From Verrucomicrobiaceae bacterium (GTDB taxonomy: Bacteria > Verrucomicrobiota > Verrucomicrobiia > Verrucomicrobiales > Verrucomicrobiaceae), in NCBI GenBank assembly GCA_027487315.1, contig JAIYDW010000110.1:1-60596 (forward strand): DNA of 60,596 nt, in the 5' to 3' direction. The notes under the pieces are model-generated. The model was not told the DNA's origin. It ran no database searches and worked only from the letters and a program-made list of their open reading frames with translations. Positions 1 to 60,596 of this stretch are shown in pieces (positions within the stretch are counted from its first letter, which is position 1; each line of letters begins with the position of its first letter). A program made the position numbers and the translations under genes.

Positions 1-385
1 CGGGCGTGTAGATGACGCCGGGGCAGTAGTGGTCATTGTCCACCAGCAGGATGGAGGCATAGCGGCCCGCCGGGATCTCCGGCATGGTCACAGTCGCACC
101 TTTCGAGGTATCCACCACGGCTCCGGAATACAGCGTATCCTTGTTCATCCGCACCACCGTCTGGTTGTCGAGCGGCACGAAGTTCCGGTAGTGGAACCAA
201 CGGTTCACACCGCCTGCGAGCTTGGAGATGTTGGCGAAAGTGCGGTCGGATTCCGCACGGCAGTAGTTTTCTTGCGTGACCGTGACGCCAGTGGCGGAGT
301 CTTGGGCAAAGACCTGTGCGGTCGTGAGTGCCAGTGCGCTAGCAAGCGCGCGGGCTATAAGGTTTTGCATGTGGTTGGTTTTCAT
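1..385 (-). CDS. DUF1254 domain-containing exported protein (partial)
   Basis: The gene starts at 385 and runs off the left edge, so only about the first 128 codons are visible. The product begins with a signal peptide (hydrophobic stretch ending ...VFAQ/D at about residue 28). It then shows the N-terminal part of the DUF1254/DUF1214 family, including the typical block RMNKDTLYSGAVVD followed by IPAGRYASILLVDND. The family is exported and has no settled biochemical role. An attC-like element lies about 58 bp upstream of the start, which is the same spacing logic as in the cassette array 30 kb away. The family call is secure from the motif; the end and function are not visible. Confidence 0.8.
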   Translation of the reverse strand, partial: MKTNHMQNLIARALASALALTTAQVFAQDSATGVTVTQENYCRAESDRTFANISKLAGGVNRWFHYRNFVPLDNQTVVRMNKDTLYSGAVVDTSKGATVTMPEIPAGRYASILLVDNDHYCPGVIYTP

Positions 386-442
386 CGGTTAACGGCATTT
401 GGTTTGTATTCCGGCGTAGCGTTAAGAACAGAATGCGTCGTC

Positions 443-570
443 GCCTAACAATCCAGATTATCGACAAAAACGTGGCTTTGTCAGCACCTTTATATCTGAC
501 AGATTTGTTGCTTGAAGACGGCATTTTGAATTCAAGGGGTTGCTTTTGCCGCATTTAGGCGCGCAAAGCC
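443..570 (-). repeat. Isolated attC-like element plus conserved flank
   Basis: This 128-bp element is clearly homologous to 36415-36543 and 37220-37348. Its end nearest the DUF1254 gene reads GTTAGGC on the minus strand, a perfect match to the integron core GTTRRRY. The shared text includes CTTTGTCAGCACCTTTATAT and GACAGAT. The first 93 bp or so matches the attC-like unit of the cassette array, and the last 35 bp (to GCGCGCAAAGCC) is a conserved flank. That it is recombination-competent is inference. Confidence 0.6.
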
Positions 571-723
571 ACAAAAAGGTCGGTTTTTGCGCAAATGAGG
601 GACGAAATCGACTGTTCGAAACACGCCGTCTCCCTCCCCGGTCAAACGGTCTCCCTCCCCATCCCCCACCCTGCCTCACTTTTTTCTTGCCACCCAATAC
701 ACGGTTTTGCTTAAATAATCCCC
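571..723. other. Intergenic spacer, no gene seen
   Basis: This pyrimidine-rich spacer lies between the attC-like element and the XRE gene. It contains two near-identical ...GTCTCCCTCCCC stretches but no convincing reading frame or hairpin. The promoter of the XRE gene should be here, but I cannot pick its boxes. Confidence 0.4.
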
Positions 724-1005
724 ATGTCACGCCCTAGCGATGCTGACATCCCCGACTCCCCAGACGCCTACGCCGCCTGGGTCAATCGGCGCATTGGTCA
801 GGAAGTCCTCCGCCGCCGCACCGCCATCGGCCTCAGCGCCTACGCCCTCGCCAAGCAAACCAAGCTCACCGCCCAGTCCATTCGCAACATCGAGCTCGGC
901 AAATGCCCCACAGGCGCCCTCTCCACCTCCCTCGCCCTGGTCGCCCACCGCTTCGGCACCACCCTCGGCCGCTTCATCTCCAGTGCCGAAGACCCCCGCG
1001 AGTAG
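724..1005 (+). CDS. XRE-family HTH transcriptional regulator
   Basis: This is a 93-residue protein that is almost entirely one Cro/C1-type helix-turn-helix domain (about residues 23-84). It shows the usual order: a basic first helix (GQEVLRRRTAIGLSAYALAK), a recognition region TAQSIRNIELGK, and a trailing hydrophobic helix ALVAHRFGTTLGRFI. There is no effector or peptidase domain, so it is a small DNA-binding regulator of unknown target. It is transcribed away from the attC-like element. A promoter-like A/T-rich stretch (TTGCTTAAATAATCC) lies just before the ATG. The family call is firm and the role is unknown. Confidence 0.85.
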   Translation: MSRPSDADIPDSPDAYAAWVNRRIGQEVLRRRTAIGLSAYALAKQTKLTAQSIRNIELGKCPTGALSTSLALVAHRFGTTLGRFISSAEDPRE

Positions 1006-1349
1006 ACCGTTTCTCGAAAAGAAGTTTATTTTGATCCGGCGAGCGCAGTGGCCTCAGTGGCAAGGAAGTCGCGCAGCCCGCTATCAAATCAATAGCGGGC
1101 AAGCGGCTGACGCCGCCAATGAGGCCGCTCCGCCACTGGGCAAGGTGACAAGCATTTCGAGAGTCGGTCTATCATCTCCAATATCCACCTCCTCTGCGGC
1201 CATCCTATCTCTGCGGTGCCCCTCTGTTCAACGTTCTCCCCCCTTCACACCCATTCGTGTCCTTCGTGAAATTCGTGGTTCCCAATCTTTCTACCCCAAA
1301 TCCTTCTACCAACTTCAGTCTCAGCCCTTCGAAGTTCGAAGTTCAAAGT
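1006..1349. repeat. Intergenic region with nested inverted repeats and two dispersed repeats
   Basis: No gene is seen here. At 1055-1138 an outer pair CAGTGGC/GCCACTG encloses a perfect 9-bp hairpin, GCCCGCTAT/ATAGCGGGC (1076-1100), and a second GC-rich arm AGCGGC/GCCGCT. At 1191-1218 there is a 28-bp sequence that recurs with one mismatch at 26043-26070. At 1331-1360 lies the dispersed motif GTTCAAAGTTCAACGTTC, also found near 6311, 30623 and 43185. Confidence 0.6.
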
Positions 1350-1799
1350 TCAACGTTCATCTCCCCTATCCGTGCCCTCCGAGTCCTCCGTGCGAAACGA
1401 ATTCCTTCTTTTCAAGTCAGGCACTTCCCCAGCCACCAGACGTTCAATGTTTCCTTTCAGCAACTCCCCACCGAAGTTGATAAGCAGGCCCAGAGGAATA
1501 CCAGAAAGCTTCAAATAGGTGAGCACTTGCTTTTTGTGCACGCGGGCCAGTTGCTCCACCGATTTCAGCTCCACCAAAACACGACCTTCCACGATCAAGT
1601 CAGCCCGGAATCCTTCGTCAAAGACTTGGCCATCAAAGCGAATCGGTATCGGCTTCTGTCTCTCCACCTTCAATCCACGAGCCCTCACCGTTTCCGCAAG
1701 CACCACCTCATACACAGACTCCAGCAGTCCCGGCCCCAAGCCGCGATGCACCTCATAGGCAGCATCCACAACGATCCGACTCAATTCATTCAACTCCAT
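1350..1799 (-). CDS. GxxExxY protein (PDDEXK nuclease-like)
   Basis: This 149-residue protein has both signatures of the GxxExxY family (PDDEXK_3). The name-giving motif GLLESVYE follows YEVHRGLGP near the N terminus, and a nuclease-like core FRADLIVEGRVLVELKSVEQ supplies the D...ExK residues. A conserved tail helix and a GIPLGLLINFGG strand follow. The family is related to PDDEXK nucleases but has no proven cellular role. The C-terminal tail (FRTEDSEGTDRG) is encoded by a repeat-like sequence that also closes each of the deleted copies upstream. Those copies (1800-2320) carry the same first codons, showing repeated local duplication of this gene. Confidence 0.85.
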   Translation of the reverse strand: MELNELSRIVVDAAYEVHRGLGPGLLESVYEVVLAETVRARGLKVERQKPIPIRFDGQVFDEGFRADLIVEGRVLVELKSVEQLARVHKKQVLTYLKLSGIPLGLLINFGGELLKGNIERLVAGEVPDLKRRNSFRTEDSEGTDRGDER

Positions 1800-2320
1800 A
1801 AAAAAGACCTCCGTATTTCAAACATGATACGAACCCTCCCAGGATCAACTTCGAACGAAAAACTTCACTCATCCCATACCCACCTCCGTGCCCTCCGAGT
1901 CCTCCGTGCGAAACACAAGCGACTCCAGCAGTCCCCGCCCCAAACCGCGATGCACCTCATAAGCAGCATCCAAAATTCATTCAACTCCATAAAAAGACCT
2001 CCGTATTTCAAGCATGATACGAACCCTCGCATGATCAACTTCGCACGAAAAACTTCACTCATCCCATACCCACCTCCGTGCCCTCCGAGTCCTCCGTGCG
2101 AAACACAAGCGACTCAAACAGTCCCCGCCCCAAACCGCGATACACCTCATAAGCAGCATCCAAAACTCATTCCACCCCATAAAAAGACCTCCGTATTTCA
2201 AACATGATACGAACCCTCCCAAGATCAACTTCGCACGAAAAACTTCACTCATCCCCTACCCACCTCCGTGCCCTCCGAGTCCTCCGTGCGAAACATAAGC
2301 GACTCCAGCAAAGCCCGTAT
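1800..2320 (-). repeat. 190-bp tandem repeat made of internally deleted GxxExxY gene copies
   Basis: The period is exactly 190 bp: the word AACTTCACTC recurs at 1861, 2051 and 2241. Full units lie at about 1873-2062 and 2063-2252, with a partial unit to about 2320. Read on the minus strand, each unit has the gene's upstream sequence and its first codons (MELNEFW...). About 60 bases later it jumps to the gene's last codons (TTCGCACGGAGGACTCGG), so the nuclease core is missing. The two complete units leave 65-codon frames that overlap by 8 bases. I treat them as degraded copies, not functional genes. Confidence 0.8.
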
Positions 2321-2354
2321 CCACAAACACCCACCGCTCTCTCAAAACAAAACA

Positions 2355-2389
2355 ATGGCAGTTGCCCCCTCGCGGGTCGCAACTGCCAT
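2355..2389. terminator. Perfect 11-bp hairpin, terminator-like or palindromic repeat
   Basis: ATGGCAGTTGC and GCAACTGCCAT are perfect complements separated by 13 bases. No T-run follows on either strand, so a classic rho-independent terminator is not supported. It could be a rho-dependent pause or a palindromic repeat. Confidence 0.4.
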
Positions 2390-2515
2390 GTCCAAGTCAG
2401 TTCGTGAGTTCTGGCCTGAGGTCTTGGGGGGGAAAGAACCAGTGGCTGAAGGGTGCGCTAACCTCATCTCCCGAACAAGGCAGCACTTCACCCTCAGCCT
2501 TCCAGGCAGGTTCAA

Positions 2516-3049
2516 TTACCGGGAATGAAGTTCTTCCGCCCTTGCAAGGTGGCTCTTAAGTGTCGGTGTCATCTTATCCACCCACAGCTTCAAATCGCTG
2601 TTCTTCGCGTCTTTCGACTCCGCTTCAAAGTGGTCCACACACGCCTTGTGGGCGCTCACCACCGCTGCCAGGAAGGCCTTGTCAAACGCCGCCCCGCTGA
2701 CCTTCTCCAGATCTTGGAATGTCTTCGCATCCGCAGGGTCAACAACCGCTGAAAGGTCGATCCCTTTATCGACCGCCAACTGCTTCAGCTCCGCATTTGC
2801 CCCCGTATGATCCGCCACCAGCTTCTCAGCAAAGGCCTTCACATCCGCATTTTGAACCTTCATCACGCCGAGTTCAGCAATCTTGACCACGCCCATCCCG
2901 GCGGCGGCCTCGTGTTTCACAAACTGAACATCAACGGGGTTCAGCGTATCCTTCGGCAGCGCCTGGGCCTCAGGCAACGCCATGGCAGCGGCAAACAAAG
3001 CAAGCGCCAGCCCTGTCAGAGTTTTTCTGGAACGGTCAGTGGTTTTCAT
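2516..3049 (-). CDS. DUF4142 domain-containing periplasmic protein
   Basis: I chose the start at 3049 (MKTTDRSRK...), because it gives a clean signal peptide (LTGLALALFAAAMALPEAQA) and has an AGGA-type ribosome site a few bases upstream. An in-frame ATG at 3091 would add a non-hydrophobic leader. The mature part is the helical DUF4142 bundle: FVKHEAAAGMGVVKIAELG, then VKAFAEKLVADHTGANAELKQ, then a C-terminal AHKACVDHFEAESKD and LKSHLARAEEL. The family resembles ferritin-like four-helix proteins and is often linked to stress, but its function is unproven. Confidence 0.85.
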   Translation of the reverse strand: MKTTDRSRKTLTGLALALFAAAMALPEAQALPKDTLNPVDVQFVKHEAAAGMGVVKIAELGVMKVQNADVKAFAEKLVADHTGANAELKQLAVDKGIDLSAVVDPADAKTFQDLEKVSGAAFDKAFLAAVVSAHKACVDHFEAESKDAKNSDLKLWVDKMTPTLKSHLARAEELHSR

Positions 3050-3345
3050 TGGAGTTTTCCTGGTAGGTGTTGGGTTTCTCATAGGCCCCATCGATAGAAC
3101 ACCGCCCCGCCCATCTCCATGGGGTGAAACCCCACTTCAATTCGCCACCCGCCTCATCCCCTCAACCCACCCTCATGAAACAGGTAGGGTTATACCCCAT
3201 AGCAGCCCTCCCCCTCTTCCCCGACCTTGAAAAGAGTGAGCTACCCCCACCCCAAACCAACTCCACATCCTATTCCCAGCCCCAATCCAAATCCACCAGG
3301 TGGCCTTCCCCGCTCACCCCAAAACGCCCCCTCCCGCACCGGCCC

Positions 3346-5784
3346 ATGAAACCCAAATCCAAAACCCATTTGGCAGACACCAATTCCACCTCGCAGCGCA
3401 CCCAACACGCCAAGCTCGCCCTCGGCATCCAGGTCGCCGGCGTCGCCCTCGCTGACATCGACTACACCACCGGCCTCTTCCACCTCAGCGCCGAAGCATC
3501 GGAACTCTTTGGTCTCGGCTCAGTCGCCCAAACCTTCCCAAAAAGCATCGTCCACGGCACCTTCCATCCAGGCGACCTCGATGCAATGCTGCACCGCATC
3601 GCCGCATCAAAAGACCCCAAAGGCGATGGTTGGTTCGCCATGGATCACCGCATCGTCTGCCCCAACGGAGCCATCCGCTGGCTTCGCGTCCGCAAACAAG
3701 TTTACTTCGACGGCCCCGCCGACGCCCTCCAACCCGTTCACGCCGCCCTCGCCGCCATCGATGTCACCGACGACCACAACGCCGCAGATGCCGCCAATGC
3801 CCTGCGTGCCACGGACCAACGCCTTCGCCTCGCCGCCGAAATCACCGGCGTCGGCGTTTGGGAGTGGAACCTCGAATCCAACCTCGTCCTCTGGGACGCC
3901 CAAATGTTCCGCATCTACGGCCTCTCTTCCACCAGCGACAACCTCGTCCCTTACGCCACCCAGCGTGACGCCATCCTCCCCGAAGATCGCCCTCAACAAG
4001 ACCTCCTGCTCAAAGACGCCCTTCTCTCCCTCGGTCGCAGCTCCCGCGAGTTCCGCATTCGTCGCGCCGATGACGGCACCCAACGCCACATCCGCTCCGT
4101 CGAACGCGTCCAGACAGACAGCCAGGGCAAAGCCACCTCCGTCATCGGCACCATCCTGGACATCTCCGAATCCAAGACCTCAGCGGAGCGAATCAAACAA
4201 TCCGAAATCCGCTACCGCCGCCTCTTTGAGGCCGCTCATGACGGCGTGCTCTTGCTCGATCCCGCCACCAACAAAATCACCGATGCCAACCCCTTCATGA
4301 CCTCCCTGTTGGGCTATTCCAAGGACCAGCTCGTCGGCAAGGAACTCTTCGAAATCGGCTTCCTCAAAGACGAAACCTTCAGCCGCACAGCCTTTGCCAA
4401 ACTCAAAGCCGATCACGAAATCCGCTACGAGAACCTGCCCCTTCGCAACTCCCACGGTCAACATCAAGAAGTCGAAGTCGTCGCCAATCTCTACGATGAA
4501 GGCGGTCACAACATCATCCAATGCAACATCCGCGACATCACCGCCCGCAAACAGGCTGAAACAATCCTCCTCCGCAGCAAAACCCTCTTCACCAGCCTCA
4601 TCAATCAAGCTCCCGTTGGCGTCTATGTCGTGGACTCTCAATTCAGACTCCAGCAGATCAACCCCATGGCCGTGCCCAACTTCGCAGGCATCAAACCCCT
4701 CATCGGCCGTGACTTCGCTGAAATCGTTCACCTCATCTGGCCCAAGAAAGCCGCCTCAGAAATCATCAAGCGCTTCCGCCACACCCTCGCCACCGGCCAG
4801 CCCTATCAAGCACCCGACGTCTCCGCCAAACGCCAAGACACCGGCATCAAAAAAGTCTACGAATGGTCCATTCAGCGTGTCGAACTTCCTGACACCGACT
4901 TCGGTGTCGTTTGCTTTTTCAGCGACATCACCGAACGCACCCAGGAATCGGAAGCCCTCCTCCACCTCGCCGTCGCCAACGCTCTAAACGACAAACTCAA
5001 ACGCACCCTCGTCCAACAGCAGATCACCGCCAACGCCCTCGCCTCCAGCCAACTCCTCACCAACCAACTGTTGAAGGAATCCCGCCTCATGCGCCAGGCT
5101 CAGCAAAACCTCACCCGCCGCCTCATCACCGCCCAGGAAGACGAACGCAAACGCGTCAGCCGGGACCTGCATGACGTCATCGCCCAATCGCTCACCGGCA
5201 TCAATTTCAGCCTCTCCAGCCTGCTCACCCAACCCAATACCACCTCGCCTGAGCTCCGAAAGAAACTCAAATCCACTCAGAGCCTCATCGAACAGTCGAT
5301 TGACACCGTCCACCGCTTCGCCCGCGACCTCCGCCCCGCCATGCTCGACGACCTCGGCATCATCCCCTCACTCATGACCTACACCCAGGAGTTCTCCAAA
5401 CACAACCACATCACCGTCACCGTCACCGCGGATCCCGCCGTCGAAAAGCTCAACTCCAGCAGCCGCACCGTCTTGTATCGCATCGCCCAGGAGGCCCTCA
5501 ACAACATCGCCCATCACGCCCACGCCACGCTTGCCGACATTCGCCTCAGCCTCATGGACTCAAAGGTTCACATGGAAATCCAGGACAACGGCTCCGGCTT
5601 CACCGTCAGCGGCTTCACCTGTGCCGAGAAACCGAAGCGCCTCGGACTCCTCGGCATGAAGGAACGCGTCGAAATGGTGGGCGGCCAGTTTGACATCGAC
5701 TCCGCACCAGGCTGCCCCACCACCATCCGTGTCACTCTTCCCTCCCAGCCCACCAAACGCGCCCGCGCCAAAATCCCCTCATGA
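3346..5784 (+). CDS. Multi-PAS sensor histidine kinase (NarL/UhpB type)
   Basis: The frame is open from 3124. The ATG at 3346 is preferred because the earlier part is low-complexity Pro/Ser and lies across the divergent promoter. The 812-residue product has no membrane segment. It has four PAS-like modules (about 20-150, 155-285, 287-410, 412-545), a short coiled linker, and a HisKA_3 dimerisation helix with the phospho-acceptor His609 in RDLHDVIAQSL. A HATPase_c domain follows, with EALNNIAHHA, DNGSGF and LGLLGMKERV. It should autophosphorylate and pass phosphate to the response regulator whose start overlaps its stop. The signal is unknown; soluble PAS sensors usually read redox, gas or small ligands. 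Confidence 0.88.
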   Translation: MKPKSKTHLADTNSTSQRTQHAKLALGIQVAGVALADIDYTTGLFHLSAEASELFGLGSVAQTFPKSIVHGTFHPGDLDAMLHRIAASKDPKGDGWFAMDHRIVCPNGAIRWLRVRKQVYFDGPADALQPVHAALAAIDVTDDHNAADAANALRATDQRLRLAAEITGVGVWEWNLESNLVLWDAQMFRIYGLSSTSDNLVPYATQRDAILPEDRPQQDLLLKDALLSLGRSSREFRIRRADDGTQRHIRSVERVQTDSQGKATSVIGTILDISESKTSAERIKQSEIRYRRLFEAAHDGVLLLDPATNKITDANPFMTSLLGYSKDQLVGKELFEIGFLKDETFSRTAFAKLKADHEIRYENLPLRNSHGQHQEVEVVANLYDEGGHNIIQCNIRDITARKQAETILLRSKTLFTSLINQAPVGVYVVDSQFRLQQINPMAVPNFAGIKPLIGRDFAEIVHLIWPKKAASEIIKRFRHTLATGQPYQAPDVSAKRQDTGIKKVYEWSIQRVELPDTDFGVVCFFSDITERTQESEALLHLAVANALNDKLKRTLVQQQITANALASSQLLTNQLLKESRLMRQAQQNLTRRLITAQEDERKRVSRDLHDVIAQSLTGINFSLSSLLTQPNTTSPELRKKLKSTQSLIEQSIDTVHRFARDLRPAMLDDLGIIPSLMTYTQEFSKHNHITVTVTADPAVEKLNSSSRTVLYRIAQEALNNIAHHAHATLADIRLSLMDSKVHMEIQDNGSGFTVSGFTCAEKPKRLGLLGMKERVEMVGGQFDIDSAPGCPTTIRVTLPSQPTKRARAKIPS

Positions 5785-6200
5785 GTACCATCACTGTTCT
5801 AATCGCCGATGATCACGCCATCGTCCGGCAAGGCCTCCGCGCCCTTCTCGCCACCGAACCTGACATCGAAATCGTCGGCGAAGCCACCAATGGCCAGCAA
5901 GCCGTGGTCCTCGCTCACAAACTCGTCCCCGACATCGTTATCCTCGACCTCTCCATGCCTCTCCTCAACGGCATGGACGCCATTCAACGCATCCAGGAAT
6001 GCACCACCGCCTCCATCAAAATCCTCATTCTCTCCTCCTACGCCGAACCGGCTTACGCACGCCATGCCCAGTCATTAGGCGCCTCCGGTTACATCACCAA
6101 ACAATGCGATTCCCACCTCATCGCCACCGCCATCCGCCGCATCCACAGCGGCGAACTCTACTTCACCCCCTCCCACCACCTCACCGTCCAATGCCCGTAG
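5781..6200 (+). CDS. Response regulator, receiver domain only
   Basis: The start overlaps the kinase stop (ATGA), so the two are translationally coupled. The 139 residues are a complete receiver domain: acidic pair Asp10/Asp11, phosphorylation site Asp56 in VILDLSMP, and the conserved Lys107 in GYITK. The partner kinase is of the type that normally works with NarL/LuxR regulators of about 210 residues. Here the protein stops about where the linker should begin, and no helix-turn-helix follows in any frame before the next gene. It may work by protein contact, or may have lost its DNA-binding half. Confidence 0.85.
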   Translation: MSTITVLIADDHAIVRQGLRALLATEPDIEIVGEATNGQQAVVLAHKLVPDIVILDLSMPLLNGMDAIQRIQECTTASIKILILSSYAEPAYARHAQSLGASGYITKQCDSHLIATAIRRIHSGELYFTPSHHLTVQCP

Positions 6201-6294
6201 TGCCAACGGTCACCACCTTCTTGCCGCAGTCTCCCACATTCAAAACCACACCCCGGTAAAGAAACGCCCTCCCCCCAACGTTACCTCAATCCGC

Positions 6295-7416
6295 ATGCCC
6301 CCTTTTCTCTCAGCGTTCAAAGTTCTACGTTCAACGTTCAGCGTTCTCCTCCTCTTCCCCCTCCTCCTCCCCGCCCAACAACCCACCTCCATCCCCCCCA
6401 AAGTCAAAGCCGCCACCGACCGCGCCGTTGCCTGGCTCATCACCCAGCAGAAACCCGCCGGCTACTTCAACGACGACAAAACCCCCACCGAGGTCAAACC
6501 CGGCAACCTCCCCTCACATAGCGCCGCCATGACCGCCCTCGCCCTCATGGGCCTCGCCTCCGTCGGTCACATGCCCAACGACCCCACCCCCGAAGGCCAG
6601 GCCGCCGGCAACGCCCTCCGCTACATCGTCCACAACATCATCCCCGACGAAAACGGCTACCTCGGCAAGTCCGACCGCTCCCGCATGTACGGCCACGGCA
6701 TCATCACCCTCATGATGACCGAAATGGTCGGCCACGCCCCCGATGACGAAACCGACCGCCTCCTCCACCAGCAAGTCAAAGGCGCCCTCCAACTCATCCT
6801 CCGCGCCCAGGCCGTCTCCAAAAGCGAAGCCAACCGCGGCGGCTGGCGCTACGAACCCTCCTCAAGCGACTCCGACATCTCCGTCTCCGTCTGGCAACTG
6901 ATGTCCCTCCGCGCCGCCAAAAACGCCGGCTTCGACGTTCCCAAAGACGCCATCGACAAAGGCATCGCCTACATCAAACGCTCCTACCAGGCCGAGCGCG
7001 ACGACCAGGGCCGCCCCAAAGGCGACGCCCCCTTCAGCTACGAACCCTACGGCGGCCGCAAAACCTTCTCCACCACCGCCGCCGGCCTCCTCTCCCTGCA
7101 AGTCGCCGGCCAATACGACGCCCCCGAAGTCATCGGCTCCGCCAACTGGCTCCTCACCTCACCACCGGAGATCAGCGAACCCTGGTTCTTCTACGGCACC
7201 TACTACTACGCCCAGGGCATGTATCAGCGCGGCGGCGAGCACGCCGCCATCGCCCGCCAGAAAACCGAGCAAATGCTCACCGACACCCAAAATCCCGACG
7301 GCTCCTGGTTCCCCCGCAACGGCAACGAAAAAAGCGCCGGCGCCGTCTACGCCACCTCCCTCGCCCTCCTCAGCCTCTCCGTCTACCACCACTTCCTCCC
7401 CATCTACCAAAAGTAG
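6295..7416 (+). CDS. Secreted squalene-cyclase/prenyltransferase-like alpha-toroid protein
   Basis: The 373-residue protein has a signal peptide (VLRSTFSVLLLFPLLLPAQQ) and then repeated alpha-hairpins of the terpenoid cyclase fold, with repeated aromatic-glycine motifs such as GYFNDD, GYLGKSD, GGWRYEP and DGSWFPR. The catalytic DxDD of true squalene-hopene cyclases is not visible, so it is probably a structural relative. Such proteins are common and uncharacterised in Verrucomicrobiota and Planctomycetota. The DNA encoding the signal peptide contains the dispersed GTTCAAAG/GTTCAACGTTC repeat (6311-6347), so the leader seems built from an intergenic repeat. Confidence 0.78.
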   Translation: MPPFLSAFKVLRSTFSVLLLFPLLLPAQQPTSIPPKVKAATDRAVAWLITQQKPAGYFNDDKTPTEVKPGNLPSHSAAMTALALMGLASVGHMPNDPTPEGQAAGNALRYIVHNIIPDENGYLGKSDRSRMYGHGIITLMMTEMVGHAPDDETDRLLHQQVKGALQLILRAQAVSKSEANRGGWRYEPSSSDSDISVSVWQLMSLRAAKNAGFDVPKDAIDKGIAYIKRSYQAERDDQGRPKGDAPFSYEPYGGRKTFSTTAAGLLSLQVAGQYDAPEVIGSANWLLTSPPEISEPWFFYGTYYYAQGMYQRGGEHAAIARQKTEQMLTDTQNPDGSWFPRNGNEKSAGAVYATSLALLSLSVYHHFLPIYQK

Positions 7417-7445
7417 CCCGCCTGATTGGCGCCGGCAGGCATACC

Positions 7446-7799
7446 CTACCTCCTGCCCAACTTCTTCACCTGCTTGGACAAACGCTCCATCAGATTGCTG
7501 CACACCTGGTCACAAAGCTCAGTGATGCTCGGATCGGCGATAAAACAAATCACACTCAGCCCCTCCTTCCGCCGCCCCACCATCCCGGCATCCACCAGCG
7601 ACTGAACATGCCGCGACACATTCGCCTGCGTCAATCCCGTCGCCTCGACGAGTTCCGTAATATTCATCTCCCCGCCTTCCTCCAACGCCCGCAAAAGCTT
7701 TAACCGGCTCGGCTCCGCCAAAGTACGAAACCAGGACGCAATCAAAGCGAGCGCTTCATCAGTGACAGGAGGCAGGGATTTTTTTCGCGCGGCAGGCAT
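7446..7799 (-). CDS. ArsR-family transcriptional repressor
   Basis: I chose the ATG at 7799, giving 117 residues, which is typical for the family. A GTG/ATG further upstream would run through the operator-like palindrome. The winged helix is clear: WFRTLAEPSRLKLLRALEEGG, then ITELVEATGLTQANVSRHVQSLVDAGMV, then a wing ending VICFIAD. The C-terminal helix holds a single cysteine pair (LCDQVCSNL), which could be a thiol or metal sensor site. It is divergent from the DUF2892-RND operon. An inverted repeat lies between them, and a matching half sits before the thioredoxin gene, so it probably represses both. Confidence 0.85.
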   Translation of the reverse strand: MPAARKKSLPPVTDEALALIASWFRTLAEPSRLKLLRALEEGGEMNITELVEATGLTQANVSRHVQSLVDAGMVGRRKEGLSVICFIADPSITELCDQVCSNLMERLSKQVKKLGRR

Positions 7800-7826
7800 G
7801 ACTCTAAAAACGGTTTGCGGTGATCG

Positions 7827-7852
7827 ACTATATGCGTATAGAATCATATAGT
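7827..7852. promoter_or_regulatory. Operator-like inverted repeat between arsR-type gene and DUF2892 gene
   Basis: ACTATATG and CATATAGT are perfect 8-bp arms with a 10-base spacer. The overlapping core ATATGCGTATA (7830-7840) recurs with one mismatch at 13979-13989. Its position in the divergent intergenic region fits an ArsR-type repressor site; binding is inferred. Confidence 0.6.
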
Positions 7853-7897
7853 TGGAAACAACATCCTCATCAAACCCATCTAGTCTACCGAAAAAAC

Positions 7898-8116
7898 ATG
7901 AAACTCGAAAACATCATCCGCGCTCTCGCTGGCACCATGGTCCTCGCAAGTCTGGCTCTCGCTCACTGGGTCCATCCCAACTGGATCTGGCTCACCGTCT
8001 TCGTCGGTGCCAATCTCCTGCAATCCGCCTTCACCGGCCTCTGCCCCGCCGAAAACATCCTCAAAAAACTCGGCATCGGCACCAGTCGTTCAGGCACCCC
8101 CGCCATCAAGCAATAA
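7898..8116 (+). CDS. DUF2892 (YgaP-like transmembrane) small membrane protein
   Basis: This 72-residue protein has two hydrophobic segments (ALAGTMVLASLALAHWVHP and WIWLTVFVGANLLQSAF) and ends GLCPAENILKKLG. That is the classic DUF2892 pattern, including the single GLCP cysteine. The ATG at 7898 starts directly at the family's MKLENIIRALAG motif. In YgaP this membrane hairpin is fused to a rhodanese; here a separate rhodanese lies downstream in the same gene run. It is the first gene after the operator-like site and likely takes part in sulfane-sulfur or thiol handling at the membrane. Confidence 0.82.
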   Translation: MKLENIIRALAGTMVLASLALAHWVHPNWIWLTVFVGANLLQSAFTGLCPAENILKKLGIGTSRSGTPAIKQ

Positions 8117-8152
8117 TCCGCGGGCGAAACGGCCCGCCTCCCCTCCTGCAAA

Positions 8153-9160
8153 ATGACCCCTCTCCCACGACTCCTCCCCCTCCTGCTCCTTGCCGCCTGC
8201 GGCAAGCATGAACCCGCCACCACTCCGCTCCCGGCCCTGCCCAGCATGACCGTGCAGTCAGAGCCCGTGACGCGGCGTTCACACACGGCCGTGGAGGAAG
8301 TCGTGGGCACCGTCCGCTCCAAAAAACGCGCCGTCGTCGAAGCCAAAATCAGCGGCCGGGTCCTCGAATACTCCGCCACCCCCGGCACCATCGTCAAGGC
8401 GGGCGATCTCCTCGCCCGCCTCGACGTCCAGGAAATCCAGGCCAAAGTCGACCAGGCCCGCGCCATGCTCGATCAGGCCCAGCGCGACTTCGATCGCCAA
8501 AATCAACTCATCGCCAGCAAGGCCACCACCCGGCAGGATTTCGACACCGCCGATGCTCGCGTGAAAGTCAGCACCGCAGCCGTGCGCGAGGCCGAAACCA
8601 TGATGAGCTACGCCCAAGTCACCGCTCCCTTCGACGGCGTCGTCACCCGCAAACTCGCCGATGTCGGCGATCTCGCCATGCCCGGCAAACCCCTGCTCGA
8701 AATCGAAGCCCCCACCTCCCTGCGCTTTGAGGCCGACCTCCCCGAGGCCATTCTCGACCGGGTCAAGCTCGGCGAAAAAATGACCGTGCGCCTTGCCAAA
8801 GTCATCGAAGGCACCGTGAGCGAGATTTCACCAGTCGCCGATCCCGTCAGCCGCACCTTCAACGTCAAACTCGACCTTCCACCAACCGAAGGCCTCCGCA
8901 CCGGCCAGTTTGGTCGCGTCTCCGTACCCGTGGCCGAAGTCAAACTGCTCCTCGTGCCCCAGTCCGCCGTTCTGAAGCGCGGCCAAATGGAACTCATCTT
9001 CATCGCCAAAGACGGCAAAGCCGCCCTCCGCCTCGTGAAGACCGGCAAAACACTCGATGACCGCATCGAAGTCCTCTCCGGCCTCGAAGAAGGCGAACAA
9101 ATCATCATCAGCGACACCACCCAACTCACCGACGGCCAACCCGTGACCCTCCAGCCATGA
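8153..9160 (+). CDS. RND efflux periplasmic adaptor (membrane fusion protein), lipoprotein
   Basis: This 335-residue HlyD/AcrA-type adaptor has a lipobox (LLLLAACGK), so it is anchored by a lipidated cysteine at the inner membrane. It then has a split lipoyl domain ([30 protein letters not shown] and [20 protein letters not shown]) around a short coiled hairpin, a beta-barrel and a membrane-proximal domain. Its stop overlaps the start of the RND permease by four bases. No outer-membrane TolC-like gene is nearby, so the pump must borrow one. Confidence 0.9.
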
Positions 9161-12100
9161 GCGAGCCTTCTCCAAGCCATCTCGGCATCGCAGGCCGCAT
9201 CGCAGCCGCCTTCATCGACTCGAAACTGACCCCACTCGTCGTCATCGCCTCCGTCTTACTCGGCGCCGCAGCCGTCGTATTGCTCCCACGCGAGGAAGAG
9301 CCTCAAATCAAAGTGCCCATGGTCGATGTCATGGTGTCCATGCCCGGCTCCACCGCCAAGGAGATCGAGGAACGCGCCACGCGCCCCATGGAAAAACTGC
9401 TCTGGGAAATCTCAGGCGTCGAATACATCTACAGCACCTCACGCGACAGCGAGAGCCTCGTCATCGTGCGCTTCAAAGTCGGCGAAGACCCGGAACGCAG
9501 CCTCGTGAAGCTCACCGAAAAGCTTCGCTCCAACTTCGACCGCATGCCGATGGGCGTCTCCGTGCCCATCGTGAAGCCAAAGAGCATCGACGACGTGCCC
9601 ATCCTCGCACTCACCTTCCACAGCGCCCGCTACGATCATCTCACCCTCCGCCGACTCGCCGCCCAGGTGGATGAATCCATCAAACAAGTGCCTCAAGTGG
9701 CCGAGACCACTTTGCTCGGTGGTTCCCGCCGCGCCGTTCGCGTGATGCTCGATCCCGTCAAACTCGCCAGCCGCAATCTCAGCCCCGCTGGCCTCGTCCC
9801 CATGCTCCAGCAGGCGAATCGCCAGTTCCGCGCCGGAGGCCTCACCACGGGCAACAACGAGGTCCTCGTCGAAACCGGTGGCTTCCTCAAGACCGCTCAA
9901 GAAGTCGGCGATGTCGTCATCGGCGTCTTCAGCGGCCGCCCCGTCTACCTCCGCGAAGTCGCCGAAATCATCGATGGCGGTGAAGAACCCACGCAATACG
10001 TTTTCCACGGCAGCAAATCGACCGAAGAGCCCGCTGTCACCCTCAGCATCGCCAAACGCCCCGGCGCCAATGCCATCAGCGTGGCCGATGAAGTGCTTCA
10101 CAAGGTCAATCTGCTCAAAGGCACCATCATTCCCGCCGATGTCACCGTCAGCATCACCCGCAACTACGGCGAGACCGCCGCAGAGAAATCCAATGAACTG
10201 TTGTTTCACATGGGCATCGCCGTGTTCAGCGTCGCGATCCTCATCTGGCTCACGCTCGGCTGGCGGGAAAGCGGCATCGTCGCCGTCGCCATCCCAGCCA
10301 CACTAGCGCTTACGCTGCTCGTCTTTTATCTCTACGGCTTCACCTTGAACCGCATCACGCTCTTCGCGCTCATCTTCAGCATCGGCATCCTCGTCGATGA
10401 TGCCATCGTGGTCGTGGAGAACATCGTCCGTCACTTCCATCTGCCACAAAACAAAGGCCGCAACTGGTCCGCCATCGCCGTGGAAGCCGTGGGTGAAGTC
10501 GGCAATCCCACCATCCTCGCCACCTTCGCCGTCATCGCCGCCGTGCTGCCGATGGCCTTCGTCGGTGGCCTCATGGGACCCTACATGCGCCCCATCCCAA
10601 TCGGAGCCAGCGCCGCCATGTTCTGGTCGCTCCTGATCGCCTTCATCGTCACGCCGTGGGCTTCCATTCGCATCCTTCGGTGGGGCAAAAAATACGCCAC
10701 TCTCACCGAAGGCACGCCTTCAGCCAAAGATCTCGAACATCACGACGCCAGTGAGCACCCCGAAGACTTCTTCACGAAACTCTACCGCCGCATGATGGGC
10801 CCGCTCCTACATCACACCGGTTGGCGCTGGACATTCCTCATCGGCATCACCGCTTTGCTGCTTGGCTCGATGGCAACTGTCGGTCTCGGCTGGGTGAAGG
10901 TCAAAATGCTGCCCTTCGACAACAAGAGCGAGTTCCAAGTCATCCTGAACATGCCGGAAGGCTCGTCGCTGGAGCAAACCACCGCCGTCGCTCGCGAAAT
11001 GGCCACCGCGATCCGCACCGAGCCTGAAGTCACCGATTACCAAGTCTATGCCGGTGTCGCCTCGCCCTACAACTTCAACGGCCTCGTGCGCCACTACTTC
11101 ATGCGTCGCGGCGCCAACGTGGCCGACATCCAGGTCAACCTCGTCGGCAAGCACGAGCGCAAGGCACAAAGCCACGACATCGCCAAACGCATTCGCCCCG
11201 CCGTCACCGCCATCGCGGATCGCTACAAAGCCCGCGTCGCCATCGCCGAGGTGCCACCCGGCCCGCCAGTACTGCAAACGCTCGTCGCCGAGATTTATGG
11301 GCCTAACGAAGAAGTGCGACTGAAACTCGCCGAAGCCGTCAAGACCATCTTCAAATCCACACCCGGCGTGGTGGATGTCGATTGGTACATTGAGGCCGAT
11401 CAGCAAAAAGCCCGCTTCATCATCGACAAAGAAAAAGCCGCTCTGCACGGCATCAGCGCCGCCACAATCTCCCAGACGCTCAAAATCGCCGTCGATGGCG
11501 AAAACATCGATCTACTGCATCAGCCCGCTGAAAAGGAAGACGTCAACATCCGCCTCGAACTGCCACGCAGCGCCAAAACCACACCCGAAGAGCTTTTGGC
11601 CCTCCGAGTGCGCTCCGGCGATGCCAACGCCCTACCCGAACCCGGTGCCAGCGGATCGCCACTCGTGCCTCTGCGTGAGCTGGTGAAGGTCGAGCACGTC
11701 ACCGTCGAAAAGAGCCTATATCACAAGAACCTCATGCCCGTGACTTACGTCATCGGTGACGTGGCCGGTATCGTCGAAAGCCCCGTCTATGCCATTTTCC
11801 AAATGAACGAGGCACTCAAGAAGCTCGACACCCGCGAGTTCGGCGGCAGCGGAGCCGAGTTGCAAATCCTCAACGCCTCCATGCCCTTCAGCGATGCCGA
11901 ACCAGCCATGAAATGGGACGGCGAATGGCACATCACCATCGAAGTCTTCCGTGACCTCGGTGCAGCCTTCGGTGCCTGCATCATCCTGATTTACGTCCTC
12001 ATGGTCGGCTGGTTCCGCAGCTTCCTGACGCCCGCCATCGTCATGATCGCCATCCCGTTCTCCCTCGTCGGCATCCTGCCTGCGCACGGATTGATGGACG

Positions 12101-12444
12101 CCTTCTTCTCCGCCACCAGCATGATCGGCTTCATGGCCGGCGGCGGTATCGTCGTGCGTAATTCGATCATCCTGGTCGATTTCATCGAGCTACGCGTGCG
12201 TGAAGGCATGCCGCTAAGCGAAGCCGTCATCGACGCAGGAGCCGTGCGTTTCCGCCCCATGCTCCTCACCGCCATGGCCGTCGTCGTCGGAGCCGCCGTC
12301 ATCCTCGCCGACCCCATCTTCCAAGGCCTCGCTATAGCCCTCATGGCCGGAGAAATCGCCAGCCTGTTCATCAGCCGCATGGCCGTGCCCGTCTTGTACT
12401 TCATGGCCAACAAACATTCGCACCCCGAACCCAAAACCATATGA
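9157..12444 (+). CDS. RND efflux permease (AcrB-like)
   Basis: At 1,095 residues this is full length for the family. It has the N-terminal transmembrane helix ([21 protein letters not shown]), two large periplasmic loops and twelve membrane helices. The proton-relay pair is in [15 protein letters not shown] of TM4, and the second half repeats the plan ([15 protein letters not shown]). It forms an operon with the adaptor before it and a DUF2892 gene after it, both with four-base overlaps. The substrate is unknown. Its neighbours (rhodanese, thioredoxin, DUF2892, ArsR) suggest it exports something tied to sulfur, thiol or metalloid stress. Confidence 0.92.
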
Positions 12445-12665
12445 AACCCAACATCGGAACCATCGACCGCTCCCTGCGCATCCTCTTTGGCCTCGGCCTC
12501 ATCGCCTACGGCATCGTCAATCACTCGTGGATCGGAGCCCTCGGCGCGGTGCCGCTGCTCACCGCCGTCATCCGCTTCTGCCCGCTGTATTGCCCTCTCG
12601 GCATCAGCACCTGCAGCAAAAGCGACAAAGATGGAGGCTGCTGTGGCGGCAAATGCGGCTCGTAA
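12441..12665 (+). CDS. DUF2892 small membrane protein with cysteine-rich tail
   Basis: This 74-residue protein begins with the DUF2892 signature ([20 protein letters not shown]), has a second hydrophobic stretch ([25 protein letters not shown]) and ends in a cluster of cysteines ([17 protein letters not shown]). The tail looks able to bind metal or carry persulfide. It overlaps the RND permease stop by four bases, so it is translationally coupled to the pump. It is the second DUF2892 protein in this run and differs from the first mainly in the Cys-rich tail. Confidence 0.82.
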
Positions 12666-12828
12666 CTGCCATGGACTGCGGTAGCCTGCTGCCGCTTTCA
12701 CGAGGCCAGCCTGCTGGCCGTCGGAGTCCAAAAGATCAGCTTTTCACACAAAGCGTAGTCTTACCGAGGCAGCATGGCTGCCAACACCTCAAATCGGCAG
12801 CAGGCTGCCTCAGTCCAAATCCACTCTC
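12666..12828. repeat. Palindromic repeat region
   Basis: This 163-bp gap contains a GC-rich element (12666-12720, beginning CTGCCATGGACTGCGG) that recurs at about 30388-30446. It includes the palindrome GGCCAGCCTGCTGGCC and a downstream GGCAGCATGGCTGCC. I see no gene in it. Confidence 0.6.
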
Positions 12829-12996
12829 ATGACTCGCATCCTCCTCCCCATTGCCATCGGAGCCGTCCTCGGCTCCCTCATGGGCTACTTCGGCCAATGC
12901 AGTTCCGGCACCTGCCCGCTCACCTCCACCTGGTGGCGCGGCGCCATCTACGGCGGCGTGATGGGACTCCTCTTCGCCTTAAGCGGACACCAATGA
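12829..12996 (+). CDS. Small membrane protein with CSSGTCPLTS motif (DUF6132-like)
   Basis: This 55-codon gene runs from an ATG at 12829 to a TGA at 12994. The product has two hydrophobic segments (ILLPIAIGAVLGSLMGYFG and GAIYGGVMGLLFAL) around a conserved-looking CSSGTCPLTSTWW loop with two cysteines. The pattern matches, from memory, DUF6132-type proteins found beside rhodanese and thioredoxin genes. It sits 13 bp before the rhodanese gene in the same direction. Given the repeat-rich gap before it, it may start a sub-operon with the rhodanese. The gene is very likely real; the function is unknown. Confidence 0.75.
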   Translation: MTRILLPIAIGAVLGSLMGYFGQCSSGTCPLTSTWWRGAIYGGVMGLLFALSGHQ

Positions 12997-13009
12997 GCAT
13001 TCCTCTTCG

Positions 13010-13438
13010 ATGCCTCTCTTCCATCGCATGCTCTGGACTCTCCTCATCATCACCACCGTTGTCGCACTCTGGTACGCTTTCGAAGGCAACTGGGATCGCA
13101 ACCTCTTCAAAGCCTCACCCGGCTTCGTCTGCGAAAACCTGAACGCCACTCAAGCCAAGGCCTGGCTCCGCGCGCATCCCGAAACCCAGGTCCTCGATGT
13201 ACGCTCAAAAGCCGAATTCGACGGCGGCGCACTCCCCAACGCCGTGAACATCTCCCTCGGCGACGAGGCCTTCGATTCAAAAATCGCTTCACTCAATCAA
13301 GCCAAACCCGTACTCGTCTATTGCGCCGGCGGCTTCCGAAGCCGCAAAGCCGTCGCCAAACTCAAGGAACTCGGCTTCCAAAACATCCGGCACATTCACC
13401 GCGGCTACCTGTCATGGAAACCCGATACCCAATCATGA
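13010..13438 (+). CDS. Membrane-anchored rhodanese-like sulfurtransferase
   Basis: This 142-residue protein has an N-terminal membrane anchor (MLWTLLIITTVVALWYAF) followed by a single rhodanese domain: VLDVRSKAEFDGGALPNAVNI, then the active-site loop VYCAGGFRSRKA, then GFQNIRHIHRGYLSW. The catalytic cysteine is present, so it should carry a persulfide. The anchor suggests the domain faces the periplasm, near the RND pump and DUF2892 proteins. It is convergent with the thioredoxin gene on the other strand. Confidence 0.9.
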   Translation: MPLFHRMLWTLLIITTVVALWYAFEGNWDRNLFKASPGFVCENLNATQAKAWLRAHPETQVLDVRSKAEFDGGALPNAVNISLGDEAFDSKIASLNQAKPVLVYCAGGFRSRKAVAKLKELGFQNIRHIHRGYLSWKPDTQS

Positions 13439-13487
13439 AACACGTCACCACACCGATATTTGAACAGCGCCGTTTCTCGTTAGGCAC

Positions 13488-13946
13488 TCACGACTGCCGC
13501 ATCCACGCCAGCAGACGAGCCGCTGGCTGAAAGCCGCTGGTTTGAGCGGTGATTTGACCGCTTTTTATCAACGCAAAGGCAGGGATGCCTTGAATGCGAA
13601 ACTGGCCGGCAATTTGCTGCTGCTCATCGGTATTCACTTTGATGAAAACGGCCTCACCTGCGGCCAGCTCGGCGGCTTTGGCGAACTCGGGCGCCATCAT
13701 CTGGCACGGACCGCACCAAGCAGCCCAGAAGTCGATAACGACAGGCAGCGGGCTTTGAGCAATGAGCGCGGTAAAAGCGGCAGGGCTTGTCATTTCGACC
13801 GGGGCGGCGACCAGAGGCAGATCCTCCTTGCAGGTGCCGCAGCGGCCATGCAGGCTGACTTTGGCATAAGCGATTCGATTGGCAGTTCCGCAGGCAGGAC
13901 AAGACTGGATGATGCCGCGTTCGTCGGATGAAAGGGAGTGACTCAT
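13488..13946 (-). CDS. trxC: Thioredoxin 2-like protein with N-terminal zinc ribbon
   Basis: This 152-residue protein has a zinc-ribbon pair (CPACG near residue 16 and CGTCK near 37), followed by a thioredoxin domain with the active site WAAWCGPCQ and the conserved cis-proline region GIPAFALIKSG. This architecture is that of TrxC (thioredoxin 2), a cytoplasmic disulfide reductase tied to oxidative and thiol stress. I took the ATG at 13946; a TTG at 13955 is also in frame. The palindrome at 13979-13989, matching the one by the arsR-type gene, lies about 33 bp upstream, so it is probably in the same regulon. Confidence 0.9.
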   Translation of the reverse strand: MSHSLSSDERGIIQSCPACGTANRIAYAKVSLHGRCGTCKEDLPLVAAPVEMTSPAAFTALIAQSPLPVVIDFWAAWCGPCQMMAPEFAKAAELAAGEAVFIKVNTDEQQQIAGQFRIQGIPAFALIKSGQITAQTSGFQPAARLLAWMRQS

Positions 13947-13978
13947 GTTGAACAAAATTGAGGCAGATTAAAACTTAC

Positions 13979-13989
13979 ATATGCGCATA
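13979..13989. promoter_or_regulatory. Second ArsR operator-like site, upstream of thioredoxin
   Basis: ATATGCGCATA contains the perfect palindrome TATGCGCATA and differs by one base from ATATGCGTATA at 7830-7840. It lies 33 bases before the thioredoxin start. Shared control by the ArsR-type repressor is inferred. Confidence 0.55.
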
Positions 13990-14443
13990 CACTCATTTCT
14001 CAGTTTCAGAAAGGTAACCTTTCGACCATTAGGAGCAGCCATCGACTAATCCTCGACATTGGCACCGCTGGCACCATGATGGCAAACCATCTGCGCCGCC
14101 GCTTACCAGCTTCCGAATGATGCATGACCGTGGTGGCTCGCTCAGACATGCATCTCTGCCAGCCAGAATTTTTCTTTCTGCCTTTCGACAAGCATAACGA
14201 AAGCGGCATCAGTCGGCATACGCGCTATTTCATTCACCGTGACGTCGAGTTCATCCTTTGACCAACAGCGAACCGAAATCCCTTTATCACCGAAGACAAA
14301 CGACCAGTGAAAACGCGATCATTTTATCCTCCGCTAAACCCCATTTCATAGCCGACCTTTCTGTTCTCGATTTATAGAAATATCGATCTGTCTGACTTCA
14401 ACGCGCCAGCCCAAACGTCATCTGCAAAACCACACCCCCATCG
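13990..14443. other. Intergenic region, no gene recognised
   Basis: About 450 bp of lower GC than its surroundings. Only short, poorly supported frames exist. I see no hairpin followed by a T-run and none of the dispersed repeats. It may hold the remains of a lost gene. Confidence 0.4.
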
Positions 14444-14893
14444 TCATACTGCCCGGCTTCCATATAGCATCACCAAAGGTTTAAAGGCAGCAAACAAAAC
14501 CGCCAACACCCCAAGAAGGTAACGCCACCGATACACAAACTCCTTTCCCAATGAACCCCGATAGCCGTCCCTCAATTCAAACTCTGCCACCCCGATTAGG
14601 CACAACATCACCATAGAAACATAAAAGAATGCTGTTGAACAGGGAACCAGCGTGAAAAACGCCATCTCCCGACTCCAACCCAAGTCTTCCTGGATGCGCC
14701 TCACAGCATCCGCCACCGCCTGTCGAGACGGAATAGTCATCAACGACCATGCCACGATCGTCGGAGCCAAGGCCAGACCGGCCCAGAAGAATACGCTCAT
14801 ACCCACGCACCACCAAATCCAACACACGAGTCCCAAGCACACGACCCCCAAGGCAACGCGCAAAACAATATCAAGTAGGCTCAAGGAAGTCAT
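14444..14893 (-). CDS. Hypothetical membrane protein
   Basis: This 149-residue protein has about four hydrophobic segments: LLDIVLRVALGVVCLGLVCWIWWCVG, a following FFWAGLALAPTIVAWSL, FFYVSMVMLCLIGVAEF, and LLGVLAVLFAAFKPLVML. A soluble amphipathic stretch (RQAVADAVRRIQEDLGWSREM) lies between the second and third. I do not recognise a family. Its base composition and codon use are less GC-rich than the flanking genes, and it lies just downstream of the 3' end of a tRNA gene. Both features fit acquired DNA, but no integrase or repeat of the tRNA end is visible. Confidence 0.6.
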   Translation of the reverse strand: MTSLSLLDIVLRVALGVVCLGLVCWIWWCVGMSVFFWAGLALAPTIVAWSLMTIPSRQAVADAVRRIQEDLGWSREMAFFTLVPCSTAFFYVSMVMLCLIGVAEFELRDGYRGSLGKEFVYRWRYLLGVLAVLFAAFKPLVMLYGSRAV

Positions 14894-14956
14894 CTTTAAT
14901 AGCCTCGCTGCAAAAGAGGAATCCTCTCATCACATCCCTTCCCAAACAAGAAGGGG

Positions 14957-15029
14957 TGGAGCATAGCGGATTCGAACCGCTGACCTTCTCATTGCGAACG
15001 AGACGCTCTACCAACTGAGCTAATGCCCC
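14957..15029 (-). tRNA. tRNA-Ala (anticodon CGC)
   Basis: This 73-nt cloverleaf reads GGGGCAT...ATGCTCC in the acceptor stem, with D-arm AGCTCAGTTGGTAGAGC, anticodon loop TTCGCAA (anticodon CGC, reading GCG) and T-arm loop TTCGAAT. The discriminator base is A and CCA is not encoded. Acceptor pairing is complete apart from one G-T pair. Confidence 0.95.
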
Positions 15030-15159
15030 AAGTCTCCCTCGGGCACACAAACGTATCCGCCCCCCACATCCTGTCGAGCAGGAAATGCGTTCCATTTGGC
15101 AAGAAGTGGATTCTCGCATCGACTTTGTTTCTTCCACACGCTTCAATCATTTCAATCTC

Positions 15160-16419
15160 ATGAAAGCCGCTCTCCTCAGCCTTCTCCTTCTACCCCTCAC
15201 TTCGGTCACTCACGCCAATTGGCCCTCCTGGCGCGGTGACCTCCAAGGCTCCGGTCACTCCCAAGACTCCGCACTCCCGGCCACCTGGTCCCCGGACAAA
15301 AATGTCGTCTGGCGTGTCGAACTCCCCGAACCTGGCAACTCCACCCCCATCATCCATGGTGACCGCATCTTCGTCACTCAACCCCTCTCCGAAACCCACT
15401 GGCGTGGCGTCATGTGCTTCAATCGTCTCGACGGCAAGCTCCTCTGGAAAAACGGCCTCACCTATGACAAGCCCGAAACCACCCACCGCACCAACCCCTA
15501 CTGCTCCGCCTCCCCCGCCACCGACGGCCAAATCGTCATCGCCTCCTTCGGTTCCGCCGGACTCGTCGCCTACGACCTCGACGGCAAACAACTCTGGCAC
15601 CGCGACTTCGGCCCCATCTCCCACGAATGGGGCAACTCCACCTCCCCCATCCTCCACGGCGACCTCTGCATCCACTACCACGGCCCCGGCAAAGGCGCCT
15701 TCCTCACCGCCCTCAACAAAACTACAGGCGAAACCGTCTGGACCAGGAACGAACCCGACTGGAATCCCGGCGAACGCACCGACGGATTCAAAGGCCAGGG
15801 CAAAGGCATCATCGGCTCCTTCAGCACCCCCATCATCACTTCCGCCAACGGTCGCTCCGAACTCATCATGAGCTTCCCCATGGAACTCAAAGCCTTCGAC
15901 CCCGTCTCCGGCAAGGTCCTCTGGACCTGCTCCGGCCTCAACCCCCTCGTCTACACCTCCCCCATGGTCGATCAAGGCATCGTCGTCGCTCTTGGCGGCT
16001 ACTACGGCAACTCCATCGCCGTCAAAACCGGCGGCTCCGGAGATGTCACCCCATCCCGCCTCTGGCAGGAAATCCGCCACAACGGCGGCATCGGCACCGG
16101 CATCATCAAAGACGGCTTCTACTATTACCACGACTCCGGCGGCGTCGCCTTCTGCCTCGATATCCAATCCGGCAAAACCCTCTGGAAAGACCGCCTCCCC
16201 GGCGCCTCCAAATCCTGGGGCTCCTTCGTCCTCGCTGGCGACACCATCTACTCCCTTAGCCAAACAGGCCAGACCGTCGTCTTCAAAGCCAACCCCCAGA
16301 AACTCGAAATCCTCTCCCAGGCCGACATCGGCGAACCCACCAATTCCTCCCTCGTTCCCTCCAACAACCAATTCATCATCCGCACTCACAAAGCCCTGTG
16401 GTGCATCGGTTCCAAATAG
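15160..16419 (+). CDS. Exported PQQ-binding-like beta-propeller protein
   Basis: The ATG at 15160 gives a proper signal peptide (MKAALLSLLLLPLTSVTHA/N); in-frame codons before it are not hydrophobic. The 419-residue product opens with WPSWRGDLQGSGHS, the usual start of verrucomicrobial/planctomycetal outer-membrane-assembly (BamB/YfgL-like) PQQ-propeller proteins. It repeats the blade motif (G..LW...L/D GK.LW) about seven times, for example KQLWHRDFG, KVLWTCSG and KTLWKDRLPG. There is no quinoprotein dehydrogenase catalytic Asp/Cys pair, so enzyme activity is not implied. Confidence 0.85.
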   Translation: MKAALLSLLLLPLTSVTHANWPSWRGDLQGSGHSQDSALPATWSPDKNVVWRVELPEPGNSTPIIHGDRIFVTQPLSETHWRGVMCFNRLDGKLLWKNGLTYDKPETTHRTNPYCSASPATDGQIVIASFGSAGLVAYDLDGKQLWHRDFGPISHEWGNSTSPILHGDLCIHYHGPGKGAFLTALNKTTGETVWTRNEPDWNPGERTDGFKGQGKGIIGSFSTPIITSANGRSELIMSFPMELKAFDPVSGKVLWTCSGLNPLVYTSPMVDQGIVVALGGYYGNSIAVKTGGSGDVTPSRLWQEIRHNGGIGTGIIKDGFYYYHDSGGVAFCLDIQSGKTLWKDRLPGASKSWGSFVLAGDTIYSLSQTGQTVVFKANPQKLEILSQADIGEPTNSSLVPSNNQFIIRTHKALWCIGSK

Positions 16420-16496
16420 CCCCCCTACTTTTCCCACTATCCCCACAACTTTCGCCCTTCCCCTGCGTTCACTCTCCACGCATCTCCCCTCTCCAT

Positions 16497-18191
16497 ATGC
16501 CCTCCCCCAGCCTCGTTGATCTCCTCACCCAAACCGCTACCGAAGCCGGTTGCACCGATTCCCCGCGTCTCCGAGTCGCTCTTGATGACGCCATGGAACG
16601 CCGCCAGGCCCTCGTCCCCGCCGTCCTCGAGGCCGGCGTCGTCGATGAAGAACGCTTCTTCGAATCCCTCGCAGGCCATGTTCACCTCCCCTTCTACAGC
16701 GAAGCCTCCATCGAACCCCAGGAAGGCCTCCACAACCGCTTCCCCCCACGCCTCGCCCTCCGCCACCGCATCTACCCCCTCCACGTCTCCAGCATCGAAG
16801 CCACCCTCCTCACTTACGACCCCTTCGACCTCGACGCCCGCCAGGCCGTCGGCCACGAACTCCGCAAACGCGTCCACTGGCAGGTCGCCAGCCGCCACCG
16901 CATCCTCGAAGCCCTCCACCAGGGTTACGGTGTCGGCGCCGAAAACTTCGAGCAACTCCTCGAAGGTCGCGGTGACATCGACGACGACGACCTCAAACAG
17001 GAGGTCAACGTCCTCGACGAGGCCGACGAAGAAGCCACCGTGCTCAACTTCGTGAACCAAATCTTCCGCGAGGGCCTCAAAGAGCGCGCCACTGACATCC
17101 ACGTCGAACCCCTCGAGCGCGACCTCCGCATCCGCTACCGCGTCGATGGCAAACTCCTCGAAGTCCCTGTCCCCCCCAACATGCGCGTCCTCCAGGCCTC
17201 GCTCATCTCCCGCCTCAAAATCATGGCGAACCTCGACATCGCCGAGCGCCGCCTCCCCCAGGATGGCCGCATCAACCTCGAACTCGATGGCGAACCCATC
17301 GACGTCCGCGTCGCCACCATCCCCAGCGTCAATGGCGAATCCGTCGCCCTCCGCCTCCTCACCCGCAAAAAGTTCGACATGAACGCCCTCGGCCTCGACC
17401 CCGGCACCGAGGCCACTATTCGCGATCTCCTCGCCAAACCGAACGGCATCATCCTCGTCACCGGCCCCACCGGCTCCGGCAAATCCTCCACCCTCTACAC
17501 CTTCCTCAAAGAACTCAACACCAAGGAACGCCGCATCGTCACCATCGAGGACCCCGTCGAAAACAAGCTCGACGGCATCATCCAAATCGCCGTCAAACCC
17601 GAGATCGACCTCACCTTCGCCGCCGGCCTCCGCTCCATCCTCCGTGGCGACCCCAACGTCATCATGGTCGGGGAAATGCGCGACCACGAAACGGTCGAAA
17701 TCGCCATCCGCGGCGCCCTCACCGGTCACCTCGTCTTCTCCACCCTCCACACCAACGACGCCGTCGGCGGCATCTCCCGTCTCCTCGACATGGGCATCGA
17801 GCCCTTCATGATCTCCTCCTCCGTCCGCGCCTTCCAGGCCCAGCGCCTCGTTCGCACCCTCTGCCCCTTCTGCAAACAACCCAACCACTACGAGGACAGC
17901 CACCTCTCCGCCATCGGCTTCCCCTTGGAATGGCGGGACAAACTCTGTCGCCCTGTCGGCTGCCGTTCCTGTCGCGGCACCGGCTTCTCCGGACGACTCG
18001 CCATCATGGAAATCTGCCTCATGTCCGAGAAACTCCAGGAGAAAATCAACAGCCGCGCCACCGCCATGGAGTTCAAAGCCCAAGCTCTCGCCGACGGCAT
18101 GATCCCCATGCGGTACTACGGCTTCCGCAAAGCCTCCGAAGGTATCACCACCCTCGAAGAAGTCCTCACCGTCACCGCCGCCAGCGAATAA
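16497..18191 (+). CDS. GspE/PilB-type secretion or pilus assembly ATPase
   Basis: The start at 16497 (MPSPSLVDLL) begins the family's N-terminal GspE domain; the frame before it is low complexity. The 564 residues include an MshEN-like N-terminal region, Walker A GPTGSGKSS at about 323-331, the Asp box (ERRIVTIEDPVE), Walker B (GEMRDHETVEIA) and the His box (TGHLVFSTLHTNDA). A tetracysteine zinc motif also follows (CPFCKQ ... CRSCRGTG), typical of PilB/GspE extension ATPases. It should power pilus or pseudopilus assembly. The matching inner-membrane and secretin genes lie 2.5-7.7 kb downstream. Confidence 0.92.
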   Translation: MPSPSLVDLLTQTATEAGCTDSPRLRVALDDAMERRQALVPAVLEAGVVDEERFFESLAGHVHLPFYSEASIEPQEGLHNRFPPRLALRHRIYPLHVSSIEATLLTYDPFDLDARQAVGHELRKRVHWQVASRHRILEALHQGYGVGAENFEQLLEGRGDIDDDDLKQEVNVLDEADEEATVLNFVNQIFREGLKERATDIHVEPLERDLRIRYRVDGKLLEVPVPPNMRVLQASLISRLKIMANLDIAERRLPQDGRINLELDGEPIDVRVATIPSVNGESVALRLLTRKKFDMNALGLDPGTEATIRDLLAKPNGIILVTGPTGSGKSSTLYTFLKELNTKERRIVTIEDPVENKLDGIIQIAVKPEIDLTFAAGLRSILRGDPNVIMVGEMRDHETVEIAIRGALTGHLVFSTLHTNDAVGGISRLLDMGIEPFMISSSVRAFQAQRLVRTLCPFCKQPNHYEDSHLSAIGFPLEWRDKLCRPVGCRSCRGTGFSGRLAIMEICLMSEKLQEKINSRATAMEFKAQALADGMIPMRYYGFRKASEGITTLEEVLTVTAASE

Positions 18192-18349
18192 ACCTCCACC
18201 TTTCGCTACCTATGGCAAAAACATCAAACGCCTCTCCGTCAACGATTTAACCGCTCATTTCCGATCCATAACGGAATAATCTCAGCCGAATCAGACTTGT
18301 GATTTGAGCGTCGCGTGCTAGTTTTTGCCGACGTCTCTCCCAAACAAAA

Positions 18350-20044
18350 ATGTTCGAATCATCACGCAGGGCCAAACTGCAGCGCGAGGGACTCTCGTGT
18401 GGGCGCGTTCGTCGCAAACATCAGGAAGGCGGTTGGACTGACAATCTCCGCACCCATCCCGCAGCCACTGTCGTCCTCTTCGGCCTCTTCATCGCTGCCA
18501 TCGCGGTTCTCATGGTCCTCGGCTCAAAGGTCACCGATGGCCTCACCCAGCCCGGCCTCCTCATCTACTCCTGCGCCGCCGCCCTGGTCACCGGCCTCAT
18601 CATCCACATCCGCGTCACCATGCGAGATGTCATCACGGATAACCGCTCCCTCGCCCTGGTCCTCGGCACCATCGCCGTTCACCTCTCGGTCGTTGTCGCC
18701 CTCCTCGACTTTGGATACAAACAAGGCTGGACCGGCATCCTCCTCGTCCTCTCCCTGCCTCACGCCACCGCCCCCCTCTTTCTCTCGGTCCTCCTAGGCC
18801 GCAAAGCCGGGCTTTTCGCTGCCATTTACGTCACCCTCCTGGGAGTATTGATCGCCGTCTCCGTCAGCCCCGTCACCTACCTCGCAGCCTCCACTCTCGT
18901 CGGTTTCCTCAGCGTCGCCTTCACCCGCAAAGTCCGCCGCCGCAGCCACCTCTTCAAAGCCGGCCTCTATCTCGGACTCGTCGCCGCCGGCTTCTCCCTT
19001 ATCCTCCAAATCGCCTCCAACAGCGACACCGAAATCACCTTCTCCACCCTCCTTGGCCTCCCCTTCTTCTCCGGTTTCCTCACAGGCATCATCGTCAGCG
19101 GCCTCCTCCCCGTCCTCGAAACCCTCTCCGGCGTCACCACCGACATCTCCTGGCTCGAACTCTCCGACCTCAACCACCCCCTCATGCGCCGCCTCAGCAT
19201 CGAGGCCCCCGGCACCTACCACCACAGCCTCATGGTCGCCAGCCTCTCCGAAGCCGCCGCCGAAACCATCGGCGCCGGTGCCACCATGTGCCGCGTCTGC
19301 TCTTACTTCCACGACATCGGCAAACTCTCCAAACCCGAATACTTCATCGAAAACATGCCCCCCGGGGAAAACCCCCACGACGATCTCACCGCCCGCATGA
19401 GCGCCCTCGTCCTCATCGCCCACGTCAAAGACGGCGTCGACCTCGGCATCAAACACAACCTCAATTGCCAAATCCTCGATGTCATCGAGCAACACCACGG
19501 CACCACCCTCGCCTACTACTTCTACAAACGCGCCCTCGATCAGCGCGCTGAAATGCTCAAACAAGCCGGCGAAACCAAAGCCAACGAAGACGACATCCCC
19601 CAAGTCTCCGAAGACGTCTTCCGCTACCCCGGCCCCCGCCCCCAATTCAAAGAAGCCGCCATCATCTCCCTCGCCGATGCCGTCGAAAGCGCCTCCCGCA
19701 GCCTCGACAAACCCAACGCCTCTCGCATCGAATCCCTCATCAACTCCATCGTCCAACACCGCGTCTCCGACGGCCAACTCGACGAGTGTGACCTCACCAT
19801 CGCCGAACTCGCTCGTGTCAAAGCCAGCTTCGCCAAAAGCCTCCTCAGCATGATGCACGGCCGGATCAAATACGGCCACCCCGGCACCGACGCCGCCACC
19901 GACCTCCCCCCAGGCGGCCGCTCCCCGCAAAATCCGCCCGACGCCATCATCGAAGCCTCCTTTCCCATCCACAGCGAAGGCAATCGCCGTCGCCCCACTC
20001 AAGGCGCTCAACCACCCACCGGCAAATCCGCCTCCGCCGCCTGA
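18350..20044 (+). CDS. 7TM-HD family phosphohydrolase (PgpH-like)
   Basis: This 564-residue protein has an N-terminal block of about seven to eight membrane helices (from THPAATVVLFGLFIAAIAVL to LLGLPFFSGFLTGIIVSGLLPVLETL). A cytoplasmic HD domain follows, with APGTYHHSLMVASLSEAA and the metal-binding CSYFHDIGKL (HD near residue 320), then the PEYFIENMPPGENPHD segment and a later EQHHGTT. This is the layout of PgpH, the c-di-AMP phosphodiesterase, but without the long extracellular 7TMR-HDED domain. It lies just before ybeY, a common bacterial pairing. Control of a cyclic dinucleotide is the likely role. Confidence 0.85.
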   Translation: MFESSRRAKLQREGLSCGRVRRKHQEGGWTDNLRTHPAATVVLFGLFIAAIAVLMVLGSKVTDGLTQPGLLIYSCAAALVTGLIIHIRVTMRDVITDNRSLALVLGTIAVHLSVVVALLDFGYKQGWTGILLVLSLPHATAPLFLSVLLGRKAGLFAAIYVTLLGVLIAVSVSPVTYLAASTLVGFLSVAFTRKVRRRSHLFKAGLYLGLVAAGFSLILQIASNSDTEITFSTLLGLPFFSGFLTGIIVSGLLPVLETLSGVTTDISWLELSDLNHPLMRRLSIEAPGTYHHSLMVASLSEAAAETIGAGATMCRVCSYFHDIGKLSKPEYFIENMPPGENPHDDLTARMSALVLIAHVKDGVDLGIKHNLNCQILDVIEQHHGTTLAYYFYKRALDQRAEMLKQAGETKANEDDIPQVSEDVFRYPGPRPQFKEAAIISLADAVESASRSLDKPNASRIESLINSIVQHRVSDGQLDECDLTIAELARVKASFAKSLLSMMHGRIKYGHPGTDAATDLPPGGRSPQNPPDAIIEASFPIHSEGNRRRPTQGAQPPTGKSASAA

Positions 20045-20070
20045 CTCGGGTCATCAAACCCACCCCCGTC

Positions 20071-20544
20071 ATGCTCTCCCCGGCATCCCCCGCAGCCCCA
20101 GTCATCGAGATCCACATCACCCCTGACGCAGAAAAGCTCTCCCCGCCCTGCCTCACTCGTCTCGAACAAATCGGCGTCCACGCCCTCCCCGCCTGCCTCG
20201 CCGCCGCTCGCCCCACCGAAAACGTCCTCGCTGATCTCTCCGAAATCGAAGTCACCCTCATGACCGACCCCGAGATCGCCACCATCCACGGCGAATTCCT
20301 CGATGACCCCACCCCCACCGACGTCATCACCTTCCACCACGGCGAAATCCTCATCTCCCTCGACACCGCCACCCGCCAATCCCTCTCCCACGGCCTCAGC
20401 GTCCCCGACGAAACCGCCCTCTACCTCATCCACGGCCTCCTCCACCTCGCCGGCTGGGACGACCACGACCCCGACTCCGCCGCCGCCATGGCCACCCTCC
20501 AGCAATCCATCCTCCAACAAACGCTGACAGCACTCACCGTTTGA
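20071..20544 (+). CDS. ybeY: Endoribonuclease YbeY
   Basis: The 157-residue protein has the UPF0054/YbeY core: VTLMTDPEIATIHGEFL, then TPTDVITF, then the zinc site HGLLHLAGWDDH (His121, His125, His132). YbeY is a metal-dependent endonuclease for 16S rRNA maturation and ribosome quality control. The usual motif is HGxLHLxGYDH, so this protein has one extra Asp before the third His. It follows the PgpH-like gene by 26 bp, the order seen in many phyla, although the customary phoH gene is absent here. Confidence 0.92.
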   Translation: MLSPASPAAPVIEIHITPDAEKLSPPCLTRLEQIGVHALPACLAAARPTENVLADLSEIEVTLMTDPEIATIHGEFLDDPTPTDVITFHHGEILISLDTATRQSLSHGLSVPDETALYLIHGLLHLAGWDDHDPDSAAAMATLQQSILQQTLTALTV

Positions 20545-20651
20545 GGCCAGTTTAATCCTGCCCTAGTCCGCAGGACGGCACTTGCACCCCCCAAAACCCA
20601 CTGATACACTCGAAACAATCTGGACGGCGTTACCTTTCAGAGATCTTTCGA

Positions 20652-21893
20652 ATGAAAAACACCCCGGACCTCATGCTCATCCCTGGCCAAACCGGCCCGG
20701 AGTCCTGGCGCGCCCGCGGCTCAGACCCCGCCATTCAAGAGTCCAATCTCAAAGGCACCCCCACTTGGGTCGCCCTCCCCACCGCCCACACCCTCAGCAT
20801 CCCCGTCCGCGTTCTCGCCTCAGATCCCACCCAGCGCAACGCCACCGTCCAGCTCGAACTCGAAGCCGCCGGCCTCTCCCCCGACGACCTCTCCGCCCAC
20901 CGACTTCAGATCTCTCCCCTCGACACCACCGGCCGCGATCCCGCCGCCGCCGTCTTCCTCACCGACGGCTCCCAACCCAACGAAGCCGACCTCTCCCGCA
21001 CCCTCGATTCCTCCTTCGCCCCCGCCGCCTGCTTCCACCCTATCCTCCCAGGCACCCTTTCCCTCTGGCAGGAAGCACAGCATTGGATCATCGGCATCCC
21101 CCACGAAAACGGCCAACTCCTCCACGCTCAAGCCCTCTGCTCCCGTGACCTGGATGCCGACGCCGCCTCCGAAATCGGCTGCATCCTCGCCTCCCTCGAA
21201 CTCAGCGACGTCCTGCCTCGCCTGGACCGAATCGAGATCGAACAATCCGACATCACCCTTCCCGTTTCCCCCGAGTTCGCTGAACAAGTCGGACTCCCCA
21301 TCAAACTCACCACACCCCGCGCTCCACGCCTCCCCCAGAGCACCTACCACCTCCTCCCCGACGCCATCGTCCAGGGCCGCGAAGACCGCAGTCGCCAGCG
21401 CATGCTCTTCATGACCGTCAGCGCCGTCGTCCTGGTCCTCGTCGCCGCCCTCAGCGCCTTCGGTGCCCGCCTCTACATGCGTGAACAAGTCGTCCTCGCC
21501 GAACGCGCCCTCCTCGACGAACAAGCCCCCGAGGTCCAGGCTATCCGCGACGCCCAACAGCAGTTCACCACCCTCGACCCCACCCTCAACCGGGACCAAT
21601 TCGTCGTCGAGATGTTCTACCAGCTCGTCAACCTCCTCCCGCCCGAAGGCATCCGCATCACCCGCTTCGAAGTCCGCTCCGACAGTCTCATCATCGACGG
21701 CGAAGCCTCCTCTCCCCAGCACGCCATCGACTTCCGCGGCCAACTCACCGGCTCCGACTACTTCAAGGAATGGGGCTTCGATCAAGGCTTCTCTCAAAAC
21801 CCCAGCATGCAGGACGGTCGCGCCACCTTCCGCGCCGAAGGTCGCCTCAACGCCCCCACCGACGAGAATAGCGAACTCGTCTCCGCCCAATAA
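20652..21893 (+). CDS. Pilus/T2SS inner-membrane platform protein (PilM-PilN or GspL-like)
   Basis: This 413-residue protein has a cytoplasmic N-terminal region of about 255 residues, one membrane helix (MLFMTVSAVVLVLVAALSAFGARLY), a coiled segment and a periplasmic domain. That domain has the PilN-like pattern FYQLVNLLPPEGIRITRFEVRSDSLIIDGEA. The order equals PilM fused to PilN, or GspL. It heads a tight run (9 and 2 bp gaps) with PilO-like, PilP-like and secretin genes. The position matches the Akkermansia Amuc_1101/1100/1099/1098 pilus cluster. The N-terminal part is too divergent for me to confirm an actin-like fold. Confidence 0.7.
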   Translation: MKNTPDLMLIPGQTGPESWRARGSDPAIQESNLKGTPTWVALPTAHTLSIPVRVLASDPTQRNATVQLELEAAGLSPDDLSAHRLQISPLDTTGRDPAAAVFLTDGSQPNEADLSRTLDSSFAPAACFHPILPGTLSLWQEAQHWIIGIPHENGQLLHAQALCSRDLDADAASEIGCILASLELSDVLPRLDRIEIEQSDITLPVSPEFAEQVGLPIKLTTPRAPRLPQSTYHLLPDAIVQGREDRSRQRMLFMTVSAVVLVLVAALSAFGARLYMREQVVLAERALLDEQAPEVQAIRDAQQQFTTLDPTLNRDQFVVEMFYQLVNLLPPEGIRITRFEVRSDSLIIDGEASSPQHAIDFRGQLTGSDYFKEWGFDQGFSQNPSMQDGRATFRAEGRLNAPTDENSELVSAQ

Positions 21894-21902
21894 CCCACTG
21901 CC

Positions 21903-22427
21903 ATGACCTCCCGCGAACGCACCCTGGCACTCGGTTTTGTTTCCATCCTCGTCGCAGGTGGGGCCCTCCTCGCCGTCCTCAAACTCAAAGCCTGGAAACA
22001 AAGTGTCGACGACGCCGAATACGAACTCAGCCTCCTCCGCACCGAGACCGAGGAACTCATGAGCCAAAAGGACCTCTGGATCAAACGCGCCGACTGGATC
22101 AGCGGCAAACAACCGGCCTTCACCACCCGGCGCGACGCCGATACCGAACTCAACAAAATCATCCAGGACAGCATGACCACCCGCAATGTCGAGGTCATCC
22201 AAAACCAGCCCTCCGACCCCACCGAACTCCCTGGCCTCTTCGCCGCCACCACCATGGTCCAGGGCCGCGCCGACTTCACCAGCACCATGGGTTGGATCTA
22301 CGACCTCCAACAGCCCGGCTCCTTCATCAGCATCCCCAGCATCGCCATCACCCCCAACGACGAAGACACCGCCAAAGTGAACGTCTCCCTCGTCCTGCAA
22401 AAATGGTATCGCAAGACCGACTCCTAG
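21903..22427 (+). CDS. PilO/GspM-like inner-membrane pilus assembly protein
   Basis: This 174-residue bitopic protein has a short cytoplasmic start, a membrane helix (ALGFVSILVAGGALLAVLKL), a coiled coil (DDAEYELSLLRTETEELMSQKDLW) and a ferredoxin-like periplasmic domain ending in paired beta-strands (VNVSLVLQKWYRK). This is the PilO/GspM plan, which pairs with PilN/GspL. Sequence identity is low, so the call rests on topology, length and gene order. Confidence 0.65.
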   Translation: MTSRERTLALGFVSILVAGGALLAVLKLKAWKQSVDDAEYELSLLRTETEELMSQKDLWIKRADWISGKQPAFTTRRDADTELNKIIQDSMTTRNVEVIQNQPSDPTELPGLFAATTMVQGRADFTSTMGWIYDLQQPGSFISIPSIAITPNDEDTAKVNVSLVLQKWYRKTDS

Positions 22428-22429
22428 CC

Positions 22430-23359
22430 ATGCCCCTCCGTCTCCTCACCACCAGCCTGCTTCTCTCCGCCCTCCTCGGCGCGTGCAGCATCGCCACGGC
22501 CCAGGACGAGACACCCCCACTTCTCGAAATCCCCACCGCAGAAACCCCTCCACCCTCCCCGGAGATCCCCACCGAAACCCCTCCCGAGACTCCTCCAGAG
22601 TCCCCAACCGAAACCCCTCCCACCGAAGAAGCCGAAGCCGTCCCCCAAGCCTACCCCGAGGACCGCTACCTCACCATGTGGGACAAAAACCCCTTCCTCC
22701 TCAAAACCGCAGTCATCGAACAAAAAGCCGAATCCTTCGCCAAAGACTGGGCCCTCGCCGGCATCAGCGCCAGCAGCGGCATCTACTCCGTCCGCATCTT
22801 CAACAAACAAACCGGCAAGTTCGAACGCCTCAAACAAGGCAGCGTCAGCGCCGGCGAATTCCAACTCGTCAGCGTCACCTACGACAAAGATCGCAGCAAA
22901 TCCTCCGTCAAAGTTTCCCGAGGCTCCGAAACCGCCGAACTCAAATACGACGACAGTCTCATGTCCCGTCCCGTCACCGTCCAAAACACCAACGCCGCCG
23001 CCGGAGCAGCACCCGGCCAAAATCCCGCTCAACCCAACAACCCCAATCTCCCCCCTGGCTTACCCCCAGGCCTCCCCAACGGTGCCCAACCCAACATGCA
23101 GCGCGGCCCCAACGGCCAACCCATCATCAACGGCGCCGGTGCCCAGGGCCGCCCCGGCACCACCGCCCCCCGCGGACAAATCACCGCCAACCCCGGCGCC
23201 ATCAACCCCGCCACCGGCGCCCCCATCGTCAATCCTGCCGCCAACGCCCTCCCTGTCCCGGGCCCCAGCTATGGCGTCCCCGGAGCCGCCACCAGCGCCC
23301 CGCCCCCCGTCAGCCGCCGCCGCCAACTCATCCCCGCCCCCATCCAGCAAAGCCAGTAG
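22430..23359 (+). CDS. Proline-rich lipoprotein, PilP/GspC-like candidate
   Basis: The start at 22430 lies two bases after the previous stop and gives a lipobox (LLLSALLGACS). The 309-residue product then has a Pro/Glu/Thr-rich linker (EIPTETPPETPPESPTETPP), a central domain of about 110 residues (DRYLTMWDKNPFLLK ... VKVSRGSETAELKYDD) and a long Pro/Gly/Asn-rich tail. Between a PilO-like gene and a secretin, the expected gene is pilP or gspC, whose product links the inner platform to the secretin. The central domain has the short beta-rich look of the HR domain, but I cannot prove homology. Confidence 0.6.
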   Translation: MPLRLLTTSLLLSALLGACSIATAQDETPPLLEIPTAETPPPSPEIPTETPPETPPESPTETPPTEEAEAVPQAYPEDRYLTMWDKNPFLLKTAVIEQKAESFAKDWALAGISASSGIYSVRIFNKQTGKFERLKQGSVSAGEFQLVSVTYDKDRSKSSVKVSRGSETAELKYDDSLMSRPVTVQNTNAAAGAAPGQNPAQPNNPNLPPGLPPGLPNGAQPNMQRGPNGQPIINGAGAQGRPGTTAPRGQITANPGAINPATGAPIVNPAANALPVPGPSYGVPGAATSAPPPVSRRRQLIPAPIQQSQ

Positions 23360-23383
23360 CCCTCCCGCCGCCCTTCTCTCCTC

Positions 23384-25942
23384 ATGATTTCGCCTCGTCA
23401 TCTCCCCTCGCTTGCGGCCTGCCTTCTGGTCTCGCTCCTCTCGCGCCCGCTGCCCGCCCAAATCCCGGCTCAAATCCCCGGCCAAAACCCCAACGTCGCC
23501 CCTCCCATCCTGCCTCCTCCAGCCCCCCCCGCAGGCACCCCGCAAATCTCCCCCACCGTTCAACCCCAAAGCGGAGTCCCCAATCTCAATCCGGCGACCG
23601 AGTCCATCATCATCCAGTATCCGAACACCCCCCTCACCCAAATCCTCCTCGACTACGAAGAGTGGACCGGCCTCAAAATCATCCGTGACGCCAACATCGA
23701 AGCCGTCACCGTCACCATCGAAACCACCGGCGAACTCCCCAAAGAACAAGCCATCCGCTACCTCGAAGCCAGCCTCCTCCTCAACGGCTACGCCTTCGTC
23801 CCCGCCGGCCCCGGCCTCGTCAAAATCCTCGCCGCTGACGCCAAACGCCCTTCCACCGAAGGCACCGACCTCTACACCGAAGAAGCCCAACTCCCCGGCA
23901 ACGAACAAGTCGTCACCTTCATCGCCACCCTCAAGCACCTCAGCTCCGAGGACGCCCTCAAAGCCATCGACCAAATCGTCCCCCGCCACAGCTACGGCCT
24001 CGTTCAAGCCGTCGAAAACATGCGCGCCCTCGTCATCATCGAGAACACCATCACCATCCGCGCCATCCTCTCCGTCCTCAAAAAACTCGACGTCCCCGCT
24101 CAGCCCGAGATCCAAAAATCCTTCCAACTCACCCGCGCTGACGCCGAGGAAGTCTCCGGCGCCCTCAGCGAAATCCTCGAACAGGAAGAATCCGGCAACT
24201 CCAGCGGCGGCACCAACAGCAATGTCCGCTCCCCCCAGCCAAATCCCGCCAACACCCCCGCCACCCCTCAACCCGGCGGCGCTCCCGCAGCCGGCATCTC
24301 CGTTTCCTCCGGCAGCTCTTCCAGCACCAACTCAAAGCCCCCTAAAATCGTCGCCATCCCGCGCACCAACCGCATCATGGTCATCGGCACCGCCGAAGCC
24401 ATCGAGTATGTCGGCAAACTCATCGAAGAACTCGACGCCCCCGCCGAACTCAGAAACTTCGTCACCCGTCGCCTCAACTACCTGCGAGTCGACGCCGCCA
24501 TGTCCATCATTGGCGACGCCATCACCCGCGGCAACGGTGAGCAATCCTCCGGCGGCAATGCCGGCGGCGTCACTGGCAACGCCTCCACCAGCCCCGGCGC
24601 TGGCGGAACCACCTCTAGCGGCCGCTTCGGTGGCACAGGCGGTCTAGGCGGTGGCCTCGGTGGCGGCCTGGGCGGCGGTCTCAATGGTGGCACCAATGGC
24701 TTCGGCGGCGGTCTCAATGGCGGTATGGGCGGTGGCTTAGGCGGCGGCCTTGGCGGGGGTCTCGGCGGCGGTGGTGGAGTCGGCGGCGGCCAACCCCTCG
24801 TCCAAAACACCACTCCCACCTCCATGATCGTCGGCAAAACCCTCCTCATCGCCGACCCCCTCAACAACAGCCTCTTCCTCTCCGGCGCCCCCGAACACCT
24901 CCGCATCCTCGATGAAATCCTCAGCGAACTCGACGTCCGCCCGCGCCAGATCGTCATCAACGTCGTCATCGGCGAAATGAACCTCACCGACAACTTCGAG
25001 TTCGGCATCGACTACCTCCTCCGCCCCACCCGCTTCAAAGTCGACAAATTCAGCGGTACCGGCGCCGGCCTCCTGCGCAACACCGCCGCCGGCCTCCTCG
25101 ACCCCAACGAAATCGAAGCCATCGAAGACTTCGGCACCCCGGTCGGCGGCCTCACCGCCTACGGCAGCATCGACGACGGCGTCGACGTCATCGTCAAAGC
25201 CCTCGCTGGCAACCGCAACTTCGAGGTCGTCTCCCGCCCCACCCTGCTGACCATGAACAACCAACCCGCTGACATCACCAGCGGTACCTCCATCCCCGTC
25301 CCCACCACTTCGACCAACTCCGTCAACCCCGGTGGCGATGGCCAATTCGGCGTCACCTCCCAGATCCAGTTCCAGCCCATCGTCCTCGGCCTCAGCGTCA
25401 CCCCGCTCATCAACAGCGACAGCGAGATCACCCTCCAAATCGTCCAGCAAAACAACGAGCAAAGCGGCAGCACCACCATCAACGGCAACCCCTTCCCCAA
25501 CATCAGCCAGCAGACCCTCAACACCACCGTCATGGTCAAAGAAGGCTCTACCGTCCTCCTCGGCGGCCTCATCCGGGAAAACACCGAAAAAGAACGCCAG
25601 GGCCTCCCCTTCCTCAAAGACATCCCCCTCATCAAGCACCTCGTCAGCAACGTCAAAGACAACAAAACCCGCCGCGAACTCCTCGTCTTCATCCAACCCC
25701 GCATCGTCGTAGGCGATGGCGACCTCCCCGCCAACTACGAAGACGCCACCAGTCAAACCCCCTTCGGCGACCGCATGCGCACCTTCATGAAACAAGAGCA
25801 AAGCCCCCCTGCCGAAGGCGTCAAACGCTCCAAAATCGGCGAACTCTTCTACCGCCTCCTCCACCCCAACGAATCCAAAAACGCCGCCCGGGACCCCGCA
25901 GCCATCGCCACCCCCATCTCCCCCAACCCCATCATCGAGTAG
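23384..25942 (+). CDS. Secretin (PilQ/GspD-like outer-membrane channel)
   Basis: The 852-residue protein has a signal peptide (SLAACLLVSLLSRPLPAQ), a Pro-rich lead, N0/N1-N3 domains (VTFIATLKHLSSEDALKAIDQIVPR; IPRTNRIMVIGTAEAIEYVGKLIEELD) and a C-terminal secretin domain. The hallmark VKEGSTVLLGGLIRENTEKERQGLPFLKDIPLIKHLV region is present. An unusual glycine-rich loop (about residues 405-470, GGGLGGGL repeats with Asn/Met) interrupts the N3 region. It forms the outer-membrane gate for pilus or substrate exit and closes the operon that starts at 20652. Gene order matches Akkermansia Amuc_1098. Confidence 0.9.
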   Translation: MISPRHLPSLAACLLVSLLSRPLPAQIPAQIPGQNPNVAPPILPPPAPPAGTPQISPTVQPQSGVPNLNPATESIIIQYPNTPLTQILLDYEEWTGLKIIRDANIEAVTVTIETTGELPKEQAIRYLEASLLLNGYAFVPAGPGLVKILAADAKRPSTEGTDLYTEEAQLPGNEQVVTFIATLKHLSSEDALKAIDQIVPRHSYGLVQAVENMRALVIIENTITIRAILSVLKKLDVPAQPEIQKSFQLTRADAEEVSGALSEILEQEESGNSSGGTNSNVRSPQPNPANTPATPQPGGAPAAGISVSSGSSSSTNSKPPKIVAIPRTNRIMVIGTAEAIEYVGKLIEELDAPAELRNFVTRRLNYLRVDAAMSIIGDAITRGNGEQSSGGNAGGVTGNASTSPGAGGTTSSGRFGGTGGLGGGLGGGLGGGLNGGTNGFGGGLNGGMGGGLGGGLGGGLGGGGGVGGGQPLVQNTTPTSMIVGKTLLIADPLNNSLFLSGAPEHLRILDEILSELDVRPRQIVINVVIGEMNLTDNFEFGIDYLLRPTRFKVDKFSGTGAGLLRNTAAGLLDPNEIEAIEDFGTPVGGLTAYGSIDDGVDVIVKALAGNRNFEVVSRPTLLTMNNQPADITSGTSIPVPTTSTNSVNPGGDGQFGVTSQIQFQPIVLGLSVTPLINSDSEITLQIVQQNNEQSGSTTINGNPFPNISQQTLNTTVMVKEGSTVLLGGLIRENTEKERQGLPFLKDIPLIKHLVSNVKDNKTRRELLVFIQPRIVVGDGDLPANYEDATSQTPFGDRMRTFMKQEQSPPAEGVKRSKIGELFYRLLHPNESKNAARDPAAIATPISPNPIIE

Positions 25943-26078
25943 CGAAGCACCCCCCGTGGTGCAAGCCGCCAGCTCGCCCCCTCCAAACAGCACCCCCCGT
26001 GGTGCAAGCTGCTAGCTTGCACTCTTCAGAGAACTAGCCCCCCCTCTGCGGCCATCCAATCTCTGCGGTGTAATTCCC
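25943..26078. repeat. Direct repeats and dispersed repeat between convergent genes
   Basis: The word GCACCCCCCGTGGTGCAAGC occurs twice (25948 and 25992 areas), each with an internal GCACC/GGTGC palindrome, and is followed by GCTAGCTTGCA. At 26043-26070 is the 28-bp sequence also seen at 1191-1218. There is no gene. Confidence 0.6.
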
Positions 26079-26840
26079 TCAAATCCCCGCATCCCGCAAC
26101 GCCGGAAACGCCCCCCGCCACCCGCGCACCACCTCCGCATCGCAGTCCACGCTCAGCACCCCCTCACGGTCAGCCGCATCCGCCACCACCACCCCCTGCG
26201 GATCCACCACCACCGACCGCCCCGGATACGTGAAATGCGGATCCTTCCCGCATCGATTCACCCCCACCACCCACGCCTGATTCTCGATCGCCCGCGCCCT
26301 CAGCAGCGTCACCCAGTGCTCCACCCGCGCCACCGGCCAACTCGCGATGCACACCAGCATCTCCGCCCCCAGCGCCACCGCCTCCCGCGCCACCTCCGGG
26401 AACCGTAAATCATAGCAAACCAAAGGCCCCACCCGCAGCCCACCCCAATCAAACACCCTCGCCTGCCGCCCCGCCGCATGCACCGAAAGCTCGTTGCCCA
26501 GCGAAAACGGCTGCCGCTTCGCATACCGCACCAGCAACTCCCCTCCAGGCCCATACGCCACCGCCTCATTGAACACCCCACCGTCACTCCGACTCACTAC
26601 CCCACCCAAAACCGCACACCCCAGCCGCCCAGCCCACCCCGCCAGCATCGCCTCATGCTCACCCCCACTCGCCTGCACCGTCACCTCCATCTTCAAACTG
26701 AACCCCGTTAAAAACATCTCCGGTAGCACCACCAAATCCCCCTCCTCACACCGCAGCCCCGCCAGCATCCCCTCCACCTTCACCCGGTTCGCCTCCGGAT
26801 CTTCCCAAACACAATCAAGCTGCACCGCATGAATCTTCAT
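26079..26840 (-). CDS. Nitrilase-superfamily amidase (omega-amidase/YafV-like)
   Basis: The start at 26840 gives 253 residues and the usual MKIHAVQLD opening; the frame runs open further upstream but overlaps the next gene's promoter. The catalytic triad is in place: Glu41 (VVLPEMFLTGF), Lys108 (YAKRQPF) and Cys142 (VCYDLRFPE). The CYDLRFPE and MFLTGFS motifs resemble the YafV/omega-amidase branch (2-oxoglutaramate or 2-oxosuccinamate hydrolysis) more than aliphatic nitrilases. It is cytoplasmic, with no signal peptide. The branch assignment is less certain than the superfamily. Confidence 0.88.
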   Translation of the reverse strand: MKIHAVQLDCVWEDPEANRVKVEGMLAGLRCEEGDLVVLPEMFLTGFSLKMEVTVQASGGEHEAMLAGWAGRLGCAVLGGVVSRSDGGVFNEAVAYGPGGELLVRYAKRQPFSLGNELSVHAAGRQARVFDWGGLRVGPLVCYDLRFPEVAREAVALGAEMLVCIASWPVARVEHWVTLLRARAIENQAWVVGVNRCGKDPHFTYPGRSVVVDPQGVVVADAADREGVLSVDCDAEVVRGWRGAFPALRDAGI

Positions 26841-26939
26841 CCCCCACCATCGCCATCCCCTTCCCTCGCGCAACCCCCGAACATTACCTGAATGTTTCAG
26901 CCCCCTTCTCCGTTCCTCTCTTCCGTCAAAACCAACACC

Positions 26940-27635
26940 ATGAAATCCTACCTCTTCGCCACCCTCCTCCTCACCACCACCGCCACCTTCGCCCAAGACG
27001 GCTGGACCAGCCTCTTCGACGGCACCTCCCTTGAAGGCTGGACCCAGCGCAACGGCACCGCCACCTACAAAGTCGTCGACGGCACCATCCTCGGCACCAC
27101 CACCGAAGGCAGCCCCAACTCCTTCCTCGCCTCGAACAAAGAATACGGCGACTTCGAACTCGAATTCGAAGTCAAAGTCGACGACGCCCTCAACTCCGGT
27201 GTCCAACTCCGCTCCACCGACAAACCCGTCACCGTCGAAGGCACCCCGGAAGCCAAAGGCAAAGCCAAGGGCAAAAAAGCCGCTGGCGACCGCGTCAACG
27301 GCCCCCAGTGCGAAATCGAAGCCTCCCCTGGCCAGGCCGGCTACATCTACGGCGAAGCCACCGGCCTCGGCTGGCTCTCCCAGGAACCCAACTCCAAAGA
27401 CCCCGCCAAAAGTCAGCACTCCCACATGAAAAATGGCGAGTGGAACAGCTACCGCATCATCGCCAAAGGCCCCCGCATCCAAACCTTCATCAACGGCCAA
27501 CCCGTCGCCGACCTCACTCACGAAGCCATCTATAAGAGCCACCCGAAAGGCTTCATCGCCCTCCAAGTCCACGGCATCAAAGCCGGCACCGGCCCCTTCT
27601 CTGTCGCCTGGCGCAACATCCGCATCAAAGAGTAG
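26940..27635 (+). CDS. DUF1080 (3-keto-disaccharide hydrolase) secreted protein
   Basis: The ATG at 26940 starts a signal peptide (MKSYLFATLLLTTTATFA/Q) followed directly by the family's opening DGWTSLFDGTSLEGW. The 231 residues form one DUF1080 concanavalin-like jelly roll, with DFELEFEVKVDDALNSGVQLRS, GPQCEIEASPGQAGYIYGE, NGEWNSYRIIAKGPRIQTFING and the C-terminal KGFIALQVHG...AWRNIRIKE. The family hydrolyses 3-keto glycosides and is greatly expanded in Verrucomicrobiota and Planctomycetota. A Lys-rich insert (KGKAKGKKAAGD) interrupts the middle. It ends about 100 bp before a strong terminator. Confidence 0.9.
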   Translation: MKSYLFATLLLTTTATFAQDGWTSLFDGTSLEGWTQRNGTATYKVVDGTILGTTTEGSPNSFLASNKEYGDFELEFEVKVDDALNSGVQLRSTDKPVTVEGTPEAKGKAKGKKAAGDRVNGPQCEIEASPGQAGYIYGEATGLGWLSQEPNSKDPAKSQHSHMKNGEWNSYRIIAKGPRIQTFINGQPVADLTHEAIYKSHPKGFIALQVHGIKAGTGPFSVAWRNIRIKE

Positions 27636-27662
27636 ACCGGTTCTCAAAACGCACCCTGTAGG

Positions 27663-27680
27663 CTCGTTCGCCAGAACGAG
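27663..27680. repeat. Small palindromic repeat (GTTCGCCAGAAC type)
   Basis: CTCGTTCG-CCA-GAACGAG hairpin. Related hairpins with a CCAGAA centre occur at 30275-30294 and 30674-30691, so this is a REP-like family. Confidence 0.5.
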
Positions 27681-27737
27681 AAAGACCCCCGTTCGGCACG
27701 CACCTTCCGAACCTCTCCATTTGACACCACTCCTCCA

Positions 27738-27770
27738 GGCCGGACACTGCACCCAGTGTCCGGCCTTTTT
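27738..27770 (+). terminator. Rho-independent terminator
   Basis: GGCCGGACACTG (27738-27749) pairs perfectly with CAGTGTCCGGCC (27754-27765) across a 4-base loop and is followed by TTTTT. It is a textbook terminator for the DUF1080 gene. The GTG that starts the next reading frame (27756) lies inside its right arm. Confidence 0.85.
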
Positions 27771-29855
27771 CATGCCCCGCTGCTCTCGCTCGCCCTCCTG
27801 CTAGCGAGCCTCCTGCCTCTCCCCGCCGCCGACCCCATCACCACCCGCACCGACGAAGTCGGCACCCTCCTCAACGACTGGGCCGCCAAAGGCACCGCCG
27901 CAGGCCTCTCCGCCATCACCTACGAAAATCGCGACGACGCCCACTCCCCCCTCCCCCTCGCCATGTGGCCCGGCCTCAAAACCCGCACCTTCACCGAGGA
28001 CGACCGCAAAGCCGGCCGCCACAAAGGCCCCGCCAACCTCATCCACCCCACCCCCACCTTCGGCAACTGCTCCATGGCCGCCCCCGCAGACCGAGGCGGC
28101 AGCCTCGCCCGCTTCTACTTCATGGACCTCACCGGCGCCACCTTCCTCGCCAAACAATACCTCTCCAACCAGCTCTACATCTACCCCGAACACCAGGACT
28201 ACGACCCCGGCGGCAACGGCATCGGCGGCTGGGGGGATCTCTTCCCTCAAAACACCCCCGCCGTCCTCATCTCCCAGGGCTCCTCCGGCTCCGACCAGCC
28301 CTTCCTCAAAGCCCTCCTCAGCACCACCGCCGCCTTCACCCCCGAAATCCAGCGTACCCTCATCGACCGCCGCCTCCTCATCCCCACCCTCCAGCACCTC
28401 CTCCGTCACTCCCTCAAAACAGTCCAGACCGCCGCCGACTACCTCACCGCCAAAGCCCACCCCATCGTCTTCGACGCCGCCCAACTCGACGAATTGAAAA
28501 TGGTCCTCGCCGCCAATCGCATGACCGAAGGCGCCATTCCCCCCGTCGCCCTCATCAACCTCATCGAAGAAACCGCCTTCGAACCCGGCACCCACTTCTT
28601 CGAACCCGAAAAACCCCACCCCTGGCAGCTCGGCACCACCCCCGTCTCCATCGCCCGCCTCTTCCGGGGCAACCAGCCCGCCTACCAGTGCATCCTCTCC
28701 ACCCAGGGCAGCGGCGACCTCCTCGGCAGACCCCTCAACTTCCGCGCCATCGTCCTCCAGGGCGACCCCTCCCGCATCGTCATCAAATCAGACCCCGCCA
28801 ACCGCGCCTTCCAGATCACCATCCCCTGGCAGCCCCCCGAAAAAACCAGCCCGTCCGCTATCCGCTCCCATCGCATCGACATCGGCATCTTCGCTGACAA
28901 CGGCGTCGCCACCTCCACGCCCGCCATCTTCAGCCTCTACCTCCTCCCCAACGAACGCCGCTTCTACGACGACAAAGGCCGCCTCACCGAGATCGCCTAC
29001 CTCGCCTCCAACCCCGACCTCGGCCTCCCCCCCACCGATACCGACCCCCGCTGGCTCGATGCCATCCAGACCGCCCTCCAACCCTCCAACACCCTCCCCG
29101 GCACCCTCATCGAACGCGCCCTCGAAGCCCCCGAACTCGCCTGGTTCCGCGTCACCGCCAGCCGCCTCACCGTCCTCAAAGACCGCCTCACCCGCCTCGA
29201 AAGCGACCCCGACCCCAAAGCCAAGCCCGACACCGAAAAGCAACGCCAGCTCCTCACCAGCACCCTCAAAGAAAACCTCGCCACCCCGCTCCCCGGCACC
29301 CGCAAACTCACCGCCCGCCAGACCCTCGAGACCGCCTTCCAATCCATCGCCCGCTTCACCGACCTCTACCCCGCCTTCAAAACCGAGATCGACACCCTCG
29401 CCACCCAGTCCCCCAATCCCGACGCCCCCGCCACCCTCAAAGCCGAAGTCCAAAAACTCATCGACTGGGGCATCCTCATCCCCCAGCCCGACGGCCGCCT
29501 CAAACCCCTCCACGAAAAAACCGACCGCCCACCCCCCGAAACCGCCTACCTCCAGGCCCTCAACCTCACCGTCCTCAGCCACGCCCTCTACCCCAGGGCC
29601 CTCACCCGCCAGCCCGGCCCCGCCTGGGCAGACCCCCGCCTCACCACCCGCAAAGCCTGGCGTGACGTCTTCCAATACGACGAAACCACCGGCACCCTCC
29701 TCGGCTGGACCCGCCACCTCCTCCGCCGCACCGCCCGCTTCGACGCCCAAGGCCGCCTCCTCCCCGATCCCCCCTCTCCCGACTCCCCACCCACCCCGGT
29801 CGCCTACTTCCCGGATCCCGACACCGGCCTCCGCTTCGAGCCAAACCTAAAATAG
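27756..29855 (+). CDS. Large secreted protein of unknown function
   Basis: This 699-residue frame starts at a GTG at 27756. The N terminus is a signal peptide ([21 protein letters not shown]), and a GTG or a CTG a few codons later are the only sensible starts. The body has no family I recognise. It begins with a region about a time or order-structured sequence ([35 protein letters not shown]) and has two helical, Leu-rich middle sections. It ends in a Pro-rich stretch with the phrase [15 protein letters not shown]. Codon use matches neighbours. The start lies within the preceding terminator hairpin, so how it is transcribed is unclear. Confidence 0.7.
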
Positions 29856-29940
29856 CTCTTGTCAGCCCGCCCAACTGGCAACACATTGCAGGTCCTCTGA
29901 GCGCCTGCGCCACATGCCGCCAGCGCTCCCCCTCGAGATC

Positions 29941-30261
29941 ATGCCTCCTCCAAAAAAACGCTTCCAAAGCCGCCCCGGCGGACACTCCGGTAACCGCGGT
30001 TCCTTCGCCAGCAGAAACCCCATTCGCCGCAATGAGGAAGAACCGGAGGACAAAGAAGCCGCCATCGAACTCGAAGGCACCGTCACCTCCGTCCTCGCAG
30101 GCACCATGTTCCGGGTCAAACTCCCGAACGCCCACGAAGTCCTCGCCCACATCTCCGGCAAAATGCGCAAGCGCTTCATCCGCCTCGTCGTCGGCGACCG
30201 CGTCAAAGTCGAAATGTCCCCCTACGACCCCGACAAAGCCCGCATCGTCTACCGCCTCTGA
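29941..30261 (+). CDS. infA: Translation initiation factor IF-1 with N-terminal extension
   Basis: The C-terminal part is a normal IF-1 OB fold: [55 protein letters not shown] (given here as a region, residues about 45-100), ending [10 protein letters not shown]-1 is usually 72 residues. From the ATG at 29941 this one has 106, with a basic, Pro/Arg/Ser-rich leader ([17 protein letters not shown]) and an acidic linker (EEEPEDKE). A still earlier ATG (29914) exists. IF-1 binds the ribosomal A site with IF-2 and IF-3 at initiation. The tail may be a ribosome or RNA contact, which is inference. Confidence 0.88.
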
Positions 30262-30751
30262 GCCCCGCCCCGTTGCCGCATTCGCCAGAAGGCGACCTCC
30301 GGAGCGCGGAATTCCAATTCCGCAGCACCCCGCCCGCTCACCCACCCCTCTCGCCTAAAACCCCGTCCCCACGCCCGCAGGCCACCGCCTGCCATGGACT
30401 GCGGCAGCCCGCTGCAGCTTTCCCCCAGCCAGCCCGCTGGCGCCCCAACGCGGCAAAGCCGCCACTTCCCTCTCCCCGTTCTGTAGTCCCGCCTTCAGGC
30501 GGCTCCCCCCATCTCCCATCTCCCGTCTCCCATCTCCCATCTCCGGCGGCAAAGCCGCCACTCCCTTTCCCCCGCCCCTTCGCCCTTAGTGCCTTCGTGT
30601 GAGCCCCTCAGCACACCTCCCTCTCAACGTTCAAAGTTCAACGTTCAGCGTTCGACGTTAGTCCCCCCGTAGCCGCATTCACCAGAATGCGATCCCCCAC
30701 CCCCGCAAACGCACCTCCCATCGCCCCCGCTAGCGCCTAGGCGACACGCCC
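30262..30751. repeat. Cluster of dispersed palindromic and simple repeats
   Basis: No gene is seen. In order: a CCAGAA-centred hairpin (30275-30294); an element beginning CTGCCATGGACTGCGG shared with 12666-12720; GCGGCAAAGCCGC (30450-30462); several CATCTCCC direct repeats (about 30505-30543) joined to GGCGGCAAAGCCGCC (30545-30559), a pair found again at 43211-43255. Then come the GTTCAAAGTTCAACGTTC family (30623-30660), a second CCAGAA hairpin (30674-30691) and GCGCCTAGGCG (30733-30743). It forms the boundary of the cassette array. Confidence 0.7.
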
Positions 30752-30817
30752 CCCTAACCAGGTCCACGAAGCCCGCCGAGTGGTCGCACTTCAAAGTTGA
30801 AACCACCCTTGTTAGTT
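30752..30817 (-). repeat. Short attC-like site at the array's distal end
   Basis: About 66 bp bounded by CCTAAC (30753-30758) and GTTAGT (30811-30816), with inner complementary segments ACCACT/GGTGGT. On the minus strand the stop codon of the 123-residue lipoprotein gene sits inside the inverse core (AACTAACAAG), as is common for attC sites. It is shorter and different in sequence from the others. Confidence 0.5.
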
Positions 30818-31183
30818 ACTTCTAGGATTCGAGTTCCCATGCTCGTCGATGTAGTCAGAGAAATCGGCCTTGCTTGAGATACTTATCGGCAGTCGATGCC
30901 TCGCCACTAGCTCCATCACATTCTTCCACACGGGCGGCGGCTCGCTATTACCGACCTCACGGTAGTAATAGACGACCCCATCCTGAGCCTTGACCTCAGC
31001 CATGCGGGAATCTAACGACTCCAGCTTGGTCTCGGTGCCATCCGCTAATAGGGAGCCAGATTGAAGGACCGATACCTTTAAAATGACGGACGTGTTCATG
31101 GTCTTTTCTGTCCTCGCAGGTTTCTTCTGACACCCCAACTGCAATGCCAACATCAGCAGGGAAAGGATGGTGATGCGTTTCAT
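30812..31183 (-). CDS. Cassette-encoded hypothetical lipoprotein
   Basis: This 123-residue protein has a signal peptide and lipobox (LSLLMLALQLGCQKK), so it is probably anchored in a membrane by a lipidated cysteine. The mature part has a short beta-rich region (VILKVSVLQSGSLLADG), the phrase VVYYYREVGNSEPPP and a helix VWKNVMELVARHRLP, ending DFSDYIDEHGN. I do not recognise a family. It is the last gene of the cassette array. A weak attC-like end (GCCGAAC at 31190) lies 6 bases upstream of its start, and a clear short site overlaps its stop. Confidence 0.7.
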   Translation of the reverse strand: MKRITILSLLMLALQLGCQKKPARTEKTMNTSVILKVSVLQSGSLLADGTETKLESLDSRMAEVKAQDGVVYYYREVGNSEPPPVWKNVMELVARHRLPISISSKADFSDYIDEHGNSNPRSN

Positions 31184-31189
31184 ATTTTT

Positions 31190-31286
31190 GCCGAACGACT
31201 ACCTCATCCACGTCGGGGATGGAAGCCCAAATTCAAAGAAGGAAGTTGCCCACCGTTGGATGCAGCGTCTCGTTGAAACGTTCCGG
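31190..31286 (-). repeat. Degenerate attC-like site
   Basis: It begins with GCCGAAC, 6 bases upstream of the lipoprotein start, and ends near CGTTCCGG after the previous gene's stop. GAACG and CATCCA(A)C occur as inverted copies. The interior lacks the words shared by the other sites, so this call rests mainly on position and end sequence. Confidence 0.4.
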
Positions 31287-31544
31287 TCATTTGGTCTGAA
31301 AGTATGGCACAAGAATGGACTCCGCTCGGGCTATGTCATCGTCATGGACCCAAAGATGATGAGGCGTTGGAGATGGAGAAACTCCGGGACGTGCATCTGG
31401 GGAAATGTAGAACGTAACGGAAGCCTGCTCCAATAGTGCTCGAACCGTTGGAATACCTGCGTCCGAGTATGAACCGAACGAAGTCCACGGATCGTTGTCC
31501 TCGGCGTCTGCCCGCTCTGATTCCATTGGAGAGTCTTCGTTCAT
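31287..31544 (-). CDS. Cassette-encoded DUF2007-like protein
   Basis: This 85-residue protein fits the DUF2007 (putative signal-transducing) fold. A first strand and helix in which a sequence-independent switch is made (WTSFGSYSDAGIPTVRALLEQASVTFYIS) is followed by a loop and then HHLWVHDDDIARAESILVPYF, the usual end of the domain. The function of this family is unknown; it is found across many phyla and is sometimes fused to zinc ribbons. GTTCGGC (31568-31562, minus strand) lies 17 bases before its start. A frame on the opposite strand is less plausible. Confidence 0.6.
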   Translation of the reverse strand: MNEDSPMESERADAEDNDPWTSFGSYSDAGIPTVRALLEQASVTFYISPDARPGVSPSPTPHHLWVHDDDIARAESILVPYFQTK

Positions 31545-31561
31545 GAGATGGCGCGAGTTAC

Positions 31562-31640
31562 GCCGAACAACTCGATCAGGCGACGGCGAGCGTCAATGGA
31601 ACGAATCGAGTGGAACGAGATAGACATCCGAGGGATGCCT
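31562..31640 (-). repeat. Half attC-like site
   Basis: The end next to the DUF2007-like gene is typical (GCCGAAC then CAGGCGACGGCGAGCG), but the other half with GACAGAT and the GTTTTGTTCG end is missing. The last codons of the upstream membrane-protein gene read into it. It is probably a truncated site. Confidence 0.5.
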
Positions 31641-32115
31641 GTAGGGTGCGAGTGGAGACTCGCATCAACTGACCTTGCTTGTCAAAGACAACCCAAAGGG
31701 CATCACCGGCGGGTCGTGGCAACACGTCGCTGACATGACAGATCGCCTCCGAACCATTACCTACCTTCGTTTTGTTCTCCTTGGTGTTGTTGAAGTATCG
31801 TGTTGCTTCTTCGATCACAATAGCGATCAGCAAAAGGAGAATGGCCGCTCCGACGCCAACCCAAAGTGCCTTCAATGCCTGAGCACCTTTAGAAGTTTTT
31901 GGTGGCTGCCCGGAGATCGAAACCATCGCCAGAATGTGGCAAATGATAAACGAGGGAGCACCGATAACGAAGGGAATGAAAAGGATCTCGGGCTCATAGG
32001 AACGCCCCAAGATGTGGAGCAGCGGCCAAACAACCCCCGCCACAATGAATAGCATGGCGCAACCGTATGAACAGCCGCCGGAGGTGTCTTTAGTCGGTTG
32101 CTTCGGTTCAGACAT
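31576..32115 (-). CDS. Cassette-encoded hypothetical membrane protein
   Basis: I placed the start at 32115 (MSEPKQPTKDTS). The open frame continues upstream, but there it only translates the attC-like site. The 179 residues have three hydrophobic segments (AMLFIVAGVVWPLLHIL; EILFIPFVIGAPSFIICHILAMV; ALWVGVGAAILLLLIAIVI) and a soluble C-terminal part. The last dozen residues (STRFVPLTLAVA) are read from the half attC-like site, so the natural C terminus may have been lost or replaced there. I do not recognise a family. Confidence 0.65.
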   Translation of the reverse strand: MSEPKQPTKDTSGGCSYGCAMLFIVAGVVWPLLHILGRSYEPEILFIPFVIGAPSFIICHILAMVSISGQPPKTSKGAQALKALWVGVGAAILLLLIAIVIEEATRYFNNTKENKTKVGNGSEAICHVSDVLPRPAGDALWVVFDKQGQLMRVSTRTLQASLGCLSRSTRFVPLTLAVA

Positions 32116-32129
32116 CTCCGTTGTGGTAA

Positions 32130-32223
32130 GGCGAAAGCTTCGGATCACGCAAGGGCGATCGACACCTGTCGATGACACGACAGATGCCATACGAGCCGCT
32201 GGCTACATCCGTTTTGTTCCGCC
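32130..32223 (-). repeat. attC-like site
   Basis: 94 bp, from GGCGAAA (32130) to GTTCCGCC (32216-32223). It holds GATGACACGACAGATGCC and CATCCGTTTTGTTC, the array's common interior. An extra GATCGACACCTGTCGAT palindrome lies in its middle. It sits 14 bases upstream of the membrane-protein start. Confidence 0.65.
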
Positions 32224-32255
32224 TTGAAGGGCCGTTTGATTCGCTGTGCCGGGAA

Positions 32256-32888
32256 TCAGTCATTCGTGATCTCATATTGGTGACAGTATCGAATGCCAAT
32301 TTCAATCCGCGCCGTGATAAAGAAGCCGAACGACTGTCGGAAGTTTCTGGCATCATGGCCAATGTGTTGATACATCTCGCTCTTGTAGTCAAAGTTCGTC
32401 ATCCAATCCGAAATCTCCTTCCGGCGTCGTTCAAGAAATGTTGAATCTGCCCCCTCCTCCTCGAGCAGCGCAATCTCCTTATCCAATCGGCTCTCAGCGG
32501 GACCCTGCCTTAGCCAACCAAGCGAATCCGCCCGCACTCTAGTGACGCGCTTGCCAGACACATAGACGTAAACAATGGCAAACTCCTCTCGAACGATCCG
32601 GCCTGATGGCAGAGTGATCGTGGCATCCGTGGTTCCCTGAATGTTACAAACTGAACTCCCCTCGCCCAATGAAAACCAATCAACATCTGGTATCCCGGAA
32701 AGGTCCTCTGGATGACGAAAATCGATGGTCATCTTGCGGTATGGATCGCTCCTCAAAGACCTGCAGAACTCGCCATCTGGCTGGTCAGGATAGAGCTCCG
32801 CGTCAACCTCCGTCTGCGACTTCTTCTTATCGCAAGCAACAATGATGATCATCGAAGCGCACACAAGCGATGTCGTGAAGCGATTCAT
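32256..32888 (-). CDS. Cassette-encoded hypothetical lipoprotein (210 aa)
   Basis: The start at 32888 is preferred because it yields a signal peptide with lipobox (SLVCASMIIIVACDKKK). The frame upstream just reads through the neighbouring attC-like site. The mature part has acidic and aromatic stretches (FCRSLRSDPYRKMTIDFRHPEDL), then beta-rich text (TITLPSGRIVREEFAIVYVYVSGKRVTRVRA) and a C-terminal helical region (EIALLEEEGADSTFLERRRKE). I do not recognise a family. A core-like end lies 4 bases upstream of the start codon. Confidence 0.68.
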   Translation of the reverse strand: MNRFTTSLVCASMIIIVACDKKKSQTEVDAELYPDQPDGEFCRSLRSDPYRKMTIDFRHPEDLSGIPDVDWFSLGEGSSVCNIQGTTDATITLPSGRIVREEFAIVYVYVSGKRVTRVRADSLGWLRQGPAESRLDKEIALLEEEGADSTFLERRRKEISDWMTNFDYKSEMYQHIGHDARNFRQSFGFFITARIEIGIRYCHQYEITND

Positions 32889-32892
32889 TAGT

Positions 32893-32987
32893 GGGCAGAA
32901 TGACTCGGACGAGGCGACGGCTAGCGGAAGACGTTCCTGATACGACAGATGCCATACCAGCCGATCCCTGCATCCATTTTGTTCAAC
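32893..32987 (-). repeat. attC-like site
   Basis: 95 bp, from GGGCAGAA (32893) to GTTCAAC (32981-32987). The interior carries GAGGCGACGGCTAGCGG, TGATACGACAGATGCC and CTGCATCCATTTTGTTC. It sits 4 bases upstream of the lipoprotein start and 7 bases after the next gene's stop. Confidence 0.65.
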
Positions 32988-32994
32988 TCTTGGT

Positions 32995-33390
32995 TCATTG
33001 GGGTTCGCACCAGACAATCTCTCGGATGTCAGGATCGGATTCGAGAATCTTTCGAAGCGCCTCGAGGAGGCGTGTGAGCTGTAGAGTCGCATCAATCGTC
33101 CGAAATAGCTTCTTCACCTTTGGAGTGCTCGGGTCCGTGAAAACCAGAAACTGATCATCATCGCCGCTCTGATGACCGCAGCAAAGCGCGAGACGAAATC
33201 CCTCATTTCGAAGTGGCAGATAGCATCCCCAATCTTCGATCGCCATCTCTCCGGTCTCGATCCCATGCTCGGCGAGCTTCTGCGCAAGGTACTCAGTCAG
33301 CCGCTTCCCCCAAAGCCCTGGATTGATTTCTTCTTCCTCACCTTCGTACGGCGGGAACTTCGATGAACGAAACTCAACTTGCGTCTTCAT
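32995..33390 (-). CDS. Cassette-encoded hypothetical protein (131 aa)
   Basis: This is a soluble protein of 131 residues with no signal peptide. Distinctive parts are VEFRSSKFPPYEGEEEEINPGLWGKRLTEYLAQKL, then EDWGCYLPLRNEGFRLALCCGHQ, then DDQFLVFTDPSTP, ending DPDIREIVWCEP. The pattern recalls a widespread family of small uncharacterised proteins of about 130 residues found in proteobacterial accessory regions. I cannot name a Pfam entry with confidence. It is one gene per attC-like unit, with the site 9 bases before its start. Confidence 0.7.
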   Translation of the reverse strand: MKTQVEFRSSKFPPYEGEEEEINPGLWGKRLTEYLAQKLAEHGIETGEMAIEDWGCYLPLRNEGFRLALCCGHQSGDDDQFLVFTDPSTPKVKKLFRTIDATLQLTRLLEALRKILESDPDIREIVWCEPQ

Positions 33391-33399
33391 AGATTCTTG

Positions 33400-33492
33400 G
33401 ACGAACGCCCCGGATTAAGCGACGGCGAGCGTAGGATGTTACTGACACGACAGATCGCCTTCGAGCCGTTGTCCGCATCCGTTTTGTTCGCT
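33400..33492 (-). repeat. attC-like site
   Basis: 93 bp, from GACGAAC (33400) to GTTCGC (33486-33491). The interior carries GCGACGGCGAGCG, TTACTGACACGACAGATCGCC and GCATCCGTTTTG. It sits 9 bases upstream of the 131-residue gene's start. Confidence 0.7.
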
Positions 33493-33510
33493 TTCTTCAT
33501 CGTGTTTGGG

Positions 33511-33897
33511 TCATGGCCGAATTCCAAATCCGGCTACGATGAACAGCAATCCGAACGCAATGGGAATGACGGAAAAGATCAGCCGATTTCCAGAGGTCAG
33601 GACTTCCGGCTCTTTGCCTTCTGATGACACCAAGACATCAACAAGTGTTCCTACAGGAATAGGGACACTGGCCCCATACTTGGAGACAAAGCAACGGGTC
33701 TCCTCTCCAATCGAATACTCGATCTTTGGGGAGTAGCAGGCACCTCCTTCACTGGGGGCATGATCCTTGATGATCTCGACAACAACTCCCTTCACTGCAA
33801 CCCCTCCACGACGCCTAAACCAGGTAAACTCGTGCGCCACCCCTAAGGCAATGAACGCCAACCCAAAAACGACGAAAGCTATTGCAAGAAGGCTCAT
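33511..33897 (-). CDS. Cassette-encoded DUF3592-type membrane protein
   Basis: This 128-residue protein has two membrane segments (LLAIAFVVFGLAFIALGVAHEF and IFSVIPIAFGLLFIVAGFGI) flanking a beta-rich domain of about 70 residues. The domain includes VKGVVVEIIKDHAP and YSPKIEYSIGEETRCFVSKYGASVPIPVGTLVDVLV, the DUF3592 signature. The domain faces the cytoplasm or periplasm; its function is unknown. DUF3592 proteins turn up in accessory regions of many bacteria. A core-like GTTCGGC lies 6 bases upstream of the start. Confidence 0.8.
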   Translation of the reverse strand: MSLLAIAFVVFGLAFIALGVAHEFTWFRRRGGVAVKGVVVEIIKDHAPSEGGACYSPKIEYSIGEETRCFVSKYGASVPIPVGTLVDVLVSSEGKEPEVLTSGNRLIFSVIPIAFGLLFIVAGFGIRP

Positions 33898-33903
33898 GGA
33901 TTA

Positions 33904-33991
33904 GCCGAACGCGACCACTCAGGCGACGGCGAGCGCAAGACGTTGCTGACACGACAGATAGCCTTCGAGGCCTGCATCCGTTTTGTTCGGC
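33904..33991 (-). repeat. attC-like site, clearest example
   Basis: 88 bp bounded by exact inverse copies GCCGAAC (33904-33910) and GTTCGGC (33985-33991). Inside the ends, CAGGCGACGGCG pairs imperfectly with CAGGCCTCGAAGGC in inverted orientation, giving the bulged stem expected of attC. The shared words TGCTGACACGACAGATAGCC and TGCATCCGTTTTGTTC are present. Confidence 0.72.
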
Positions 33992-34013
33992 CCTTGTTGG
34001 TATTGGGCAGAGC

Positions 34014-34574
34014 TCATAGCTTCGATGAAATCCTGCCTGCCTCTCTCAGGTCCTTCAATCTGGCTTCTATCTTTGGTGGCCAATCCGGTGGCATGGCTAA
34101 GTGGACACCAAACTCACCAGTGCGAGCGATCTCTCGAAGGCGGTCGATGCTGATCTCCTTACCTTTCTGAAATATGCGCCCCTTCGAGTCCATCACAAAG
34201 TGGCGATCACGCTTTCTGATCGTGCGATAATACTCCGTCAGGTCCTTGGTGTTCGAATACCTAGGGAGCCAAATGGTGACACGATCTGTGGCAGTCCACA
34301 TAACAGGACAAATGCAGCAACTACAATCAGGCTCACCCAGTGACTCAACTCCCAAGACTCTTGGGACACTCTTCAAGTTCTGACTTAGCCGCTGCTTCTG
34401 ATCGGCTGTCAGCGTAAGGCACCTACGGCTACCAACCTCATCGATCTGAGTTGGCGTGAGGATCACAACAACATGGGGTATCGTCTCGAGAGCCCAGGTG
34501 AGCCGAAAGCCGTCCGCAAATGCTGAAGACACCGCTGCAAACACGATGACCAAGGCTGCTCTAAAGGACTTCAT
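34014..34574 (-). CDS. Cassette-encoded hypothetical exported protein (186 aa)
   Basis: This 186-residue protein has a signal peptide (MKSFRAALVIVFAAVSSAFA/D). The mature part begins FRLTWALETIPHVVVILTP. It has a cysteine cluster (DCSCCICPVMW) that could bind metal or form disulfides, and then a region with YRTIRKRDRHFVMDSKGRIFQKGKEISIDRLREIA. I do not recognise a family. A core-like GTTCGGC lies 21 bases before the start and an exact one lies just after the stop. Confidence 0.68.
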   Translation of the reverse strand: MKSFRAALVIVFAAVSSAFADGFRLTWALETIPHVVVILTPTQIDEVGSRRCLTLTADQKQRLSQNLKSVPRVLGVESLGEPDCSCCICPVMWTATDRVTIWLPRYSNTKDLTEYYRTIRKRDRHFVMDSKGRIFQKGKEISIDRLREIARTGEFGVHLAMPPDWPPKIEARLKDLREAGRISSKL

Positions 34575-34595
34575 GGCGTTGGACTCTGTTTCTTG

Positions 34596-34688
34596 GCCGA
34601 ACGCTTCGCATCAGGCGATCGAAAGCGCAAGGTGTTGCTGACACAACAGATACCCTTCGTGCCGATGCCTGCACCCATTTTATTCGCC
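34596..34688 (-). repeat. attC-like site
   Basis: 93 bp, from GCCGAAC (34596-34602) to ATTCGCC (34682-34688). The interior has TTGCTGACACAACAGATACCC and CTGCACCCATTTTATTCG. It lies 21 bases upstream of the 186-residue gene's start. Confidence 0.7.
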
Positions 34689-34719
34689 CTTGTATGGTCG
34701 TGTGATTCTGATGCTTGAA

Positions 34720-35103
34720 TCATGGTGTCTGGGTATCGAGCTCTGCCAACGGTTCGTCGGTGTAGAGTGCCCAGCACTGCTCACAGAGCGGATCGCCCTG
34801 ATCTGTGTGATGTCGCTGGGAGATGACTTAAGTAGCTCGTATCCCGTCCGTGGCAACTGTCCAAGTCTCACATCGTGAGCAACGACACGAGTCTGCAACA
34901 ACCGGCGTCCCCAAGTGAAGAAGATGCGTCGAGTCCCAGTTTGCCTCGAAACCATGAGACGCAAGGCGCTGAACTATCAGGTCTCGAATTTCCTCGGAGA
35001 TGGAACCGGTGATCTGGCTGAGGTCAGTGCCCTGTAAGACCTTCGGCAACCGCACCGTCCATGAGACGTGCAACTCGGACGCTGGCTGGTTCTTCGTAGA
35101 CAT
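34720..35103 (-). pseudogene. Cassette gene for a zinc-ribbon protein, interrupted by an in-frame stop
   Basis: From 35103 the frame encodes 91 residues and stops at a TAA (34830-34828). If read through, the same frame continues for 35 more codons to a TGA at 34720. The first part holds CRCSRCETW and the second DPLCEQCWALY, the two halves of a CxxC...CxxC zinc ribbon split by the stop. The simplest reading is a nonsense mutation in a gene of about 127 codons. A genuine short product of 91 residues is possible but would lack half its zinc site. The N-terminal part (SWTVRLPKVLQG, EIRDLIVQRLASHGFEANW) is not a family I know. Confidence 0.65.
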
Positions 35104-35123
35104 GGCGATTGGCGCTGTCAGTT

Positions 35124-35218
35124 GGGCGAATGCTTCGGATCAGACGCCGGAGAACGTAACACGCTGCTGACACAACAGATAGCCTTCGTGCCGTTCCCTG
35201 CATCCATTTTATTCGCCC
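35124..35218 (-). repeat. attC-like site
   Basis: 95 bp, from GGGCGAAT (35124) to ATTCGCCC (35211-35218). The shared interior includes CGCTGCTGACACAACAGATAGCC and CCTGCATCCATTTTATTCG. It lies 20 bases upstream of the zinc-ribbon gene's start. Confidence 0.7.
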
Positions 35219-35220
35219 TT

Positions 35221-35733
35221 CTATTCGCGTGATAGCTTTGCATGGCGGAGTTTCTGATTGGCTTCAAATTCCGCATGAGTCCACGGACGAATCAGGCCGT
35301 CCTTATCACGAACGAATGACAGCATGACTTTCTGCTCGCGGGTGAAGCGCCACTCGCCGGGTGAAATGGAATCTGCCTGACTCGTCAACAACCGCCCCCC
35401 CTCGGGGAGGCTGTGTTGAATCGAAGTATGCATTTCAGGTTGTTTCTTGTTTTCAGGAAAATCATAAATCACCATGAAAGGTTGCTTCTCGAAATAAAAG
35501 GTGTGGCTCACTCTGTCGATCGTTTTGCGGTCACTCGTCAGCCAAACATCACGAGTCAACAAGACCGCCTCTCCGCTTTTGAAGACAATGGTGTCGTGGA
35601 CGAGATCATTGACTGTTTCGGAGTAAATCAGGCTGCTCTTGATAGCGGTTGGCAATGCCGATGAATTCAGCGCATCGGTGTCAGCGAGACAACTGGACGC
35701 AAAGAGGATCAATGCTGATATCGTGGCTTTCAT
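35221..35733 (-). CDS. Cassette-encoded hypothetical exported protein (170 aa)
   Basis: The ATG at 35733 gives a signal peptide (MKATISALILFASSCLA/D). A TTG 12 bases earlier is a less likely start. The mature region begins with a helical stretch (SALPTAIKSSLIYSETVNDLV) and is followed by beta-rich text (HDTIVFKSGEAVLLTRDVWLTSDRKTI; HTFYFEKQPFMVIYDFPEN). It ends in a charged tail with WTHAEFEANQKLRHA. I do not recognise a family. The stop lies three bases from the attC-like site. Confidence 0.68.
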   Translation of the reverse strand: MKATISALILFASSCLADTDALNSSALPTAIKSSLIYSETVNDLVHDTIVFKSGEAVLLTRDVWLTSDRKTIDRVSHTFYFEKQPFMVIYDFPENKKQPEMHTSIQHSLPEGGRLLTSQADSISPGEWRFTREQKVMLSFVRDKDGLIRPWTHAEFEANQKLRHAKLSRE

Positions 35734-35750
35734 TGGAGGCGGCAATTCTT

Positions 35751-35844
35751 GGACAAAAGGCTCAGATCAGGCGACGGCGAGCCCAAGACGTTGCTGACGC
35801 GAAAGATAGCCTTCGAGCCGTTTCCTGCATCCGTTTTGTTCGCC
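35751..35844 (-). repeat. attC-like site
   Basis: 94 bp, from GGACAAA (35751) to GTTCGCC (35838-35844). The shared interior includes CAGATCAGGCGACGGCGAGC, GTTGCTGACGCGAAAGATAGCC and CTGCATCCGTTTTG. It lies 18 bases upstream of the 170-residue gene's start. Confidence 0.68.
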
Positions 35845-35863
35845 TTGATTGGTTGTTCAGGCT

Positions 35864-36397
35864 TCATTCTTCTTTGGGCTTCACCGAATGATTCTGAAGG
35901 TCGATGGGCTTCTTGTCGAAGCTGATACCATCGGGAAAAAGGGTATCGAAACCAAAATGCGCTTCGATCAGAAACGGGCCATCAATCTCGTTGCCCTTTG
36001 GTGCGGTAACAAAACGGTAGAATGGGAATACGACCTTGAATCCTGTGACCTTGAAGTCTCGATACGGTTCGGGCGATGCACCGTTCTCGACATACTTCGT
36101 GCGCTTCTCGACGGAAGCGAACTCGCCGAGAAGAATCAGATGCTGCTCAAAGTAGGCTCCTCGAATCGTATGCGGCTTCTCGGTCCCACACATTTGGGCG
36201 TCATGAAAAGCTTCAAGCACAGCAAGAGACTTCTCGTCCGAGTCCTTACTGATGATAATCGTGGTCTCTTTACCCTTCGAATCGACAACCACGTTTCCGA
36301 GGCCTGTGACTCCATCCAAGTGCCGGTATCGGAACTCCTCCGCACCCGCAATGGACACCGTCAGCAACAGACTCAGGAGCAATGGTCTTGGACTCAT
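35864..36397 (-). CDS. Cassette-encoded hypothetical exported protein (177 aa)
   Basis: The 177-residue protein has a signal peptide (MSPRPLLLSLLLTVSIAGA/E). The mature part includes GVTGLGNVVVDSKGKETTIIIS, a helix-like SLAVLEAFHDAQMCGTEK, then KVTGFKVVFPFYRFV and FLIEAHFGFDTLFPDG. I do not recognise a family. An AGGCGAAC core-like end lies 18 bases upstream of the start. The gene's composition is visibly less GC-rich than the flanking housekeeping genes. Confidence 0.68.
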   Translation of the reverse strand: MSPRPLLLSLLLTVSIAGAEEFRYRHLDGVTGLGNVVVDSKGKETTIIISKDSDEKSLAVLEAFHDAQMCGTEKPHTIRGAYFEQHLILLGEFASVEKRTKYVENGASPEPYRDFKVTGFKVVFPFYRFVTAPKGNEIDGPFLIEAHFGFDTLFPDGISFDKKPIDLQNHSVKPKEE

Positions 36398-36414
36398 GGT
36401 GGTGCTTGGCAGTC

Positions 36415-36543
36415 AGGCGAACAATTCAGATCATCGACAAAAACGTCCCTTTGTCAGCACCTTTATATCCGACAGATGGGTTCCTTGACGACCGGATTTT
36501 GAACTCATGAGGTTGCTTTCACCACGCACAGGCGCGCAAAGCC
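36415..36543 (-). repeat. attC-like site plus conserved flank (type B)
   Basis: It begins AGGCGAAC (36415-36422) and carries CTTTGTCAGCACCTTTATAT, GACAGATG and GGATTTTGAACTC, with the 35-base flank ending GCGCGCAAAGCC. It is homologous to 443-570 and 37220-37348. The first 93 bp or so aligns with the shorter sites of the array (for example 35124-35218). Confidence 0.65.
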
Positions 36544-36544
36544 C

Positions 36545-36650
36545 CCCTCACTTTCCCTTCGCACCCCCATCCACCGCTCCCGTCCCAGGCACTGCACCGC
36601 CGCATTCCCCGAAACCCCAGGCGCAATCCCCGCCGCCAGCACCAGCCCTC
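36545..36650 (-). pseudogene. Relic of the GH75-like gene's 3' tail
   Basis: About 100 bp aligns with the last codons of the 520-residue gene at 37374 (minus strand, tail ...GTGAVDG-SAKGK; here GTGAVDGGAKGK), including the stop codon. The stretch sits between the 141-residue membrane-protein gene and a type B attC-like site, exactly as the intact tail sits beside another one. No start or body of the gene is present. Confidence 0.65.
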
Positions 36651-36769
36651 CCCAGCCTTGCTCCAAAACTCCTAGCTTGTGTGGGCTTCGCAACCAAAGC
36701 CAACTTGAAGGTTCGCCGCAGTTGGAAACTCCACTGCAGTGAACGGATCGTTGGTATCCATGCTGTCAT

Positions 36770-37195
36770 TCAACAAAAGAAGGCGATGAGGGCAGCCACA
36801 GTCGCATACAAGCAAACGGGCAAAATGATCAACGCACTGACCCCAATAAAGGGTCGTTTCAGCCACCAAACCTCCTTGGAACCGTGCAAACGCAGGCGCA
36901 CTGCGTGGCTAGACCACGCTCTAAATACAAACGTCAAGATCACCGGAGGTAGTGGCAAACAAAGCAGTGCAAACCAGAAGCTTCTGTTACTCCAATCACT
37001 ACTCATCATACTAAACACCGGCAGCCAGGCAACCCCAAGGAAGACCGGCATCAGAACACACAGAGCGCGGTCGAGAAAGTGTGAACTATTGAAGAACAAA
37101 GAGATCCCTGCGATGAATGCTAGGAGCCAAACCAATCCGATGAGGCCAAAGTCAATCAGCACGACTGGCGTGGCGGGTCCAAAGTGCGGTATCAT
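36770..37195 (-). CDS. Cassette-encoded hypothetical membrane protein (141 aa)
   Basis: This 141-residue protein has about four membrane helices: VLIDFGLIGLVWLLAFIAGISLFF, ALCVLMPVFLGVAWLPVF, WFALLCLPLPPVILTFVF and PFIGVSALIILPVCLYATVAALIAFF. A Trp-containing basic loop lies between the last two. There is no family I recognise. Its stop is followed by about 130 bp of non-coding sequence and then a relic of the neighbouring gene's tail. A core-like GTTTGCC lies about 25 bases upstream of the start. Confidence 0.68.
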   Translation of the reverse strand: MIPHFGPATPVVLIDFGLIGLVWLLAFIAGISLFFNSSHFLDRALCVLMPVFLGVAWLPVFSMMSSDWSNRSFWFALLCLPLPPVILTFVFRAWSSHAVRLRLHGSKEVWWLKRPFIGVSALIILPVCLYATVAALIAFFC

Positions 37196-37219
37196 GGCAT
37201 CCTAGTCGCTCTCGAAGTT

Positions 37220-37348
37220 GGGCAAACAATTCAGATCATCGCCAAAAACGCCACTTTGTCAGCACCTTTATATCCGACAGATGGGTAACTTGACGACGGG
37301 ATTTTGAACTCACGAAGTCATTTTAGCCACGCACAGGCGCGCAAAGCC
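37220..37348 (-). repeat. attC-like site plus conserved flank (type B), array's proximal end
   Basis: It begins GGGCAAAC (37220-37227), then CTTTGTCAGCACCTTTATAT, GACAGATG and GGGATTTTGAACTC, then the flank to GCGCGCAAAGCC. It ends about 25 bases past the stop of the GH75-like gene. It is the first site after that gene on the minus strand. Confidence 0.65.
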
Positions 37349-37373
37349 ATCCCCACTCCCCACTCCCCACCCC

Positions 37374-38936
37374 TCACTTCCCCTTCGCACTCCCATCCAC
37401 CGCCCCCGTCCCGGGCGCAGTCCCAGTCACAGGCGCAACCCCATTCCCCGGAACCCCAGGCGCAGTCCCCGTCGCCGGCACCGTCACTGGCGCCACCACC
37501 GGCACCGCAGGCACCACAGGCTCCACCACCGGCTTCGGCCACTCATGCAGCTTGTACCCCACCCCAACCCCCCCCACCTCATTCAAATACTCAGTCACCT
37601 TCTGCTCCCACACCTTCAAATCCGGCGGCCCCCACGGCTTCACCCCCGTCCCCGGAAAAATCACATACGTCACCTTCAAATCACTCTCCGGCCGCCGATA
37701 CGGCGTCGACTTCTCATTCACCGCCTTCGCCATCATCAAACTCGCCTCCCCCATCTTGTAACTCGGCCCATAGTCCCCGCAAATCGCCGGGTAAATCTTG
37801 TCCCCATACACCACCGCCGCATAGTCCCCCATCCCCGGCGTGAACGCATTCTGCCCCTCATACCCCCGAAACAGCAGCGATAGCACAATGAACGGATCCT
37901 TCTCCGCAATCAAACTGCTCCTCGCCTTCATATCCTTGATCTCCAACTCCACCTGCTTCATCCCAGACTTCAACTCCGCATTCCGCGCCGCCGAAAGCCC
38001 CTTCACCGCATACTCCGCCTTCAGCTTCGCCAGCCGCCCCTCCCACTTCGCCAGCAGCGGATTCGGCGTCGTCGACTTCTTCGCCCACGCATAGCTCGTG
38101 AACGGCTGGTAGTAGTCGGACATGTAAATGTACTCATCCAGCTTCGGCATCCGATCCCCGTCCGACCCATCCGCCACCACATCCATCTCCGATTGAATGA
38201 GAAGCATCTTCCGCTGCGTCGTCGGGTGCGTCAGCTCCAGAATCGTCTCGCAATCAAAAAAATTGTGCCGGTCCAGCGCCTTGCTCAAACGCGTCACATC
38301 CGTCTGCACCCGCCGCGTCTTGTTCTCATACAGCTTGTGGTAAAAAGCCGAAACCTTCCCCGTCTCCACCAGCGTCCCCAGCCCCGGCAGCGCCTTCGGC
38401 AAATGCTCATTGATCCGCGAAAGCTCCGCCACACTCTGATTCGCCTTCGGCACCCGAATGCTCAACTGAAACTCCGCCTTGTAAGCCTCAGGATCCAGCC
38501 TCTCCAAGCTCGCAAACCCACCCTGCTCCGTCACCAGCTTCGTCTTCACCGTGATCCCATTGAACAGCGTCGCCACATCCACATCCTTCCTCCCCACATA
38601 ATCCTCCGGCAAAGGCGGCTGCACCTCCTTGATCACCTCCACCTCACGCACCGTCTCCTTGATCACCTCCACCGGCACCTCCCGAATCACCTCCCGCTCC
38701 ACAATCTCCGGCTCACCCGACCCCCTAGCCTCCCTCACGATCTCCTGAATCCCCCGCTTAATCCTCCCCGCAAACGGCGTGAACGGCAGCACCAACCCCA
38801 CCGCCAACGCCACCAGAACCAAAACTCGGATCAACGTACTCAAAACCCCCGCCTTCTTCGGCCTCGGCCCGCGCCAATCCCCACCTCCTGTTTCAGGATC
38901 GTTTTCTGGGGATAAGCTCGGAGGAAAGTCACTCAT
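37374..38936 (-). CDS. GH75-family chitosanase-like protein, membrane anchored
   Basis: This 520-residue protein has a short cytoplasmic start and a membrane helix (TLIRVLVLVALAVGLVLPF). A Val/Glu-rich coiled segment (EIVEREVIREVPVEVIKETV) follows, then a catalytic-type region. That region has FNGITVKTKLV, GDYAAVVYGDKIYPAICGDYGPSYKMGEASLMMAKAV and SDLKVTYVIFPGTG, which match the GH75 endo-chitosanase pattern, including the Asp in GDYGP and Glu in GEAS. A Pro/Val/Ala-rich tail ends the protein. GH75 cleaves chitosan-like polymers; here it is tethered to the membrane. The tail is duplicated at 36545. The call is from motif memory. Confidence 0.7.
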   Translation of the reverse strand: MSDFPPSLSPENDPETGGGDWRGPRPKKAGVLSTLIRVLVLVALAVGLVLPFTPFAGRIKRGIQEIVREARGSGEPEIVEREVIREVPVEVIKETVREVEVIKEVQPPLPEDYVGRKDVDVATLFNGITVKTKLVTEQGGFASLERLDPEAYKAEFQLSIRVPKANQSVAELSRINEHLPKALPGLGTLVETGKVSAFYHKLYENKTRRVQTDVTRLSKALDRHNFFDCETILELTHPTTQRKMLLIQSEMDVVADGSDGDRMPKLDEYIYMSDYYQPFTSYAWAKKSTTPNPLLAKWEGRLAKLKAEYAVKGLSAARNAELKSGMKQVELEIKDMKARSSLIAEKDPFIVLSLLFRGYEGQNAFTPGMGDYAAVVYGDKIYPAICGDYGPSYKMGEASLMMAKAVNEKSTPYRRPESDLKVTYVIFPGTGVKPWGPPDLKVWEQKVTEYLNEVGGVGVGYKLHEWPKPVVEPVVPAVPVVAPVTVPATGTAPGVPGNGVAPVTGTAPGTGAVDGSAKGK

Positions 38937-38950
38937 AAAGTCTCAAAAAA

Positions 38951-39751
38951 TCAACGCCCCGCCCGGAAGCGACGCCGCAACAACCAACGCAGCATCGGCC
39001 GCGGCATCAATCGAAACACCAGCGCCACAAATGCCACACTCCCCCCAGGAAACACGCGAGTCCGCCCCGTTTCAAGCACCCTCAACCCCTCAGCCACCAC
39101 TTTTTCCGGCGGCTGCTTCAAAAAATCCTGCCCGGACCGATTCGTATCCGCCCCATCCGCCCGCCGCGCATTCGACCCAAAATTCGTCGGTGTCGGCCCC
39201 GGACACACACACGCCACCGTCACCCCCTCCTCCGCCAACTCCACCGCCAGCGCCTCCGAAAAACTCGTCACAAACGCCTTGCTCGCCCCATACACCGCCA
39301 GGTCCGGCATCGGCAACTCCCCCGCCAGACTGCTCACATTCAAAATCCCCCCCGGCCGCCGCAGCATCGGCAGCAGCCCATGACACAACTCCACCACCGC
39401 ACTAATGTTCACCTCCACCTGCTCCCGCAGACGTTCCTTTTCCGCAGCCCCAAACACCCCGTAATCCCCCAGCCCCGCATTGTTGATCAACACATCCGGC
39501 TCGAACCCATTCACCCGCACCCACTCCACCACCGCCGCCCGCCCCGCCACCATCCCCAAATCCGCCCCGCAAATCTCCACCTTCAACTCCGGATTCCCCG
39601 CCACCAGCTCCGCCTTCAAAACCTCCATCGCCTCCACCCGCCGCGCCACCAGCAACAACCGATCCGCCCGCCCCGCCAACTGACGCGCAAACTCCTTCCC
39701 CAATCCCGAGGACGCCCCCGTAATCACTGCCGCACAGCCATTCAAATTCAT
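38951..39751 (-). CDS. Short-chain dehydrogenase/reductase (SDR)
   Basis: This 266-residue classical SDR has the NAD(P)-binding motif TGASSGLGKEFA, the DVLINNAGLGDYG motif, catalytic Ser in ILNVSSLAGEL, and YxxxK in VYGASKAFV. It also has the CPGPTPTNF segment. I took the ATG at 39751; one six codons earlier exists. The C terminus (FVALVFRLMPRPMLRWLL) is hydrophobic and basic, suggesting membrane contact as in DltE-like or fatty-acyl reductase-type SDRs. Substrate is unknown. Confidence 0.9.
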   Translation of the reverse strand: MNLNGCAAVITGASSGLGKEFARQLAGRADRLLLVARRVEAMEVLKAELVAGNPELKVEICGADLGMVAGRAAVVEWVRVNGFEPDVLINNAGLGDYGVFGAAEKERLREQVEVNISAVVELCHGLLPMLRRPGGILNVSSLAGELPMPDLAVYGASKAFVTSFSEALAVELAEEGVTVACVCPGPTPTNFGSNARRADGADTNRSGQDFLKQPPEKVVAEGLRVLETGRTRVFPGGSVAFVALVFRLMPRPMLRWLLRRRFRAGR

Positions 39752-39922
39752 CCCCCCATCATGCACCACCCCGCCCCCCGCGCGACAGGATTCTCAACCC
39801 CAAACAATAATCGAAAACTTCCCCCACTCTCCCATGTTTCTCTCCCACCATTGCGTCCTCCCCCATCCCGCCTAACCTCCCCTCTCTAAGTCTCCCAGTC
39901 TCTCCCTCTCCCCCTCCCCCCT

Positions 39923-42900
39923 ATGATCGCCTGGTTCGCTCGCAACGGCATCGCCGCCAATCTCCTCATGCTCGCCGTCATGGTCGCCGGCATCTGGACC
40001 CTGTGGATGGATAAAATCCCCATCGAAGTCTTCCAGGACGTCCCCTCCCGCTTCATCTCCATCAACGTCCCCTACCCCGCTTCCTCCCCTGAAGAGACCG
40101 AGGAAACCATCGTCGTCAAAATCGAGGAAGCCATCCAGCAGGTCGGCGGCATCAAACACGTCAACTCCACCGCCGGCAGTTCCGGCGGCAACGTCATCAT
40201 CGAAGTCGAAGAAGGCCAGGACCCCCGCACCATCCTCGAAGACGTCAAAATCCGCCTCGACGCCATCCCCTCCTTCCCCGCCCTCGCCGAAAAACCCATC
40301 ATCCAGCTCGACGACTCCTTCCACTCCGTCATCACCGTCATCCTCAGCGCCGACATGGCCGAGCGCGACCTCAAACGCCTCGGCGAGCAAACCCGCGACG
40401 AACTCGCCGCCCTCCCCGGCATCTCCCACGCTGAACTCGCCGGCGTCCGCGCCGAGGAAATCGCCATCGAGATCACCGAAGAATCCCTTCGCAAACACAA
40501 CCTCAACCTTGAGATCATCTCCCGCGCCATCCAGGAAAACGCCGTCGACCTCCCCGCCGGCGTCGTCCAAACCGAAGCCGGCGACGTCTCCATCCGCACC
40601 CGCGGCCGCGCCTACACCGGCGCCGACTTCGCCCAAGTCCCCGTCCTCACCAAACCCGACGGCTCCAAACTCCTCCTCGGCGAAGTCGCCAAAATCCTCG
40701 ACGGCTTCACCGAAAACCCCCTCATCGTCAAACTCAACGGCCGCCCTTGCATCATGATCACCGTCATGCGCGAAGGCATGCAAAACGCCATCACCATTGG
40801 CGACCGCGTCAAAGAATACATCAACTCCACCAACAAACGCCTCCCCGAAGGCGTCCAGCTCGACTACTGGAACGACCGCTCCAAAATCGTCAAAGGCCGC
40901 ATCGACCTCCTCCGTCAAAACGCCACCTCCAGCCTCATCCTCGTCTTCATCTGCGTCGGCCTCTTCCTCCGCCTCGAAGCCGTCATCTGGATCGCCGTCG
41001 GCATGGTCATGAGTTTCCTCGGCGCCTTCGCCCTCATGCCCTACATGAACATCACCATCAACCTCTCTTCCTTGATGGGCTTCATCCTCGTCCTCGGCAT
41101 CGTCGTCGACGACGCCATCGTCATCAGCGAGCATTGCGACGACCTCAGACGTGAAGGCATGAGCCCCCTGGAAGCCGCCATCACCGGCACCCGCCGCATG
41201 GCCGTCCCCATCACCTTCGGCGTCCTCACCACCGTCGTCGCCTTCCTTCCCATGGCCATGGACTCCTCCGACTGGGGCAGCATGTTCAAACCCATCGCCA
41301 TCGTCTTCATCACCGTCATGATGATCGCCCTGCTGGAGACCAAACTGATCCTCCCCAGCCACCTCGCCCACCCCTTCCTCGGCCGCGTCGGCGATCTCCT
41401 CGCCCCCGTCCACCGCACCTCCGGTCGCAGCCTCCAGTGGGTCATCGACACCCTCTACCGCCCCTCCATCCGCTTCTGCACCCAGCACTGCTACACCATG
41501 CTCGCCCTCATGTTCGGCAGCCTCCTCATCCTCGGCGGCCTCTACGCCGGCGGCCACATCCAGACCGCCTTCTTCCCCCGTGTTCCCAGCGAGCGCATCG
41601 AATGCCGCCTCTCCATGCTCGACGGCACCCCCCACGAAATCACCGACGCCCAAGTCGAGCGCATCTACGACATCGCCCTCGAACTCCAGCGCAAATACTC
41701 AGACGCCAACGGCAACTCCGTCATCAAACACATCGTCTCCTCCACCGGCACCACCATGTCCAGCGGCCGCGGCATGCGCAACAGCACCGGCACCCACATC
41801 GGCGGCGTCATCATGGAAACCTTCGGCCCCGAAGAACGCACCATCGACGTCAACACCGTCGCCATCTCCAACGAATGGCGCGAACTCATCGGCCCCATCG
41901 TCGGAGCGGAAGAAATCACCTTCCGCGCCGAAATCATGCGCGGCGGCGACCCCATCGACATCCAACTCACCGGCACCGACCCCAAAGAACTCCTCGCCGT
42001 CTCCGAACAAATCAAAGCCCAGCTCGCCAAATACCCCGCCCTCTTCGACATCAACGACTCCCTCGACGCCGGCCGAAACGAAATCCAGCTTCGCCTCAAA
42101 CCCGAAGCCCGCCAGTTCGGCGTCACCGTCAACGACCTCGCCCGCCAGGTCCGCCAGTCCTTCTATGGCGATGAAGTCCAGCGCATCCAGCGCGGCCGCA
42201 ACGAAGTCAAGGTCATGCTCAAACTCGCCAAGGACCAGCGCAAAAACCTTGCCACCCTCGACACCATGCGCGTCCGCACCACCACCGGCCTCGAGATCCC
42301 CCTCGGCCGTGTCGCCGAAGCCACCGTCACCAAAAGCTTCACCAGCATCAAACGCGTCGACGGCCGCCGCGCCCTCAACATCACCGCCGACCTCGACAAA
42401 GGCTCGACCGACATCGACGCCTTCCGCCTCGAACTCGCCGGCTACCTCGACAACCTCCTCGCCAGCCACAGCCACATCAAATGGAGCTTCGAAGGTGAAG
42501 CCCGCCAGCAGAAGGAGAGCAGTAGCCAAATGCTCATCTCACTCCTCATCATCCTCGGCGCCATGTACGCCCTCATGGCCATCCCCTTCCGCAGCTACAC
42601 CCAGCCCCTCATCGTCCTCCTCGTCCTCCCCTTCGGCATCGTCGGCGCCGTCCTCGGCCACCTCTTCCACGGCCTCCCCGTCAGCATCATGTCCATGTTC
42701 GGCATCCTTGGCGTCTGCGGCGTCGTCGTCAATGACACCCTCGTCCTCGTCGACGAAATCAATACCCTCAAAGCCGACGGCATGCCCCTGCGCGACGCCG
42801 TCCAGCAGGGCGGCAGAAACCGCTTCCGCGCCATCTTCCTCACCCAAATAACGACCTTCTTCGGCCTCGTCCCCCTCATCTTCAGCGGCACCTGGCTCGC

Positions 42901-43135
42901 AAATTTGTTCCCCTTCTTCTTCAGCACCGGCGCCCAAAGCACCCACGCCCAATTCCTCACCCCCGTCTCCGTCGCCATGGGCTACGGCTCCCTCTTCGCC
43001 ACACTCATCACCCTCTTCCTCGTCCCCCTCATGTACATCGCCCTCGACGACCTCAAAGCCCTCGCAGCCCGAATCACCCCCTCCCTAAAAGCCCTCTACC
43101 GCCCCCCTCTCCCCACCCCCAACGCCCCCCTGTAG
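39923..43135 (+). CDS. RND efflux permease (AcrB-like), no adaptor nearby
   Basis: This 1,070-residue protein starts with an immediate membrane helix (AANLLMLAVMVAGIWTLW) and has all RND parts. They include PYPASSPEETEETIVVKIEEAI in the first periplasmic loop, the proton-relay pair in GIVVDDAIVISEH, a second membrane block opening LISLLIILGAMYALMAIPF, and NDTLVLVDEI. It is of the family often annotated CusA/MexF/acriflavin, but the exact subgroup is unclear. No membrane fusion protein or outer-membrane gene is beside it, unlike the pump at 9157. Confidence 0.9.
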   Translation: MIAWFARNGIAANLLMLAVMVAGIWTLWMDKIPIEVFQDVPSRFISINVPYPASSPEETEETIVVKIEEAIQQVGGIKHVNSTAGSSGGNVIIEVEEGQDPRTILEDVKIRLDAIPSFPALAEKPIIQLDDSFHSVITVILSADMAERDLKRLGEQTRDELAALPGISHAELAGVRAEEIAIEITEESLRKHNLNLEIISRAIQENAVDLPAGVVQTEAGDVSIRTRGRAYTGADFAQVPVLTKPDGSKLLLGEVAKILDGFTENPLIVKLNGRPCIMITVMREGMQNAITIGDRVKEYINSTNKRLPEGVQLDYWNDRSKIVKGRIDLLRQNATSSLILVFICVGLFLRLEAVIWIAVGMVMSFLGAFALMPYMNITINLSSLMGFILVLGIVVDDAIVISEHCDDLRREGMSPLEAAITGTRRMAVPITFGVLTTVVAFLPMAMDSSDWGSMFKPIAIVFITVMMIALLETKLILPSHLAHPFLGRVGDLLAPVHRTSGRSLQWVIDTLYRPSIRFCTQHCYTMLALMFGSLLILGGLYAGGHIQTAFFPRVPSERIECRLSMLDGTPHEITDAQVERIYDIALELQRKYSDANGNSVIKHIVSSTGTTMSSGRGMRNSTGTHIGGVIMETFGPEERTIDVNTVAISNEWRELIGPIVGAEEITFRAEIMRGGDPIDIQLTGTDPKELLAVSEQIKAQLAKYPALFDINDSLDAGRNEIQLRLKPEARQFGVTVNDLARQVRQSFYGDEVQRIQRGRNEVKVMLKLAKDQRKNLATLDTMRVRTTTGLEIPLGRVAEATVTKSFTSIKRVDGRRALNITADLDKGSTDIDAFRLELAGYLDNLLASHSHIKWSFEGEARQQKESSSQMLISLLIILGAMYALMAIPFRSYTQPLIVLLVLPFGIVGAVLGHLFHGLPVSIMSMFGILGVCGVVVNDTLVLVDEINTLKADGMPLRDAVQQGGRNRFRAIFLTQITTFFGLVPLIFSGTWLANLFPFFFSTGAQSTHAQFLTPVSVAMGYGSLFATLITLFLVPLMYIALDDLKALAARITPSLKALYRPPLPTPNAPL

Positions 43136-43264
43136 GCCACCTCTATGAGATGGCCCGTCCCCCACTCACCTTCCCACCTCCCCCTCTCAACGTTCCAAGT
43201 TGAGCATTCCCCCATCTCCCATCTTCCATTTCCCATCTCCGGCGGCAAAGCCGCCTCCTCTCCC
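43136..43264. repeat. Dispersed repeats between convergent genes
   Basis: From 43185 a GTTCAAAGTT-family element (CTCAACGTTCCAAGTTGAG), then CATCTCCC/CATCTTCC direct repeats, then GGCGGCAAAGCCGCC (43241-43255). The last two occur in the same order at 30505-30559. No gene. Confidence 0.6.
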
Positions 43265-44623
43265 TCACTGCGGCTGCTCCAACAACCCCGCCATCCCCGG
43301 ATTCCGCTTCAAATAAACCCCAACCGCTCCCGGATCCTTCTCGTTCCAATCCCGAATCACCATCTCCAGCATCTCCCGCCGCATCTCCGCATTCTGAATC
43401 CCCCCCGCCGTCGCCATCGCATTCACCGGCTGACTCTCGGTCCACGCCGACACCAAATGCTGCCGCGCCATGTCCGCCGACGCCAAATGCCGGTTCTGAT
43501 CAATCCATCGCGCCAACCCCTCAGGCGACGCGTTCGACCAAATCCCAAAAATCGCTTCCTCAGCCGCGCCCCGCTCCCCAGGCTGAGTCAGCTTCGCCGA
43601 ATACTGCAGCGCCTTCCCCGGATCATCCGCCGCCCACACCCCCAGCGCCCGCGACGTCAACTCACTCCTCAGCCCCGCATCCGGCAGCGTCGCAATCCAC
43701 CCCAACGCCTCCCCCGGCGCAGCCCCCGCCCACGCTCCCACCACCGTCCCCAACCCCACCCCCGCATCCCCACCCTTCAAAGCCCACGCCGCCGCCGCCT
43801 TCGGATCCAACTCCGCCCACGCCCCCGCCACCACCGCCGCCATCGCCCCACTCCGCGGATGCTCGTCCAGCCAGGCCGCCGCCTCCGCCGGATACTGATC
43901 CGCCCATTCCGTCAACATCGACCCCAGCGCCGCCTCCCTAAAACTCCCCTCCGGCAGCGCATCCGCCCACCCCGCTCCCTTGTGCGGATCCGTGTTCGCC
44001 CAATACTGCATCACCTTCCCAATCGCCACCTCCCCCACCGGCGACCCCACATGCTCCAGCGCCCACTCCGCCGCCGCCACCGGATCACGCTTCGACCACG
44101 CCTCAGCCACCGTCGCCACCGAAGTCGCCCGCGCACTCCCGCTCAACTCCGTCACCACCCACGCCGCCGCCTCCGCAGGCGCCTTCTCCGCCCAAACCCC
44201 CGCCGCCGTGGCAAAAGCCGTCGCCCGCAACTCCCCCGGTGGCAACTCCCCGCAAGCCTTCAACGCCCCTTGCGGATCACTCTGCGCCCACGTCGACAAA
44301 AGCGCCTTCACATACCCTTGCCGATCCGCCATCCCCGTGATCGTCTTCAACTGCGCCCACGCCCCGCTCGGATCACTCGCCCCCATCGCCCCCGCCAATC
44401 GCATCAAATCACCCCGCCGCCGCTCCACATTCAGATCCGACAAAATCGCATCCATCCCCCGCTCCGGCGCCTTCGCCACCACCGCCGTCTCCCCGTCCAC
44501 CTCCACCCGTTCCTCGACCGCCCGCTCACCACTCACCGCCCCCTGCCGCGTCCCCCACCACCAACCAACGTTGCTCACCACCAGCAACCCCACCAGCACA
44601 GAGATGACAAGACGATGGCTCAT
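43265..44623 (-). CDS. W/DP-repeat helical protein, membrane anchored
   Basis: This 452-residue protein has an N-terminal membrane anchor (LVISVLVGLLVVSNVGWWWG). It is then made almost wholly of helical repeats of about 35 residues built on a W...DP..A..W pattern (AWSKRDPVAAAEWAL; YWANTDPHKGAGWA; AWAELDPKAAAAWAL; IWSNASPEGLARWI). This is like TPR/HEAT-type superhelices common in Verrucomicrobiota. There are about ten units and no catalytic motif. A scaffold role is likely, but partners are unknown. Confidence 0.75.
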   Translation of the reverse strand: MSHRLVISVLVGLLVVSNVGWWWGTRQGAVSGERAVEERVEVDGETAVVAKAPERGMDAILSDLNVERRRGDLMRLAGAMGASDPSGAWAQLKTITGMADRQGYVKALLSTWAQSDPQGALKACGELPPGELRATAFATAAGVWAEKAPAEAAAWVVTELSGSARATSVATVAEAWSKRDPVAAAEWALEHVGSPVGEVAIGKVMQYWANTDPHKGAGWADALPEGSFREAALGSMLTEWADQYPAEAAAWLDEHPRSGAMAAVVAGAWAELDPKAAAAWALKGGDAGVGLGTVVGAWAGAAPGEALGWIATLPDAGLRSELTSRALGVWAADDPGKALQYSAKLTQPGERGAAEEAIFGIWSNASPEGLARWIDQNRHLASADMARQHLVSAWTESQPVNAMATAGGIQNAEMRREMLEMVIRDWNEKDPGAVGVYLKRNPGMAGLLEQPQ

Positions 44624-44691
44624 GGCTTCAACAAACGAACCGCAGGAATCTCCCTGCGGTCCGCTTCATCAAACATCAAAAATCACTCCCA

Positions 44692-46368
44692 TCAAGACGT
44701 TGGCAGCGCAAAGGTGCCGGTATCCGTGTCTTTCTGCCGACTCTTGTCGAACTCCGTCCTCGTGAACGTTCCGGCCGCAAAGTTCAGCACGTAGTCGTCC
44801 CACTTGTCCAACTTGAACTGCACACGCAGTGTCGCCGTCGTCGTTCCAGGAGTATACGTGTAGGTGAAGGGATCGATGTCCGTTGGATCCGTTTCACGCC
44901 CCGTCGTCGCCGTCAAAAACGTCAACCGCTCAGGCAGTTGCGTTCCGTTCTCGCTCACCAAATACGCCAGACCCGTCAACGCCGCCGGCGCATTTCCGTC
45001 ACCTACTTGGGCTCCCGGCATCCCCGGACCATCGTCGTCATCATCATCCTCATCGTCGTCCTCCCCATCGTTGTCGTCATCGTCGTCGTCATCATTGTCG
45101 ATGTCATCCCCATCATCATCCTTGTCCCGACCCCGACGCTTGCCGTCCCCATCCACATCATCCTCGTCCGCATCCCCATTGCCGCGTCCATCCCCGTCAA
45201 TGTCGTCTTCGTTGACATCGTCATCATCCAGACCGTCGCCATCAATGTCATCCTCAGAAGGATTGTCATCCAACTTCCCGTCGCCATCGATGTCCAACTC
45301 AGTCACCGCATCATCACGACGCCCATCCCCGTCGATGTCATCCTCGTCCAACGAGTCATCATCATCCCCGTCCCCATCGATATCGTCTTCATCCAGCGAA
45401 TCATCATCATCGCCATCGCCGTCAATGTCCGACTCGGAAGGATGATCATCCAGCCTGCCGTCTCCATCGACGTCCGTCTCCGTCAGACTGTCATCATCCC
45501 GCCCATCTCCGTCGATGTCGTCTTCATCAACACTGTCATCATCGTCATATCCATCCCCATCAATGTCCTCCTCCAACGGATCGTCATCATTCAAACCATC
45601 ACCATCAATGTCGGACTCAGACGAATTGTCATCCGCACGTCCATCCCCATCAATATCCAGTTCCGTCACCAAATCGTCATCCCGGCCATCCCCGTCAATG
45701 TCATCTTCCGATGCGCTGTCATCGTCCACACCATCCCCGTCAATGTCATCCTCAGTCGCATCATCATCATTCTTCCCGTCCCCATCAATATCCCTCTCCG
45801 CAGCCGAATCATCCCTCCGCCCGTCCCCATCCATGTCCGTCTCGGACGGATGATCATCCGGCAGCCCATCCCCATCCACATCCAACTCCAGCACATCGTC
45901 ATCGTTCAAACCGTCCCCATCCACATCGTCCTCCAGCGGACTGTCATCCAGTTTCCCGTCCCCATCGATGTCCCTCTCCGCCACAGAATCATCCAGCCTT
46001 CCATCCCCATCAATGTCCGTCTCAATCGGACTGTCATCATCAAACCCATCCCCATCCATGTCATCCTCCGCAACCGAGTCATCGAGCAACCCATCATCAT
46101 CAATGTCCAACTCCAGCGCACTGTCATTGTTCAACCGATCCCCAATGTAACTCCCCGCCTTCGGACCCGATTTAGCCACCCCGCCATCCACGTTCCGATC
46201 CAAGCCGTTCGGCAGACCGTCATTGTCCACATCCGGATCCACGTCATTGCTCAATCCATCCTCATCCAAATCAGCAGCGGCAGGGAGCGCAAAGGCCTCG
46301 GGTTGAGTCACAAGTGGCACGGAAAGACCCAAGGTGAGGGCGAAAAGACGGGAACGAATCGGTTTCAT
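44692..46368 (-). CDS. Acidic DxDGDG-repeat (thrombospondin type 3-like) exported protein
   Basis: This 558-residue protein has a signal peptide (SRLFALTLGLSVPLVTQPEAFA). Some 22 near-identical units of about 15 residues follow (core DIDGDG with a DDS.xE spacer), each a calcium-binding loop of the EF-hand/TSP3 type. Then comes a very acidic tail and a C-terminal domain of about 120 residues with the phrase YLVSENGTQLPERLTFLTAT. At the DNA level the units form a tandem repeat. It is a likely calcium-bound rod on the cell surface, with a C-terminal domain of unknown use. Confidence 0.82.
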   Translation of the reverse strand: MKPIRSRLFALTLGLSVPLVTQPEAFALPAAADLDEDGLSNDVDPDVDNDGLPNGLDRNVDGGVAKSGPKAGSYIGDRLNNDSALELDIDDDGLLDDSVAEDDMDGDGFDDDSPIETDIDGDGRLDDSVAERDIDGDGKLDDSPLEDDVDGDGLNDDDVLELDVDGDGLPDDHPSETDMDGDGRRDDSAAERDIDGDGKNDDDATEDDIDGDGVDDDSASEDDIDGDGRDDDLVTELDIDGDGRADDNSSESDIDGDGLNDDDPLEEDIDGDGYDDDDSVDEDDIDGDGRDDDSLTETDVDGDGRLDDHPSESDIDGDGDDDDSLDEDDIDGDGDDDDSLDEDDIDGDGRRDDAVTELDIDGDGKLDDNPSEDDIDGDGLDDDDVNEDDIDGDGRGNGDADEDDVDGDGKRRGRDKDDDGDDIDNDDDDDDDNDGEDDDEDDDDDDGPGMPGAQVGDGNAPAALTGLAYLVSENGTQLPERLTFLTATTGRETDPTDIDPFTYTYTPGTTTATLRVQFKLDKWDDYVLNFAAGTFTRTEFDKSRQKDTDTGTFALPTS

Positions 46369-46736
46369 AAGTCAGTGAGGGTTAGGTGAATTCTCTAGGA
46401 TGCTGATTTTGACGAATTAATTCGGACGATATCAGAAAAATTCGGAAAAGTCACCTCCGTTTTCGATCCTCCATACCCAATTTGAACCCCATAAAAAACT
46501 TCGCGCAATTCTCGCACCATCCAGCCCAATCCTCGCCCAATTCACCGATGATCCCTCCTCCACCACTCCCCCAACACCCTGAACCCCAAAACACTCCATC
46601 ACCCCAAAATCGCTATCGCAACCCTCAAATCGGGACAAATTCGTGTGCTACCCTGTCCCATTGATTGACTAGAATCACATCATCGCGGAACCAACCAGCG
46701 ACCTGCCGCTCCCGACCAGCCCTCAATCTCCCATCC
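46369..46736. other. Intergenic region, no gene seen
   Basis: About 370 bp between divergent genes. It is the likely promoter region of the phosphate operon and the acidic-repeat gene. I looked for a Pho box (two CTGTCAT-like halves); only CCTGTCCCATTGATTGAC near 46649 bears some likeness, and I do not call it. Confidence 0.4.
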
Positions 46737-47951
46737 ATGCGCCTCCCTCTCACGGCTTCCGCCCTCACTCTCTCCCTCGCCGCACTGGGACCCCTCCCCA
46801 ACTTGGCTGGCGACACCCCGCCCCCATCCTCCCCCGCCCTCCTTTCCCCAACCCTCACCAACCCCACCTCCCTCGGCGAAAAATGGGAGAACCTCGGACG
46901 CATCTATCAAAGCGACACCAACCCCATCCTCCAGGAATTCTGGCTCCTCGGCCGCTACCATGGTCAATACCACTGGTCCGAAGGTTCCGCTGGCCAGAGC
47001 GAAGGCTACGAAACCCGCCGCCACCGCCTCGGCTTCCAGGCCCGCCTCTTCGAAAAACTCAGCCTCCATGCCCAAATGGTCAGCGGCAGCGACTTCGAAC
47101 CCTTCTACGGCGGATTTACAGAACTCTGGGCCCAGTGGGCCTTCAGCGAAAGCATCGCTCTCACCATCGGTCAGCAGAAACATCGCTTCACCCATGACCG
47201 GAACGTCTCCAGCCGATACATCAACTACCTCGAGCGTAGCATGATGACCAACATGTTCGGCGCCGACTACACCCCCGCCGTCACCCTCCTTGGCAGCATC
47301 GACAAGTTGACCTACTACACCGGTCTCTTCTCCAACGCCACCGGCACAGACGTGGGCGAAGCCTTCACCGACTTCGACTCCGGCTACTCCTTCCTCGCCG
47401 CCGCCTACTATGACCTCGGCCCCTCGCTCGGCGCCGACACCGCTCAGCTCCACTTCACTTATGTTCATAGCGACGCCAATGAAAACGCCACCAACCTCAA
47501 TCGATTCGACAACGGCATCTCCTCCGCCCTCATCCTCACCAAAGGCTCCGGAGCCCTCGTGACCGAAGTCACAGCCGGTCTCGGCAGCGACGAAGGTGAC
47601 GCCGTCGCTCTCAACTTCCAACCCAGCTTTTTCCTCACCGACAACCTCCAAATCGCTGCCCGCTACCAGCTCGCCGGCTCCAACAATCCCGAAGGCCTTA
47701 AGCCCCAGCGCCGCTACGAGGAACCCGCCGGACTCCCCTCAGGCGACCTCTACCAAGCCGCCTACATCGGTCTCAACTACCACATCGCCAAACACCGTCT
47801 CAAACTCATGACCGGCCTCGAATACGCCACCATGGGCGGCGAGGAAGTCTGGACCGCCAGCACCATGGTCCGCTTCTTCTTCGGCCCCCACTCCGGCGGC
47901 CCTTTCCCCATGAATCAAATGCAGAGTGGCCACTTCTTCCACCACGATTGA
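46737..47951 (+). CDS. Phosphate-selective porin (OprO/OprP-like)
   Basis: The ATG at 46737 gives a signal peptide (LTASALTLSLAALGPLPNLAG). The 404-residue protein then has the alternating strand pattern of a 16-strand trimeric porin. Family landmarks include YETRRHRLGFQARLF, FTELWAQWAFSESIALTIGQQKHRF and YLERSMMTNMFGADYTPAVTLLG, and it ends in a hydrophobic strand (TASTMVRFFFGPH). It begins the run of phosphate genes, so it is probably the outer-membrane channel feeding PstS. I do not see the polyphosphate-binding Lys clusters well enough to choose OprO over OprP. Confidence 0.82.
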   Translation: MRLPLTASALTLSLAALGPLPNLAGDTPPPSSPALLSPTLTNPTSLGEKWENLGRIYQSDTNPILQEFWLLGRYHGQYHWSEGSAGQSEGYETRRHRLGFQARLFEKLSLHAQMVSGSDFEPFYGGFTELWAQWAFSESIALTIGQQKHRFTHDRNVSSRYINYLERSMMTNMFGADYTPAVTLLGSIDKLTYYTGLFSNATGTDVGEAFTDFDSGYSFLAAAYYDLGPSLGADTAQLHFTYVHSDANENATNLNRFDNGISSALILTKGSGALVTEVTAGLGSDEGDAVALNFQPSFFLTDNLQIAARYQLAGSNNPEGLKPQRRYEEPAGLPSGDLYQAAYIGLNYHIAKHRLKLMTGLEYATMGGEEVWTASTMVRFFFGPHSGGPFPMNQMQSGHFFHHD

Positions 47952-48104
47952 TCGTTCCCAACGCTTGGTTTCATAATTTCCTCGCATCCTCTGCTAGGCC
48001 TCTCACTCAAGACCCGTTCGACCCTCACCCACTTTTTTTCTCTCCACCTCATACCTCGCCTTGCAGCCCACCCGATCAATGCCCTATTCATTCCCCCGAC
48101 CTTT

Positions 48105-49076
48105 ATGATCTCTAGCCTTCGTCTCTCCCACCTCATTGGCCTCGTCGCCGCCTCCCTCGCGTCCACCACCTTCTCCGCTACCGAGGTGGATCCCGCCCTT
48201 CCCGAATACCAAACCACCGGCGGCGTCTCCGGCAGCCTCATTTCCATCGGCTCCGATACCCTCAACAATCTCATGACCTTCTGGGCAGAGGGCTTCCGCG
48301 CCAAATACCCCAACGTCAGCATTCAAATCGAAGGCAAAGGCTCCGCCACAGCCCCCCCCGCCCTCATCGAAGGCACCGCTCAACTCGGCCCCATGAGCCG
48401 CGAAATGAAACAGGAGGAAATCGACGCCTTCGAAACCAAATTCGGTTACAAACCCACCGCCATCCGCGTCGCCGTCGACGCCCTCGCCGTCTTCGCCCAC
48501 AAAGACAACACCCTCAAAGGCCTCAACCTCGCCCAAGTCGACGCCATCTTCTCTTCCACCCGCAAACTCGGCGCCCCGGCCGATCTTGCTGACTGGGGCC
48601 AAGCCGGGCTCCCCGCCTGGAACGGCCGCGCCATCTCCCTCTACGGTCGCAACAGCGCCTCCGGCACCTACGGCTTCTTCAAAGAAGCGGCCCTTGGAAA
48701 GGGTGACTTCAAAGCCTCCGTCAAAGAACAGCCCGGCTCTTCCGCCGTCGTTCAAGGTGTTTCCGCTGACGAATTCGGCCTTGGCTACTCCGGGATCGGT
48801 TACATCACCTCCGGCGTCCGCACCCTCCCCATCGCCGCCGAAGGCACCGAATACGCTGAGCCCACCTACTCAAACTGCCTCGATGGCAGCTACCCCCTCG
48901 CCCGCTTCCTCTACATCTACATCAACAAAGCCCCCGGCAAACCCCTCAATGCCACCACCGCCGAGTTCCTCAAGTTCATCATCTCCAAGCAAGGCCAGGA
49001 AATCGTCGTCAAAGATGGCTATTACCCCCTGCCCGCTGAACTCGCCAGCGAGGTGAGCACAAGCCTCGCACCCTGA
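48105..49076 (+). CDS. pstS: Phosphate-binding periplasmic protein PstS
   Basis: The 323-residue protein has a signal peptide (LIGLVAASLASTTFSA) and then the PstS fold: GGVSGSLISIGSDTL (the first phosphate-contacting loop), a helix LMTFWAEGFRAKYP, QLGPMSREMKQEEI, and YGRNSASGTYGFFKEAALG, where SGT contacts phosphate. It has the length of SBP-type PstS proteins of the Pseudomonas kind rather than E. coli. It delivers phosphate to the PstCA permease encoded just downstream. Confidence 0.92.
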   Translation: MISSLRLSHLIGLVAASLASTTFSATEVDPALPEYQTTGGVSGSLISIGSDTLNNLMTFWAEGFRAKYPNVSIQIEGKGSATAPPALIEGTAQLGPMSREMKQEEIDAFETKFGYKPTAIRVAVDALAVFAHKDNTLKGLNLAQVDAIFSSTRKLGAPADLADWGQAGLPAWNGRAISLYGRNSASGTYGFFKEAALGKGDFKASVKEQPGSSAVVQGVSADEFGLGYSGIGYITSGVRTLPIAAEGTEYAEPTYSNCLDGSYPLARFLYIYINKAPGKPLNATTAEFLKFIISKQGQEIVVKDGYYPLPAELASEVSTSLAP

Positions 49077-49196
49077 TCGTGCGGCCAATTGTGTCAGACC
49101 TGTCACTCAAGACCCGGTCCCGCACAATTGGCGTAGCGAACTCCTTGACGGGCCACACCTCTGGTGTGAATGCATTGCCCGTCATCCTCGCTGCCT
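49077..49196. repeat. Inverted repeat between pstS and pstC
   Basis: GCCAATTGTG (49084-49093) and CACAATTGGC (49123-49132) are perfect 10-bp arms, extended by GTGCGG/CCGCAC just outside or inside them. There is no T-run, so it is not a standard terminator; an attenuating or RNA-stabilising stem is possible. Confidence 0.45.
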
Positions 49197-51575
49197 ATGC
49201 AGTCCGCCGAATCGCCCGAACCCCTTCGCGACCCAGCAGCTCCCCCCAGGAGCCCTTCTCCTGTGCCCGAGCGCTTCATGGTCAGCAAAGGCGTACTCCG
49301 CTTCGACCGATTCATGACTTATGTCATCCTCTTCGGTGGCATCGGCATCATCGCCGCCGTCTTCGGCATCTTTGTCTTCATCGGTAGCGTCATCTGGCCT
49401 CTGTTCCAAAGCCCCACCCTCACCCCTCTGCGGGAGTTGCCCCTCGCCACCTCCGGCACCACCCTGGTCGGGCTCGACGAACGTTCCGAACTCCCCTACT
49501 CCTACGACGGCTCGGCCGATCTCCACTTCCACTCCGGATCCTCAAACGTTTCCCAACCCCTCGGCCTCGAACCCGGCACCCAAATCACCTTCTGGCGTCA
49601 AGATCGCCTCAACGACCGCATCCTCCTCGGCACCCAGGACGGCCGCGTCGGCTTCGTCGACATCAGCTTCACCGCCAAGCAATCCTCCCCTAAAGCCCCT
49701 CGATCCGTCACCGGCAGCCTCAAACTCGCCCCCTGGCTTGCCCTCAATAACCCGGCCCCGGTCGAATCCCTCGACTACGCTAGCCAAGGCGAACGCAAAC
49801 TCTTCGGTGCAATCGTCAACGCCCCCGAAGGCCCCAAACTCCTCGTCGTCGGCCAACGCCAGAAAAAAGGCCTTATGGGCGCAGGCAAACTCGAAGCCAC
49901 CCCACCAGAAGACCTCACTCCCCTGCTCGCAGGCGCACGCCCCATCCGCGTCCTCCTCCCAGGCACCGCCGACGCCATCATCGTCCAAACCAAATCCAAC
50001 GAACTTCTTTACCTCTTCCGGGCTCCTTCAGGCTGGGAAGTCCGCCAGCAACTGAAGCCCTTCGCTGACATCGCCACCGACATCACTGTCATGGACTTCC
50101 TCTACGGCGATGTCTCACTCGTTCTCGGTGATTCCAAAGGCAATGTCCGCATCCTCAGCCTGAACGTCCCCCCAGGCAGCGACCGTCGCCTCTTCACCGA
50201 AACCCAGCGCCTCCAACCCCTCGACGCCCCCATCCGCCATTTCGTCGCCAGCCGCCGCAATAAGTCCTTCGTCGTCGCTGGCGACACCCAATGCGCCCTC
50301 TGCTACGCCACCACCGGCACCGTCCGCTCAGTCCTCGATCTTCCCTACACCGTCCGCAGCCTCTGCCTCGACGCCAAAGCCGAGCACCTCGGCATCGTCG
50401 ATTCTGATGGCACCCTCCACCTCAATACCGTCCACGATCCCCACCCCGAGGCCGGCTGGCGCACCTTCTTCGGCAAAATCTGGTACGAAGGCTACAGCGA
50501 GCCCAAATGGGAATGGCAATCCACCGGTGGCACCGACGACTTCGAACCCAAACTCTCCCTCGTCCCCCTTATCATCGGCTCCATCAAAGGCACCCTCTAC
50601 GCCATGCTCTTCGCGGTCCCCATCGCCCTCCTCGCCGCCATCTACACCAGCCAATTCCTCAGCGCCTCAGTCAAACGCATCGTCAAACCCGCCATGGAAA
50701 TCATGGCCTCCCTCCCGTCCGTCGTTCTCGGCTTCCTCGCCGCCCTTTGGCTCGCCCCGATCATCGAAACCAAAGTCCCTTCCATCCTGCTGCTCATCCT
50801 CTCAATCCCCCTCTCCGCCATGATCGCCGGATCCATCTGGATTCGTGTCCCCCTCCACCAACGCAACCGCCTCCCTCGCGGTGCCGAATTCTGGCTCCTC
50901 GCCCCCCTCATGGCCGCCCTCGGCTACCTCGCCTGGCTCTCCGGTCCCGCTCTCGAATCCCTTCTCTTCGTCGCCAAACTCCCCGATGGCTCGCAAATCG
51001 CCGACTTCCGCCTCTGGTGGCCTCAATTCACCGGCCTCCCCTACGACCAACGCAACTGCCTCGTCGTCGGCTTCATGATGGGCTTCGCTGTCATCCCCGT
51101 CATCTTCACCATCGCCGAAGACGCCCTCTCCAACGTCCCGCCCGCTCTCACCAGCGCCGCCGAAGCCCTCGGTGCCTCCCGCTGGCAGGTCGTCCGCACC
51201 GTCGTCCTCCCCATCGCCTCCGCTGGCATCTTCTCCGCCCTCATGATCGGCCTCGGCCGCGCCGTCGGCGAAACCATGATCGTCGTCATGGCCACCGGCA
51301 ATACCCCGGTCGTCGATGCCGCCGGACGCCTCCTCTTCGGCGACCCCGGACTCGGCGGCGGTCTCTTCCCGCTCGCCGATCACTGGAACATCTTCAGCGG
51401 CATGCGCACCCTCTCCGCCAACATCGCCGTCGAACTCCCCGAAGCCGCCCAGGGCTCCACCCACTACCGCACCCTCTTCCTCGGTGCCTTCGCCCTCTTT
51501 TTGATGACCTTCGTCCTCAACACCGCCGCCGAACTCCTCCGTCAACGGTTACGTGAAAAATTCAAAATCGTCTGA
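49197..51575 (+). CDS. pstC: Phosphate ABC transporter permease PstC with large extra domain
   Basis: The frame opens at 49170, but the ATG at 49197 is equally good; neither has a clear ribosome site. The 792-residue product is far longer than E. coli PstC (319). A first membrane helix (FGGIGIIAAVFGIFVFIGSVIW) is followed by about 350 residues of beta-propeller-like repeats (GTQDGRVGFVDIS; GDSKGNVRILSL; GIVDSDGTLHL). The permease core comes next, from LVPLIIGSIKGTLYAMLFAVP, with the ABC-contact EAA loop SAAEALGASRWQVVRTVVLP. Long PstC forms occur in gammaproteobacteria too; the extra part may sense or gate. Confidence 0.88.
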   Translation: MQSAESPEPLRDPAAPPRSPSPVPERFMVSKGVLRFDRFMTYVILFGGIGIIAAVFGIFVFIGSVIWPLFQSPTLTPLRELPLATSGTTLVGLDERSELPYSYDGSADLHFHSGSSNVSQPLGLEPGTQITFWRQDRLNDRILLGTQDGRVGFVDISFTAKQSSPKAPRSVTGSLKLAPWLALNNPAPVESLDYASQGERKLFGAIVNAPEGPKLLVVGQRQKKGLMGAGKLEATPPEDLTPLLAGARPIRVLLPGTADAIIVQTKSNELLYLFRAPSGWEVRQQLKPFADIATDITVMDFLYGDVSLVLGDSKGNVRILSLNVPPGSDRRLFTETQRLQPLDAPIRHFVASRRNKSFVVAGDTQCALCYATTGTVRSVLDLPYTVRSLCLDAKAEHLGIVDSDGTLHLNTVHDPHPEAGWRTFFGKIWYEGYSEPKWEWQSTGGTDDFEPKLSLVPLIIGSIKGTLYAMLFAVPIALLAAIYTSQFLSASVKRIVKPAMEIMASLPSVVLGFLAALWLAPIIETKVPSILLLILSIPLSAMIAGSIWIRVPLHQRNRLPRGAEFWLLAPLMAALGYLAWLSGPALESLLFVAKLPDGSQIADFRLWWPQFTGLPYDQRNCLVVGFMMGFAVIPVIFTIAEDALSNVPPALTSAAEALGASRWQVVRTVVLPIASAGIFSALMIGLGRAVGETMIVVMATGNTPVVDAAGRLLFGDPGLGGGLFPLADHWNIFSGMRTLSANIAVELPEAAQGSTHYRTLFLGAFALFLMTFVLNTAAELLRQRLREKFKIV

Positions 51576-53440
51576 TGTCCGACGCCAATTCGAATCCCCC
51601 TTCGTCCGCCGCTCTTCTCTCCTCCAAAGGTGAGATCAAAGTCTGGCTGACGGCGACCGGCCTCAACGTCGGTTTGTTCATGGTCGCCGGCCTGCTGCTG
51701 CTCATCACCTGGAATGGCCTCTCCGTCTTCTGGCCCCAACCCGTCAGCGAATTCACCCTCACCTCCCAAAAAGACGGCGCCCCCGAAAAAATCGCCGGCA
51801 TCATCACCAAACAACAAACCCGCCGCTCCGCTGCCACCGGCCAAGCCATCGAAGAAATCCAGATCTTCACCGGCAACCGCGACGCCTACGGTCTCGCCTT
51901 CCGCTTCCTCGATCAATCCAGCCTCGCCTCCACCACTCTCCCATCCGACTACATCGTCGCCGAACGCAGCGAATACGGCAAAGCCATCTTCACCCCTGTC
52001 CGCCTCGAATTCAGCGCCACCAAATCCCTGCCCGCCAGCGATCCAACCTTCCTCCCCGAACTGCATCGTCTCGTCAAGGAAGGCAATGATCGCCGCGCCG
52101 AAATCACCGCCCTCGAAAAACACGAAATCGGCGCCATCAATGCCCGCATCGACAAACTCGAAATCCGCCTGCGCAAAGCCGATCCCTCCCCAGAGGTTCG
52201 CGCCCCACTCGAACAAGAACTCGCCACGCTCCGCAGCGAATACACCACCCTCGCCTCCCAAGCCACCACGTTGCGCGACCGCCAAAAAGTCGAGAAACTC
52301 GTCTACCGCCTCGCCAGTGGCGAAGAGCGCAACCAGGCTGTCGCCGAGATCATCCACTTCTACCAGCCCAACCAACTCACCCTCGGCGGCCGCTTCAAAA
52401 TCTTCCTCCACCACGCCCTCGCCTTCCTCACCGAGGAACCCCGCGAAGCCAACACCGAAGGCGGCATCTTTCCCGCCATCTTCGGCACCTTTGTCATGAC
52501 TCTGCTCATGGCCGCGCTCGTGACACCTCTCGGCATCATCGCCGCCATCTACCTCCACGAATACGCCAAACCCGGCATCATGCTTCAATCCATCCGGGTC
52601 TGCGTCAACAACCTCGCCGGCGTTCCCTCCATCGTCTTCGGCGTCTTTGGCCTCGGGTTCTTCGTCTACGGTGTCGGTGGCTACATCGACCACGGGCCCA
52701 CCTATCCTCTGCCTGAACGCTGGTGGTTTCTCGCTTCACTCGGAGCGGTCGTCACCCTCGTCCTGGCTCTGTTACTTACCCTCAAGTATTCACCGACCCA
52801 GGCTCTCCAGCCCAAATCCAAGGCACGCTCTTTCACCGAGAACACCCTCTGGATCTCCACCGCCCTCCTGACCCTCTTGACCCTCGCCAAGTGCCCCTAC
52901 TTCCACGGCTTCTTCGCGGACAAATTGCCCTCCCCCACCTTCGGCACCGGTGGCATTCTCTGGGCCTCCATCACCCTCTCCCTGATGACCCTCCCCGTCG
53001 TCATCGTTGCTACCGAAGAAGCCCTATCCGCCGTGCCTCGCGGTGTCCGCGAAGCCGCCCTCGCCTGCGGTGCCTCCAAGTGGCAAATGATCCAGCGCAT
53101 CGCCCTCCCCGGCGCCCTCCCCGGCGTCATGACCGGCATCATCCTCGCCATGGCCCGTGGCGCTGGCGAAGTCGCCCCACTCATGATCACCGGCGTCGTC
53201 AAACTCGCCCCCTCCCTCCCCCTCGACGGCATCGCTCCCTTCATCCACGCCGAACGCAAATTCATGCACCTCGGCTTCCACATCTTCGACCTCGGCTTCC
53301 AATCCCCCGACTCCGAAGCCGCCAAACCCATGGTCTTCGCCACCACCCTCCTCCTCATCTTCCTCGTCGTCGTCCTCAACCTCACCGCCATCCAAATCCG
53401 CTCCCACCTCCGCCGCAAACTCCAAGCCAGCGCCTTCTAA
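51575..53440 (+). CDS. pstA: Phosphate ABC transporter permease PstA with inserted coiled coil
   Basis: Its ATG shares one base with the pstC stop. The 621-residue protein has an N-terminal membrane helix (LNVGLFMVAGLLLLITW), then a soluble section with a coiled coil (EIGAINARIDKLEIRLRKAD to ATTLRDRQKVEKLVY). The permease core follows, beginning around FPAIFGTFVMTLLMAALVTPLG and carrying the EAA loop REAALACGASKWQMIQRIALPG. The usual length is about 300. The N-terminal extension corresponds to the DUF3333-type region of longer PstA proteins. It pairs with PstC. Confidence 0.9.
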   Translation: MSDANSNPPSSAALLSSKGEIKVWLTATGLNVGLFMVAGLLLLITWNGLSVFWPQPVSEFTLTSQKDGAPEKIAGIITKQQTRRSAATGQAIEEIQIFTGNRDAYGLAFRFLDQSSLASTTLPSDYIVAERSEYGKAIFTPVRLEFSATKSLPASDPTFLPELHRLVKEGNDRRAEITALEKHEIGAINARIDKLEIRLRKADPSPEVRAPLEQELATLRSEYTTLASQATTLRDRQKVEKLVYRLASGEERNQAVAEIIHFYQPNQLTLGGRFKIFLHHALAFLTEEPREANTEGGIFPAIFGTFVMTLLMAALVTPLGIIAAIYLHEYAKPGIMLQSIRVCVNNLAGVPSIVFGVFGLGFFVYGVGGYIDHGPTYPLPERWWFLASLGAVVTLVLALLLTLKYSPTQALQPKSKARSFTENTLWISTALLTLLTLAKCPYFHGFFADKLPSPTFGTGGILWASITLSLMTLPVVIVATEEALSAVPRGVREAALACGASKWQMIQRIALPGALPGVMTGIILAMARGAGEVAPLMITGVVKLAPSLPLDGIAPFIHAERKFMHLGFHIFDLGFQSPDSEAAKPMVFATTLLLIFLVVVLNLTAIQIRSHLRRKLQASAF

Positions 53441-53485
53441 CCCCAACCCACTCACCACTCACCGCTGATCACTGATTACTCCCCC

Positions 53486-54274
53486 ATGCCCCCCCTGCCC
53501 GCCCACCTCCAGACCTCAGCGCGTCCCTTCATCGAAGTGGACCACTTCGACTTCTGGTATGGCCCCAAGCAGGTCCTCCACGACATCCATCTCGCCTTTC
53601 CCGAAAATCACATCACCGCCCTCATCGGCCCCTCAGGCTGCGGCAAAACCACCCTCCTGCGTAACCTCAATCGCATGAACGACCTCGTCGACGGCATCCG
53701 CCATCGCGGCGATATCCGACTCGACGGCACCAGCCTCTACGATCCCAAAGTCGAAGTCATCTCCCTTCGCAAACGCGTCGGCATGGTCTTCCAAAAGTAC
53801 AATCCCTTCCCCAAGTCCATCTACGAAAACGTCATCTTCTCCCTCCGCGTCGCCGGTCGTAGCGACCGCCGTCAGCTCGACGAGGTCGTCGAAAAAAGCC
53901 TTCGTCAGGCCGCCCTGTGGGATGAAGTGAAAGACAAACTCCACGAAAGCGCCTTCGGCCTCTCCGGCGGCCAGCAGCAGCGCCTCTGCATCGCCCGTGC
54001 CATCGCCAATCGCCCGCAAGTCCTCCTCATGGACGAACCCTGCGCCGCCCTCGATCCCATCGCTACCCTCAAGATCGAAGAGCTGATGACCCAACTCAAA
54101 GACGAGTTCACCATCGTCATCGTCACCCACAACATGGAGCAGGCCCGACGCGTCGCCGACCTCACCGCCTTCTTCTACCTCGGAAAACTCATCGAATACG
54201 ACGAAACCCTCTCCCTCTTCACCCAACCGTCTCAAATCCAAACCGAAGCCTACATCTCCGGTCGCTTTAGTTGA
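53486..54274 (+). CDS. pstB: Phosphate ABC transporter ATPase PstB
   Basis: At 262 residues this is standard length. It has Walker [21 protein letters not shown], the Q-loop region [20 protein letters not shown] typical for PstB, the signature [16 protein letters not shown], Walker [15 protein letters not shown] and the His switch [10 protein letters not shown]. It supplies energy to PstCA. No phoU or phoB/phoR gene is adjacent, so the operon's regulation cannot be read from this window. Confidence 0.95.
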
Positions 54275-54381
54275 CCCGTCCTCCCGCAAGAGCCTCAAAA
54301 GGCGCCCCAAGGCATCTCCCAAAAATCCCTCTCCCAGCCCACCTTGACGCACCCTCCCTTCGCGTTTCTACTTCCCCCACC

Positions 54382-54762
54382 ATGCGCCTCATCAACAACG
54401 CTCCCTCCGTCCCCGCCGCCGTCGGTCCCTATTCCCAAGCCGTCGAATCCGGCCCCTTCATTTTCTGCTCCGGCCAGATCCCCATCAATCCCGCCACCGG
54501 CAAAATCGAAGCCAAGGATGTCGAAGGCCAAACCCAGCAGGTCCTTGCCAATATCTCCGCCCTTCTCGCCTCCCAGGATCGCTCCCTGAATGATGTCATC
54601 AAAGCCACCGTCTTCCTCACCGACATGGCCGACTTCCCCAAGGTCAACGCCCTCTACGCCGCCGCCTTCGGCGACCACAAACCCGCCCGCTCCACCGTCC
54701 AAGTCGCCGCCCTCCCCCTCGCTGCCCTCGTCGAAATCGAAGTCATCGTCGCAAAAGTTTAG
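54382..54762 (+). CDS. ridA: RidA family reactive intermediate/imine deaminase
   Basis: This 126-residue protein has the whole RidA (YjgF/UK114) pattern: NNAPSVPAAVGPYSQAVESG, IFCSGQIPINPATGKI, DVIKATVFLTDMADFPKVNALYAAAFG and KPARSTVQVAALPLAALVEIEVIV. The conserved Arg (PARSTVQV) and Glu (EIEVIV) for enamine/imine hydrolysis are in place. It neutralises reactive 2-aminoacrylate-type products of PLP enzymes. The start at 54382 is chosen because the open frame before it is Pro-rich and unrelated. Confidence 0.93.
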   Translation: MRLINNAPSVPAAVGPYSQAVESGPFIFCSGQIPINPATGKIEAKDVEGQTQQVLANISALLASQDRSLNDVIKATVFLTDMADFPKVNALYAAAFGDHKPARSTVQVAALPLAALVEIEVIVAKV

Positions 54763-54817
54763 CCTTTCTTGGTAGGCAGACGCCTCCTCTCACGCTAACC
54801 TACCGGGTGTTAGGTGC

Positions 54818-56461
54818 ATGAATGGACTGTTAACGCGTCGTGAGTGGCTGATCGCCGGAGCCTGCCTGCTGCTTTTTGCAGCCCTGGCCATCCTCAGTCT
54901 TGCGCCCCGCCTCCAAGCCAAACTCACCCAGGCCGCCACCGCCAAACTCCAATCCCTCGACCATCAAGCCGGCGGTGCCCGCTTCGATCGCGTCGCACTC
55001 TCCTTCGACGGCCAGCGCGCCCTCATCACCGGAGCCGTCCGTCATCAGCAGGACGGCCTCCGCCTGATCCACTCCCTCAACCACGACCTCCGCACTCCCG
55101 GCAATCCTTTCAACCCCGTCACCAAAGTCACCGCCACCTCCTCCCTCGAAGTCAAACCCCTCCAGTCCGGCTGGATCATCGCCGCCGTCCAGGGCTTCAA
55201 TGCCGAAATCATCGGCACCTGCGCTACCCCCCAGGAACGCGACACCCTCGAACAGTCCCTCCGCAGTCGCTGGCCCACCTGGCGCGGCAAAATCAACTTC
55301 GCCCTCCAAGTCGACCCCCGCCGCTTCGACGAATCCTCCGCCTGGCTCGCCACCGTCCGCTCCCTCCCCGCCCCCGAAGCCCGTGGCCGCCAGTCCGCAC
55401 GCCTCTTCGCCGCCCAAATCGGCCGCACCTGGACCGACCTCCCTCTCCAAACCTCAGCCTCCTCTCCCTCCCCCATCCCACCCCCTCTCCATACCCTCGG
55501 CATCACCTCCAACGAATGGCAAGACCGCCTCCTCTCGCATCACGACGCCGTCCTCTCCCACCTCCAAAAAGAAACCGCCTGGGAAATCGAACAGGAACGC
55601 CTCCGCAACCTCCCTCCTGCCCATGTCTTCCTCGGCAAACGCGGCAACCAGGTCCTCCTCCGTGGCGAAGTCTTCGATATCGATTCCAAACGCGCCGTCA
55701 TCGCCTCCATCATGGCCGCTCTCCCCGAAGCCCGCCTCCTCGACGACCTCCGCGCCAACGGCACCCGCCGCCCCGATCCTGGCCTCGGCTCTTTCAACCC
55801 TTCCGAATCCCTCTCCGACACCAGCGACAAAGCCTTCGCCCTCGGTCTCCCCGGCAAACCCTGGACTCCCCTCGATTGGGAAGTCGCTCGCTCCTCCCAA
55901 CCCTGGTCCTCCCTCCTCCCCCCAGGCCTCGATCCCAAATCCCTCGCCGAAGACTCCGCTCTCGTCATCGACTGGCTCCAAGGCTCCAATGCCGGCATCC
56001 CCCTCCTTCCCACCCCGCCTCAACCCGCCTTCCTCACCCTCGCCGTCTACCAGGATCGCATCATGATCAGCGGTCGCCTCGCCGAACAAGCCCTCCACAC
56101 CCAAATCCTCGCCGCCCTCAAACGCGCCTACCCCTCCGGCTACACCATCGACGACCAAATCGCCGTCTCCGGCTCCACCCTCGCCTCCGATTCCGTCCAA
56201 CACACCACCCAAACCATCCCCGTTCGCCAAACCGATCCCCTCCTCTTCGCCGTCGCCCTCCCCGGCAAACCCTGGCAAACCCTCTCCCCCACCAATGTCG
56301 CCTCCCTCGCCTCGCTCCCCATCGATCAAACCCTGCACAACCTCCCCTCTCAAACGCTCGCCACCGCCTTCGCTCCCGCCCTCGAAGAAATTCGATCCCT
56401 CGGTTTGAGCTTTCCCGAACCCCCATCCCGTGCCAAGGAAGACCCCGGCAACAAACCATGA
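54818..56461 (+). CDS. Membrane-anchored protein with BON-like repeats
   Basis: This 547-residue protein has an N-terminal membrane helix (WLIAGACLLLFAALAILSLAP) and about four copies of a small alpha/beta unit resembling BON domains. Examples are ALITGAVRHQQDGLRLIHSL, NAEIIGTCATPQERDTLEQSLRSRW, NQVLLRGEVFDIDSKRAVIASIM and DRIMISGRLAEQALHTQILAAL. BON domains bind envelope or phospholipid surfaces and often occur next to OmpA-like domains. A Pro/Ser linker separates the second and third units. It overlaps the next gene by four bases. No enzyme motif is visible. Confidence 0.65.
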   Translation: MNGLLTRREWLIAGACLLLFAALAILSLAPRLQAKLTQAATAKLQSLDHQAGGARFDRVALSFDGQRALITGAVRHQQDGLRLIHSLNHDLRTPGNPFNPVTKVTATSSLEVKPLQSGWIIAAVQGFNAEIIGTCATPQERDTLEQSLRSRWPTWRGKINFALQVDPRRFDESSAWLATVRSLPAPEARGRQSARLFAAQIGRTWTDLPLQTSASSPSPIPPPLHTLGITSNEWQDRLLSHHDAVLSHLQKETAWEIEQERLRNLPPAHVFLGKRGNQVLLRGEVFDIDSKRAVIASIMAALPEARLLDDLRANGTRRPDPGLGSFNPSESLSDTSDKAFALGLPGKPWTPLDWEVARSSQPWSSLLPPGLDPKSLAEDSALVIDWLQGSNAGIPLLPTPPQPAFLTLAVYQDRIMISGRLAEQALHTQILAALKRAYPSGYTIDDQIAVSGSTLASDSVQHTTQTIPVRQTDPLLFAVALPGKPWQTLSPTNVASLASLPIDQTLHNLPSQTLATAFAPALEEIRSLGLSFPEPPSRAKEDPGNKP

Positions 56462-57066
56462 GCGGACTCCTTTGGCTGATCTCCGAAATGCTGCTGCTGC
56501 TCACCCTCGCAGCAGTCACCTTCTTCACCCTCGGCTGGCGTTGGCGTGCCAAACGCTCGAAAATCCAAACCCTCGTCCTCGAATCCCGTCTCGATGAGGA
56601 AGCCCAGGCCGCCAAAATCGCCCGCGAAGAACGCGACGCCGCCCTCCGCCAACAACCAGCCCCATCGTCACCCCCGCCCGACGCCGACATCGCCGCGCTC
56701 GCCGCTGAACTCAACGAAACCCAGGCCCACCAACTCGCCCTCGAACGCGAACTCCTCCGACTCCGCGATGCCAAACTCGCTGTCGAAGCCGAATTCCAAG
56801 CCTTCCGCGAAGCCTCCGCAACCCCTCCCCCATCCGCAGCCCCCATCACCCCCGACGACCTCACCAAACTCCGTGGCGTCGGCAGCGTCATGCGCACCAA
56901 ACTCCACACCGCCGGCATCCACACCTTCCGCCAGCTCGCCCTCCTTTCCGAATCCGAACTTGCCGCCCTCGACCAGACCCTCAAACTCAAAGGCCGCGCC
57001 TCACGCGAAAATTGGCAGCAACAAGCCGCCACCCTCCATCAGGAAATCCACGGTTCACCACCCTGA
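56458..57066 (+). CDS. Membrane protein with coiled coil and helix-hairpin-helix domain
   Basis: The start overlaps the BON-like gene's stop (ATGA). The 202-residue protein has an N-terminal membrane helix (LWLISEMLLLLTLAAVTFFTLGW), a charged coiled coil (about residues 35-130) and a C-terminal helix-hairpin-helix of the DUF4332/L21-associated type (LTKLRGVGSVMRTKLHTAGI ... TFRQLALLSESELAALD). Such HhH modules bind DNA or other helices. The tight coupling suggests it works with the BON-like protein, perhaps tying the envelope to the nucleoid; that is speculation. Confidence 0.7.
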   Translation: MSGLLWLISEMLLLLTLAAVTFFTLGWRWRAKRSKIQTLVLESRLDEEAQAAKIAREERDAALRQQPAPSSPPPDADIAALAAELNETQAHQLALERELLRLRDAKLAVEAEFQAFREASATPPPSAAPITPDDLTKLRGVGSVMRTKLHTAGIHTFRQLALLSESELAALDQTLKLKGRASRENWQQQAATLHQEIHGSPP

Positions 57067-57072
57067 TCCCAA

Positions 57073-58737
57073 ATGAAACTGGACGCCCTCAGCCGCCTCG
57101 AACGCCATGCCAAACGCCTGGCCGAAATCACCGGCATCCTCGGCAAATACGGCCTCTCCAACCTCTTCGGCGACCTCAAGTTCCCCTGGATCGCCGACAA
57201 ACTCCGCAGCTCCGACGGCCAAGCCCTGCGCTCCCTCACGACCCCTCAGCGCGTCCGCATGGCGCTCACCGAACTCGGCACCACCTTCATCAAACTGGGC
57301 CAAATGCTCAGCACCCGCCCAGACCTCCTCGGCCCCGATCTCACCGACGAACTCGCCGAACTCCAGTCCAACGTCCCCGCCGATAGCGCCGAAATCGCCC
57401 GCGCCACCATCGAAGAAGATCTCGGCAGCAACCTCGAATCCCTCTTCGCCTCCTTCGAAGCCGAACCCCTCGCCGCCGCCTCCATCGCCCAAGTCCACGG
57501 CGCCACCCTCACCAACGGCACCCGCGTCGTCGTCAAAGTCCTCCGCGCCGGCGTCGCCCGCCAGGTCGAGACCGATCTCGAAATCGTCCAACTCCTCGCC
57601 GAACTCATGGAGCGCCACTCCACCGTTCTTCGCCCCTACCAGCCCGTCGCCATCGTCCGCCAGTTCCGCAAATCCCTCCTCCGCGAGCTCGACTTCACCG
57701 TCGAACGCACCAACCTCGAACGCTTCGCCGAACACTTCGAAAACGACCCCTTCGTCCACATCCCCCAAGTCTTCCCCGAACTCTGCAGCCGCCGCGTCCT
57801 CACCATGGACCGCCTCGACGGCATCCCCGGCACCGACACCGCCGCCCTGCAATCCTCCGGCGAAGACCTCGAAACCTTCGCCAGTCGTGGCGCCAGCATG
57901 TACCTCGACATGGTCTTCCGCGACGGCTTCTACCACGCCGATCCCCACCCCGGCAATCTCCTCCTCCTCCCCGGCGGCATCGTCGGCGTCATCGACTGCG
58001 GCATGGTCGGCCGCATCGACGAACACCTCCTCGAGGACATCGAAGGCCTCCTCTTCGCCGTCGTCGAACGCGACGCCACCGAGGTCGTCACCCTCCTCAT
58101 GAAACTCGGCGCCGCCAGTCATGAAATCGATCGTGACCGCTTCATCGGCGACATCAGCGACTTCATCGCCGACTTCGTTGGCCGCCCCCTGGCAGACATT
58201 CAGATTGGCGAGGCCCTCTCCGCCCTCTTCAACATCATCCGCCGCTTCCAGGTCGTCCTTCCGCCTCCCCTCGCCATGCTCCTGCGCACCCTCATTCTCC
58301 TCGAGGGCACCTCCCGCAAGTTCCATCCCGACCTCAGCCTCGCGCAGCTGATGGAACCCTACTACTCCCGCATCCTCCGCCGCCGCATGTCCCCCGTGCG
58401 CATCGCCAAAAAAGCCCGCCGCATGTATCGCGACTGGGACCGCCTCCTGGGTCGCCTACCCCGAGATCTCCGCGACCTCCTCGAACGCTTCAGCGACGGC
58501 ACCCTCACCGTCCACCTCGACCACCGCCACCTCGACCCCATCATCAACCGCCTCGTCCTCGGCATCATCGCCGCCGCCATCTTCCTCGGCTCCTCCCAAC
58601 TCTGGAGCAGCCAGGCCCCGCCCCTCCTCGGCGGCGTCTCCATCTTCGGCGCCCTCGGCTACGCCACCTCCATCTACCTCACCTGGCGCGTCCTCCGCGC
58701 CGTCAAAAAATCCGGCAACATCAACTCCAAAGACTAA
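57073..58737 (+). CDS. ubiB: ABC1/AarF/UbiB-family atypical kinase
   Basis: This 554-residue protein has the ADCK/UbiB signatures: the KxGQ motif in TFIKLGQMLSTRPDLLG, the Ala-rich loop EAEPLAAASIAQVHGA, the lysine strand RVVVKVLRAG, the catalytic loop HADPHPGNLLLL and the metal-binding GVIDCGMVGRID. The C terminus carries two membrane helices, as in UbiB proteins. The family supports quinone (ubiquinone or menaquinone) synthesis through an ATPase or lipid-binding role. Whether this organism makes ubiquinone is not shown, so the symbol is a family label only. Confidence 0.85.
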   Translation: MKLDALSRLERHAKRLAEITGILGKYGLSNLFGDLKFPWIADKLRSSDGQALRSLTTPQRVRMALTELGTTFIKLGQMLSTRPDLLGPDLTDELAELQSNVPADSAEIARATIEEDLGSNLESLFASFEAEPLAAASIAQVHGATLTNGTRVVVKVLRAGVARQVETDLEIVQLLAELMERHSTVLRPYQPVAIVRQFRKSLLRELDFTVERTNLERFAEHFENDPFVHIPQVFPELCSRRVLTMDRLDGIPGTDTAALQSSGEDLETFASRGASMYLDMVFRDGFYHADPHPGNLLLLPGGIVGVIDCGMVGRIDEHLLEDIEGLLFAVVERDATEVVTLLMKLGAASHEIDRDRFIGDISDFIADFVGRPLADIQIGEALSALFNIIRRFQVVLPPPLAMLLRTLILLEGTSRKFHPDLSLAQLMEPYYSRILRRRMSPVRIAKKARRMYRDWDRLLGRLPRDLRDLLERFSDGTLTVHLDHRHLDPIINRLVLGIIAAAIFLGSSQLWSSQAPPLLGGVSIFGALGYATSIYLTWRVLRAVKKSGNINSKD

Positions 58738-58797
58738 CGCAACGCCCGTCAAAAGGCACGGCCAAGTCCTGAGAACCAACGTCTTAAGCTCAATCCC

Positions 58798-60429
58798 ATG
58801 CGCACCTGTATCACCTGGACCTGTCTCTCCCTCGTCGTCCCATTCTCCCTCGTGGCCGCCCCCAAACCCCTCTCCGAAGTCACCGACTCATTCGCCAAAA
58901 ACCTCCCCGCCGGTTGCATCGTCACCGCCGAGTTTCGCGACTCGAACACCACCTTCCACCTCGCCGGCAAAGGCCTCCCCGATCTCGCTCCCGAACGCCA
59001 CCTCTTCGAAATCGGCTCCATCAGCAAAGTCTTCACCGGACTCCTCCTCGCTCAATCCGTCTCCGACAAAAAACTCTCCCTCACCTCCACCCTCCGCGAT
59101 CTCCTAGGACCCGACTTCACCTTCGCCGATCCCAACGTCGCCGCCATCACGCTCGAACAACTCTCCACCCACACCAGCGGTCTTCCTCGCTTGCCCTCCA
59201 ACATCGGCCCAAACCCCGACACCAGCACCGACCCCTACGCTGCCTACGACCGCACCGCCCTCCACGATTTCCTCCACGTCGCCACTCTCCCCGGTCCCGG
59301 CCCGCACCCCTCAGCCTACTCCAACCTCGCCGTCGGTCTCCTCGGCGACCTCCTCGCCGCTCAAAGCAACACCACCTGGGAGCAACTCGTCATCGACAGC
59401 ATCGCCAAACCCCTCGGCATGACCGACACCTTCGTCACCTTGAACCCCGAGTCTCAAAAACGCCTCGCCCCTCCCTTCGAAGGCGCCAAACCAGGCACCA
59501 ACTGGACCTTCAAAGCCCTCGCCGGCGCAGGTGCCCTTCGCTCCAGCGCCTCCGACATGATCCGCTTCGGCAAGGCCCTCCTCAACCCCGACTCCACCCC
59601 TTTCCCCGAGGCCATCCGCCTCATGCTCGCTCCCCGCGCCGATTTCTCGGGCGAGACCTCCAAAATCGGCCTCGGCATCATCCTCTCCCGCTTCCTCAAC
59701 GAACCCGCCTGGGAGCACGACGGCGGCACCGGCGGCTACCGTGCTTCCTTCCAAGTCCAGCCCGACTCCAAAACCATCCGCGTCATCCTCATCAACAACG
59801 ACGCCCTCGCCCCACCCCTCGTCCTCGCCGCCATCGACCCCCAACCCGCCACCAAAAATCGCCCCGAACTCCCCATCACCCCCGAAGCCGCCCGCGAATA
59901 CACCGGCGTCTTCGAACTCGACGCCAACAGCCGCTTCACCGTCATCCAACGTGGCGACCACCTCTGGACCCGCCTCACCGGCCAACCCTTCTTCCGCCTC
60001 TTCCACTCCGGCAACGACCGCTTCTTCCTCAAAATCGCCGCCGCCGAACTCCAATTCGAACGCACCAACGGCCAAATCACTCACGTCACCCTCTTCCAAA
60101 ACAACCGCGAGCAACGCGCCACCAAATCCAAACAACCCGCCCCCACCCTCATCTTCCGACCCGCCAAAGACCTCGAACGCTTCGTCGGCACCTACGACCT
60201 CGCCCCCGGCATGGCCTTCACCCTCACCGTCCACAACCAAACCCTCTTCGCCGAACTCACCGGTCAGCCCAGCGTCCCCGTCTTTGAAACCAAACCCAAC
60301 CACTTCGAATACGACGTCGCCGCCGCCTCGCTCGACTTCAAATTCGACCCCTCAGGCGCCGTCACCACCCTGATTCTCAATCAAAACGGTACCCATCTCG
60401 CCCCTCGCCGCCCCACCCCCAAAAAGTAA
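58798..60429 (+). CDS. Serine hydrolase of the class C beta-lactamase family
   Basis: The 543-residue protein has a signal peptide (TCLSLVVPFSLVAA), the SxxK motif (IGSISKVF, Ser74/Lys77), the YxN motif (AYSNLAVGLLG) and the HDGGTGGY element equivalent to KTG. These fit class C beta-lactamases, D-alanyl-D-alanine carboxypeptidases and esterases. The C-terminal third has two tandem copies of a beta-rich domain (EYTGVFELDANSRFTVIQRGDHLW; FVGTYDLAPGMAFTLTVHNQTLF), typical of the longer family members. The true substrate is unknown; antibiotic resistance should not be assumed. Confidence 0.88.
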   Translation: MRTCITWTCLSLVVPFSLVAAPKPLSEVTDSFAKNLPAGCIVTAEFRDSNTTFHLAGKGLPDLAPERHLFEIGSISKVFTGLLLAQSVSDKKLSLTSTLRDLLGPDFTFADPNVAAITLEQLSTHTSGLPRLPSNIGPNPDTSTDPYAAYDRTALHDFLHVATLPGPGPHPSAYSNLAVGLLGDLLAAQSNTTWEQLVIDSIAKPLGMTDTFVTLNPESQKRLAPPFEGAKPGTNWTFKALAGAGALRSSASDMIRFGKALLNPDSTPFPEAIRLMLAPRADFSGETSKIGLGIILSRFLNEPAWEHDGGTGGYRASFQVQPDSKTIRVILINNDALAPPLVLAAIDPQPATKNRPELPITPEAAREYTGVFELDANSRFTVIQRGDHLWTRLTGQPFFRLFHSGNDRFFLKIAAAELQFERTNGQITHVTLFQNNREQRATKSKQPAPTLIFRPAKDLERFVGTYDLAPGMAFTLTVHNQTLFAELTGQPSVPVFETKPNHFEYDVAAASLDFKFDPSGAVTTLILNQNGTHLAPRRPTPKK

Positions 60430-60495
60430 ATTCTACCCGCATCGCCTTTTCCGCCAAAGTGCTTGCCCCCGGCCTCGATAACGCTTTGTTAAGCC

Positions 60496-60596
60496 ATGCT
60501 CTCAGGCACGAAGCTCCCCCTCCCGATGTCCTGCCGCCCCCTCATTCTCAGCCTCCTATCCTTCATCCTCTGTGCCACGGCCTCCGCCTTTGACAC
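60496..60596 (+). CDS. Start of a secreted protein (partial)
   Basis: In-frame ATGs lie at 60496 and 60526 and the frame stays open to the window edge. From the second ATG the residues are a signal peptide (SCRPLILSLLSFILCATASA/F), so the gene codes for an exported protein. The rest lies outside the window; no family can be called. Confidence 0.55.
   Translation, partial: MLSGTKLPLPMSCRPLILSLLSFILCATASAFD

Follow-up and report, generated by a model that had tools for sequence, protein, structure and literature searches.

Cassette arrays that lack an integrase occur frequently, and it is disputed whether they arise by loss of the integrase gene (intI) or by off-target insertion. A locus in a Verrucomicrobiaceae bacterium (GCA_027487315.1) bears on this question. 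The window, i.e. the whole 60,596-nucleotide stretch of contig JAIYDW010000110.1 (hereafter C20), holds a minus-strand cassette array running from ~37.3 to 30.75 kb. An earlier note on this DNA had described eleven short minus-strand genes with related elements between them, and both are seen in the sequence. The left chromosomal flank encodes a protein of 520 aa whose C-terminal domain is Glyco_hydro_75-like (37374..38936, minus), and the right flank is the gene of translation initiation factor IF-1 (29914..30261, plus). Cassettes 1–11 encode, all on the minus strand, proteins of 141 aa (membrane protein-like, 36770..37195), 177 aa (signal peptide-like start, 35864..36397), 170 aa (35221..35733), 91 aa (34828..35103), 186 aa (34014..34574), 128 aa (33511..33897), 131 aa (32995..33390), 210 aa (32256..32888), ~179 aa (31576..32115), 85 aa (weak, sub-cut-off DUF2007 match, 31287..31544), and 123 aa (30812..31183). 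Nearly all of these eleven genes lack a Pfam match, and an Rfam search of the window returned one tRNA and nothing else. Behind the gene of cassette 1 no recognizable attC was found; the 520-aa gene has its 3' end duplicated at 36544..36643 (minus), and the sibling species G001 has a similar copy, also behind its first cassette.

Most of the intervening elements are attC sites. Seven minus-strand sites, c (35751..35846), d (35124..35219), e (34595..34690), f (33903..33993), g (33399..33494), h (32894..32989), and i (32129..32224), measure 91–96 bp, share the complementary ends GGCGAAC/GTTCGCC and recurrent interior words, and are followed a short way downstream by the start codon of the next gene. 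The claim of attC-like elements of about 90–95 bp throughout the array holds for these seven sites but fails for the first two elements, which are attI copies (see below), and for two sites further along. Site j (31548..31785, minus) is a long variant of ~235 bp with an extended central region, through which the reading frame of cassette 9 extends. That it is an attC broken by insertion was considered and dropped, given the sites on C158 to which it is 83–86% identical. Site k (31190..31275, minus) represents a second attC type, and its region aligns with one region of the integron on C139 at 82% mean column identity. A terminal attC-like short inverted repeat (30745..30818, minus) is a possible but weak further member. 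The 3' ends depart from the canonical GTTRRRY: the usual R' core is GTTCGSC, with GTT retained in most sites (exceptions are c, TTT, and d, ATT), and the intI-adjacent attI of the same genome has a core of the same kind, ATTGTTCGGG. This weakens the textbook match but leaves the attC assignment standing, because known attC cores vary.

The covariance model was built from the array's own sites and used to search for further ones. It scores the array's sites, themselves members of the model, at 83–103 bits each and finds ~25 more in other parts of this genome, with E-values mostly between 1e-7 and 1e-26; a chance origin of the sites is therefore excluded. Matches adjoin intI on C139, occur also on C72, C154, C158, and C191, and were obtained in 35 of 57 searched genomes, almost all of the same family. 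Run against 590 kb of sequence in 79 loci, most of them from genomes that are not related, it matched a single Verrucomicrobiales integron. The attC model check proposed in the earlier note thus returns hits both next to intI and throughout the family, and the attC sites are of the lineage's own type. Across 148 distinct sites, compensatory changes occur in 25 of 27 pairs (11.7 expected; 0 of 500 shuffles), and each site is an imperfect palindrome in which the R arms and the L arms pair, with spacers and a center that varies. The inner arms are ~95% paired, and the left L arm has one additional G that stays unpaired. The predicted bulged stem is backed by this covariation, while minimum-free-energy folds of single sites are unremarkable (z of -1.9 to +1.1 relative to shuffles) and an alignment of eight sequences by itself gave no covariation above shuffles.

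The sites also bear the mark of the reaction that joins cassettes. In 94 neighboring site pairs, the left arm R'' is complementary to the start of its own cassette at 4.37 of 6 bases, compared with 3.54 of 6 for the right arm belonging to the same site and 3.45 at random. The start of its own cassette is favored over that of the neighboring one in 55 pairs and the opposite in 13 (permutation p < 5e-5), a pattern that fits the prediction of G^TT cassette recombination. The unit of movement is accordingly a gene plus its attC cut at G^TT, to which a 503-bp cassette shared between contigs of the relative G034 and the placement of the window's cassette 3 on attI in the sibling species G003 also attest.

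The array is headed by attI, the primary site of cassette insertion in integrons. Copy a (type 2; about 37222..37348, minus; core crossover G at ~37227) stands at its head, and copy b (type 2; about 36417..36543, minus; core at ~36422) is 89% identical to it. A third type-2 copy (444..570, minus) is followed by a DUF1254-containing ORF truncated by the contig end, and the genome has further detached copies on C158 and C109. Copies a and b were also considered as diverged attC sites, a reading rejected for want of an attC-like fold and for their homology to the attI region beside intI, with homologues on C139 and in relatives. The attI model places the element in the interval from intI to the first cassette on C139 and in the relatives G002 (C36), G018 (C368), and G034 (C26). 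The type-2 attI of the window and the type-1 attI adjoining the intact intI on C139 are 60–70% alike. An exact 17-mer scan for attI in named genomes gave 91 stretches; full-length attI was present in three Verrucomicrobiota records only, and the other stretches look like chance matches. As a separate observation, an OXA-2/OXA-46-like beta-lactamase gene sits on one of the genome's detached attI platforms; such genes are otherwise known from resistance integrons.

Neither intI nor a remnant of it occurs in the window, where the NCBIfam model TIGR02249 has no match, in agreement with the claim that these 60 kb are integrase-free. The genome has two intI genes on other contigs, C139 and C7, scoring 368 and 337 bits (cut-off for IntI, 265 bits). 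Both products have Vibrio IntI4 (2a3v) as their nearest PDB entry, and the alignment to it covers the IntI-specific insert and the conserved C-terminal motifs, identifying them as tyrosine recombinases. The locus thus has the attI of a complete integron, in which intI stands beside attI, but not the intI. With seven to nine attC sites on C20 (at least two are required) and no intI nearby, it qualifies as a CALIN, as the earlier note proposed, although not as a plain one, since attI copies a and b stand at its head. The broader claim of an integron array lacking an adjacent integrase in a Verrucomicrobiota host is supported.

This is a real, attI-headed integron cassette array whose attI platform lies apart from the integrase and, in our judgment, is probably served in trans. 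In the mechanism we propose, attI a and b would mark where insertion takes place behind the 520-aa gene. Circular cassettes, each a gene with its attC, would enter at G^TT in the core of attI and could be excised again via attC; the recombinase would act in trans and come from an integron integrase gene elsewhere in the genome. The likeliest source would be the IntI of C139, whose own array holds the same two attC types, and we infer both that this enzyme acts on the array and that the site has kept its activity. The window attI may be poorly used by the C139 enzyme, since the two attI subtypes differ. A single genome would then hold several detached attI platforms, namely the pair at 37.3/36.5 kb, the copy at 0.5 kb, and the copies on C158 and C109.

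The main competitor holds that each detached array was once a complete integron whose intI was deleted, with no movement since, so that differences in cassette content are older than the loss. On contig C5 of G010, a member of the same family, broken intI fragments lie directly upstream of a type-2 attI, which fits simple loss of intI; type-2 attI is also found mostly without intI elsewhere, and intI loss is known in other genera, e.g. Xanthomonas (PMC12444791). We nevertheless consider this history unlikely. The sibling species G001 and G003 carry the same attI behind the orthologue of the 520-aa gene, yet these two and the genome of the window, whose flanking proteins are 97–98% identical, already differ in their first cassette. 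In G003, the window's cassette 3 sits directly on attI (99% over 99 bp, beginning at the attI end). Sibling species, which the earlier note had suggested comparing for cassette gain and loss, thus differ in cassette content at one and the same place, and different cassettes on the same attI hint indirectly that it may accept cassettes via IntI. An empty site sought on the IF-1 side, where gene order is not conserved, gave no match in G001 or G003. Within the window's own genome, the array shares no cassette gene with the one linked to intI, which counts against service in trans. G034 has four attI copies that are 90–94% identical, one with intI and three without. A cassette on one intI-less attI (C11) matches an internal cassette of the intI-linked C26 array at 499 of 503 positions (99.2%), the match running exactly from GTT to GTT with differing flanks. 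Cassette movement in G034 is therefore recent.

Two further readings dispense with attI or with the integron altogether. Cassettes might have inserted at non-canonical (attG) sites, with the ~130-bp element a dispersed intergenic repeat acting as a hot spot. Such insertion has been described (cited in PMC12901181 and PMC12444791), and the element is indeed dispersed, but its homology to the interval between intI and the first cassette runs its whole length, and in G034 the similarity begins inside the first codons of intI. The element is therefore attI and not an unrelated repeat, which leaves this reading very improbable. Still more remote, to the point of being negligible, is that REP or MITE-like intergenic hairpins punctuate an ordinary gene cluster: the short genes do have imperfect palindromes between them, but the same sites adjoin intI, carry the G^TT signature, and accompany an exact cassette transposition in G034.

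Detached attI copies recur in this family, whose named relatives belong to Verrucomicrobiales/Verrucomicrobiaceae. We lean towards the hypothesis that the family's integron is dispersed, with one integrase gene, several remote chromosomal attI platforms, and cassettes moved in trans, so that some CALINs would be attI-headed and still fillable. The integrase-less arrays described here bear a true attI, for which current software does not look outside class 1 integrons (PMC9024848). If they are served in trans, one integrase would run several insertion points in different chromosomal contexts, which would change the view of cassette expression and stability and could easily be tested in genomes by looking for attI at the heads of CALINs. 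Our search of open-licence papers turned up no account of one intI with several attI at distant loci.

Among known systems, sedentary chromosomal integrons share the lineage-specific, similar attC sites, the mostly unknown cassette genes, and an intI in the genome, whereas the window platform is detached from intI and the intI-linked array on C139 is a separate locus. In attG insertion, cassettes likewise lie away from intI, but attG sites are unrelated sequences and the elements of the window are attI paralogues. The attI-type gene cassettes of class 1 and 2 integrons (PMC12901181) also place a second attI within an array, comparable to copy b; in those resistance integrons, however, most are short, incomplete pieces of attI at the ends of cassettes (PMC12901181), whereas here whole attI regions of ~130 bp head arrays at several chromosomal loci. 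CALINs, which are in principle mobilizable in trans (PMC12444791, PMC9024848), share the attC array without intI nearby. They are, however, defined by attC and the absence of intI alone, and standard tools seek attI only in class 1 integrons (PMC9024848), whereas the array in the window is headed by the lineage's own attI.

The array comprises 11 short co-directional genes on the minus strand (window 37.35–30.75 kb) with related elements in between, and is bordered on the left by a gene for a 520-aa protein with a Glyco_hydro_75-like domain and on the right by the translation initiation factor IF-1 gene. The window is an entire contig (C20) of a draft genome (G000; 5.87 Mb, 256 contigs), and the array lies well away from the contig ends. 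None of the 10 cassette proteins scanned passed a Pfam cut-off, and one gave a weak DUF2007 match. The earlier note had read the array as integron cassettes without an integrase, an interpretation supported here by the relatedness of the sites under a covariance model, by covariation and by a G^TT cassette signature. Seven elements (attC sites c to i) were alignable, with a mean column identity of ~75%, the consensus AAGGGCGAAC-AAAA-CGGATGCAGGC...GCCGTCGCCTGATCCG-AAGC-GTTCGCCC, and an architecture of outer arms, a 4-base internal loop, inner arms (the left one with one extra base) and a variable centre. Site j is a long variant (83–86% identity to sites on contig C158), and site k belongs to a second attC type, one that the C139 integron shares. 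Cassette 9 (window 31576–32115) has a reading frame that continues across site j, so that this site may encode the C terminus. The covariance model, built from sites c to i plus one C139 site, matched elsewhere in G000 (10 on C72; also C154, C158, C191, C139 and others); it also had matches in 35 of the 57 related genomes, of which almost all belong to the same family. Compensatory changes occurred in 25 of 27 pairs, against 11.7 in shuffles (148 distinct attC sites, in an alignment fitted to the structure and hence biased in its favour). The covariation score for these sites was 0.148 against 0.084 in shuffles, with 0 of 500 shuffles as high; this control is inflated by relatedness, and the signal was lost when the pairing was slid.

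Cutting by the integron integrase (IntI) at G^TT would assign the right arm of each site (R') to the following cassette; the left arm (R'') is then expected to match the R' that opens its own cassette. In 94 consecutive pairs, R'' was complementary at 4.37 of 6 bases to the start of its own cassette, at 3.54 to the R' within its site and at 3.45 to a random R'; the own-cassette start was favoured in 55 pairs and the same site in 13 (permutation p < 5e-5). This accounts for the weaker pairing of the outer arms (76%, against 95% for the inner arms) in the 148-site set.

The two leading elements, at 37.3 kb (copy a) and 36.5 kb (copy b), were rejected as attC sites, having no attC-like fold. They have ATAAAGSTGCTGAYAAA...TGATCTGMATTGTTCG, and weaker similarity over ~130 bp, in common with the region between the integrase gene (intI) and the first cassette on C139. 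Pairwise scores against that region were modest (31 for copy b, only 24 for copy a; shuffle maximum 26). A model (R2) built from these three elements located an element at the canonical place between intI and the first cassette in two relatives outside the model (G002:C36 and G018:C368), and a further model, R3, added another in G034:C26. By sequence criteria, the head of the window array is an attI, the primary cassette insertion site. Further copies occur in G000 at window 444–570 and on C158 and C109, with a weaker match on C237; intI was not found near the C158 or C109 copies. The copy at window 444–570 lies near the contig end, ahead of a truncated DUF1254 protein whose start resembles a signal peptide. 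On C109, the first gene after the detached attI (~33710–34564; L141:3711–4565, minus strand) encodes a class D beta-lactamase of the OXA-2/OXA-46 kind, which passed the main NCBIfam class D model and scored 373 bits against the OXA-46 model, under that model's own cut-off. The first cassette on C158 (3750–5279, L077), flanked by a detached attI and an attC-like site, is a 509-aa sulfatase gene, an unusual length for a cassette.

Two G000 genes, on C139 and C7, exceeded the NCBIfam cut-off for IntI, and both proteins align end to end with Vibrio cholerae IntI4 (PDB 2a3v; E 2e-65 and 1e-62). The C139 array contains both window attC types and the C7 sites are visibly unlike the window type, which argues that the window and C139 arrays were produced by one integron lineage. 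The second integron, on C7, has its own attC type and an IntI (C7:1827–3101, L010) with an N-terminal extension of ~110 aa; a similar long IntI occurs in the sibling species G003. An IntI-like recombinase on C206 (223–1113) scored 228 bits, under the family cut-off; that contig also has attC-model matches, at other positions.

Orthologues of the 520-aa gene occur in all but one of 36 comparison genomes, and those of both sibling species (G003, 98%; G001, 97%) are followed by the same attI; flanking proteins of the three genomes are 97–98% identical. The attI was not found at this gene in the more distant G002. In G003 the first cassette is window cassette 3 (99% over 99 bp, up to the contig end), and the matching stretch directly adjoins the attI match at its end. 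G001 instead has a different 60-aa gene, then a further copy of the 520-aa gene's 3' end (L142:3090–3205), which is also duplicated inside the G000 array (window 36544–36643). In both genomes the preceding cassette lacks a full attC. The duplication looks ancestral, since the two copies have common bases deviating from the original, with the cassette in this slot differing between G000 and G001. Across the three species, this attI therefore carries three different first cassettes.

Across the 57 genomes, R3 found attI-like elements in 17, and putative detached platforms recur across the family. For several attI on long contigs, no intI trace was found in the kilobases upstream; on G035:C48 and G028:C63 the contig ends lie too close upstream to exclude intI. 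Many attI have window-type attC downstream on the same strand (G034:C11 and C15, G017:C10, G021:C3, G012:C4, G035:C34, G028:C94), and other attC types follow, by eye, in G034:C17 and G033:C1. The attI tree groups copies by genome, which indicates copying within lineages. The clearest case is G034, with intI and attI on C26 and three more attI, 90–94% identical, on contigs of 154–178 kb (C17, C11, C15). Their common block of ~180 bp starts in the first intI codons, which suggests duplication by segmental copying from inside the intI 5' end. Loss of intI probably gave rise to some detached platforms, as argued by broken intI pieces directly upstream of an attI in G010:C5 (L145:7994–8192), an apparent intermediate. 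That attI is of type 2, as are the window copies, whereas attI beside intact intI in G000 and most relatives are of type 1. The intI-linked attI of G034 groups with type 2, so belonging to type 2 does not in itself imply a dead site.

In G034, C15 and C26 have attI plus the first cassette in common (811 bp, 96.4%), explicable either by copying of a segment or by insertion. The first cassette behind the integrase-less attI on C11 and an internal cassette of the C26 array, the one linked to intI, are identical at 499 of 503 positions. This match runs from GTT to GTT; the C11 copy is preceded by attI and the C26 copy by attC, and immediately downstream the sequences diverge. Beyond the earlier note, the array is an attC cluster headed by an attI, with IntI encoded elsewhere in the genome, and detached attI are recurrent in the family. 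The C11 cassette, the one clear case there of the same cassette on a detached platform and in an integrase-linked array, matches the trace expected of IntI acting in trans, a reading in which direction and enzyme are inferred.
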